Positions 1 through 38,312 of a DNA stretch of 38,312 nucleotides are shown one piece after another (the first letter of the stretch is position 1; each line of letters opens with the position of its first letter). The notes below the pieces were generated by a model that did no database searches, was not told the origin of the DNA, and worked only from the letters and a program-made list of their open reading frames with translations. Source of the DNA: Nitrospira sp. GTDB lineage: Bacteria; Nitrospirota; Nitrospiria; Nitrospirales; Nitrospiraceae. Made by a program: the position numbers and the translations under genes. The stretch covers positions 1-38,312 of the forward strand of contig VGXF01000013.1 in the NCBI GenBank assembly GCA_016873435.1. The letters run 5' to 3'.

Positions 1-900
1 TCGGGGCGTGTCCGTGTCAAGGTGGCCCGGATCGGGAATCGCACGGTGGTCCGTCCAGTGGCGGAACTGGGCGACGTGTTGAATTTTACGGTCTCTGCGG
101 ACGGACTGATGGTGAAACCGCCGGCCGGCGTGTCCAAAGCACGCAGTGCAAGCGGCAAGGTCACGGTACAACTGCTGCGGGACCGCCGGGCCGTGGAAAA
201 CGAAATCGCGGTGGCCGGCTGCGACCCGTCGATTTTTCTGGTTGGGGAGCATCTACGAAAACGTCAGGAGCAGGCGACCCTCGTGGGATGGACAATGGGC
301 AGTGCGGCGGCAGTGGAGGCGCTGCTGCGGCACGAGGTGCACATCGCTGGCGTGCATGTCGTGGATGCGAAATCAGGCGAGAGCAATCTGCCGTACCTGC
401 GCCAGCATCTCAACAAAAAAGACTACACGGTCGTGACCTTCGCCACCTGGGAACAGGGGCTGCTGGTGCGACATGGCAATCCCAAGCGCATCCGGCGCGT
501 AACCGAGCTGGCCCGCAAGCAGGTGACGCTCGTCAATCGCGAAGAGGGATCCGGTGCACGCCTGCTCCTCGATCGTCAACTAGTAGCCGCGGGTGTGAAG
601 TCTGCGCAGGTCAGGGGCTATGCCGCATTAGCCGGTTCGCATCTGGAAGTCGCGCGGACGGTTGCCGAGGGGCGCGCCGATGTGGGCATCGGGGTGCGAT
701 CGGCGGCGACACCGTTTGGACTCGAGTTCATTCCCTTGCAGGAGGAGCGGTATGACCTGGTCATGCCGACGGCCTATCTATCAGCGCATCGTGGGCTGGC
801 GGTGCTACTGGATGCGATCGTGAGCCGGCCGTTTCGGACGGAAATCGAAGCGCTGGGGGGATACGGCACGCGGGACACGGGAAAGATTCAGGCGCTGTGA
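1..900 (+). CDS. MoeA-like protein fused to a PBP-like (molybdate/tungstate-type) domain, 5' end outside window
   Basis: The reading frame is open to the left edge, so only the last 299 residues are seen. The first ~65 resemble MoeA domain IV (barrel segment ending in KVTVQLLR). From about residue 75 to 295 it matches the periplasmic-binding-like domain found fused to some MoeA proteins or HTH regulators, with NREEGSGAR (usual form NRxxGSGTR), GYAALAGSHLEVARTVAEG, ADVGIG, FIPLQEERYDLV and GGYGTRDTG. MoeA inserts molybdate into molybdopterin in the cytoplasm, and the fused domain is thought to bind the oxyanion. There is no signal peptide in the visible part. The stop codon overlaps the start of the next gene (GTGA), and modABC follow, which supports a molybdenum role. 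The MoeA catalytic domains cannot be checked here. An HTH-PBP regulator is the main alternative but fits the N-terminal part less well. Confidence 0.75.
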   Translation, partial: SGRVRVKVARIGNRTVVRPVAELGDVLNFTVSADGLMVKPPAGVSKARSASGKVTVQLLRDRRAVENEIAVAGCDPSIFLVGEHLRKRQEQATLVGWTMGSAAAVEALLRHEVHIAGVHVVDAKSGESNLPYLRQHLNKKDYTVVTFATWEQGLLVRHGNPKRIRRVTELARKQVTLVNREEGSGARLLLDRQLVAAGVKSAQVRGYAALAGSHLEVARTVAEGRADVGIGVRSAATPFGLEFIPLQEERYDLVMPTAYLSAHRGLAVLLDAIVSRPFRTEIEALGGYGTRDTGKIQAL

Positions 901-1940
901 CGGGGTGGCAGAGCATCACTGGTGCCGTGGTTAGTGTGTGCCTGCTCTCGCTAGCACCGGCCAGCGCGTTTGAGTGGACGCCAACCGATGAGGAGATCCG
1001 AAAGTATCGCTCGAGTTGGAATCCACTTTCAGAGGGGCCACTGTTGATTCAATCCGTGGATATCCATCCAAAGGGGCAGTTGTCCATACGGCCCTTTCTG
1101 TTTTCCCAGATCAGCGAAAAACAATACGGAAACAAGCTGTCGCTCCCGGACAACCGGACGAGCGGGACGGCGCATACTTATTCGGTGTCGCCGCTGGCGG
1201 TGTTGACCTATGGCGTGTCGGATCACTTTGAAGTAGGAGTGGCCACATCGCTACAAAGCTTCTGGACCAAGGATTCGTCTGCGTTCAACCAGGGGCGGGG
1301 TGGCCCGTGGAACACGGACACCGGGATGGGCGATTTTTCAGTGCAGATGAAGTATCGGCCGCTCGTGCAGGATCCGGACACTTCGCGCCCATCGATCACG
1401 CTCTACCAGCAGCTCGTGCTCCCGACCAGCCGGTGGGTGACCGGCACGGAACGTCCGCCGGGCGGCTTTGCACCTTTGGGGCGCCTGCCGGCCACGCGTT
1501 TTGGCGAGTTAAGTCTGACGGAAGGAGTGACCTTCCGAAAAAACGTCCGCCCATTTCGTGTGAGCGGAGGCGTGTTTTACAGTTACGCCACACCGGGGAG
1601 CGACGCCGGGCAGACGACTTATGTCGGTGACACGATCAATACGCGCCTATCATTCGAACATTTCCTCGACGACGAAAAAGGCTTTGCCTACAACCTTGAA
1701 TTCACCACTGTGCATACCGCCACCTGGCGAGCTGACGGGCATACCGTGAACAAGGGATCGCTGCATGGTTCAACGGTCATTGGTATCGAGCCAGCCATTC
1801 AGTGGCGGCTGTCCGACTCGTGGGTGGCCGCGGCCGGGGTGCTTGTGACGGTTGCCGGACAAAACACGGCCGATGCTATCTACCCGAATTTCGCCTTCCG
1901 GTGGTTCTGGAATCAGGGCAACAAAGCCATCATGCCCTAG
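897..1940 (+). CDS. Predicted outer-membrane beta-barrel protein, copy 1, in the mod operon
   Basis: A 347-residue protein with a predicted signal peptide ending at about residue 24 (PASA, then FEWTP). The mature part alternates short polar and aromatic strands and ends in an aromatic-rich strand (FAFRWFWNQ), as in outer-membrane barrels. It resembles the loosely defined transporter/phenol-degradation meta-pathway barrel group; the exact family is uncertain. The GTG start lies inside the stop of the upstream gene (GTGA), so translation is probably coupled. No earlier ATG, GTG or TTG is in frame. The n-region of the signal peptide has no Lys or Arg, which is unusual. modA starts 11 bases after its stop. 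A paralogue, colinear and about two-thirds identical by eye, lies at 4486-5535 on the other strand. Inferred role: outer-membrane passage or binding of molybdate or another oxyanion. No direct evidence of substrate. Confidence 0.7.
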   Translation: MTGWQSITGAVVSVCLLSLAPASAFEWTPTDEEIRKYRSSWNPLSEGPLLIQSVDIHPKGQLSIRPFLFSQISEKQYGNKLSLPDNRTSGTAHTYSVSPLAVLTYGVSDHFEVGVATSLQSFWTKDSSAFNQGRGGPWNTDTGMGDFSVQMKYRPLVQDPDTSRPSITLYQQLVLPTSRWVTGTERPPGGFAPLGRLPATRFGELSLTEGVTFRKNVRPFRVSGGVFYSYATPGSDAGQTTYVGDTINTRLSFEHFLDDEKGFAYNLEFTTVHTATWRADGHTVNKGSLHGSTVIGIEPAIQWRLSDSWVAAAGVLVTVAGQNTADAIYPNFAFRWFWNQGNKAIMP

Positions 1941-1951
1941 CGGGGTTCCGT

Positions 1952-2728
1952 ATGAAGTCGCTCATAGCCAGTATCGTGTGTGCCGTGGCCTGCTGGACCG
2001 GATCGGCCCAGGCGGGTGAAATCACCGTGGCGGCGGCGGCTGACTTGAGTTTCGCCTTGAAGGAGGCGGCGGCCGTCTTTGAGCGGCAGAGCGGGATACA
2101 CGTAAAACTCTCACTGGGCTCGTCGGGCAATTTTTATTCGCAGATTCAGAATGGCGCCCCTTTCGATCTGTTTTTGTCCGCCGACGTCCGCTATCCGCAG
2201 ATGCTGGCGGAGGGAGGCTTGACGCTGCCGGGCACGCTGCATCGCTATGCGATCGGGCGGCTGGTTCTCTGGGTGCCGCATCGCACGGGGCTGCCGTCTC
2301 CGGAGGGGGGGCTACCGATTCTGACGGATAGCGCGATTCGAAAGATCGCTATTGCCAATCCCAAGCACGCGCCCTACGGGCGCGCGGTGGTGGAGGCGTT
2401 GCAACACGAAGGACTCTACGAGGCGGTGAAAGATAAGCTGGTACTGGGTGAAAACATTTCGCAAGCAGCGCAGTTTGTGCATTCCGGCGCAGCCGATGTG
2501 GGCTTGATCGCACTGTCATTGGCCATGGCCCCGGCGATGCAGCGTGCCGGCCGGTATTGGGAAGTTCCGCAGACAGCCCATGCGACTCTCGAGCAGGGGG
2601 CGGTGGTGCTCAAGAATGGGGCAAATCGGGATGGCGCCCAGGCGTTGCTCGCCTTTCTCAAGAGTCCGGACGGCCAGGCGATTTTTCGTCGCTACGGATT
2701 TATCGTCCCGGGTGCGGCCAAGCCATGA
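1952..2728 (+). CDS. modA: Molybdate ABC transporter, periplasmic binding protein ModA
   Basis: 258 residues starting at ATG 1952. A signal peptide (MKSLIASIVCAVACWTGSAQA) is followed by the typical ModA opening ITVAAAADLSFALKEAA. Later family marks include LSLGSSGNFYSQIQNGAPFDLF, where the Ser residues bind the oxyanion, FLSADVRYPQMLAEGG, and IANPKHAPYGRAVVEAL. It captures molybdate (or tungstate) in the periplasm and hands it to ModB. Only a weak G-rich ribosome site (1942-1945) is seen, consistent with coupling to the barrel gene 11 bases upstream. Its stop overlaps the modB start (ATGA). An ATG-less in-frame extension upstream into the barrel gene is not needed because the signal peptide fits at 1952. 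Confidence 0.93.
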   Translation: MKSLIASIVCAVACWTGSAQAGEITVAAAADLSFALKEAAAVFERQSGIHVKLSLGSSGNFYSQIQNGAPFDLFLSADVRYPQMLAEGGLTLPGTLHRYAIGRLVLWVPHRTGLPSPEGGLPILTDSAIRKIAIANPKHAPYGRAVVEALQHEGLYEAVKDKLVLGENISQAAQFVHSGAADVGLIALSLAMAPAMQRAGRYWEVPQTAHATLEQGAVVLKNGANRDGAQALLAFLKSPDGQAIFRRYGFIVPGAAKP

Positions 2729-3399
2729 ACTGGATTGCTATTGGAGTGACATTCAAGCTGGCAACGCTGACGGCCTGCGCCCTCGTTGTGTTGGGCCTTC
2801 CGATCGCCTATTGGGTCAGCTTCTCGCGCTGGCGATGGAAATTTCTGGTCGAGTCAGTAGTGGCGCTTCCGTTGGTGCTACCGCCAACGGTGCTGGGGTT
2901 TTACATTCTCGTTGCCATTGGGCCCGACAGCCCGTTCGGGCGCCTGTATGCGAATCTGGCCGGCCATCCGCTGCCGTTCACCTTCGAGGGGCTGCTGATC
3001 GCGTCCATTCTCTATAGCTTGCCGTTTGCCGTGCAGCCCTTCGCGGCCGCTTTCGATCAGGTGGATCGCCGTCTGATCGAGGCCTCCTGGACACTGGGCG
3101 CATCGCGGCTGCGGACCTTCGTCGAGCTCATTCTTCCGATGTCAGCGGCCGGAGTGGTCACGGGCGTCGTGCTGAGTTTCGCGCATACGCTGGGGGAGTT
3201 CGGCGTCGTGCTCATGGTCGGCGGCAACATCGAGGGTGTGACGCGGACGGTCTCCATCGACATTTATGACGAAGTCCAGGCCTTGAATTATGCCGGCGCA
3301 GCACAGACCGCGGTGTTTCTGCTGGTCGTGTCCTATGGCATTCTCCTGTCCGTGTACGCCATGAACCGGAAAGTGGGAGCGGTATGGCCGCAGAAATGA
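2725..3399 (+). CDS. modB: Molybdate ABC transporter permease ModB
   Basis: 224 residues, about five hydrophobic membrane segments. The EAA loop of binding-protein-dependent permeases is seen as EASWTLGASRLRTFVELILP, with ALPLVLPPTVLGFYIL and HTLGEFGVVLMVGGN typical of ModB. It forms the inner-membrane channel as a dimer driven by ModC. The start at 2725 overlaps the modA stop by ATGA. An open frame runs further upstream inside modA but has no membrane or signal features, so it is not part of the protein. It overlaps modC at its 3' end. Confidence 0.93.
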   Translation: MNWIAIGVTFKLATLTACALVVLGLPIAYWVSFSRWRWKFLVESVVALPLVLPPTVLGFYILVAIGPDSPFGRLYANLAGHPLPFTFEGLLIASILYSLPFAVQPFAAAFDQVDRRLIEASWTLGASRLRTFVELILPMSAAGVVTGVVLSFAHTLGEFGVVLMVGGNIEGVTRTVSIDIYDEVQALNYAGAAQTAVFLLVVSYGILLSVYAMNRKVGAVWPQK

Positions 3400-4496
3400 C
3401 GGTGGACATTCGGAAGTGCTTCCCCGGGCGCTTGACGCTCGACGTGCAGCTTGTGCTCCCCGTGGCACCGCCGTCGGTGCTCATTCTCTTCGGCCCGTCG
3501 GGATCCGGCAAGACGACCATCTTACGCTGCCTGGCCGGGCTGGAGCGGCCGGACCACGGGCACATTCACTTCAACGGGGAGACGTGGTTTGACGGGCGGG
3601 CCGGAGTGCACACGACGCCGCAGGCGCGGTGCTTGGGGTGCATGTTTCAGGACTACGCGCTGTTTCCAGGCAAAACTGTTGCGGAGAATGTGGCCTATGG
3701 GCTGGCGGATTTGCCAGCGGGCGAACGAGCCAAGCGGGTAAAGGAGACGCTAGAGCTGTTGAAGGTGCAGAGTATGGAAGCCTTGAAGCCAGCGCAGTTG
3801 TCGGGCGGTCAGCAGCAGCGAGTCGCGCTGGCGCGGGCCATCGCGCGTCGTCCGCACCTGCTCTTATTGGATGAGCCCCTCTCAGCGCTGGATGCGCCAA
3901 CACGCGCGCGGGTGCAGGGCGAACTGCGGCATCTCTTAAAACAACTGGCCATCCCGTCGGTCGTCGTCACGCACGATTGGGGCGAAGCGCTGGCCTTGGG
4001 CGATCGGATGGTCGTGATCGGTGACGGGCAGATGCTCCAGGCCGGCACGCCGCAAGAGATCTTCAATCGGCCTAAGGACGCAGAGGTGGTGCGCATCGTC
4101 GGAATCGAAACTGCGCTGGAGGGGCGCGTACGTGAGTCGCGGGATGGACTTGCCACAGTGGATGTGGCCGGTGTCACGCTGCATGCACTGGCGGAAGTCA
4201 GTGTCGGTCCCGACGTGTTCGTGTGTATTCGCGCGGAGGACGTGGTGCTGGCTTGTGACGGCGGCGGGACCACCAGTGCGCGAAATCAACTGCGGGGGCG
4301 CGTGACGGAGATTGCGTCCATGGGGGCGCTGGTCCGGGTCAGTGTGGACTGCGGATTTCCGTTGTCGGCGGTCGTGACCCGAGCAGCCGTGGATGATTTG
4401 GGTTTAGCGCAGGGACTGTCAGTGACGGCTTCGATGAAAGCGGGTGCCGTGCATCTGGTACCACGGCGCGATGCGCCCGCGCCAACTACCGCATGA
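3384..4496 (+). CDS. modC: Molybdate ABC transporter ATP-binding protein ModC
   Basis: 370 residues. Walker A is GPSGSGKTT, the Q-loop is in MFQDYALFP, the signature is LSGGQQQRVALARA, Walker B is LLLLDEPLSALD, and the switch His is in VVTHDW. After about residue 235 there is a MOP-type C-terminal region that in ModC binds molybdate and gives feedback inhibition. Two starts are possible: ATG 3384, with GGGAG at 3375-3379, and ATG 3396, which forms ATGA with the modB stop; 3384 is preferred for its ribosome site. The 3' end overlaps the convergent barrel gene, so the two stop codons lie 11 bases inside each other's genes. Confidence 0.93.
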   Translation: MAAEMTVDIRKCFPGRLTLDVQLVLPVAPPSVLILFGPSGSGKTTILRCLAGLERPDHGHIHFNGETWFDGRAGVHTTPQARCLGCMFQDYALFPGKTVAENVAYGLADLPAGERAKRVKETLELLKVQSMEALKPAQLSGGQQQRVALARAIARRPHLLLLDEPLSALDAPTRARVQGELRHLLKQLAIPSVVVTHDWGEALALGDRMVVIGDGQMLQAGTPQEIFNRPKDAEVVRIVGIETALEGRVRESRDGLATVDVAGVTLHALAEVSVGPDVFVCIRAEDVVLACDGGGTTSARNQLRGRVTEIASMGALVRVSVDCGFPLSAVVTRAAVDDLGLAQGLSVTASMKAGAVHLVPRRDAPAPTTA

Positions 4497-5535
4497 TAAC
4501 TTTCTTGCCCTGATTCCAGTACCACTGGATAGCAAAATTCGGGTAGATGGCGTCAGCAACATTCTGGCCAGCCGTGGTGAACAACACGCCGGCGCCCATC
4601 ACGATGGAATCTGAAAAACGCCATTGAATTGCCGGCTCAATGCCAACGACGGTCGATCCGCCCGGGGCGCCGCGATTGATGGAGTGGCCATCTGCTCGCC
4701 AGGTGGCGGTGTGGACGGTGGCGAGTTCGATATTCACCGCCAGACCTTCCTTGTCGTCGAGGAAGTGCTCGTAGGTCAGCCGGGTATTAATGATATCGCC
4801 GACGTAGGTCGTCTGTCCGGCGTCGCTGCCGGGGGCCGAAAAGGTGTAATAGATCCCCCCGCTGATCCGGTAAGGCTGGTTATTTTTGCGAAAGGTCAGC
4901 CCTTCGGTGAATGCCAGTTCCCCGAATCGCGTTGCGGGCAGCCGTCCCAGTGGCGCAAGTCCTCCGGGTGGACGTTCCGTGCCGGTTACCCACCGTCCAG
5001 TCGGTAGTACCAGTTGATTGTAGTTGGTGAAGGATGGCCGCGCGCTGTCCGGGTCCTGTACGACCGGTCGGTACTTCAGGATGATTGACAGATCGCCCAA
5101 TCCCGTATTGGTCGTCAGTGGGCCGCCCTGGCCGGTGGTGACCCCCTGCGAGTCCCTGGCCCAGAAGGTGTTCCAGGATGTGGCGGCGCCCAGTTCCACA
5201 TGATCGGTGAGGCCGTAGGTGGTGGTCACCAGTGGGGAGATGGCATACAAATGTGACGAGCCATTCTTGCGGTTACCGGGGGCCGACAGCGTATTGCCGT
5301 AACTGTGCTCGCTGATCTGTGAAAACACGAACGGGCGGACCGAGAGCTGACCTTTCGGGTGAATATCCACAGATTGAATCAGTAGGGGCCCTTCCGAAAA
5401 GGGATTCCAGCTTCGGCGGTAGTGCTGAATCTCCTCGTCGGACGGCGTCCAGTCGAAGGCCGACGCCGGTGTCCCCGTGGCCAGCGCAAGCGAGAGAAGC
5501 GCGGCAGCGAGTGCGGTGTACCAGCAGGATTTCAT
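4486..5535 (-). CDS. Predicted outer-membrane beta-barrel protein, copy 2, convergent with modC
   Basis: 349 residues from ATG 5535. A signal peptide (MKSCWYTALAAALLSLALAT, ending PASA) precedes FDWTPSDEEI. The whole mature protein aligns without visible gaps to the barrel at 897-1940. Shared blocks include EGPLLIQSVDIHPKGQLS, RWVTGTERPPGG, APLGRLPATRFGEL, GSDAGQTTYVGD, HTATWRADGH and GIEPAIQWR. An in-frame ATG at 5574 lies inside the -35 box of the predicted promoter, so it cannot be the start if that promoter is used. Placement beside modABC on the opposite strand with a separate promoter suggests an independently controlled version of the same outer-membrane function. The substrate is not known. 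Confidence 0.75.
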   Translation of the reverse strand: MKSCWYTALAAALLSLALATGTPASAFDWTPSDEEIQHYRRSWNPFSEGPLLIQSVDIHPKGQLSVRPFVFSQISEHSYGNTLSAPGNRKNGSSHLYAISPLVTTTYGLTDHVELGAATSWNTFWARDSQGVTTGQGGPLTTNTGLGDLSIILKYRPVVQDPDSARPSFTNYNQLVLPTGRWVTGTERPPGGLAPLGRLPATRFGELAFTEGLTFRKNNQPYRISGGIYYTFSAPGSDAGQTTYVGDIINTRLTYEHFLDDKEGLAVNIELATVHTATWRADGHSINRGAPGGSTVVGIEPAIQWRFSDSIVMGAGVLFTTAGQNVADAIYPNFAIQWYWNQGKKVIMR

Positions 5536-5544
5536 AATGTTAGT

Positions 5545-5574
5545 GTTATACATAAAATTAAGCAATATTGTCAA
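5545..5574 (-). promoter_or_regulatory. Sigma-70-type promoter of barrel gene copy 2, probably giving a near-leaderless mRNA
   Basis: On the minus strand a perfect TTGACA (5569-5574) and TATAAC (5545-5550) are separated by 18 bases. The start codon (5533-5535) begins only 9 bases after the -10 box. Transcription would start about at, or a few bases before, the ATG, and no ribosome-binding sequence is present. Confidence 0.65.
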
Positions 5575-5628
5575 CTATTGATCGTCACTGTGTTTGAAGC
5601 GATGCGCGGATAGGGCGTTGACGTGATT

Positions 5629-5704
5629 TGGTGGCGGTGACCCGGATCGAACGGGTGACCCGCGGCTTATGAGTCCGCTGCTCTACCAACTGAGCTACAC
5701 CGCC
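5629..5704 (-). tRNA. tRNA-Met (anticodon CAU)
   Basis: The reverse strand folds into a full cloverleaf. The acceptor pair is GGCGGTG/CACCGCC, the D-arm TAGCTCAGTTGGTAGAGCA, the anticodon loop CTCATAA and the T-loop TTCGATC, followed by discriminator A and an encoded CCA. The G1:C72 pair argues against the initiator tRNA. Similarity to elongator tRNA-Met favours Met over the CAU-bearing tRNA-Ile2, but this needs a covariance model to settle. Confidence 0.93.
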
Positions 5705-5771
5705 ACGCACGTCGTTGTACCAAGCAGGATTGCGGCGCGTCAAGTAAGGGGGGCGCAGGAAATGAACGGGG

Positions 5772-6158
5772 TCAGCCAACGAGATCGGGAGTCAGTTTTG
5801 AGAGCGGGCGGACGGCCTCAGCTTTGATTTCATTGAGGACGGTCGATCGGCCCCCCTGCCGCTGGCGGCTGAAGATGCCTTCCACGATCACTTGCTCCCC
5901 CTCGCGCACAAGTGCCCTCCCCAGGCCGGTGACCTTTATACTGCCGTGGGCGGATTTCAGGAGAAAACCATACGCCGACTCGCCTTCGCGATTACTAGCG
6001 GTCTGAATCCCAGTCACTTGGCCCGTGACGCGGACGGCCTGTTTATCGTACTGATCGGGATGGGCGAGGAGTTCCGTCATCTCTAGCAGGGTGACGGCCT
6101 GGAGAGATGCGGCCAGCAACAGACTGACCAGAACCGTGCTGAGCCTCAGGAGTCGCAT
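5772..6158 (-). CDS. Secreted small OB-fold protein
   Basis: 128 residues. A signal peptide (MRLLRLSTVLVSLLLAASLQA) is followed by LLEMTELLAHPDQYDKQAVRVTG. The body fits a small periplasmic OB-fold: the strand pattern VRVTGQVTGI, then GFLLKSAHGSIKVTGLG, then GEQVIVEGIFSRQR. Such folds bind small ligands, nucleic acid or partner proteins, and no specific function can be given. It is the last gene of the minus-strand cluster that begins with the ChdC-like protein, 46 bases after the previous gene. Confidence 0.65.
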   Translation of the reverse strand: MRLLRLSTVLVSLLLAASLQAVTLLEMTELLAHPDQYDKQAVRVTGQVTGIQTASNREGESAYGFLLKSAHGSIKVTGLGRALVREGEQVIVEGIFSRQRQGGRSTVLNEIKAEAVRPLSKLTPDLVG

Positions 6159-6204
6159 GCGACTAGTGTGGGTATCTACCGATGGCTTTGCGCGAAGGGG
6201 GGGG

Positions 6205-7296
6205 TCAGCGTATGTTCTCGCCCTTCATGCTTCGGAGAATGTGTTCCTGCCAGTCGTCGATTTGCCTTGGCTGCGTGGCAACGCCCGCGTCTGGTTGTGC
6301 CACTGAGGGCGGGGCAGCGCGCTGGAGTAGGGCCTGGTTGAGGGCGTCGGGGTCCATGTCGCGTTCAGACTGGATGACAAGCAGCCGCTGCAAGGCAAAC
6401 AGCGACAGCGAGATGTTCAGCCAGGCGCGGCTTTCTAAATCCTCCGCAATAGTCTTAAGCGCGAAGGTCTGTAAATTGGTGGTCAATCCCGCTTCGGTCT
6501 TGTCCATGCCGTCGTAGGGCGCCACGGAGCGCTCCACCGGACGCGAGGCCAATACGGCAAGAGTTTTCTTCCAGAGATCTAAAGACGGCTCAGCTGTGGC
6601 CTGTAGTGCCGTCTGCGCGCCCTGCAGATACTGATGGAGAAATTTTGCTTTCCGCGCCACCAGCGTGCCGGCCGGAATCCCCCAGACATGTCCCAGCTCA
6701 TGGTCCTGGAGCGGAGCGTGACAGGCGATGGCATAGTCCCGCTGAACGGAGTCGAGTCGCTTACGTTCACGATCGAGCTTCCGCAAATCCGTCTGGTATA
6801 CGATGCCCAAGCGCTTCCGGCGGTAGTCCTCGTCGGAAATCTCGCCCTTGTCCCAGTGCCGGTCCAGTTCGCGGAGGGCCGGCTTGGGGAGCGCCGCGCG
6901 CGCTTGAGCCTTCAGCGCGGCGATCTCATCGGCGGTCAGCTTGAACGTGTCCTTGAGCAAACGCTCCGTCTGTGCGCAGAGGGCCTCGCCATAAGTGATC
7001 TGCTTCCGAAGACATTCGCTCTGCAGCCAGAGTTGCTCACGCTTGCGGCGCGTCTGGTTGCGATATTGTGCCACGCGATTCGTGATGGTCACGATGGTTT
7101 CTTTCGCCACGACCTGTACGAGCGGCTTGGCACCTGAGACGAAGCGCGGGTCGGGCCGATCAGCGGCGATATAGTCAATGTCCTCCTGCGAAATGTCTAG
7201 ATACTGGATCAGCAGGAGACGGAGCATGATCCGACCCTGAATGGGGAGAGCATTGATCGTGGATTCGATGATCTCGGACGTGAGCGTGATGGCCAT
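6205..7296 (-). CDS. Conserved-looking protein of unknown function
   Basis: 363 residues from ATG 7296; a TTG two codons earlier is possible. I do not recognise the family. There is no signal peptide and no membrane segment. The middle (about 85-190) is rich in Lys, Arg, Glu and Leu and probably forms long helices or a coiled coil, including LDRERKRLDSVQRDYA. The C-terminal third is more hydrophobic, for example WLNISLSLFALQRLLVIQSE, followed by a Pro/Gln-rich tail. It lies 14 bases after a 72-residue gene in the same cluster, so it is probably co-transcribed with the ChdC-like and zinc-ribbon genes. Codon use is like its neighbours. Confidence 0.6.
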   Translation of the reverse strand: MAITLTSEIIESTINALPIQGRIMLRLLLIQYLDISQEDIDYIAADRPDPRFVSGAKPLVQVVAKETIVTITNRVAQYRNQTRRKREQLWLQSECLRKQITYGEALCAQTERLLKDTFKLTADEIAALKAQARAALPKPALRELDRHWDKGEISDEDYRRKRLGIVYQTDLRKLDRERKRLDSVQRDYAIACHAPLQDHELGHVWGIPAGTLVARKAKFLHQYLQGAQTALQATAEPSLDLWKKTLAVLASRPVERSVAPYDGMDKTEAGLTTNLQTFALKTIAEDLESRAWLNISLSLFALQRLLVIQSERDMDPDALNQALLQRAAPPSVAQPDAGVATQPRQIDDWQEHILRSMKGENIR

Positions 7297-7310
7297 GGTC
7301 AAAACAGGAA

Positions 7311-7529
7311 TCAGGCCTGGGTGCGACTGGCTGCCTGTGATTCCAGATAGGTCGCGACGTATTCGCGGACCTGTTGAACGGTCCCGCTGATGTAGAGGTC
7401 AGTGGGAATTTCCACGCGAGTCAGCTTCGTGGGGTCAGCACCGCGTTCCGCCGCGTAGGCTTCGTCAATATACAGGGTGACGCTGCCATCCTTGTGCCGA
7501 AAGGCATAGAGGTAGTTTTTTTCTTCCAT
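7311..7529 (-). CDS. Small protein of unknown function (72 aa)
   Basis: 72 residues, acidic to neutral, beginning MEEKNYLYAFRHKDGSVTLY. It has alternating beta-like strands and a final helix (VREYVATYLESQA). No family recognised. It sits 8 bases after the zinc-ribbon gene and 14 before the 363-residue gene, which supports translation as part of an operon. There is no purine-rich ribosome site; the bases just upstream are instead pyrimidine-rich (CTCCTCC). Confidence 0.55.
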   Translation of the reverse strand: MEEKNYLYAFRHKDGSVTLYIDEAYAAERGADPTKLTRVEIPTDLYISGTVQQVREYVATYLESQAASRTQA

Positions 7530-7537
7530 TGGAGGAG

Positions 7538-7780
7538 TCAGGCTTTCCCCGCGGTGCGTTTGGTCCGTCGGGATAGCAGGCGTGGCACAACGCGGCCGGC
7601 TCGTGGGGTGGTGTCCTCAACGTCATCGTTCGGAAGGTTCGGCGGCGCCGAGGTGCGGTTCTGGACGATCAACGGGTCAAGTCGGAAACCGCACTGGATG
7701 CAGCGCCAGCCCTGGAAACGTCCGCTCTGCTCGCGGATGTCTTCCTTGATGAGGAGGCCGGTGCACCTGGGGCATTTCAT
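7538..7780 (-). CDS. Small zinc-ribbon protein
   Basis: 80 residues. CPRC at residues 3-6 and CIQC at 27-30 form a two-knuckle zinc ribbon of the kind seen in small nucleic-acid or protein-binding factors. The C-terminal half is disordered and basic (RVVPRLLSRRTKRTAGK). The gene lies between the ChdC-like gene (35 bases upstream) and the 72-residue gene (8 bases downstream). Function unknown. Confidence 0.6.
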   Translation of the reverse strand: MKCPRCTGLLIKEDIREQSGRFQGWRCIQCGFRLDPLIVQNRTSAPPNLPNDDVEDTTPRAGRVVPRLLSRRTKRTAGKA

Positions 7781-7815
7781 GACAACGGCCTTTTTGTGGC
7801 GCCCCCGAGCACGAT

Positions 7816-8523
7816 TTACCCGCCCAGCGTGTCGAGAACTTCCTTGACGCTCTTGTGAATGCAGGTGAAGATCGGCGTGTCGCGGAGGGTGTACCGGCTA
7901 CCTTCCGTCTCCCGCAGCGCCAGGACGAGATCCAGAAAATCCTCCGGCTTGTCGCTTTCGAACGCCACGACCCATTCCTGATCGTCGAGGCCGAACGAGT
8001 ACGTCGTATTTAGCTTAACGGATGGGAAGCGGTGGCCGATCTCGATATGCTCGTCCATCATGCCCTGTCGGGCTGCTTTGGTAAGGAGGAACCATTCGCG
8101 CGTCTTCAGGAACGGATAGACGAAAATGTATTTGCTCTTGCCCGGGATGATTGTGAGCCGCTTGCTTTCCTGTCCCTCATGCGTGTGATGGTCCACATAG
8201 ATGGACCGCTTGGTCATCGAGAGATAGGAATAGGGTGCGGTCAGATACTTGCCGAGGCCGGTGGCCAGCAGGCGGCTGGCCATTTCCTGGAACAACTCCA
8301 GCTCGTAGCTGATGCGCCACAGCATGATATCGCAATCCCCGCGGATTCCAACCGTGGTGTAGGGGATGACCATGACCTTCCCGCTGTATTCTTCCACCAC
8401 GCGAATGAATTCCTGCTTGCCGCGGGTGCGTTCGTCTTCAGGAAGCCGCCGCCAGGCCGGGTCCACTTTATAGAAGAGGAAGTTGACGTATTGCCGTTTT
8501 TGTGGGGTTTGTTCGCCGCCCAT
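7816..8523 (-). CDS. Chlorite dismutase-family haem protein, ChdC/HemQ-like
   Basis: 235 residues, a ferredoxin-like double-barrel protein of the chlorite dismutase family. YVNFLFYKVDPAWRRLP is a typical opening. The probable proximal haem ligand is His159 in DEHIEIGH, followed by YSFGLDDQEWVVAFE (usual HemQ form SFGLDDxEF). Tyr136 in VYPFLKTREW aligns with the catalytic Tyr of coproheme decarboxylase. There is no signal peptide, so it is cytoplasmic; secreted Nitrospira chlorite dismutases differ in this. The residue 13 after the His is Asn172, or Leu171 if aligned from the GLDD side, not the Arg of true chlorite dismutases or the Gln of Firmicutes HemQ. Best guess: haem b synthesis (coproheme to haem). 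AGGAGG lies just before ATG 8523. Confidence 0.8.
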   Translation of the reverse strand: MGGEQTPQKRQYVNFLFYKVDPAWRRLPEDERTRGKQEFIRVVEEYSGKVMVIPYTTVGIRGDCDIMLWRISYELELFQEMASRLLATGLGKYLTAPYSYLSMTKRSIYVDHHTHEGQESKRLTIIPGKSKYIFVYPFLKTREWFLLTKAARQGMMDEHIEIGHRFPSVKLNTTYSFGLDDQEWVVAFESDKPEDFLDLVLALRETEGSRYTLRDTPIFTCIHKSVKEVLDTLGG

Positions 8524-8566
8524 GGGACTCCTCCTGACAACTTAAGACAGCATAAGAACGAAACTT

Positions 8567-8594
8567 TTTATCACTAGCTTGGAGAGGTTGTCAA
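8567..8594 (-). promoter_or_regulatory. Predicted promoter of the ChdC-led cluster
   Basis: The minus strand shows TTGACA (8589-8594) and GATAAA (8567-8572) with a 16-base spacer. The leader would be about 35 bases and contains the strong AGGAGG ribosome site of the ChdC-like gene. Confidence 0.5.
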
Positions 8595-8611
8595 CCAGCG
8601 GACCTAAGGCG

Positions 8612-8640
8612 TTGACAGGGGTGGGGCGATCTGATATCGG
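8612..8640 (+). promoter_or_regulatory. Predicted promoter of cinA, divergent from the ChdC promoter
   Basis: The plus strand shows TTGACA (8612-8617) and TATCGG (8635-8640) with a 17-base spacer; the -10 match is weak. It is followed by GGAG at 8651-8654 and ATG at 8660. It lies back to back with the ChdC promoter. Confidence 0.4.
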
Positions 8641-8659
8641 CTCTGATTGCGGAGTAGGC

Positions 8660-9946
8660 ATGGCATTACGGAAAGCGGAAATCGTCGCCATCGGGTCCGA
8701 ACTGCTGCTGGGCGGTCGGCTGGATACCAATTCGTTGTTTCTAACGGACGAACTGGCCTCGCTGGGCGTCGAAGTGCGCTGGAAAACCGCGGTGGGTGAT
8801 GACGAAAAGGATATTGCCGATGTCATCACCGTGGCCGCGCAGCGCGCGGCTGTTGTGGTGATCACCGGCGGGCTCGGTCCGACCGTAGACGACAAGACGC
8901 GGGAGGCGCTTGCCGATGTGATGCACCGGCCGCTGCGTCGCGATGCGGTCGCGTTCAAGAGCATGACGCAGTGGCTCGCAGCCTCGGGGCGCACGCCCAC
9001 GGCGTCGCAGATGCGCCAGGCCCTGATTCCAACAGGGGCCACGGTACTGACCAATTCGGTCGGGTCGGCTCCGGGGTTCTATGTCAAATGGAAGGGGGCG
9101 CTGCTGATCGCGCTCCCAGGCGTACCGGCGGAAGCAAGGGAAATGTTTGCGAAGGAAGCAGGGCCCATAATCGCAGCGCGGCGCTCATCCGGTCCGAAAG
9201 ACCGCATAGAGCGCCGTGCGTTGCAGACCTACGGTATTCTTGAAGCCGATCTGGACGACCGGCTGCACAGTGCCGTGCCTATCCGGCACGGCATCCGGCT
9301 CGGCCTGCTGGCGTCGCCGCTTGGTGTGACGATCACGCTCACGGCCTGCGGAGGAGCCTCGACCGGTGCAGTGCTGGAGCAGGCTGTTCACGCGATCCGC
9401 AAGGAACTGGGCGGGCTGATTTATGCCGAGGGGGCGGAGACGATGGAGGATGTCGTCGGGCGGATGCTCGCGGCGCGCAAGATGACGATTGCGATTGCGG
9501 AATCCTGCACGGGGGGCTTGATCGGCCATCGGCTCACACAGGTGGCCGGCAGCTCGGCTTATCTGGATCGGTCGCTGGTGTGCTACAGCAATCAAGCCAA
9601 GCTGGATCTGCTCGATGTGCCGAAGGCTATTTTAACGCGCCACGGTGCCGTCAGCTCAGAAGTGGCCGCCGCCATGGCTAAGGGCGTGCGTGAGCGCAGC
9701 GGCGTCGGGGTCGGACTCAGCGTAACGGGCATTGCTGGTCCCGGCGGCGCCACGTCACTCAAACCGGTTGGGCTGGTGTATGTCGGGCTCGATGCGGGCG
9801 GTGCCGGTGTGTTGGCCAAGGAGTTTCGGTTCCACGGTCCGCGTGATGTGATCAAGCTGCGCGCGGCGCAGGCGGCGTTGAATTTATTGCGACAGTGGTT
9901 GCCGGTGGCACAGGTAGGGGCGTTCAGTATGAAGCAGGAAGCATGA
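8660..9946 (+). CDS. cinA: CinA-family protein (MoaB/Mog-like domain plus nicotinamide-nucleotide amidase)
   Basis: 428 residues. The N-terminal half is the MoCF_biosynth-like (COG1058) domain, with EIVAIGSELLLGG and ITGGLGPTVDD. The C-terminal half is the CinA amidase, with AIAESCTGGLIGHRLT (catalytic Ser near residue 282) and VTGIAGPGG. CinA clears ADP-ribose and nicotinamide mononucleotide by-products in the pyridine nucleotide cycle and is often linked to recA, as here. The start at 8660 is chosen because GGAG lies five bases upstream and the protein begins as the family does; the frame stays open 27 codons further up but that stretch has no family similarity. Confidence 0.92.
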   Translation: MALRKAEIVAIGSELLLGGRLDTNSLFLTDELASLGVEVRWKTAVGDDEKDIADVITVAAQRAAVVVITGGLGPTVDDKTREALADVMHRPLRRDAVAFKSMTQWLAASGRTPTASQMRQALIPTGATVLTNSVGSAPGFYVKWKGALLIALPGVPAEAREMFAKEAGPIIAARRSSGPKDRIERRALQTYGILEADLDDRLHSAVPIRHGIRLGLLASPLGVTITLTACGGASTGAVLEQAVHAIRKELGGLIYAEGAETMEDVVGRMLAARKMTIAIAESCTGGLIGHRLTQVAGSSAYLDRSLVCYSNQAKLDLLDVPKAILTRHGAVSSEVAAAMAKGVRERSGVGVGLSVTGIAGPGGATSLKPVGLVYVGLDAGGAGVLAKEFRFHGPRDVIKLRAAQAALNLLRQWLPVAQVGAFSMKQEA

Positions 9947-10012
9947 CGCAAGGGGGAGTCCTGCTTCGCGTGTCTTTACGCCCGACGAGATACGCTCCGC
10001 GAGATGTGAAAA

Positions 10013-10606
10013 ATGAGTCGGGCGTTTATCGCGATTGAATTACCAGATGAGTTGTGTCGTGCGCTCGCGATCGTTCAAGCGCATGCCAGGGGGCAGCTGG
10101 CCTCTGCGATCAATCCCACCGTGAAAGTGCAATGGGTCAGGCCGGAGTCTATGCACCTGACGCTGAAATTTCTCGGCGATATTAAGGAGGTGCAGGTGCC
10201 CATGATCGGAGAAGCGCTTGAACGTGTTGCGCGCGAGCAGGCATCGTTCGAGGTGGACGCCAGCGGCGCCGGCGTGTTTCCGGATGCCCGCGCACCGCGT
10301 GTGGTCTGGGTCGGACTCAAGGGGGCCGTGGATCGACTGGCACAACTGGCTGCGGCCATCGAGTCCGCGCTAACGCCGCTGGGATTTCCATCCAACAGCA
10401 CACCCTTTGCGCCACATCTGACCGTAGCTCGCGTGAAGGAAGGGCAGCGGGATCTTGGCCGGGCCCTGGCCGCCAGTAAGTTTCTCGAGCAGGTGGCACG
10501 AGTGGGACCCTTGCTGGTCCGCTCCATTGCACTTATGCGAAGCGAGTTGAATCCTGCCGGCTCAGTCTATACGCGCCTGCGCGAGGCCACGCTGAAAGAG
10601 GCGTAG
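10013..10606 (+). CDS. thpR: RNA 2',3'-cyclic phosphodiesterase (2H superfamily, LigT-like)
   Basis: 197 residues. The two HxTx motifs of the 2H phosphoesterases are present: HLTL at residues 48-51 and HLTV at 135-138. MSRAFIAIELPDE is the usual opening. The family opens 2',3'-cyclic phosphates on RNA ends; its cellular role is not well defined. It lies between cinA and recA on the same strand, a common arrangement. Confidence 0.9.
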   Translation: MSRAFIAIELPDELCRALAIVQAHARGQLASAINPTVKVQWVRPESMHLTLKFLGDIKEVQVPMIGEALERVAREQASFEVDASGAGVFPDARAPRVVWVGLKGAVDRLAQLAAAIESALTPLGFPSNSTPFAPHLTVARVKEGQRDLGRALAASKFLEQVARVGPLLVRSIALMRSELNPAGSVYTRLREATLKEA

Positions 10607-10626
10607 CGCCCATGCAGCCAGTTCAG

Positions 10627-10632
10627 TATAAT
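10627..10632 (+). promoter_or_regulatory. Possible recA -10 element
   Basis: A perfect TATAAT lies 32 bases before the recA start. No convincing -35 box is seen 16-18 bases upstream (TAGCGC region) and no recognisable LexA box is present, so it is only a candidate. GGGAGA at 10653-10658 is a good ribosome site for recA. Confidence 0.3.
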
Positions 10633-10663
10633 GGCCGCCTGATCATATTTATGGGAGACACCC

Positions 10664-11743
10664 ATGCCTGAAAAAGACGAGAAGAAAAAGGCGCTGGATC
10701 TGGCGCTCTCGCAGATCGAAAAACAGTATGGCAAAGGCGCGATCATGCGGCTGGGCACGTCCGAGGCGTCGGCCAACGTGCCGGCGATTTCAACCGGGTC
10801 GCTTGGTTTGGATCTGGCGCTGGGTATCGGTGGTCTGCCACGCGGCCGCGTGGTGGAGATTTTCGGTCCGGAAGCCTCTGGCAAGACGACGCTGACACTG
10901 CACGCGACGGCGGAAGTGCAGAAAGCCGGCGGGACGGCGGCCTTCGTGGATGCGGAACATGCGCTCGACCTCGTCTATGCCAAGAAGCTGGGCGTCAATT
11001 CAGACGATCTGCTGGTTTCGCAGCCGGACACGGGCGAGCAGGCGCTGGAGATCACCGAAACACTCGTGCGCAGCGGCGCAATCGATCTGGTCGTGGTGGA
11101 CTCGGTCGCCGCACTGGTGCCGCGGGCTGAAATTGAAGGCGAGATGGGCGACGCCCACATGGGGCTTCAGGCACGGCTCATGTCGCAGGCGCTTCGTAAG
11201 CTGACGGCCGCGATCGCCAAGTCGAACACAACGGTCATCTTTATTAACCAGATTCGCATGAAACTCGGCGTCATGTTTGGCAATCCGGAAACGACGACCG
11301 GCGGTAACGCGTTGAAGTTCTATTCGTCCGTTCGGCTGGATATCCGCCGCATCGAGTCCATTAAGGACGGCAATGACGTGGTCGGTAACCGCGTCCGCGT
11401 CAAAATCGTGAAGAACAAGATGGCGCCGCCGTTCAAGCAAGCTGAATTTGACATTCTGTTTGCCAAGGGCATTTCGAAGGTCGGCGAGCTGGTGGATCTG
11501 GGCGTGGACCGCAAGGTGCTGGACAAGTCTGGCGCCTGGTACTCCTATAAGGGAGAGCGGATTGGGCAGGGACGTGAGGCGGTGCGCGATCTCTTCGACA
11601 CGAATCAGGCGCTAGCGACGGAAGTAGAAGCGAAGCTGCGCGAATTGGCCGGCGTGCCGGGGCAGGTCGCCGCCAAGCGCGCTGAGGAAAAGGCGCCCGA
11701 GCCGCGCGAGGGCAAGAAAGCACACGCAGGGCGAGGATCTTGA
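10664..11743 (+). CDS. recA: Recombinase RecA
   Basis: 359 residues, normal length. Walker A is GPEASGKTT (68-76), Walker B is in [10 protein letters not shown], followed by [12 protein letters not shown]. The MAW-type motif [14 protein letters not shown] and [17 protein letters not shown] are present, and the C-terminus is the usual charged tail. RecA catalyses strand exchange and SOS co-protease activity. Its regulator recX follows at once and cinA and thpR precede it. Confidence 0.98.
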
Positions 11744-11765
11744 CGCAACGGACGGGCGCCGGCGC

Positions 11766-12224
11766 GTGTCTGAATCACGGCAGGATCGATTTGAGCGGGC
11801 TGCGCTGCGCTATCTGGGTGCGCACGATCGAACCGAAGCCCAGATGTCTGCCTACTTGACCCGTCGCGGCGCCCCGCCAGCACGTATCCGTGAACTTCTT
11901 GCCCAGTTTCGGTCGCGCGGCTACCTCAACGACCGGACGTATGCCCTGCGGTGGGCGCAGGGGCGGCTGGCGCGGCGCCCACTGGGGCCGGCGCGGTTGG
12001 AGGCGGAATTGGAATCCAAAGGGTTTCTGCAGGCGGCCGTTGCCGACGCGGTTAGGACGGTCTATAAGGAAACCTCACCGCGCGAGGTGGCCACACGGGC
12101 TCTGCGGCAGCGCGAGCAGCGGGGCACGCCGCTGACGCTTGCGCGCAAGGCCGGTCTGCTCCGGCAAGCCGGATTCGATGAAGAATTGATCGACGAACTG
12201 CTCGGGTTGGACGACGACCGATGA
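11766..12224 (+). CDS. recX: Regulatory protein RecX
   Basis: 152 residues, all-helical, with the RecX repeats: ALRYLGAHDRTEAQMSAYLT, then FRSRGYLNDRTYALRW, and a final AGFDEELIDELLG. RecX limits RecA filament growth. It starts at GTG 11766, 22 bases after recA; no strong ribosome site is visible, so coupling to recA is likely. Its stop overlaps the alaS ATG (ATGA). Confidence 0.92.
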   Translation: MSESRQDRFERAALRYLGAHDRTEAQMSAYLTRRGAPPARIRELLAQFRSRGYLNDRTYALRWAQGRLARRPLGPARLEAELESKGFLQAAVADAVRTVYKETSPREVATRALRQREQRGTPLTLARKAGLLRQAGFDEELIDELLGLDDDR

Positions 12225-14851
12225 GTAAGAACGCCGCCTCGCTGCGCCAGGGCTTTATCACGTATTTCGAGGGCCACGGACATCAGCCCGTGCCCAGTTC
12301 GCCGCTGATCCCGCAGGCGGACCCCACCATCCTGTTCACCAACGCGGGGATGAACCAGTTTAAGCGCGTCTTCCTCGGCGAAGAGAGTCGGCCCTACAAG
12401 CGGGCGGTCACGGCGCAAAAGTGTGTCCGCGCCGGCGGCAAGCACAACGATCTTGAAAATGTCGGCTACACGCGGCGGCATCATACCTTCTTTGAAATGC
12501 TTGGCAATTTTTCCTTCGGTGACTATTTCAAATCCGAGGCGATCTTTTATGGCTGGGACTATCTGACGAACACGGTCGGGTTGCCAAAAGATCGCATGTG
12601 GGTCACGGTCTTTCGCGAGGATGCCGAGGCCTTCAAGTGGTGGGAGAAAATCGGCGTGCCGACGGCGCGGATCGTCCGCTGTGGCGAGAAGGACAACTTC
12701 TGGCAGATGGCCGACACCGGTCCCTGCGGGCCCTGCTCAGAAATCCATTACGACCAGGGGCCCTCCGTCCCGGGCGACGACGTGCCGAACGGTGCGGGCG
12801 ACCGCGTCATCGAAATCTGGAACCTGGTCTTCATGCAGTACAACCGAGACGCGAACGGAAAACTCCAGCCGCTGCCCAAGCCGAGCATTGATACGGGCAT
12901 GGGATTGGAGCGGTTAGCGGCGGTGGCGCAGGGCGTCTACAGCAACTACGACAGTGATCTCTTCAAGCCGCTGCTTGCGGCGATCAGCCAGCGGACCCAT
13001 CATCACTATGGTAAGGACGCCATGCACGATCGGTCCATGCGCGTGGTGGCTGATCATCTGCGCGCGATCACCTTCATGATCGCTGACGGAATTCTGCCGT
13101 CCAACGAGGGGCGTGGCTACGTGCTGCGCCGCATTCTGCGCCGCGCGGCGCGGCATGGCCGTCTCCTCGGCGTCTCCGAAGCCTTTTTGGGCGAGTTGAC
13201 CGGTGCAGTCGTTGAGCAGATGAAGATGGCCTATCCCGAGCTGTCGAAGGCAACGGCAACGGTGACTGAGGTTACGAGCGGTGAAGAAGAACGGTTCATT
13301 GCCACGCTTGATCAGGGGCTGCCAATTCTGAACGAGATGGTGGCGAAGGCCAGGGGCTCATCGCAGAAAGTGCTGTCCGGGGATCGGGTGTTCAAGCTCT
13401 ACGACACCTACGGCTTTCCGATGGACTTGATTGCTGAAGCCTGCCGCGAACAGGAAATCACACTCGATGAGGCCGGCTTCCAACGCGCGCTGGAGGATCA
13501 GCGGGAACGAGCGCGCAAATCGGCAGCTTTCGAAGTGGCAGCTGCGAAACCCGGTGTGACCGAACTCGGCAAGACAGTGAAAGCTGCGCAGTTCGTGGGC
13601 TACGACCACATGGAATCTGATGCGGTCGTTCAGGCGATATTGAAAGGCGATAAGGTTGTACGCGAGGCGGCACAGGGCGACGAGATCGAGCTGGTGCTGG
13701 ACGTGACGCCGTTTTACGCTGAAGGCGGCGGGCAGGCGGGCGATCAAGGCCTACTCACCGGTTCAGAAGGCAGGATAGACGTCAAGGATACGACACGGCC
13801 GGCGCCGGCGGTGGTCGTGCACAAGGGCGTCGTGCTAGTCGGGCGGATCGCTGTGGGGCAAACGGTGCATGCCGCGGTGAACGCCACGACGCGAATGGAT
13901 GCGGCGCGGAACCACACGGCCACGCATCTTGTCCATGCGGCGCTGCGCGAACTGCTCGGCCCGCACGTGAAGCAATACGGCTCGCTCGTGACGCCCAGCC
14001 GTCTTCGATTCGACTTTGCGCATTTCCGGCCGCTAACCGCCCGCGACATTGACGACATCGAAACCATGGTCAACGAGCAAATTCGCCGCAATCAAACGGT
14101 GCGCACCGATGTGATGGGGATTCAGGACGCGGTGCAAGCGGGCGCGCTGGCTTTTTTCGGTGACAAATATGGCAACGACGTACGTGTGGTCACGGTGGAT
14201 ACATTTAGCAAGGAACTCTGCGGCGGGACGCACTGCGCGCATACGGGCGAGATCGGCCTGTTCCGCCTCGTCTCGGAGACGGGCGTGGCGGCCGGTGTGC
14301 GACGTATTGAGTGCGTGACGGGCAGCGGGGCACTGATGCAGGTGCGGCAACTGGAGCGTGAGATGCGCGAGCTGTCCGAGTTGCTCAAGGCATCGCCGTC
14401 CGATCTCGCCGCAAAGACGAAAAAGCTGCTCCAGCAGTTGAAGGATACGGAGCGCGAGCTGGAGCAGGTAAAGCTCAAGATGGCTAGTGGCGCCAAGGAC
14501 GAAGCCGACGTGCGCGAGGTGAAGGGCGTCACGGTCCATGTGCAGCGCGTGGATGGGATGGATGGCGGTGAGTTGCGAGCGCTCTCCGATCAGATTCGAG
14601 ACAAATTGAAGAGCGGTGTGATTGCGCTGGGTGGTGTAAAAGATGACAAAGTGGCGCTCCTCGTGGTCGTGACGAAGGACCTGACGGCCATGCTGAAGGC
14701 CGGTGAATTGATCAAGGACATGGCGGCAGCGGTCGGTGGGACAGGCGGCGGCCGCCCTGAAATGGCGCAAGCGGGCGGCAAGCATCCGGAGGGGCTGCCC
14801 GTCGCGTTGGGCAAAGTCTTTGAGCTGGTGGCCCGAACTGCCGGCGCCTGA
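12221..14851 (+). CDS. alaS: Alanyl-tRNA synthetase
   Basis: 876 residues, full length. The class II catalytic core starts LRQGFITYFEGHGHQPVPSS and includes HHTFFEMLGNFSFGDYFK. The editing domain has HTATH (565-569) and CGGTHCAHTGEIG, giving the two His and Cys/His zinc ligands. A coiled-coil/oligomerisation region and a C-Ala domain with GGGRPEMAQAGG follow. It attaches alanine to tRNA-Ala and clears mischarged Ser/Gly. Its placement after recA-recX is common. Confidence 0.98.
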   Translation: MSKNAASLRQGFITYFEGHGHQPVPSSPLIPQADPTILFTNAGMNQFKRVFLGEESRPYKRAVTAQKCVRAGGKHNDLENVGYTRRHHTFFEMLGNFSFGDYFKSEAIFYGWDYLTNTVGLPKDRMWVTVFREDAEAFKWWEKIGVPTARIVRCGEKDNFWQMADTGPCGPCSEIHYDQGPSVPGDDVPNGAGDRVIEIWNLVFMQYNRDANGKLQPLPKPSIDTGMGLERLAAVAQGVYSNYDSDLFKPLLAAISQRTHHHYGKDAMHDRSMRVVADHLRAITFMIADGILPSNEGRGYVLRRILRRAARHGRLLGVSEAFLGELTGAVVEQMKMAYPELSKATATVTEVTSGEEERFIATLDQGLPILNEMVAKARGSSQKVLSGDRVFKLYDTYGFPMDLIAEACREQEITLDEAGFQRALEDQRERARKSAAFEVAAAKPGVTELGKTVKAAQFVGYDHMESDAVVQAILKGDKVVREAAQGDEIELVLDVTPFYAEGGGQAGDQGLLTGSEGRIDVKDTTRPAPAVVVHKGVVLVGRIAVGQTVHAAVNATTRMDAARNHTATHLVHAALRELLGPHVKQYGSLVTPSRLRFDFAHFRPLTARDIDDIETMVNEQIRRNQTVRTDVMGIQDAVQAGALAFFGDKYGNDVRVVTVDTFSKELCGGTHCAHTGEIGLFRLVSETGVAAGVRRIECVTGSGALMQVRQLEREMRELSELLKASPSDLAAKTKKLLQQLKDTERELEQVKLKMASGAKDEADVREVKGVTVHVQRVDGMDGGELRALSDQIRDKLKSGVIALGGVKDDKVALLVVVTKDLTAMLKAGELIKDMAAAVGGTGGGRPEMAQAGGKHPEGLPVALGKVFELVARTAGA

Positions 14852-14853
14852 CC

Positions 14854-15315
14854 ATGTCCGGTAAGAGAATCCTGGCCCTCGATCCTGGGACCAAGCGCAT
14901 CGGCGTCGCCTTGAGCGATGAGTTGGGCTGGACGGCCCAGCCCCTCGAAACCTACGAGCGAAAGACTCTGCCGGCCGATCTGGCGCACATTAAGGACTTA
15001 ATCACGCGGCATGAGGTCAAGGCGGTGGTAGTGGGATTACCGGTACGGCTTGACGGCCAGATTGGACTGGCTGCGCAGCAAGTCCAAGAGTTCATCAAAC
15101 GCTTGCAGGAAGTAATCGATCTACCTATTATTGCTTGGGACGAGAGGCTCACCACACGATCGGCGGAAGAGCTGCTCATTGCTGCCGATGTCAGCCGGAA
15201 GAAACGAAAAGGTGTCGTGGATCGCGTGGCTGCGGCGCTGCTCTTAAAAAGTTACCTCGAACATCTGTCCGCGCCGACACCCGGCGAGGACCTTCCTCCC
15301 GACGCCGACCGATGA
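14854..15315 (+). CDS. ruvX: Pre-16S rRNA nuclease / Holliday-junction resolvase-like YqgF
   Basis: 153 residues with an RNase H-like fold: ILALDPGTKRIGVALSD (Asp10 in the first catalytic position), VVVGLPVRLDG, and WDERLTTRSAEELL. The family trims the 5' end of 16S rRNA and has been proposed as a junction resolvase. It starts 3 bases after alaS and its stop overlaps the mltG ATG (ATGA). Confidence 0.93.
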   Translation: MSGKRILALDPGTKRIGVALSDELGWTAQPLETYERKTLPADLAHIKDLITRHEVKAVVVGLPVRLDGQIGLAAQQVQEFIKRLQEVIDLPIIAWDERLTTRSAEELLIAADVSRKKRKGVVDRVAAALLLKSYLEHLSAPTPGEDLPPDADR

Positions 15316-16355
15316 GGCGATCACTCCAGCGCGGATTACTGGCCGGCCTGCTAGCGATCGGCGCCGTGATGGCCTACCTGGGCGCTCTGTGGCTGCTTGG
15401 ACCCGTGATGTCTGTGGCCACTGGTGCGTCGGCGCCCGCGCCGGTCGTGGTTGAAATCACGGACGGCATGACGCTGCGCCATTTGGCGGCTAAGTTGGAG
15501 CGGGACCGGCTGATCCGGAGCGAGCTGGCGTTTGTGCTGCTGGCTAAGTTCACGGGAGCCGACCGGCACCTCAAGGCCGGCGAGTATGCGCTCCACGCTG
15601 GCATGCGGCCGCGCGACATTTTGAACGAGTTTCTGAGCGGTCGCGGCGTGCTCCATCAGATCACGATTCCGGAAGGCTACACTATCGTGGAAATGGCGCA
15701 GGTGGTTGCGCAAAAAAGCCTGGCCGATCCGGAGGAATTCATTCGCCTGACGCGCGACAAAGCGTTCATCCGTTCGCTCGAAATTGAGGCCGCCAGCCTG
15801 GAGGGCTATCTGTTCCCCAATACCTACAAGTTCGCGCGGCGCACCAAGCCGAAGGACATTCTCAAAGAGATGGTGGCGGGTCTTCGCACGGTGGTGACGC
15901 CGGAGTTAGCGCAGCGCACGCAGGAGATTCATATGAGCCTGCATCAAGTATTGACCCTGGCCTCCATTGTGGAAAAGGAGGCGGGGCTGGAGTCGGAGCG
16001 ACCGCTGATCGCCTCAGTGTTTCATAATCGACTTGAGCGAGGGATTCCTCTCCAGAGCGATCCGACGGTCATCTACGGCTTAGAGCATTTTGATGGCAAT
16101 ATCCGGAAGCAGGATCTAGATTCTCCCAGCCCGTACAATACCTATCGTGTGCGCGGCCTGCCGCCCGGCCCGATTGCCAATCCGGGATTAGGCTCGATCA
16201 AGGCCGTGCTCTATCCGGCATCGACCACGAATCTGTATTTTGTATCGCGGAACGACGGGACGCATCAATTCTCGGCAACGCTTGCAGAGCACAACCGGGC
16301 AGTGGAAAAATATCAGCGGCGCAGAGGTGTCACATCCACCAAGCGATCGGCATAG
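15312..16355 (+). CDS. mltG: Endolytic peptidoglycan transglycosylase MltG
   Basis: 347 residues from ATG 15312. A single membrane helix (about 8-37) is followed by a LysM-like part (EITDGMTLRHLAAKLERDRLI) and the YceG catalytic domain: EGYLFPNTYKF, LASIVEKEAG (catalytic Glu near 221-223), SVFHNRLERGIPLQSDPTVIYGL, and SPYNTYRVRGLPPGPIANPG. It cleaves nascent glycan strands at the inner membrane. A longer upstream frame lies inside ruvX and lacks the membrane start, so ATG 15312 is preferred. Confidence 0.95.
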   Translation: MRRSLQRGLLAGLLAIGAVMAYLGALWLLGPVMSVATGASAPAPVVVEITDGMTLRHLAAKLERDRLIRSELAFVLLAKFTGADRHLKAGEYALHAGMRPRDILNEFLSGRGVLHQITIPEGYTIVEMAQVVAQKSLADPEEFIRLTRDKAFIRSLEIEAASLEGYLFPNTYKFARRTKPKDILKEMVAGLRTVVTPELAQRTQEIHMSLHQVLTLASIVEKEAGLESERPLIASVFHNRLERGIPLQSDPTVIYGLEHFDGNIRKQDLDSPSPYNTYRVRGLPPGPIANPGLGSIKAVLYPASTTNLYFVSRNDGTHQFSATLAEHNRAVEKYQRRRGVTSTKRSA

Positions 16356-16499
16356 GCACAGGCTGGGCGAGGGGTAGCAGGAATGTTAGTCGTCGTCCGT
16401 TATTCACAAAGCGGGATGCCAGTGTGCAAAAATGCAGGGCTCTCGCTCGACGGATGAGTGACGCCGTTCGAGTGGTAATCACTAAGACCGGCAATAGCA

Positions 16500-17003
16500 A
16501 TGCTGTATGAACGTCGTTTGGCCGAACTCGGCCTCGTGCTGCCGGCGCCGCCCAAGCCGGTGGCAACCTACATCCCGGCCGTGCTGGCCGGGGATCTCTT
16601 ATTTCTTAGCGGTGTGATTCCGTTTCGCGACGGCAAACTTGTCCTGGAAGGCAAACTCGGCCGCGATTTGACGGTGGAGCAGGGGTATGAGGCCGCGCGG
16701 GTCTCGCTGTTGAACGCGCTGGCCATCGTCAAAGAGAAGCTCGGTACGCTCGACCGGGTTCAGAAGATTGTCCGCATGACTGGCCACGTGGCGTCCGCTG
16801 AAGGCTTCACGCAGCAGCCGGCCGTGATCAACGGGGCCTCCGATCTGCTGGTCACAATTTTTGGCGAGGCGGGGAAGCACGCGCGAGTCGCCCTTGGGGC
16901 GGCCGAATTGCCCCTGAACGCCCCCCTTGAGATTGAATTAATCATACAGGTGACGGGGAAAGGTTACGGCGAAGGCCGTGAGGTATCCCGCGGAATTCCT
17001 TAG
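16500..17003 (+). CDS. RidA-family (YjgF/YER057c) protein
   Basis: 167 residues, slightly longer than classical RidA. The trimeric barrel pattern is clear: LLFLSGVIPFRDGKLV, then LNALAIVKEKLGTLDRVQKIVRMTGHV, and GKHARVALGAAELPLNAPLEIELI with the conserved Arg in HAR and Glu in EIE. RidA removes reactive 2-aminoacrylate; members of this longer subgroup may have other imine substrates. It is 144 bases after mltG, and no operon can be claimed. Confidence 0.82.
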   Translation: MLYERRLAELGLVLPAPPKPVATYIPAVLAGDLLFLSGVIPFRDGKLVLEGKLGRDLTVEQGYEAARVSLLNALAIVKEKLGTLDRVQKIVRMTGHVASAEGFTQQPAVINGASDLLVTIFGEAGKHARVALGAAELPLNAPLEIELIIQVTGKGYGEGREVSRGIP

Positions 17004-17026
17004 CCTTAACCGTGCGGTTATGAAAA

Positions 17027-17056
17027 TTGACAGTCGAAAGAGGGCCTTGTTATAGT
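17027..17056 (+). promoter_or_regulatory. Sigma-70-type promoter before the IPT-repeat gene
   Basis: A perfect TTGACA (17027-17032) and TATAGT (17051-17056, five of six consensus) are separated by 18 bases. The predicted transcription start is near 17063, giving a leader of about 80 bases to GTG 17144. It would drive the IPT-repeat and Ycf48-like genes. Confidence 0.65.
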
Positions 17057-17143
17057 CGGTGTGCGACAGTTGAGTGACACGACAAGCCTGCCACGGTTCT
17101 TGTAATGTCTCCCGTCGCGCTGATAATCGAAACAGGGAAACTT

Positions 17144-18838
17144 GTGTCACGCAATCGACGGCGGAGTGTTCGGATGTGGGGATATGCGCTGCTGGTCACA
17201 GGATGCCTGCTGGCCGGCGGGGCGGTGCCCGCCGTAGCCGCGCCCACGCTCTCGCCGGACGCCGCACCTCCTGGCGCGACGATCGCCATCTCGGGCAAAG
17301 GGTTCGGCACCTTCCAGTCCACGCAAGCCAATCGTGTTCTCTTCAACGGAAAAGCGGCGCTCGTGCAGCGCTGGGATCCCGATCTCATCGCTGTCAAGGT
17401 TCCGCTCCAGGTCGTGTCTGGCCCCGTGACGATCCTGGCTGGCAAGACGAAAATCGACGCCGGCACCTTTACCCTCCAGCAGCCGACCATTAAATCGGTC
17501 TCGCCCGCTGAGGTCGAGCCGGGCGCAGTGATACAAGTCAGTGGCCAACATTTCGGCACCACTGCAGGCTCCCGCGATCCCAATACGATGTTTGGTGTCA
17601 ACGACGTGCTGATCGGCGGTACGACGGCAAAGATCCGTCGTTGGCGCGACGACAAGATCGAGGTGGAAGTGCCCGGGACGGCCGTCTCGGGTGACGTGGT
17701 GGTCCGGCTGGCGTCCTCCGATCCGCTCCCGGACGGCGCCTGCTGCGCGCCGGTTGCCTACAGTGTCAGCAACGCGGCGCCGCTGACTGTGATTCCGTCA
17801 ATCCGGGCCGATCCGTTGAGCGGGCCAGTCGGCACGAAGGTTGTGCTCTTTGGCAAGGGATTCGGCGAGAAGAAGGGGACGGACGATCAGTTGCTGTTCA
17901 ACGGTCATCCGGCCACGATTGCGCAGTGGGCAGATGTGGCGATCGTGGCGCACGTCCCACTGGATGCGACGACCGGCCCGCTTGTGCTGAAAAGAGGCGA
18001 GACGCAGCGGACACTGGGGACCTTCACGGTGCCGACACCGAAGGCTGCCGGGCTGGCCATTTCCAGCGGCCCGATTGGTACACTGCTTCGCATTAACGGA
18101 GAACATTTCGGATTTTATTCTGAGAGCGGCGCGACGCCGTTCTCGTTCATGGATTTTCAGAAAGGTGATAACGCCGTTGAAATCGGTGGTGTGCCGGCCG
18201 TGGTTTACCGCTGGCATGACGACCGGATTGACGTCTGGGTGCCGCTAAGCGCCAAAAGTGGACCGGTTGTGGTCAAGCGGAGCGGGACCAAGCCGAAGTC
18301 CGACGGCTCCTGCTGCGCTGAGCGCGGCCTGGTCACGACGACCGCCGGCACGTTCACGGTGACCGTCCCCAAGGTGGACTCCTATTCTCCAATGTCCGCC
18401 GGCCTTGATGAGCTTGTAACGATCAAGGGCTCCGGCTTCGGAACTTTTCTGAAAACCGCTGAGGCCACGCAGTCCGGCTTGAACGAAGGCATGCACGATG
18501 CAGTACCATTTGAGCTTGGCGAAAACGTCGCGCGCACTGAAGTCTTGTTCAGCAACGTGGCTGGCATCGTCGTGTTGTGGACGGACACGGAAATCCAGGT
18601 CAAGGTCCCGCACCGACATCTCTACGGCATTGGGCGGAAGAACGAATTTCACACGGACCTCGCCACGGGGCCGCTGGTGGTGCGGCGCGGCTCGTGGGAC
18701 CTCAAACCGGACGGCCATTGCTGTCTGCCCAAGCAATGGGTGACGGCAGAGGCCGGCACGTTCACGATTCTGGCCCGCGGGCTGCCGGACCAGGGGAAGT
18801 TCACCGATACGCGTCCTGACTCCAACACCAACCAGTGA
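17144..18838 (+). CDS. Secreted protein with five IPT/TIG repeats
   Basis: 564 residues from GTG 17144, which has CAGGGAA just upstream; an in-frame ATG at 17105 would add 13 residues. The signal peptide has a strongly basic start (SRNRRRSVR) and ends near AVPAVAA. Five immunoglobulin-like IPT/TIG repeats follow, each with the pattern GAxIxISGKGFG, VLFNGxxA, WxDDxIxVxVP, SGPVxV. Repeats 2, 4 and 5 each end with a Cys-Cys motif preceded by Asp-Gly (DGACC, DGSCC, DGHCC). Such repeats are found in cell-surface and adhesion proteins. The downstream Ycf48-like gene begins 19 bases later. No anchor or sorting signal is seen. Confidence 0.8.
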   Translation: MSRNRRRSVRMWGYALLVTGCLLAGGAVPAVAAPTLSPDAAPPGATIAISGKGFGTFQSTQANRVLFNGKAALVQRWDPDLIAVKVPLQVVSGPVTILAGKTKIDAGTFTLQQPTIKSVSPAEVEPGAVIQVSGQHFGTTAGSRDPNTMFGVNDVLIGGTTAKIRRWRDDKIEVEVPGTAVSGDVVVRLASSDPLPDGACCAPVAYSVSNAAPLTVIPSIRADPLSGPVGTKVVLFGKGFGEKKGTDDQLLFNGHPATIAQWADVAIVAHVPLDATTGPLVLKRGETQRTLGTFTVPTPKAAGLAISSGPIGTLLRINGEHFGFYSESGATPFSFMDFQKGDNAVEIGGVPAVVYRWHDDRIDVWVPLSAKSGPVVVKRSGTKPKSDGSCCAERGLVTTTAGTFTVTVPKVDSYSPMSAGLDELVTIKGSGFGTFLKTAEATQSGLNEGMHDAVPFELGENVARTEVLFSNVAGIVVLWTDTEIQVKVPHRHLYGIGRKNEFHTDLATGPLVVRRGSWDLKPDGHCCLPKQWVTAEAGTFTILARGLPDQGKFTDTRPDSNTNQ

Positions 18839-18857
18839 GTCTAGGTTTTTTCTCGAC

Positions 18858-19832
18858 ATGAAGCGGAGTTCTGCAATCCTCTCCCCCGCCATTGTCTGTC
18901 TGCTGGCTGCGACTGCGCTGCCGGCGGCCGAGTCCACGCCGGCGCGCGTGACGGCGGCATTGCAAAAAAGCGGCACGGCCGTTCCCTGTCTGGGCGTTCA
19001 ATTTCGAGATACTCGCCTCGGCTGGACGGTCGGAGCGGGCGGCACTATATTGAAAACCATCGATGGCGGTGTGAAGTGGAAACCGGTCGTCAGTGGTACG
19101 ACGGCGTTGTTGACCGGCGTGTCGTTCCCCGATAAGCAGAAGGGCTGGGTGGTGGGGGCTAACGGCACGATCCTGCATTCGTCGGACGGCGGTAGTACGT
19201 GGCGTCCACAGCAGAGCGGCACCCAGTCGGCTCTCTATAGTGTGTTTTTTCTGACGCCGTCCTCAGGCTGGGCGGTCGGGGCGGGCGGTACTATCCTGCA
19301 CACAGCCGACGGGGGGGGACACTGGGAGGACCAGGCCAGCGGCGGCAACGCCATTCTCTATGCCGTGCATTTCGTGGATGAATTGCACGGTGGCGCAGTC
19401 GGCGCGCTCGGCACGATCCTCGTGACGGCGGATGGCGGGAAGACCTGGCAGTTCCACGAGACCGACAATGCCGCCACCTTCTTCGACATCATCTTTACCG
19501 ATGCGACGACGGCGTGGGCCGTCGGCAATGCCGGGGCGCTGTATCAGACAACGGACGGCGGGCAGCGCTGGGTGGATCGCGCGATGCAGTGCGGTAAGAC
19601 CTGTACCAAACCGGCCGATCTGGTCCGTATTCGGTTCGTGGATGCACAGGCGGGATGGATTGTCGGCGAGCGGGGGGCGATCTTCCGCACGACAGATGCG
19701 GGCTTTACCTGGACTGAAGTCGTCAACCAGGCCGCCAAAACGACGCTCTATGGCCTTTCGTTTCCCGATGCCGCCCACGGCTGGGCGGTCGGCGAACAGG
19801 GGGCGATTCTCGCCATCACGACCAAGCCGTGA
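18858..19832 (+). CDS. Secreted Ycf48-like beta-propeller protein
   Basis: 324 residues. A signal peptide (MKRSSAILSPAIVCLLAATA, ending LPAAE) is followed by about seven BNR/Asp-box-like repeats of the type GWxVGxxGTILxTxDGGxxW, for example GWTVGAGGTILKTIDGG and GWVVGANGTILHSSDGG. The family includes the photosystem II assembly factor Ycf48, but in non-photosynthetic bacteria the role is unknown, probably as a protein-protein scaffold in the periplasm. It is likely co-transcribed with the IPT-repeat gene. Two Cys (CGKTC) lie near residue 245. Confidence 0.85.
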   Translation: MKRSSAILSPAIVCLLAATALPAAESTPARVTAALQKSGTAVPCLGVQFRDTRLGWTVGAGGTILKTIDGGVKWKPVVSGTTALLTGVSFPDKQKGWVVGANGTILHSSDGGSTWRPQQSGTQSALYSVFFLTPSSGWAVGAGGTILHTADGGGHWEDQASGGNAILYAVHFVDELHGGAVGALGTILVTADGGKTWQFHETDNAATFFDIIFTDATTAWAVGNAGALYQTTDGGQRWVDRAMQCGKTCTKPADLVRIRFVDAQAGWIVGERGAIFRTTDAGFTWTEVVNQAAKTTLYGLSFPDAAHGWAVGEQGAILAITTKP

Positions 19833-19914
19833 GGGAGCATGTCGAATCTTCAACGCGGAAGCTCTAACATCCCGCCTTCAGCGGAAAATTGACCGGGCAC
19901 CCGTAACAATTTTC

Positions 19915-20649
19915 TCAGCCTAATTCTCCCAACCGGGTCTGCAGGACGCTGAGCGTAGTGAGCGTTGCGGTCTCCGCGCGCAGAATGCGCGCACCCAGCG
20001 AGACCGGCACAAATCCCTTCCGCTCGGCCTCAAGGACCTCCTCCTGGCGCCAACCCCCTTCCGGTCCGATCATGACGGCGATGGTGTGTTCGGGCGAGGA
20101 GGGCAGAACGACAGCATTCAATGTCGGCCCGGTGCTACGCTCGACGAGAATCACTTTCAAGGTGGCTTCTGTTGAGACGAAGGTCTCGATAGGGGCGGGC
20201 GGGTTGACCGTGGGCACATCCCACCGCTCCGACTGCTGGGCCGCTTCAAGCGCAATCCGCTGCCAGCGGTCCTGTTGCGCAGCTGTGCGTCCCGGCCTGG
20301 GCCGGACAATGGTCTGGTCCGAGATGAGTGGCGCGATGACGTGCACACCCAGCTCAGTGGCCTTTTGGATTGCCCAGTCCATGCGCTCGCCCTTCAGAAT
20401 TGCTTGTCCAAGGAGAAGTCGGGGGCTGCGGGGCGCCGGTCCGTCGAGCTGTCCGACGATGCGGCCACGGAGGGCACGTCGATCGAGGGTGGTCACGTCG
20501 ATGTCGTAGCGGCGGCGGTGCTCGTCGCCGACCTGGAGGCGCTCGCCCGCTGCCATGCGAAGGCTGGCTCGGAGATGGTCAAGGAGGGGGCCGGTGATGG
20601 TGACGGTGCCGTTGCGGATCTGATCAGCGGTAATGAAGAACACGGGCAT
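19915..20649 (-). CDS. rsmE: 16S rRNA (uracil-1498-N3)-methyltransferase
   Basis: 244 residues. An N-terminal PUA-like domain is followed by a SPOUT (knotted) domain: ALEAAQQSERWDVP, IGPEGGW (194-200), and LGARILRAETA (218-228), which binds S-adenosylmethionine. It methylates U1498 of 16S rRNA. It lies 8 bases after dnaJ, a frequent arrangement, and ends facing the Ycf48-like gene. Confidence 0.95.
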   Translation of the reverse strand: MPVFFITADQIRNGTVTITGPLLDHLRASLRMAAGERLQVGDEHRRRYDIDVTTLDRRALRGRIVGQLDGPAPRSPRLLLGQAILKGERMDWAIQKATELGVHVIAPLISDQTIVRPRPGRTAAQQDRWQRIALEAAQQSERWDVPTVNPPAPIETFVSTEATLKVILVERSTGPTLNAVVLPSSPEHTIAVMIGPEGGWRQEEVLEAERKGFVPVSLGARILRAETATLTTLSVLQTRLGELG

Positions 20650-20657
20650 AGGCGCCG

Positions 20658-21773
20658 TTATTCGAAATAACCCTTCATTTTTTCAAAAAATCCGTCGCCA
20701 TCTTTGTCGAGAGTCATGCCGCTCTCTTTGGCGAATTCGGTCAGAATATCCTTCTGCTTAGCCGTCAGTGCAGTGGGAATCTCCACTTTGATACAGATGA
20801 TCTGGTCGCCGGCCCGTTTGTTGTGCTTGAGACTCGGCACGCCGAGGCCCTTGAGCCGCAGCAGTTTGCTGTGCTGCGTGCCGGCCGGAACTTTGATAAT
20901 GGTTTCGCCACTAAGCGTCGGTACGGCAACCTTGCCCCCGAGCGTGGCGGTGATGAAGCTGACGGGGACGTCGCAGACGATGTCGGTGTCCTCGCGTCTG
21001 AAAATCGGGTGGGGTTTGACCGAGATCGCTACGTAGAGGTCGCCGGGAGGGCCGCCGGTGGCACCGTCTTCGCCCTCGTTGGAGAGCCGCAGGCGCATGC
21101 CTGATTCGATGCCGGCCGGAATGTTGACGGCCAGCGTCCGCTCGCGGTGGACGCGCTTGCGTCCCCGGCAGGTGCCGCAGGGATTCGTGATGATCTGCCC
21201 GCTGCCTTCGCACTGTCCGCAAGGCCGGCTGACGCTGAAGAAGCCTTGCTGAAAGCGGATTTGGCCGGTACCCCGGCAGCCGCTGCAGGGCTTAATGTCG
21301 GTGCTGGATTTTGCGCCGGAGCCGCCGCAGTCTTGGCACTTTTCCCAGCGGGGGATCTTGAGTTTGACCTCCTTGCCATAGATGGCTTCGTCAAAGGAGA
21401 TCTCAAGATTGTATTGGAGGTCGGCGCCGCGCTCGGCGCGCGTTCGGCCGCCACTGAAGAAATCTTCGAAGATTTCGCCGAAAATATCGCCTGATCCGCG
21501 CCCAAAGTCGAAGCCCTCGAAGCCCCCGCCGAAACCCTGTGGTCCGCCGGCGTGTCCGAACGTGTCGTAGCGTTGGCGTTTGCCCTGATCGCTCAGGATC
21601 TCGTAGGCCTCGTTGACCTCTTTGAATTTTTCCTCAGCGGCCTTCTTCTGGTCGTCACCGGGGTGAAGATCGGGATGGTACTGCCGGGCGAGCTTGCGAT
21701 AGGCCTTTTTCAGCTCCTCGTCGGAAGCGGTTCGCTCGACGCCGAGGGTTTGGTAGTAATCGCGTTTAGCCAC
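20658..21773 (-). CDS. dnaJ: Chaperone DnaJ
   Basis: 371 residues from GTG 21773. J-domain (HPD at 33-35), Gly/Phe-rich linker, four zinc repeats (CQDCGGSG, CSGCRGTG, CGQCEGSG, CGTCRGRK) and a C-terminal substrate domain. It delivers substrates to DnaK and stimulates its ATPase. The last zinc repeat lacks the usual GxG end. The start has a weak ribosome site. A long hairpin lies between it and dnaK. Confidence 0.97.
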   Translation of the reverse strand: MAKRDYYQTLGVERTASDEELKKAYRKLARQYHPDLHPGDDQKKAAEEKFKEVNEAYEILSDQGKRQRYDTFGHAGGPQGFGGGFEGFDFGRGSGDIFGEIFEDFFSGGRTRAERGADLQYNLEISFDEAIYGKEVKLKIPRWEKCQDCGGSGAKSSTDIKPCSGCRGTGQIRFQQGFFSVSRPCGQCEGSGQIITNPCGTCRGRKRVHRERTLAVNIPAGIESGMRLRLSNEGEDGATGGPPGDLYVAISVKPHPIFRREDTDIVCDVPVSFITATLGGKVAVPTLSGETIIKVPAGTQHSKLLRLKGLGVPSLKHNKRAGDQIICIKVEIPTALTAKQKDILTEFAKESGMTLDKDGDGFFEKMKGYFE

Positions 21774-21812
21774 GTGTACCGTTGGGAGCGACTCGAAAAT
21801 GGCGGGCCGTTG

Positions 21813-21857
21813 ATAGCGTTCAGCCAGTAGTCTGACAACCTATTGGCTGAACGCTAT
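21813..21857 (-). other. Long hairpin in the dnaK-dnaJ gap
   Basis: Arms at 21813-21830 and 21840-21857 pair over 18 bases, with one G:T (G:U in RNA) pair, and enclose a 9-base loop. There is no T-run after it on the minus strand, so it does not look like an ordinary intrinsic terminator. It could set the dnaK:dnaJ ratio by partial termination or RNA processing, or be a copy of a dispersed palindromic repeat. Confidence 0.75.
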
Positions 21858-21867
21858 TTGCTGTCTG

Positions 21868-23784
<1,917 letters not shown>

Positions 23785-23817
23785 GGATAGAATCCTCCGT
23801 TCTCGCAGTCCGCTGAA

Positions 23818-24387
23818 TTACGAATCCTGATTTTCGCCGTCCGCGTCCGTCGCCACGACAACCATGGCCGCCCTGAGCACGCGGTCGTGCAATTGATAGC
23901 CCTTCTGGTATTCCTCAAGCACCGTATTGGCCGCAGCCGTCTTCGATACCTGTCGTGACACGGCCTGGTGACGGCTGGGATCGAATGGGGTGCTGAGGCT
24001 CAGAATCGGCTTTACGCCAAATTTCGCCAGGGTTTCCGTAAACTGCTTCAACGTCAGCTCCACGCCCTGGATAAGGCCATCGCTTGTGCGACCCTCTTGC
24101 ACACATTTGAGGGCCCGTTCCAGGTTATCCACGACGGGCAGCAGCTCCTTGAGCAGATTTTCGTTGGCAAACTGCGAGTAGTCCTGCTTCTGTTTCTGCG
24201 CCAGCCGCTTGAAGTTTTCAAATTCAGCCGCTAGCCGCAAATACTTGTCTTGAAAGGCCTTGGCTTCCTCTGTCTTGGTCGCCAAGGCTTGCTCGACCGC
24301 AGTGGCCGCTGATTCCGCCTCGATGTGGTTTGGCGAATAATCATTTAAGTCGCTGATTGTATTGGTGTTTTCTTCGTTTTCGCTCAC
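23818..24387 (-). CDS. grpE: Nucleotide exchange factor GrpE
   Basis: 189 residues from GTG 24387. A long N-terminal helix (EEAKAFQDKYLRLAAEFENFKR) and the core LLPVVDNLERALK, with FDPSRHQAVSR and VLEEYQKGYQLHDRVLR, are the GrpE pattern. It releases ADP from DnaK. The frame continues upstream to ATG 24426, but GTG 24387 has GTGAGGT five bases before it and the predicted -10 box overlaps the upstream part, so GTG is preferred. No hrcA gene or CIRCE element is next to it. Confidence 0.93.
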   Translation of the reverse strand: MSENEENTNTISDLNDYSPNHIEAESAATAVEQALATKTEEAKAFQDKYLRLAAEFENFKRLAQKQKQDYSQFANENLLKELLPVVDNLERALKCVQEGRTSDGLIQGVELTLKQFTETLAKFGVKPILSLSTPFDPSRHQAVSRQVSKTAAANTVLEEYQKGYQLHDRVLRAAMVVVATDADGENQDS

Positions 24388-24408
24388 TAAGACCTCACTA
24401 TGGCTACA

Positions 24409-24436
24409 CAGATAGTCACGGGACATATAAAGTCAA
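24409..24436 (-). promoter_or_regulatory. Possible promoter of the grpE-dnaK-dnaJ operon
   Basis: The minus strand shows TTGACT (24431-24436) and TATCTG (24409-24414) separated by 16 bases. Transcription would start about 15 bases before GTG 24387. The match is moderate; a heat-shock sigma factor site could overlap it but no clear one is seen. Confidence 0.4.
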
Positions 24437-24506
24437 CCAGTTATGCGCGGTTTCTTTTTTCGAACCAGGGCGACGCCGAGGGGGCAGGCGATGCGTACAC
24501 GGGAGG

Positions 24507-25280
24507 CTATTCGTCGCCGCGGGTCCGTCGGTAGAGGAGTTCTAAACCTTCGAGCGTCAGAAAGGGGCGGACTTCCCTGATGGTGCGGGATTCCGGCGCG
24601 ATCAGAGCGGCCAGCCCGCCGGTGGCGATGACCGTGGCTTTCTGGCCAAGCTCGATCTGCATGCGCCCGACCATCTCATCCACGAGACCGGCATAGCCGA
24701 AAATCAGTCCTGATTGAATGCCCGAGGCCGTGTCCGTACCGATAACGGTTTTCGGGCGGATCAGATCGACCTTCGGAAGCTTGGCCGTTTTGGTGAACAG
24801 GGCGTCGCTGGCGATGCCGAGGCCCGGCGCAATCGCGCCACCCAGATATTCGCCGCGCGCGGTAATCGCACAGAACGTCGTCGCCGTGCCAAAGTCCACA
24901 ATGATCAGTGAAGTCTTATAGCGATCGTAGCCCGCGGCGGCGTTGACCAGCCGGTCGCTGCCGATTTCCTTTGGATTGGGATACGCGATCTGGATGCCCA
25001 TGTCGAGATCGGAGGAGACGATCAGCGGCGTGTGCCGGAAATAGGTTTCCACCATTTCGTCGAAGACGGCGGTGAGTGCGGGGACGACACTGGAGACGAT
25101 CGCGTCGGTAATTCGCGTCGAGTCGATGCCGGTTTCCCGGAGAATATTCACGAAGAGGATGCCGTACTCGTCGGCGGTCTTAGACGCGTCGGTCGCCAGT
25201 CGCCAGTGGCCGGTAAGGGTCCGGCCCTCGTAGATGCCCCAGACGACGTTGGTGTTGCCGATATCAATCGCCAGTAGCAT
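24507..25280 (-). CDS. coaX: Type III pantothenate kinase
   Basis: 257 residues of the ASKHA fold: AIDIGNTNVVWGIYEG (phosphate loop), GSDRLVNA (107-114, catalytic Asp109), VDFGTATTF, and GAIAPGL. It makes phosphopantothenate, the first step from pantothenate to coenzyme A. It is the last gene of the valS-nadC-birA-coaX group; birA-coaX adjacency is common. Confidence 0.95.
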   Translation of the reverse strand: MLLAIDIGNTNVVWGIYEGRTLTGHWRLATDASKTADEYGILFVNILRETGIDSTRITDAIVSSVVPALTAVFDEMVETYFRHTPLIVSSDLDMGIQIAYPNPKEIGSDRLVNAAAGYDRYKTSLIIVDFGTATTFCAITARGEYLGGAIAPGLGIASDALFTKTAKLPKVDLIRPKTVIGTDTASGIQSGLIFGYAGLVDEMVGRMQIELGQKATVIATGGLAALIAPESRTIREVRPFLTLEGLELLYRRTRGDE

Positions 25281-25377
25281 AAATGCGGGAATCGTTATGA
25301 GTGCTGTATGAGCCGTGCAACATCCAATCGGCGCAGCCCGGGCCCCTTAGACATCACTGAACATCCGTCACGCCCTC

Positions 25378-26205
25378 TTACCGCACATGAAACACGTCGC
25401 CAGTTCGCACGTCGGTTGTGGTGCCATCGTCTTGTGCGACCCGCAACGAGCCATCCGGTTGAACCGATTGCGCCCTGCCCTGCAGCGTGTTGCCCTGAGC
25501 CAGCTCGACACGCACGCGCTGGCCGACGGTCGCGCAGCGTACCATATATTCGGTCAGAATGTCGCCGTGGTGGCCGGCGAGAAACGCCTCGCAGCGGGTT
25601 TCGAATTCCAATAAAAGGGCGGCGAGCAGCGCAGTTCGGTCCCACGGCCGGCCGGCTTCGATGGCGACCGATGTGGCGATCGCGCGCAGCTCATCCGGAA
25701 ATTCCTCCCGGCGGATGTTCACATTGAGCCCAATACCAGCGATAACGGCCATCTCGTCGGTGCCAAGGCCGCTGCTTTCGCACAAAATCCCGGCCAGTTT
25801 TTGATCGGCGATCACAATATCGTTCGGCCATTTCACAGAAGACTTCAAGCCCGCAACCGTCTGGACGGCTCGGCTCGTGGCCAGCGCGGCGATGAGCGGC
25901 ACCCATGAGAGCCACAGGGGCTGCCGGGCAGTCGGTACATTCATCCGGAGCAGGATGGAGCAGTGGAGATTTTTCCCAGACGGGGAATGCCAGTGGCGGC
26001 CGAGCCGCCCCCGTCCCGCTGTCTGTCGGTCCGCGACGACGACGGTTCCGTGCGGTGCACCGTCCTGGGCAAGGGTCATGGCCAGCGTGTTGGTCGAGGG
26101 AACTTCATCGTGCACGTGAAGCGTGCGCCCCAGCATGCTCGTGGAGAGTGCTCGCTGGATCGCCTGGACAGTTACTGGCTCAAATGGTGAGACTGGCGAC
26201 GGCAT
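25378..26205 (-). CDS. birA: Biotin--[acetyl-CoA-carboxylase] ligase
   Basis: 275 residues without the DNA-binding N-terminal domain of E. coli BirA, so it should be a ligase only. STNT (37-40), GRGRLGR (64-70) binding biotinyl-AMP, KWPND (125-129), LAGILCES and GIGLNVN mark the catalytic domain; a C-terminal SH3-like part follows. It attaches biotin to the carboxylase carrier protein. It begins 4 bases after nadC. Confidence 0.95.
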   Translation of the reverse strand: MPSPVSPFEPVTVQAIQRALSTSMLGRTLHVHDEVPSTNTLAMTLAQDGAPHGTVVVADRQTAGRGRLGRHWHSPSGKNLHCSILLRMNVPTARQPLWLSWVPLIAALATSRAVQTVAGLKSSVKWPNDIVIADQKLAGILCESSGLGTDEMAVIAGIGLNVNIRREEFPDELRAIATSVAIEAGRPWDRTALLAALLLEFETRCEAFLAGHHGDILTEYMVRCATVGQRVRVELAQGNTLQGRAQSVQPDGSLRVAQDDGTTTDVRTGDVFHVR

Positions 26206-26209
26206 GGTC

Positions 26210-27058
26210 TCAACGGATCAGCGCAATATCCATACTCAGGTTAGCTGCCGGAGCCGAATGCGTGAGCGCACCGATCGAAATGCGGTGGGGCCTGAGCGCC
26301 GCAATCTTACGAACGTTGGCCAGCGTGATCCCCCCGGAAACCTCCACGCGCGCCCGTTTTCCGATCAGTTTGATCGCCCGGTGCATCGTCGGGACCGTCA
26401 TATTGTCGAGCAGGATGATGTCGGCATTGCCACTGAGGGCAGACTGAACCTCGCGCAGCGTCTTGGCTTCCACCTCGATCTGCAGCTGGGGATTCCGCTT
26501 CCGGGCACGCTGGCAGGCGGCGGCGGCATCGTGGCCGGAGAGGGCCAGGTGGTTGTCCTTAATCAGCACGCCGCTGCCTAGGGAGTACCGATGATTGTGT
26601 CCACCGCCCAGTGACACGGCCCATTTCTCCAGTGCGCGCAGGCCCGGCGTGGTTTTGCGCGTGTCCATGATGTTCGCCCGTGAGCCACGGACCGCGTCGC
26701 AGAAGCGCGCCGTGAGCGTGGCAATGCCCGAGAGTCGCTGGAGGAAATTGAGCGCGACGCGTTCGGCTTTCAGCAGCGACCGCGCATCTCCGCGTACGAT
26801 GATGACCGGCTGGTTGCGTCGAACCGTGTCGCCGTCCCTGACGGCGCCGATGATTCGTAGTGACGAATCAACGGCCCAAAAGACTTGTGCGGCGACGGCT
26901 ATGCCCGCGATGGTGAGCGGTTGATGCGCGAGGATGGTGCCGCGTGCCCGGACCGGTCGGGGGAAGAGTGCGGACGTGGTGACATCGCCGTGGCGCAGAT
27001 CTTCGGCCAGCGCCAGCTTTACCGCAGCATGGATTGCCCGGGAGAGGGCAGGGGTCAT
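26210..27058 (-). CDS. nadC: Nicotinate-nucleotide pyrophosphorylase (carboxylating)
   Basis: 282 residues. ALAEDLRHGDVTT, ERVALNFLQRLSGIAT, DTRKTTPG (132-139), GGGHNHRYSL (151-160), LLDNM and EVSGGI are family marks. It makes nicotinate mononucleotide from quinolinate in NAD synthesis. The start ATG overlaps the valS stop (ATGA). Confidence 0.96.
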   Translation of the reverse strand: MTPALSRAIHAAVKLALAEDLRHGDVTTSALFPRPVRARGTILAHQPLTIAGIAVAAQVFWAVDSSLRIIGAVRDGDTVRRNQPVIIVRGDARSLLKAERVALNFLQRLSGIATLTARFCDAVRGSRANIMDTRKTTPGLRALEKWAVSLGGGHNHRYSLGSGVLIKDNHLALSGHDAAAACQRARKRNPQLQIEVEAKTLREVQSALSGNADIILLDNMTVPTMHRAIKLIGKRARVEVSGGITLANVRKIAALRPHRISIGALTHSAPAANLSMDIALIR

Positions 27059-29811
27059 GACATCATGTCCCGAAGCTGGCGTTCGCTACTTGTGAGTAGG
27101 TCGTGTTCCTGACGAAGTGTCTGCACGCGCTGTGTGTGCTCCGCGACGACTTCGGGCGGCGCCTTCGTGGTGAACTCCACGTTATTGAGCTTCGCGATGG
27201 TACGTCCGGTTTCCTGCTCGTTTGCGTCCCGCTGTTTCTTGATTCGCTCGAGCGCCTTGCTTAAGTCCACGTCGCCCTCCACGGTCAGTCCAACCGTGAG
27301 GCCGCCCGCGACGAGTCGAAGAATGCGTGCGGTCGGCCATTGGCCAGGGGATTGAAGATGAACCGTGGCCTTGCCGAGATGGCGCAGGTGGGCGTCCAAT
27401 CGTTGTAGCGCGGCCTGCATTACCGAATCTGCCGCAGCGCCGTAGGCCGTGACGAGTTTGCCCGGCTGATAATTCAATAGGGCACGGCCGGTGCGGGCCG
27501 TCGTCACAAATTGTTCAACAACGGCAAAGGCGCTCTCTGCGTCCGGGGCGTCCCACTCCGGGTTGGCGGTGGGGTAAGTGCGCGTGCAGATGCTTGCACC
27601 ATCATGCGGCAGCGTTTGCCAGATTTCCTCCGTGATGAAAGGCATGAAGGGATGGAGAAGCCGCTGCACACTCTCGAAGGATTCCACCAACGTTTGGCGA
27701 GCCATGGCGGCCTCGCGGGACTCTTTATTTTGGAGAGCGGGCTTCACCATCTCCAGATACCAGTCACAGTACTCGTGCCAGACAAATTGATAGAGCCTGC
27801 TCGAGGCTTGATCGAACCGGTAGTGCTCCAGCGAGGCGGTTACGTCACGGATCGCTTTATTGAGGCGGCTCAGAATCCAACGATCGGCGAAGGGGCGATC
27901 GTTAAGGAGCGCCGCCTCGCGTGGACCGTCCAGGTTCATGAGGATGAATCGCGCAGCATTCCAAATTTTATTAGCAAAATTGCGATAGCCCTCAATGCGC
28001 TCCTCAGCCAGCTTGATGTCGCGTCCCGGTGAGGCCATGGCGGCCAGCGTGAAACGGAGCGCGTCGGTGCCGTATTGGCTCATCACGCCAAGTGGATCGA
28101 TGACATTGCCCTTCGACTTGCTCATCTTCTGTCCGTCGGCGTCACGCACGAGCGCATGGATGTAGACGTCGCGGAACGGGACGTCGCCCATAAACTTGAG
28201 CCCCATCATAATCATGCGGGCCACCCAGAAAAAGAGGATGTCGAGACCGGTGACCAGCGTCGCGGTCGGGTAAAACGTTTTGAGCTCGGGCGTCTGCTCC
28301 GGCCAGCCGAGCGTCGAGAAGGGCCAGAGGGCGGAGGAAAACCAGGTATCGAGGACGTCCGATTCCTGCACGAAGGCCGTCTGCTTGCAAACAGGACACT
28401 GCGCGGGTGCACGGCGTCCCACGATCGGTGTCGCCGTCGCTAGAAAAGTATAGGCCCGCTGTGACGGTGTCGAGGCGGCCGTTTCCGCCATCGCCCCGCG
28501 ATTGCAGGCCATGCAATACCAGGCGGGAATCCGGTGTCCCCACCAGATTTGACGCGAGATACACCAGTCCTTGATGTCCCGCATCCAGCCCAGATAATTA
28601 TTGGTCCAGCCGTCGGGAACGATTTTGATGCGTCCACTCTCAACCGCCTTGATGGCCGGCTCAGCCAGCGGCTTGATCTTCACAAACCATTGCGGAGACA
28701 GATACGGTTCGACGACCGTTTTGCAGCGGTAGCACTTGCCAAGCGCCAGCTTGTGATCGTCGACCTTGACGAGCAGGTCGCGCGCCTTCAGGGCCTGTTC
28801 GATTTTCACTCTCGCCTTGATGACAGGGAGATCCGTGATCTCATCGAGGATGGCTGGCTCCACGGCGGCAGCCTGCATGCCCGTACGATCAAGATGCGCG
28901 TGATGATCGAAGATGGACAGCCGTGGCAGTTTGTGCCGTTCGCCGGCCTCGAAGTCGCTAAAGTCATGCGCGGGGGTGATCTTCACCGCGCCGGTGCCGA
29001 ATTCGAGATCCACCAAAACAGCATCGCCAACAATGGGAATCTCCCGATTCGTGAGCGGCAGGCGAACCGTCTTGCCGATTAACTGGCGGTACCGCGGATC
29101 GTCTGGATAAACAGCGACCGCGGTATCGCCAAGCATCGTTTCCGGCCGTGTCGTGGCGACGATCAGGCTCGTGGTCGGATCGTCCGCTAGGGGATAGCGG
29201 ATGTGGTACATCTTGCCCTTTACGTCCTCGTGCTCGACTTCGATATCGGATAGGGCGGTCAGGCAGCGCGGGCACCAGTTGATGAGTCGCTCGCCACGGT
29301 AGATCAGACCATCTTCATAGAGCCGGACGAAGACTTCGCGAACGGCTTTCGACAGCCCCTCGTCCATCGTAAAGCGTTCGCGGGGCCAGTCGCAGGAGAC
29401 GCCCAGCCGTTTTAATTGCTGGATGATCGTGCCCCCCGAGTGCTCCTTCCAGGCCCACACCCGCTCCATGAATTTGTCGCGGCCCAAGTGCTCGCGCGAG
29501 GAGCCCTCAGCGGCCAGTTGTCGTTCGACGACATTTTGCGTGGCGATGCCGGCATGGTCCATGCCGGGCACCCAGAGGGCATTGCGGCCCTGCATGCGGC
29601 GCCAGCGGATGAGGATGTCCTGAAGCGTGTTGTTCAGTGCGTGGCCGATGTGCAGTGAGCCGGTGACGTTCGGCGGGGGGATAACGATTGTGTAGGGCTC
29701 CCCCGGATGGTCGAGCGTCGCATGAAAGTAGCCCTGTTCAATCCAGGTCTTGTACCAGCGGTCCTCGACCTGCTGCGGTTCGTAGGTTTTGTCGAGTTGT
29801 TTGCCGGACAT
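27055..29811 (-). CDS. valS: Valyl-tRNA synthetase
   Basis: 918 residues. Class I motifs HIGH (54-57) and KMSKS (about residue 560) are present, together with the editing domain (ATTRPETMLGDTAVAV), two Cys pairs (CMAC, CPVC) in the connective region, an anticodon-binding domain and a C-terminal coiled coil (LERIKKQRDANEQE). It charges tRNA-Val and hydrolyses Thr-tRNA-Val. First gene of a four-gene minus-strand group. Confidence 0.98.
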   Translation of the reverse strand: MSGKQLDKTYEPQQVEDRWYKTWIEQGYFHATLDHPGEPYTIVIPPPNVTGSLHIGHALNNTLQDILIRWRRMQGRNALWVPGMDHAGIATQNVVERQLAAEGSSREHLGRDKFMERVWAWKEHSGGTIIQQLKRLGVSCDWPRERFTMDEGLSKAVREVFVRLYEDGLIYRGERLINWCPRCLTALSDIEVEHEDVKGKMYHIRYPLADDPTTSLIVATTRPETMLGDTAVAVYPDDPRYRQLIGKTVRLPLTNREIPIVGDAVLVDLEFGTGAVKITPAHDFSDFEAGERHKLPRLSIFDHHAHLDRTGMQAAAVEPAILDEITDLPVIKARVKIEQALKARDLLVKVDDHKLALGKCYRCKTVVEPYLSPQWFVKIKPLAEPAIKAVESGRIKIVPDGWTNNYLGWMRDIKDWCISRQIWWGHRIPAWYCMACNRGAMAETAASTPSQRAYTFLATATPIVGRRAPAQCPVCKQTAFVQESDVLDTWFSSALWPFSTLGWPEQTPELKTFYPTATLVTGLDILFFWVARMIMMGLKFMGDVPFRDVYIHALVRDADGQKMSKSKGNVIDPLGVMSQYGTDALRFTLAAMASPGRDIKLAEERIEGYRNFANKIWNAARFILMNLDGPREAALLNDRPFADRWILSRLNKAIRDVTASLEHYRFDQASSRLYQFVWHEYCDWYLEMVKPALQNKESREAAMARQTLVESFESVQRLLHPFMPFITEEIWQTLPHDGASICTRTYPTANPEWDAPDAESAFAVVEQFVTTARTGRALLNYQPGKLVTAYGAAADSVMQAALQRLDAHLRHLGKATVHLQSPGQWPTARILRLVAGGLTVGLTVEGDVDLSKALERIKKQRDANEQETGRTIAKLNNVEFTTKAPPEVVAEHTQRVQTLRQEHDLLTSSERQLRDMMS

Positions 29812-30021
29812 GTGAACGCTCTCGCCTGATCAAGCGCGCGCATCGTAACACGCGGCCATGCCGCTCGCAACGCAGTGGCCTGAGCAGGGTATGCGCGGGC
29901 GGGACGAGGCCGCTGTGGCGTAGTTTCCCTGCGCGCATCTCCCATAGCTCATTACCTCGTCGGTGTGCTATACATCGCGTGCAGTAGCGAGGGGCGTCTT
30001 TATTAACGGGAGGATTGCAGC

Positions 30022-30153
30022 ATGGCACGTGCCCACATGAAGAAGCGGAAGCTCAAGAAGAAACACCGCAAGAACATTCGGCGCATCAAGGCGCTGGTGA
30101 GAAAGCGGCGGATGGACGCCAAAGCGGCTGCCGCCAAGGCCAAGCGTAAGTAG
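30022..30153 (+). CDS. Very basic 43-residue protein, possibly AURKAIP1/COX24-like
   Basis: 43 residues, 20 of them Lys or Arg, with core MKKRKLKKKHRKNIRRIK. A perfect ribosome site (GGGAGGA, 30008-30014) lies 7 bases before ATG 30022, strongly supporting translation. The composition and KKR-KKKH-RR spacing resemble the small bacterial AURKAIP1/COX24-domain proteins, which are ribosome-associated in related cases. A ribosomal or nucleic-acid-binding role is an inference. The 210-base gap to valS upstream holds a possible -10 (TATACA at 29969) without a clear -35. Confidence 0.75.
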   Translation: MARAHMKKRKLKKKHRKNIRRIKALVRKRRMDAKAAAAKAKRK

Positions 30154-30206
30154 GTGCTGGCGCCGCTGCTGGGGGCAGCGGCGCCGACTTCCCGCCAGTC
30201 CGCAGT

Positions 30207-30923
30207 ATGAGCCGCATTCAGGTTGTTTTTTTCGATGCCGCCGGGACGCTCTTCCACGTGAAGGGATCCGTGGCGGAGATCTATCTGGACCATGCCGAGA
30301 AGTATGGCGTCAAACGCACGCCCGAGCTGTTGGCGGCGATCAACACGGCGTTCGCGCGCGCGTTCGACGACGCACCGGCACCCCTCTTTGCGGCCACGGA
30401 GCCGGCCGAAATCAAGCAGTGCGAGCGGCTCTGGTGGTTCGACGTGGTGCACAACGTCTGGTATCGGGTCGGGATGTTCGACGGGTTCGACGACTATTTT
30501 GACGAGGTGTTTCAGGCCTTCGATGGGCCGGATCGCTGGGCACTGTATCCGGAAACCCTCGACGTGCTCACTCACTTACGCGAGCAGGGGCTTGAACTGG
30601 GCATTGTGTCGAACTTCGACTCGCGGCTGTTCAACGTGCTGCGCGGGCTGGACATCGCCGACCTGTTTGCAACGGTGACGATCTCAAGCTTGGCCCAAGC
30701 TGCCAAGCCGGCCCCCAAGATTTTTCAAGTCGCGTTGGACAAACACGCCATGGAACCGACTGAGGCGCTCCACGTCGGCGACAGCCTACGAGAAGACGTC
30801 GAGGGAGCGACGAAAGCCGGCCTTGCCTCCGTGTGGATCAACCGCGATGCCGCTATCGTCCCGGCCCATACGTCCGCTATCTGGTCGCTCGCTGAATTGC
30901 CGGCCCTCATCAAATCGTTGTAA
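30207..30923 (+). CDS. HAD-superfamily hydrolase, HDHD3/REG-2-like
   Basis: 238 residues. Motif I is FFDAAGTLF, with the nucleophile Asp10 but Ala at position 12 where phosphatases have the second Asp. Motif II is Ser135 in IVSNFDSR, motif III Lys167 in AAKPAPKIF, and motif IV HVGDSLREDVEGA with Asp192. The cap is an insertion between residues 17 and 110. The substitution at position 12 is known in the HDHD3-like group and in haloacid dehalogenases; substrate cannot be told. It follows the basic 43-residue gene by 53 bases. Confidence 0.85.
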   Translation: MSRIQVVFFDAAGTLFHVKGSVAEIYLDHAEKYGVKRTPELLAAINTAFARAFDDAPAPLFAATEPAEIKQCERLWWFDVVHNVWYRVGMFDGFDDYFDEVFQAFDGPDRWALYPETLDVLTHLREQGLELGIVSNFDSRLFNVLRGLDIADLFATVTISSLAQAAKPAPKIFQVALDKHAMEPTEALHVGDSLREDVEGATKAGLASVWINRDAAIVPAHTSAIWSLAELPALIKSL

Positions 30924-30926
30924 TCG

Positions 30927-31646
30927 TCAATCCAGCAGCAGCGGGACGAGGTCCTTCGCCCGCCCGTGCAGCGCGATATCTGCCGCCCCTGAGTATGGTG
31001 TTGGGTCGAGGTTGATCTCGACGACGCAGGCGCCGGCCTCCTTGGCGATTGACGCAAACGACGCGGCTGGATAGACGAGGCCGGAGGTGCCAATGAGTAG
31101 GAGGAGTTCGCAGGACCGGAGCGCCGCATAGCTCTGGTCGATATCTGCCACGGCCAGCGATTCCCCGAACCAGACAATGTGCGGCCGGACTAAGTGGCCG
31201 CAGGCCGCGCAGGCGGGAAGCATTGGAAGGGGAACTTGCCGGTTATGTTCGATGAGTCCGCAGGCCGTGCAACGCACCTTCCAGATGTTACCGTGAATCT
31301 CTGACAATTTCCGCGAGCCGGCGTCGGCATGTAGCCCGTCCACATTCTGCGTGATGAGCCAGAAGTGCGGGAAGCGCGCCTCCATTTCTGCAACGGTCGC
31401 ATGCGCGGGGTTCGGTTTTTTCGACGCGATCACCTCGCGCCGCCAGTTATACCATTCCCAGACCAGACGGGGATCACGCGCGAAGGCCTCGGGCGTCGCC
31501 AAATCCTCTGGACGGAACTTCGACCAGAGGCTGTCGGCACCGCGAAAGGTCGGGACGCCACTGTCGGCCGAGATGCCGGCGCCGGTCAGAACGGTGACGG
31601 CGCGCGCTGCTGCCAGTTTTGCCTTGACCTCAAGCAGTCCCGCCAT
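30927..31646 (-). CDS. cobB: NAD-dependent protein deacylase (class III sirtuin)
   Basis: 239 residues from ATG 31646. TGAGISADSGVPTFRG is the NAD-binding motif; TQNVDGLH, catalytic His118 (IHGN), and zinc Cys126/129 and 146/149 are present. Tyr66 and Arg69 (WYNWRRE) are the pair used by SIRT5/CobB-type enzymes to remove succinyl and malonyl groups. The gene converges on the HAD gene with 3 bases between stops. An in-frame GTG further upstream adds 24 unconserved residues and is not preferred. Confidence 0.93.
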   Translation of the reverse strand: MAGLLEVKAKLAAARAVTVLTGAGISADSGVPTFRGADSLWSKFRPEDLATPEAFARDPRLVWEWYNWRREVIASKKPNPAHATVAEMEARFPHFWLITQNVDGLHADAGSRKLSEIHGNIWKVRCTACGLIEHNRQVPLPMLPACAACGHLVRPHIVWFGESLAVADIDQSYAALRSCELLLLIGTSGLVYPAASFASIAKEAGACVVEINLDPTPYSGAADIALHGRAKDLVPLLLD

Positions 31647-31692
31647 GAGTGTTCCGTCTTCCTTCTGCCGTGGTATAGTAGCGCACGACGCC

Positions 31693-31757
31693 GGCTGAGG
31701 GTAAGGCTGAGGTCGCAAGTGGCCTCGCTCGGTGCCCGCTCAGCCTCAACCTAAACC
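31693..31757. repeat. GGCTGAGG-type direct and inverted repeats
   Basis: GGCTGAGG occurs twice in direct orientation (31693-31700 and about 31705-31712). An inverse partner, CTCAGCCTCAACC, follows at about 31739. The stretch lies between the sirtuin and the fusion gene and could form a hairpin or be a short dispersed repeat. Confidence 0.5.
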
Positions 31758-31770
31758 CAAGCCGTCTTCT

Positions 31771-33114
31771 ATGCAAAACATTCTGGTCGTTGGCGCCGGA
31801 GCGGTCGGCGGGTTCTACGGCGCGCGCCTGGCAAAGCACCATCCCAATGTATCGTTCCTTTTGCGTCCGCGTACCTGCGCAGCGGTGCGGACCAACGGCC
31901 TGACGCTCCGCAGTACTACGGGCACCTTCACCGTCCGGCCGGCCGTTGCGTCTGATCCCCGCGAATTGCCCACGCCGGATCTCATCATTCTCTCCGTCAA
32001 GGCCTACGATCTCGACGAAGTTCTGGCGCAGATTGCGCCGGTAATGACAGACCGCACCGTCCTGCTGACCTTGCAGAACGGCGTGGATACGGAAGACCGT
32101 ATCGTCGCGCGCTTTCATCGCGACTGTGTTGTCGGGGGTGTGGCCTTCATCTATTCCAAGCTTGTCGAGCCAGGCGTGATCGATCACTACAAGCGCGGCA
32201 GCGTAGCGGTCGGCGAGATGATGGGCCATAAGAGCGAACGGGTGGCGGCGATCAGCAAGCTGTTCACCGACGCCGGTATTCAGTGTTCCATTTCAGAGGA
32301 CATTCGGCGCAGCAAGTGGGAAAAGATGTGCTGGAACTGTGTCTTTAATCCGATCACGCTTCTGATCAACGACCAAGTGTCGAAAGCGCTGGACCATCCG
32401 GAAATGTCGCACGTCATTCAACAGGTCGTCGACGAGGTAGCGGCCGTCTCGGCAGCCCTCAAAGTGCCGCTCGCGCCTGACATGGCCGAGAAGACAGTGA
32501 AGGTCACGCAGGCCATCCGCGACATCCATACCTCCATGTACGATGATTGGAAGGCGGGACGGCCGACCGAGATCGACGCGTTGAACGGGTACATCGTCCA
32601 GAAGGGGCGGGAGCTCGGAATTCCCACACCGGTCAACGAGGCGCTCACGGCCATGGTCAAGGTGTTGACTGAGAAAGGCAAAAGCGGGCCGGGCACGGTT
32701 CGAATTGAGGGGGCGGTCGTCCAGCCAGTGACGCTGGACCGGGAGACGCTCGCGAAACTTCCCGTCGAGCATCAGGTGGAAGATTTCGCGGCATTCATGC
32801 CTACAATGAAAGGGAAAGCGATTAAAGTCAAAGCGATACTTGAGGTCCCTGCGCTAGTCATCGGTGCCGATTATGTGACCTTCCATGCGCAGGACGGCAA
32901 GTTCTCTGCCAGCCTGACACTGGCCCAGGCGCAGGAGTATGGCGTGCTGGTCTATGAGCTGGATGGCCAGCCACTGCCCGAGTCGAAGGGCGGCCCGTTC
33001 CGGCTCTACGCGCCGGGCCTGGGCGACCTTTGTGCCAATGTGAAGGGAGTTGGGCGGATTGAAGTGACGAAGGGACCCGGCAGGGATACCAGGCCTTCGG
33101 GCACGGCGTCCTGA
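31771..33114 (+). CDS. Ketopantoate reductase-like protein fused to a small sulfite-oxidase-fold domain
   Basis: 447 residues from ATG 31771. Residues 1-300 match 2-dehydropantoate 2-reductase: NILVVGAGAVGGFYGARL (NADPH site), Lys175 in KWEKMCWNCVFNPITLL (catalytic Lys), and Glu247 in PTEIDALNGYIV. From about 315 to 435 there is a second domain resembling the oxidoreductase molybdopterin-binding (SUOX-type) fold: DYVTFHAQDG, GVLVYELDGQPLP, GGPFRLYAPG and NVKGVGRIEV. It lacks the upstream segment with the molybdenum-binding Cys, so it probably does not hold the cofactor. An in-frame GTG at 31732 would add 13 Pro/Lys-rich residues. Whether it makes pantoate is not certain. Confidence 0.8.
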   Translation: MQNILVVGAGAVGGFYGARLAKHHPNVSFLLRPRTCAAVRTNGLTLRSTTGTFTVRPAVASDPRELPTPDLIILSVKAYDLDEVLAQIAPVMTDRTVLLTLQNGVDTEDRIVARFHRDCVVGGVAFIYSKLVEPGVIDHYKRGSVAVGEMMGHKSERVAAISKLFTDAGIQCSISEDIRRSKWEKMCWNCVFNPITLLINDQVSKALDHPEMSHVIQQVVDEVAAVSAALKVPLAPDMAEKTVKVTQAIRDIHTSMYDDWKAGRPTEIDALNGYIVQKGRELGIPTPVNEALTAMVKVLTEKGKSGPGTVRIEGAVVQPVTLDRETLAKLPVEHQVEDFAAFMPTMKGKAIKVKAILEVPALVIGADYVTFHAQDGKFSASLTLAQAQEYGVLVYELDGQPLPESKGGPFRLYAPGLGDLCANVKGVGRIEVTKGPGRDTRPSGTAS

Positions 33115-33509
33115 GCCAACAGGACGCCGAAGGTGTCGACACGGCACAGTCGGCATCCACGCTCCCGCGGAGGGCGGTAAAAAAATCTACAGGGACGCCG
33201 GTCAACCGGATCAAGGCTCTGAGTATTTTCGAGGACGGTTTCACGCACGACCCATAGGCGGGGAAGTCTGGTCCCGCTACATCGCCGAACACCCGGTTGG
33301 ACGGTCAATAACCTACTGGCTGTCAGAAGTTGGAGGAGGCCGGTGCAGTGGTCACGCAGTACACGGGCACCGGCGTCAGTGCGTCCACGCTGCGTCGCCC
33401 GGATGGTGCCGGCCGTGCCCTCTATTGCACCGCTCCAGTGCGTGTCCCCCCGTAGGCGACGGGGCACGCTGGCTATTCGCCCGCGCCTTGTGTATTCTGT
33501 GTCAGCATC
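33115..33509. other. 395-base stretch with no recognised gene
   Basis: No frame gives a protein I recognise, and overlapping frames on both strands have no ribosome site or family motifs. A hairpin with 9-base arms is present at 33440-33448 and 33461-33469 (one G:T pair) without a T-run. A TATTCT at 33493-33498, 12 bases before the next start, may be a -10 box. Decayed coding sequence is possible but not shown. Confidence 0.5.
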
Positions 33510-35024
33510 ATGCTCATCTCGCCGGATCGTCTGACCTCATCCAAAACCGTTTCGTACCGCCTGTCAAAATCGAAATTCCTCTCCGGTCTTCAGTGCCATA
33601 AGCGGCTCTTTCTTGAGATTTATCATCCGTCCCTTGCCACCGCGCCGGACGAAACCACGCAGGCCATCCTCGACATGGGCACCACGATCGGGGAACTGGC
33701 ACGCAAGCGCTATCCCGGCGGTGTCCTGGTCGAGGCCGACCGCAAGCATGCGGAGGAGGCGCTGGCCCATACCAAGGCGCTGCTCACCGATCCAAACGTG
33801 CCCGCGATTTTCGAAGCCGCCTTCATGTTCGAGAACGTGTTCATCCGCGTCGACATTCTCGAACGGCTCTCCACGGCGGAATGCGGTGACTCCATCTGGC
33901 GGCTGATCGAGGTGAAATCCTCCTCGCGCGTCAAGAATGTGCACCTTGACGATTTGGCCATTCAGACCTACGTCATCCAGGGAGCGGGAACAATTCTGGC
34001 AAACTCCTGTCTCATGCATATCAACACGCAGTATGTTTATCCGGGCGGCGAGCTAGACTTGCAGCAATTCTTCGGCATTCAGGATTGTACCGAGCCGGTG
34101 CGTGCGCGATTGCCCGACGTGCCGAGCAAACTCATCGAACTGAAGGCCATGCTGGCCGATCCATCGGCACCGGCGATTGAGCCGGACGGCCATTGCTTTA
34201 CTCCCTACGAATGCCAGTTCTGGGACCATTGTACGAAGGGCAAGCCCGATCGATGGATTTACCATCTGCCGGGCGGGGACAAGACGTTCCGACAGCTCAC
34301 GCGGCTAGGTATCCGCACTATTGATGAGATCCCCGAGGGGTTCAATCTCACGATCTGGCAGAAGCGGGTCAGAGACAATGTCGAGTGGATTAGCCCGAAA
34401 CTGTCGATCATGCTCAAGACAGTCCGCTATCCCGTCCACCATTTGGATTTTGAAACTTTCATGCCGGCCATCCCCCAGTATCCGCAGACGCGGCCCTATC
34501 AGGTGTTGCCGACGCAGTGGTCCAACCATGTCGAATACGACGACGGCAAACTGGAGCATGACCAGTATCTGTGTCTTGACGCGAAAGATCCGCGCGAGGA
34601 ACTGGCGCTCCGGCTGGTTGAATCGCTGGGGCGGGAAGGCCACATCTGTGTTTATTCAGACTATGAACGTTCGGTGATCGGAAAGCTGGCGGAGACACTG
34701 CCGTCCTTGCGGCAGGAGCTACAGCGCCTGTTGAGCCGACTGTGGGATCTGTACGGTATTGTCCGCGACCATTATTATCACCCGGCGTTCAAGGGCTCCT
34801 ACTCAATCAAATCGGTCCTGCCGGCTCTATCGCATTTGAGCTACGGCGAGTTGGACATCCAGGATGGCGAAATCGCAGCCCGCGCCTACTATCGTATGGT
34901 GTTTGAGGAGACTGATTGGGTCGAGAAGGCGAGAATTCGAGAAGCGCTGCTCAAGTACTGCGAGCGGGATACGCTGGCGATGGTGGAGCTGCGGAAGGCG
35001 TTGAGGGAAAAGGCTGGCGGGTAG
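33510..35024 (+). CDS. DUF2779 protein: Cas4-like nuclease joined to a DEDD-type exonuclease
   Basis: 504 residues. N-terminal part (about 15-245): LSKSKFLSGLQCHKR, then Glu102, Asp115 (VDIL) and Glu134-x-Lys136 (LIEVKSSS), and QTYVIQ, which fit a PD-(D/E)XK RecB/Cas4 nuclease. Cys29 with Cys229, 235 and 241 would hold an iron-sulfur cluster, as in Cas4 and AddB. C-terminal part (DUF2779): HLDFET (Asp313, Glu315), DY (384-385), GSYSIKSVLPAL and YCERD (Tyr483-x3-Asp487) fit the DEDDy 3'-5' exonuclease fold. Role unknown; DNA repair or phage defence are both possible. No CRISPR array or cas genes are nearby. No clear ribosome site precedes ATG 33510. Confidence 0.8.
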   Translation: MLISPDRLTSSKTVSYRLSKSKFLSGLQCHKRLFLEIYHPSLATAPDETTQAILDMGTTIGELARKRYPGGVLVEADRKHAEEALAHTKALLTDPNVPAIFEAAFMFENVFIRVDILERLSTAECGDSIWRLIEVKSSSRVKNVHLDDLAIQTYVIQGAGTILANSCLMHINTQYVYPGGELDLQQFFGIQDCTEPVRARLPDVPSKLIELKAMLADPSAPAIEPDGHCFTPYECQFWDHCTKGKPDRWIYHLPGGDKTFRQLTRLGIRTIDEIPEGFNLTIWQKRVRDNVEWISPKLSIMLKTVRYPVHHLDFETFMPAIPQYPQTRPYQVLPTQWSNHVEYDDGKLEHDQYLCLDAKDPREELALRLVESLGREGHICVYSDYERSVIGKLAETLPSLRQELQRLLSRLWDLYGIVRDHYYHPAFKGSYSIKSVLPALSHLSYGELDIQDGEIAARAYYRMVFEETDWVEKARIREALLKYCERDTLAMVELRKALREKAGG

Positions 35025-35152
35025 TCGTCAGGAAGTAGCGCGACACGGGTCCATCGCGACACCCTGCTGGGCGCGGACGGGCAGTCCCCGCTCAGTGGGT
35101 ACATAGGTAGGGGGTGACGGATCTGGCAAATGCCTGAAGGGCTGCGGGTAAA

Positions 35153-35242
35153 TGGCGGAGAGGGTGGGAGTCGAACCCACGGTCGAGTTACCCCGACACC
35201 GGTTTTCGAGACCGGCACTTTAGGCCACTCAGTCACCTCTCC
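35153..35242 (-). tRNA. tRNA-Ser (anticodon CGA)
   Basis: The minus strand gives acceptor GGAGAGG/CCTCTCC, a D-arm with TGACTGAGTGGCC, anticodon loop CTCGAAA (stem GCCGGT/ACCGGT), a long variable arm typical of Ser, T-arm GTGGGTTCGACTCCCAC, discriminator G, and an encoded CCA. No integrase or repeated 3' end was seen nearby. Confidence 0.94.
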
Positions 35243-35260
35243 GTTATGAGCTTCGCTTGT

Positions 35261-35289
35261 GCCGCCGCGTTCACTGATGTCGCGGCGGC
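35261..35289 (-). terminator. GC-rich hairpin downstream of tadA
   Basis: A perfect 9-base stem (GCCGCCGCG with CGCGGCGGC) and an 11-base loop lie between the tadA stop and tRNA-Ser. No T-run follows on either strand, so it may be a weak or factor-assisted terminator or a processing site. Confidence 0.4.
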
Positions 35290-35352
35290 GAGTTACGTTT
35301 CCGTCAGTAGGTTCACATGCCCAAGGCGTGGCGCGCGGAGACGACCTACTAG

Positions 35353-35826
35353 TTATCCGATCCGCTCTTCCGCTTCTTGGCGAAGATTTTTGAAGAACGT
35401 CCGCAGTAATTCTTGGCTCTCCTGCTCCAAGACTCCACCGATCACTTCAACGTGATGATTCAGCCGTCGCTCAGCCGGCACGTTCAAGACTGATCCGCAG
35501 GCGCCGGCTTTTGGGTCGAGCGCGCCAAACACCAGCCGGGGAATCCGCGCCAGAATCATTGCCCCAATACACATGGTGCAGGGTTCGAGCGTCACGTACA
35601 GCGTCGTGTCCGGCAGCCGCCACGACCCAGATTGCGCCGCGGCTTTCCGGATAGCCACTAGTTCGGCGTGCGCCGTTGGGTCCTGCCAGATTTCTCGAAG
35701 ATTATGAGCCTGCGCCAGGATCTCGTCGTCCCGAACCAGTACGGCGCCAATCGGTACTTCGCCTAGCGCGGCTGCTTTACGGGCTTGCTCCAGCGCGAGC
35801 CCCATGTAGTTGCTAGCGCGATTCAT
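35353..35826 (-). CDS. tadA: tRNA-specific adenosine deaminase TadA
   Basis: 157 residues from ATG 35826. HAE at 53-55 and PCTMC at 82-86 form the zinc-deaminase site; NLREIWQDPTAHAE is typical of TadA. It converts A34 to inosine in tRNA-Arg(ACG). A GTG six codons upstream is in frame but the family starts near MNRASNYMGLALEQA. tRNA-Ser lies just downstream on the same strand. Confidence 0.94.
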   Translation of the reverse strand: MNRASNYMGLALEQARKAAALGEVPIGAVLVRDDEILAQAHNLREIWQDPTAHAELVAIRKAAAQSGSWRLPDTTLYVTLEPCTMCIGAMILARIPRLVFGALDPKAGACGSVLNVPAERRLNHHVEVIGGVLEQESQELLRTFFKNLRQEAEERIG

Positions 35827-35887
35827 CGAGGGGCATCTTAGCACAGGGGTCTGCGATTGACCAAGACGGGGTACCGACTACCACTGC

Positions 35888-36772
35888 TCATTTCTGCCAT
35901 TCGAACCCATAGCGTAATTGGATGGCCGTGTATCGCTGGATCAGCCCGCTCTGGTCGAGCGGCATGTCCCGTTCGTGCAGTACGGCCAGTTCGTAATTCT
36001 TCCACCGCAGGGCGAGGCCGATGATCCAGTCCAGCTCGGTCGGGGTGAGCGTATCGCTTTTGGAGCGGTCAGTGAACCAGTTGGTGTCGGCAAAGACGAC
36101 GACTTTGTTCTTGTACAGATCAAGATCACCATGTGCGACATAGCGGAAGAGCGCGCGGCCAGTATTGTCGGGGCGGGCAAAGTAGCTTGCGTTATGAAAC
36201 AGCCAGCCGCCGCCCATGTAGAAGGTCAGGTTTTGGTCAGGAAATTGCTGCCGCCACCAGTCGTATTGGTTGCCTGGCGTGAAGTTAAAATTGACGAGCG
36301 CGTCCGCGTAGGTCTGCTTGATGCCTCTCTTGTCCAGCGGCGCGTCTTGTTCGTATTGCACCCGCCAATTCCATTGTCGGACGGTTCCGGTGAAGGCGAA
36401 GGTCTTATCCCATTCAGAGAGCTCGATCCAGCCCTTCCCTCGGTCCGAGAAAAAGTTCTGATCCGTATAGAACTGCAGGTAATTGCCGAGCAGCTCGGTT
36501 TCCAGGTGGATCATGTGCCGCATCCCGACCAGTCCGCTGTTGTCGGGCCGCGCGGCAAAGCTCGGGTTGTGTGGGAACGCCGCAGTGAGCAGATAGCCTT
36601 TTAGCCAAGGGGCGGTCTCCTCTCGCTGTTCTGTCTGGGATTCGTGCGTTTCTGCTAGCGCGGGAAGCGGGCGGCCGTATTTTTCCAGCGCCAACACGGA
36701 ATTCGCAGACAGCAGCAGAAGGATGACCGCCAGGGCAATGATCGGGGGGCGGTGCGAGTCGGGGGTGCGCAG
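35888..36772 (-). CDS. Secreted outer-membrane-type protein with a non-standard or disrupted start
   Basis: The body (from about 36697 down) is 269 residues with barrel-like aromatic strands (NLTFYMGGGWLFHNASYFA, GFEWQK at the end) and a repeated pattern FAARPDN/YFARPDN. I do not recognise the family with certainty. A clear signal peptide (IIALAVILLLLSANSVLA) is encoded upstream of the first GTG, but no ATG, GTG or TTG precedes it in frame before the stop at 36809-36811. A CTG at 36772 has GAGGT about 8 bases upstream and would give 294 residues starting (M)RTPDSHRPP. Alternatively, one base too many in the G6 run (36744-36749) has split it from starts in the next frame. Confidence 0.65.
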   Translation of the reverse strand: MRTPDSHRPPIIALAVILLLLSANSVLALEKYGRPLPALAETHESQTEQREETAPWLKGYLLTAAFPHNPSFAARPDNSGLVGMRHMIHLETELLGNYLQFYTDQNFFSDRGKGWIELSEWDKTFAFTGTVRQWNWRVQYEQDAPLDKRGIKQTYADALVNFNFTPGNQYDWWRQQFPDQNLTFYMGGGWLFHNASYFARPDNTGRALFRYVAHGDLDLYKNKVVVFADTNWFTDRSKSDTLTPTELDWIIGLALRWKNYELAVLHERDMPLDQSGLIQRYTAIQLRYGFEWQK

Positions 36773-36815
36773 TGGCGTAGACCTCAGCTCTTTGAATGCA
36801 CGACACGCTCACCAA

Positions 36816-37073
36816 TTCGCGACGTGTCCATAGAGGGTTTTTTGGGTGTACATCGTCTCATAATTAACCTCACAATCTAAGAATAGTATACATGAATTTC
36901 GTCCAAAAGTCAAATATATAGTACTATGAAATTGTCAATCATTTCATCAATTTACACCTATCTCCAATCTTGGTGGCGTGTGTGTCGGTGCCGCTGGATG
37001 AAGTTCATGATCAAGCTCATTTGGTGGAAATAAAAAAAGATAAATACTAGAGTCACAAGAGGGGTACTCCACT
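36816..37073. other. AT-rich intergenic stretch before the repeat genes
   Basis: 258 bases, far richer in A+T than the sequence to the left. It contains the perfect palindrome ATAGTACTAT (36918-36927), a possible operator, and AGAGGGG (37058-37064), the ribosome site of the next gene. No convincing promoter pair or gene was found. Confidence 0.5.
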
Positions 37074-38213
37074 ATGCCAATTCAAGATCCTGTTCCTGCA
37101 GCAAATACATCTCTCACAACGCCCACGATTAGTTCTCCCGTATTATCGGGAACAGCAACGGGGACCTATACACTAGCTGGGACGCCCACGTTTTCAACAC
37201 TGGCTCTGACGTCATGGACCACTGCTACGCGCCCAGCATCCCCAACTAATTATCAAGTAGGATTTAATACTTCCTTAAATGCTAAAGAAATTTGGGATGG
37301 AACTTATTGGCGATTAGACCCCACAGGACCTGGTCAAAGCAATACGCAACGAGCCATCTTTGGGTATGGATACAATGGATCAAACGTCTCCATGACCAAT
37401 CAAGTCTCTGCTGCCGGTGTGGTGGCAGCCGATACCACGGGGGTGGGCACAGCACGATTCGATCCTGCGGCAGCGGGCTATGGCACCGATAAAGCGATTT
37501 TTGGGTATGGGTACGCAGGATCATACGTCTCGTTGACCAATCTAGTCACCAATCAAGGTGTGGTAGGGTCGGATGTCACTGGGGTCGGCACAGCACGATA
37601 CGGTCTTGCGGCAGCGGGCTATGGCACCGATAAAGCCATCTTTGGGTATGGATACACTGGATCAGCCGTCTCGTTGACCAATCTGGTCACCAATCAAGGT
37701 GTCGTGGGGTCTAATGTCACTGGGGTCGGCACGGCACGATACAGTCTCGCGGCAGCGGGCTATGGTACGGATAAAGCGATCTTTGGGTATGGGGACACAG
37801 GACCACATCCAGGTGTCTCAATGACCAACCTGGTAACCAATCAAGGTGTCGTGGGGTCTGATGTCACGGGGGTCGGGACAGCACGAAAAAATCTTGCGGC
37901 AGCGGGCTATGGTACGGATAAAGCGATCTTTGGATATGGGACCACAGGATCAAATCCAGGCGTCTCCATGACCAATCTCGTCACCAATACCGGTGTTGCG
38001 GGTACTGATGTCACGGGGGTCGGGACAACACGAAAAGATCTTTCTGCGGCTGGCTATGGCACCGATAAAGCGATTTTTGGGTATGGGTACACAGGATCAT
38101 ACGTCTCACTGACCAATCTGGTTTCCAATACGGGTGTGGTGGCAACAGATACCACTGGGGTGGGGACTGCACGGGGTGATGTTGCGGCAGCGGGATTTTC
38201 ATTAACGGCATAA
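37074..38213 (+). CDS. Phage-like or surface repeat protein with six near-identical repeats
   Basis: 379 residues, no signal peptide. The first ~90 are Thr/Ser/Pro-rich (TTPTISSPVLSGTATGTYTL) and end with WDGTYWRLD, a phrase type common in phage tail and appendage proteins. Residues 93-379 are six repeats of 47-49 residues of the form KAIFGYGYTGSxVSLTNLV, xNxGVVGxDVTGVGTAR, LAAAGYGTD, similar to kelch-like propeller repeats. Six such repeats could close one beta-propeller. AGAGGGG lies 9 bases before ATG. A paralogue starts 19 bases downstream. Base composition differs from the rest of the window, suggesting transfer. Function is not known. Confidence 0.75.
   Translation: MPIQDPVPAANTSLTTPTISSPVLSGTATGTYTLAGTPTFSTLALTSWTTATRPASPTNYQVGFNTSLNAKEIWDGTYWRLDPTGPGQSNTQRAIFGYGYNGSNVSMTNQVSAAGVVAADTTGVGTARFDPAAAGYGTDKAIFGYGYAGSYVSLTNLVTNQGVVGSDVTGVGTARYGLAAAGYGTDKAIFGYGYTGSAVSLTNLVTNQGVVGSNVTGVGTARYSLAAAGYGTDKAIFGYGDTGPHPGVSMTNLVTNQGVVGSDVTGVGTARKNLAAAGYGTDKAIFGYGTTGSNPGVSMTNLVTNTGVAGTDVTGVGTTRKDLSAAGYGTDKAIFGYGYTGSYVSLTNLVSNTGVVATDTTGVGTARGDVAAAGFSLTA
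37350..38213 (+). repeat. Six tandem ~141-147 base coding repeats
   Basis: Units begin at about 37350 and then every 141-147 bases. Stretches such as GCGGCAGCGGGCTATGG recur almost unchanged at the DNA level. This points to recent expansion by recombination or gene conversion. Confidence 0.9.
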
Positions 38214-38232
38214 ACGAGACGGAAATTTCTCT

Positions 38233-38312
38233 ATGCCACTTCAAGAATTTATTCCTGTCGCAAATACTACTTTTACTACCCCCACAATTAGTTCTCCTGT
38301 ATTATCAGGAAC
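38233..38312 (+). CDS. Start of a tandem paralogue of the repeat protein (cut by window edge)
   Basis: ATG 38233 opens a frame that runs off the window. Its first 26 residues (MPLQEFIPVANTTFTTPTIS and on to SSPVLSG) match the start of the previous gene (MPIQDPVPAANTSLTTPTIS), and the DNA is also very similar. It therefore begins a second copy in tandem. The repeats and 3' end lie outside the window. Confidence 0.75.
   Translation, partial: MPLQEFIPVANTTFTTPTISSPVLSG

What the first reader, a model, noticed from the sequence alone, without database searches (positions are those of the whole stretch)
37074..38312. Tandem phage-like repeat genes with fresh internal repeats
Six nearly identical repeats lie in one gene, and a second gene with the same N-terminus begins 19 bases later. 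The high DNA identity suggests active expansion and exchange of units, as in receptor-binding or surface-variation systems. The WDGTYWRL phrase hints at a phage appendage. This could be part of a prophage, a tailocin, or an array of surface proteins.
Basis: partly seen in the sequence, partly recalled or inferred. Interest (0 to 1): 0.6.

Follow-up and report, generated by a model that had tools for sequence, protein, structure and literature searches.

The report
Six-bladed phage tail propeller gene
At the very end of a bacterial contig lies a piece of virus DNA whose gene makes a closed six-bladed propeller protein; the number of blades is locked at six across hundreds of relatives in uncultured phages and only one face varies, so it is most likely a phage tail part that grips host cells, not a growing repeat array.

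Summary
The repeats and the tandem second gene are real. The units are 74-88% identical in DNA, not nearly identical, and they are not expanding. In 169 distinct complete relatives, nearly all from IMG/VR viral contigs, 161 have exactly 6, 12 or 18 units; the 12s and 18s split into rings of six. AlphaFold2 predicts a closed six-bladed kelch-type propeller (pLDDT 93.8; best PDB matches are kelch domains, VIA-align Z about 34). Variation sits in the BC and DA loops, which in kelch domains form the ligand face. DA residues change faster than the neutral expectation while the rest is strongly conserved. Relatives occur 1-4 in tandem with 4-50 bp gaps, in some contigs beside T4-like neck genes and in one beside an Mtd-like DGR. 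Best reading: receptor- or glycan-binding tail propellers of T4-like and other uncultured phages. No match was found in 50,697 phage records; Pfam and PHROGs hold no model for the ring. The window holds only a phage fragment of about 1.3 kb at a contig end. No prophage is shown; an assembly join or a small insertion cannot be told apart. One Oligoflexia MAG carries a true chromosomal insertion of a similar two-gene cassette.

The parts
35888..36796 (-). last clearly bacterial gene next to the phage-derived segment (secreted protein of unknown function, context only)
   Evidence: Homologues in relatives of the host, in most beside tadA; nucleotide homology ends near 36692; the 5' end with the signal peptide is read from the sequence
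36797..37039 (.). junction zone between bacterial and phage-derived DNA; exact break point not determined
   Evidence: GC falls from 60.8% (1-36690) to 39.4% (36797-37073); no DNA match in the host relatives or in the viral loci
37040..37049 (+). ATAAATACTA, like a T4-type late promoter, 34 bases before the start codon
   Evidence: Core ATAAATAC occurs once in the window; in the viral loci ATAAATACT favours the coding strand (21 v 8) and 10 of 21 lie within 80 bp before an ORF, among them a family gene in L030 and gp13 in L003. Consensus match only; mononucleotide shuffles gave no overall enrichment
37074..38213 (+). propeller gene, 379 aa
37074..37352 (+). N-terminal region (residues 1-93), probable attachment module
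   Evidence: Residues 1-27 81% identical to L132, whose C-terminus is a different, tail-fibre type (PHROG tail); 'TPTISSPVLSGTATGTYTLAGTP'-like arrays in L112 and L135
37353..38213 (+). six-bladed propeller ring (residues 94-379)
   Evidence: AF2 model of 37344-38210: pLDDT 93.8, pTM 0.91; kelch folds in PDB
37353..37493 (+). blade unit 1 (47 aa)
37494..37634 (+). blade unit 2 (47 aa)
37635..37775 (+). blade unit 3 (47 aa)
37776..37922 (+). blade unit 4 (49 aa)
37923..38069 (+). blade unit 5 (49 aa)
38070..38210 (+). blade unit 6, C-terminal, lacking the GTDK end that leads into a next blade
38233..38312 (+). start of a second tandem gene with the same N-terminus, cut by the contig end

Best explanation
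The gene encodes a tail-appendage protein of a tailed phage, most likely T4-like. An N-terminal attachment region carries one closed six-bladed kelch-type beta-propeller. The conserved repeat residues build the ring (supported by model and by blade counts). The BC loops and the two residues after the conserved Arg in each DA loop, which lie on one face, form a variable binding surface that most likely recognises a host surface glycan or protein (inferred). Phages carry one to four such genes in tandem, sometimes two or three rings in one chain, giving a small set of different binding faces. In this window the segment from about 37040 to the contig end is phage-derived. It is a fragment joined to bacterial sequence, not a prophage that can be seen; whether the join is an assembly or binning error or a real insertion is open.
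For: Relatives in IMG/VR: 361 and, with the profile, 484 stretches; the best, L003, is 82% identical in DNA and carries downstream a gp13 neck protein / head-tail adaptor Ad2 of T4-like phages. Unit counts 6/12/18 in 161 of 169 distinct proteins, in clean groups of six with linkers. AF2 ring model pLDDT 93.8, pTM 0.91; Foldseek kelch domains E 5e-14, TM 0.83; VIA-align Z 34 at 2.2 A over 272-276 residues. Entropy over 479 distinct units peaks at positions 7-12 and 36-37 (2.3-3.6 bits) and is low elsewhere. Window v L003: all 12 DA codons changed amino acid, core dN 0.04 and dS 0.50; over 40 independent pairs DA 80% changed v 67% expected if neutral (z 6.4), BC 66% v 66%, core 17% v 62%. BC and DA loops form the substrate face of kelch domains (PMC4668279). 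Tandem genes with 4-50 bp gaps. N-terminal region shared with a tail fibre gene; in another family member the N-terminal domain matches tail fibre genes of Pelagibacter and Synechococcus phages.
Against: No virion proteomics, structure or binding data. The first AF2 run, on the full protein with a badly registered alignment, gave pLDDT 47, and the N-terminal region has no confident model. Of the five models of the ring only the best is above 84. BC-loop change is only at the neutral level, so diversifying selection is indicated only for the DA residues, and the z-scores assume independent codons. Phage origin of this exact segment rests on similarity, a GC drop and one promoter-like motif.
Confidence: 0.72

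Rival explanations
1. On where the DNA belongs: the contig end is an assembly or binning artefact. A fragment of a free T4-like phage genome was joined to a bacterial contig, so the bacterium does not carry the gene.
For: Segment lies at the contig end; 39% GC junction; closest relative on a T4-like contig, and T4-like phages are typically lytic (established knowledge); no terminase (control rings) in the bin and no match to the L003 flank; no relative in 269 other genomes of the class.
Against: No reads available; no microhomology at the join was shown; L330 shows that a real chromosomal insertion of this kind can occur.
Confidence: 0.6
2. On where the DNA belongs: a real insertion of a phage tail cassette into the bacterial chromosome, kept or in decay, as in the Oligoflexia MAG L330.
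For: In L330 (168 kb contig) a six-unit propeller gene plus its usual partner gene sit between potC-like and HPF-like genes; relative G073 has about 2 kb less DNA between the matched points in the two flanking genes.
Against: Here the N-terminus is the phage type with no export signal, and the other side of the insertion is not seen.
Confidence: 0.3
3. Repeat expansion and contraction create phase-like surface variation.
For: Head-to-tail units with 74-88% DNA identity.
Against: Counts fixed at multiples of six; first and last units keep rank between genomes; units differ at many synonymous positions.
Confidence: 0.04
4. On function: the propeller is a virion decoration that binds sugars or particles in the environment (or other virion proteins) rather than the infection receptor.
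For: Weak profile similarity to Photorhabdus PLL/PHL propeller lectins, E about 3e-5; eukaryotic kelch domains bind peptides; phage CBB carries kelch proteins, one of them in the virion (PMC5259590).
Against: Excess replacement at DA residues and a DGR-diversified Mtd-like gene next to one array fit host recognition better.
Confidence: 0.25

Closest known systems
Kelch-domain proteins (Keap1, KLHL12, KLHL20) and the designed SAKe six-bladed proteins
   Same: Six blades of four strands in a closed ring; BC and DA loops on one face
   Different: 12-18% sequence identity, no Pfam kelch hit, GYG in place of the GG pair (own knowledge of the kelch motif); phage-borne, not joined to BTB
Kelch-like proteins of large phages (Pectobacterium phage CBB, Burkholderia phage BcepSaruman, Pseudomonas phage PS119XW)
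   Same: Kelch-type propellers encoded by phages; one CBB protein is in the virion (PMC5259590)
   Different: About 10-22% identity by Foldseek; not described as tandem near-consensus rings
Uncultured Caudovirales phage proteins A0A6J7XFV6, A0A6J5PIS4, A0A6J5PED2 in BFVD
   Same: Same family: 49-68% identity, TM 0.95-0.96
   Different: Uncharacterised; nothing published on them was found in the library searched
Photorhabdus PLL/PHL lectins
   Same: Weak repeat similarity and propeller fold
   Different: These have seven blades and bind sugars (own knowledge); here six blades
Mtd and other DGR target proteins
   Same: Variable surface on a constant scaffold in a phage tail; a neighbour in L007
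   Different: No adenine-templated pattern at the variable codons here

Membership tests
Kelch-type six-bladed propeller (fold) | six blades of four antiparallel strands forming a closed ring | tested here: met
   (predicted model, not solved)
Kelch repeat (Pfam sequence family) | match to a Pfam Kelch model | tested here: not met
   No kelch hit for the window protein nor among 60 members at E 0.1; so filed by fold, not by sequence family
Phage tail fibre / receptor-binding protein | located in tail or baseplate gene region of phage genomes | tested here: met
   Neighbours gp13, gp14, tail and fibre PHROGs in related viral loci; not testable in the window itself
Phage tail fibre / receptor-binding protein | present in the virion and binds a receptor | not testable with these tools
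   needs proteomics and binding assays
Prophage | packaging, head and integration genes linked in the same genome | tested here: inconclusive
   Terminase_6N not found in the bin with a ringing control; gp23 control silent; no match to the L003 flank; integrase not searched; contig ends at the segment
DGR target | variable codons derived from adenines of a template repeat | tested here: not met
   Q, K, E and W codons and ordinary third bases at the variable DA positions in the family; a template on a missing contig cannot be excluded
PLL/PHL propeller lectin | seven blades | tested here: not met
   six units

The most novel reading that the evidence does not exclude
Uncultured phages use a shared, undescribed propeller scaffold as a binding repertoire: tandem genes and multi-ring chains, each with six constant blades and a separately diversified DA/BC face, combined with interchangeable N-terminal attachment modules; bacteria occasionally capture the cassette and export the propeller (Tat-like N-terminus in the Oligoflexia copy).
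Probability: 0.3. Interest if true: 0.68.

Novelty: new variant of a known kind. Interest (0 to 1): 0.48.

Why it matters
A scaffold found in hundreds of environmental viral contigs, but in none of 50,697 phage records searched and without a Pfam or PHROGs model, would be a natural counterpart of designed propeller binders. It offers clear residues to test for host recognition in phages that have not been cultured. It also warns that tandem repeats in such genes reflect ring closure, not expansion.

Tried and rejected
Open-ended expansion: rejected by the blade counts. DGR diversification of the rings: rejected by codon make-up. Prophage or tailocin: not supported. A small peptide MKFMIKLIWWK upstream: no copy in the viral loci. 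T4-type late promoter by simple counts: no enrichment over mononucleotide shuffles for three 8-mers, only strand and position bias for ATAAATACT. First structure job on the whole protein with alignment A1: pLDDT 47, discarded. Low-complexity masking as the reason for no hits in phage records: a local control with the filter on at that database size still finds 48%-identical relatives. First codon test on near-identical pairs had only 4 pairs and was uninformative; the plain nonsynonymous-to-synonymous contrast was replaced by a comparison with the neutral expectation, which removed the apparent selection on the BC loops. GTDB scans: nothing with plain patterns, one Oligoflexia MAG with the profile.

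Full report
Observation. The ORF 37074-38213 (379 aa) has six units of 47, 47, 47, 49, 49 and 47 residues that start at AIFGYG. TRF and the repeat finder give the same array at period 141/147. Unit DNA identity among units 1-5 is 74-88%. A second gene starts at 38233 with the same N-terminus, and the contig, which is exactly the window, stops at 38312. So the features are there, but 'nearly identical' and 'fresh' are wrong.

What surrounds it. The window up to about 36.7 kb reads as an ordinary bacterial chromosome at 60.8% GC. In 50 of 61 genomes searched (own genome included) there is DNA homology to 35300-37073; it runs through tadA and the next secreted-protein gene and ends near 36692. 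The six relatives inspected carry other bacterial genes beyond that point. From about 36800 GC falls to 39%. Similarity to viral DNA starts at 37054 (L132). ATAAATACTA at 37040, 34 bases before the ATG, looks like a T4-type late promoter; in the viral loci this kind of motif favours the coding strand and the space before ORFs, although plain counts against shuffles were not enriched.

Relatives. IMG/VR holds 361 stretches with this query and 484 with its profile. The closest, L003, is 82% identical in DNA over 1 kb. Its contig carries, about 5 kb downstream, a gp13 neck protein matching Synechococcus, Methylophilales and Caulobacter T4-like phages. Other loci carry gp13, gp14 and a DNA-polymerase-like gene nearby (the last two read from sequence). 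No relative was found in 50,697 phage records; with L080 as query the listed matches cover only its N-terminal domain, in tail fibre genes among others. The local control shows that the filter would not hide the ring. Pfam and PHROGs have no model for the ring; weak or scattered hits only. In the host's class 269 other genomes have none. In GTDB species genomes only one MAG has it.

A locked number. Of 169 distinct complete proteins 157 have six units, two have 12 and two 18. In the 12s and 18s the units form groups of six separated by linkers of about 8-27 residues. The eight exceptions have 2-5 units; two lie side by side in one locus (L064) and one (L218) clearly lacks a called unit in a gap, so some are detection or assembly effects. 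A freely slipping array would not give this.

Structure. The ring alone with 111 sequences gives an AF2 model with pLDDT 93.8 and pTM 0.91, all beta. Foldseek's best PDB matches are kelch domains of KLHL20, KLHL12, KLHL17 and Keap1, and the designed SAKe proteins are also high; VIA-align gives Z about 34 over 272-276 residues. In BFVD the best matches are uncharacterised proteins of uncultured Caudovirales at 49-68% identity. This is a predicted fold, not a solved one.

One variable face. Over 479 distinct units the entropy is 2.3-3.6 bits at positions 7-12 and 36-37 and below 1.6 at nearly all others (position 14 is 2.0 and position 45 is 1.9). By the kelch topology positions 7-12 lie between strands B and C, and 36-37 between D and the next A. 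In an antiparallel four-strand blade both connections lie on the same face, and in Keap1 this is the substrate face (PMC4668279). I could not inspect coordinates, so the placement rests on the strand order in the model. Between the window and L003 every one of the 12 DA codons changes amino acid, while the core has dN 0.04 and dS 0.50. Over 40 independent pairs DA residues change in 80% against 67% expected for neutral codons at the core's synonymous distance, BC residues in 66% against 66%, and the core in 17% against 62%. Tandem neighbours give a similar picture. So DA residues look diversified, BC loops look unconstrained, and the scaffold is strongly conserved. Codon usage at the variable sites is not that of a DGR.

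Tandem genes and modules. Of 79 viral loci 42 have two to four family genes; all 48 adjacent same-strand pairs are 4-50 bp apart, like the 19 bp here. N-termini are exchanged: the window's first 27 residues are 81% like L132, which then continues into a different, fibre-type domain. A partner gene (MxSKLNSEFNYRxQ...) follows the array in 28 loci and has no family model.

Prophage or not. Terminase_6N has no match in the bin although the control rings; gp23 gave none but its control was silent; the flank of L003 has no match. Integrase was not searched. I therefore call this a phage-derived fragment and put an assembly or binning join at 0.6 and a real insertion at 0.3. The second is not far-fetched: in the Oligoflexia MAG the cassette of propeller plus partner sits between a potC-like and an HPF-like gene inside a 168 kb contig, while relative G073 has about 2 kb less between the matched points of the two flanking genes (383 against 2340 bases). 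That copy has a Tat-like N-terminus (SRRKFF, read from the sequence).

Mechanism. Supported by computation: repeat number, predicted ring, place of the variability, gene neighbourhood in relatives. Inferred: attachment by the N-terminus to the tail, binding by the DA/BC face to a host surface molecule, tandem copies as a small repertoire. Rival roles, such as a decoration that binds environmental glycans, remain open.

Novelty. Kelch proteins in phages are known (PMC5259590). A near-consensus six-blade family in tandem, with a diversified face, was not found described in the papers searched, which cover open-licence papers only. I file it as a new variant of a known kind.

Noticed in passing
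L330:9770-11576 (Oligoflexia MAG BroJett040): A phage-type six-unit propeller gene with a Tat-like N-terminus and its partner gene inserted between a potC-like and an HPF-like gene; relative G073 has the flanking genes close together, about 2 kb shorter. Possible capture of a phage binding module by a bacterium.
   Followed up: partly
L007:7674-10175: Complete-looking DGR next to two propeller genes: Mtd-like target, template repeat and reverse transcriptase; template and variable repeat share 94 of 115 bases, and by reading the alignment 20 of the 21 differences are at template adenines.
   Followed up: partly
L071:4927-5904 and L323:1927-2904: A sister repeat family (GWFGGG..TVDRITYATDTATASVRGPL) also with six units and a similar short N-terminus; probably another propeller type.
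   Followed up: no
L003:1054-1701 and other viral loci; L330:10935-11576: A conserved partner protein of about 200 aa directly after the propeller genes (28 loci), without Pfam or PHROGs model; kept with the propeller in the bacterial insertion.
   Followed up: no
L003:2151-6342: Glycosyltransferase-like and nucleotide-sugar epimerase-like genes lie between the propeller and the neck gene in a T4-like viral contig; possibly surface or DNA sugar modification (sequence reading).
   Followed up: no
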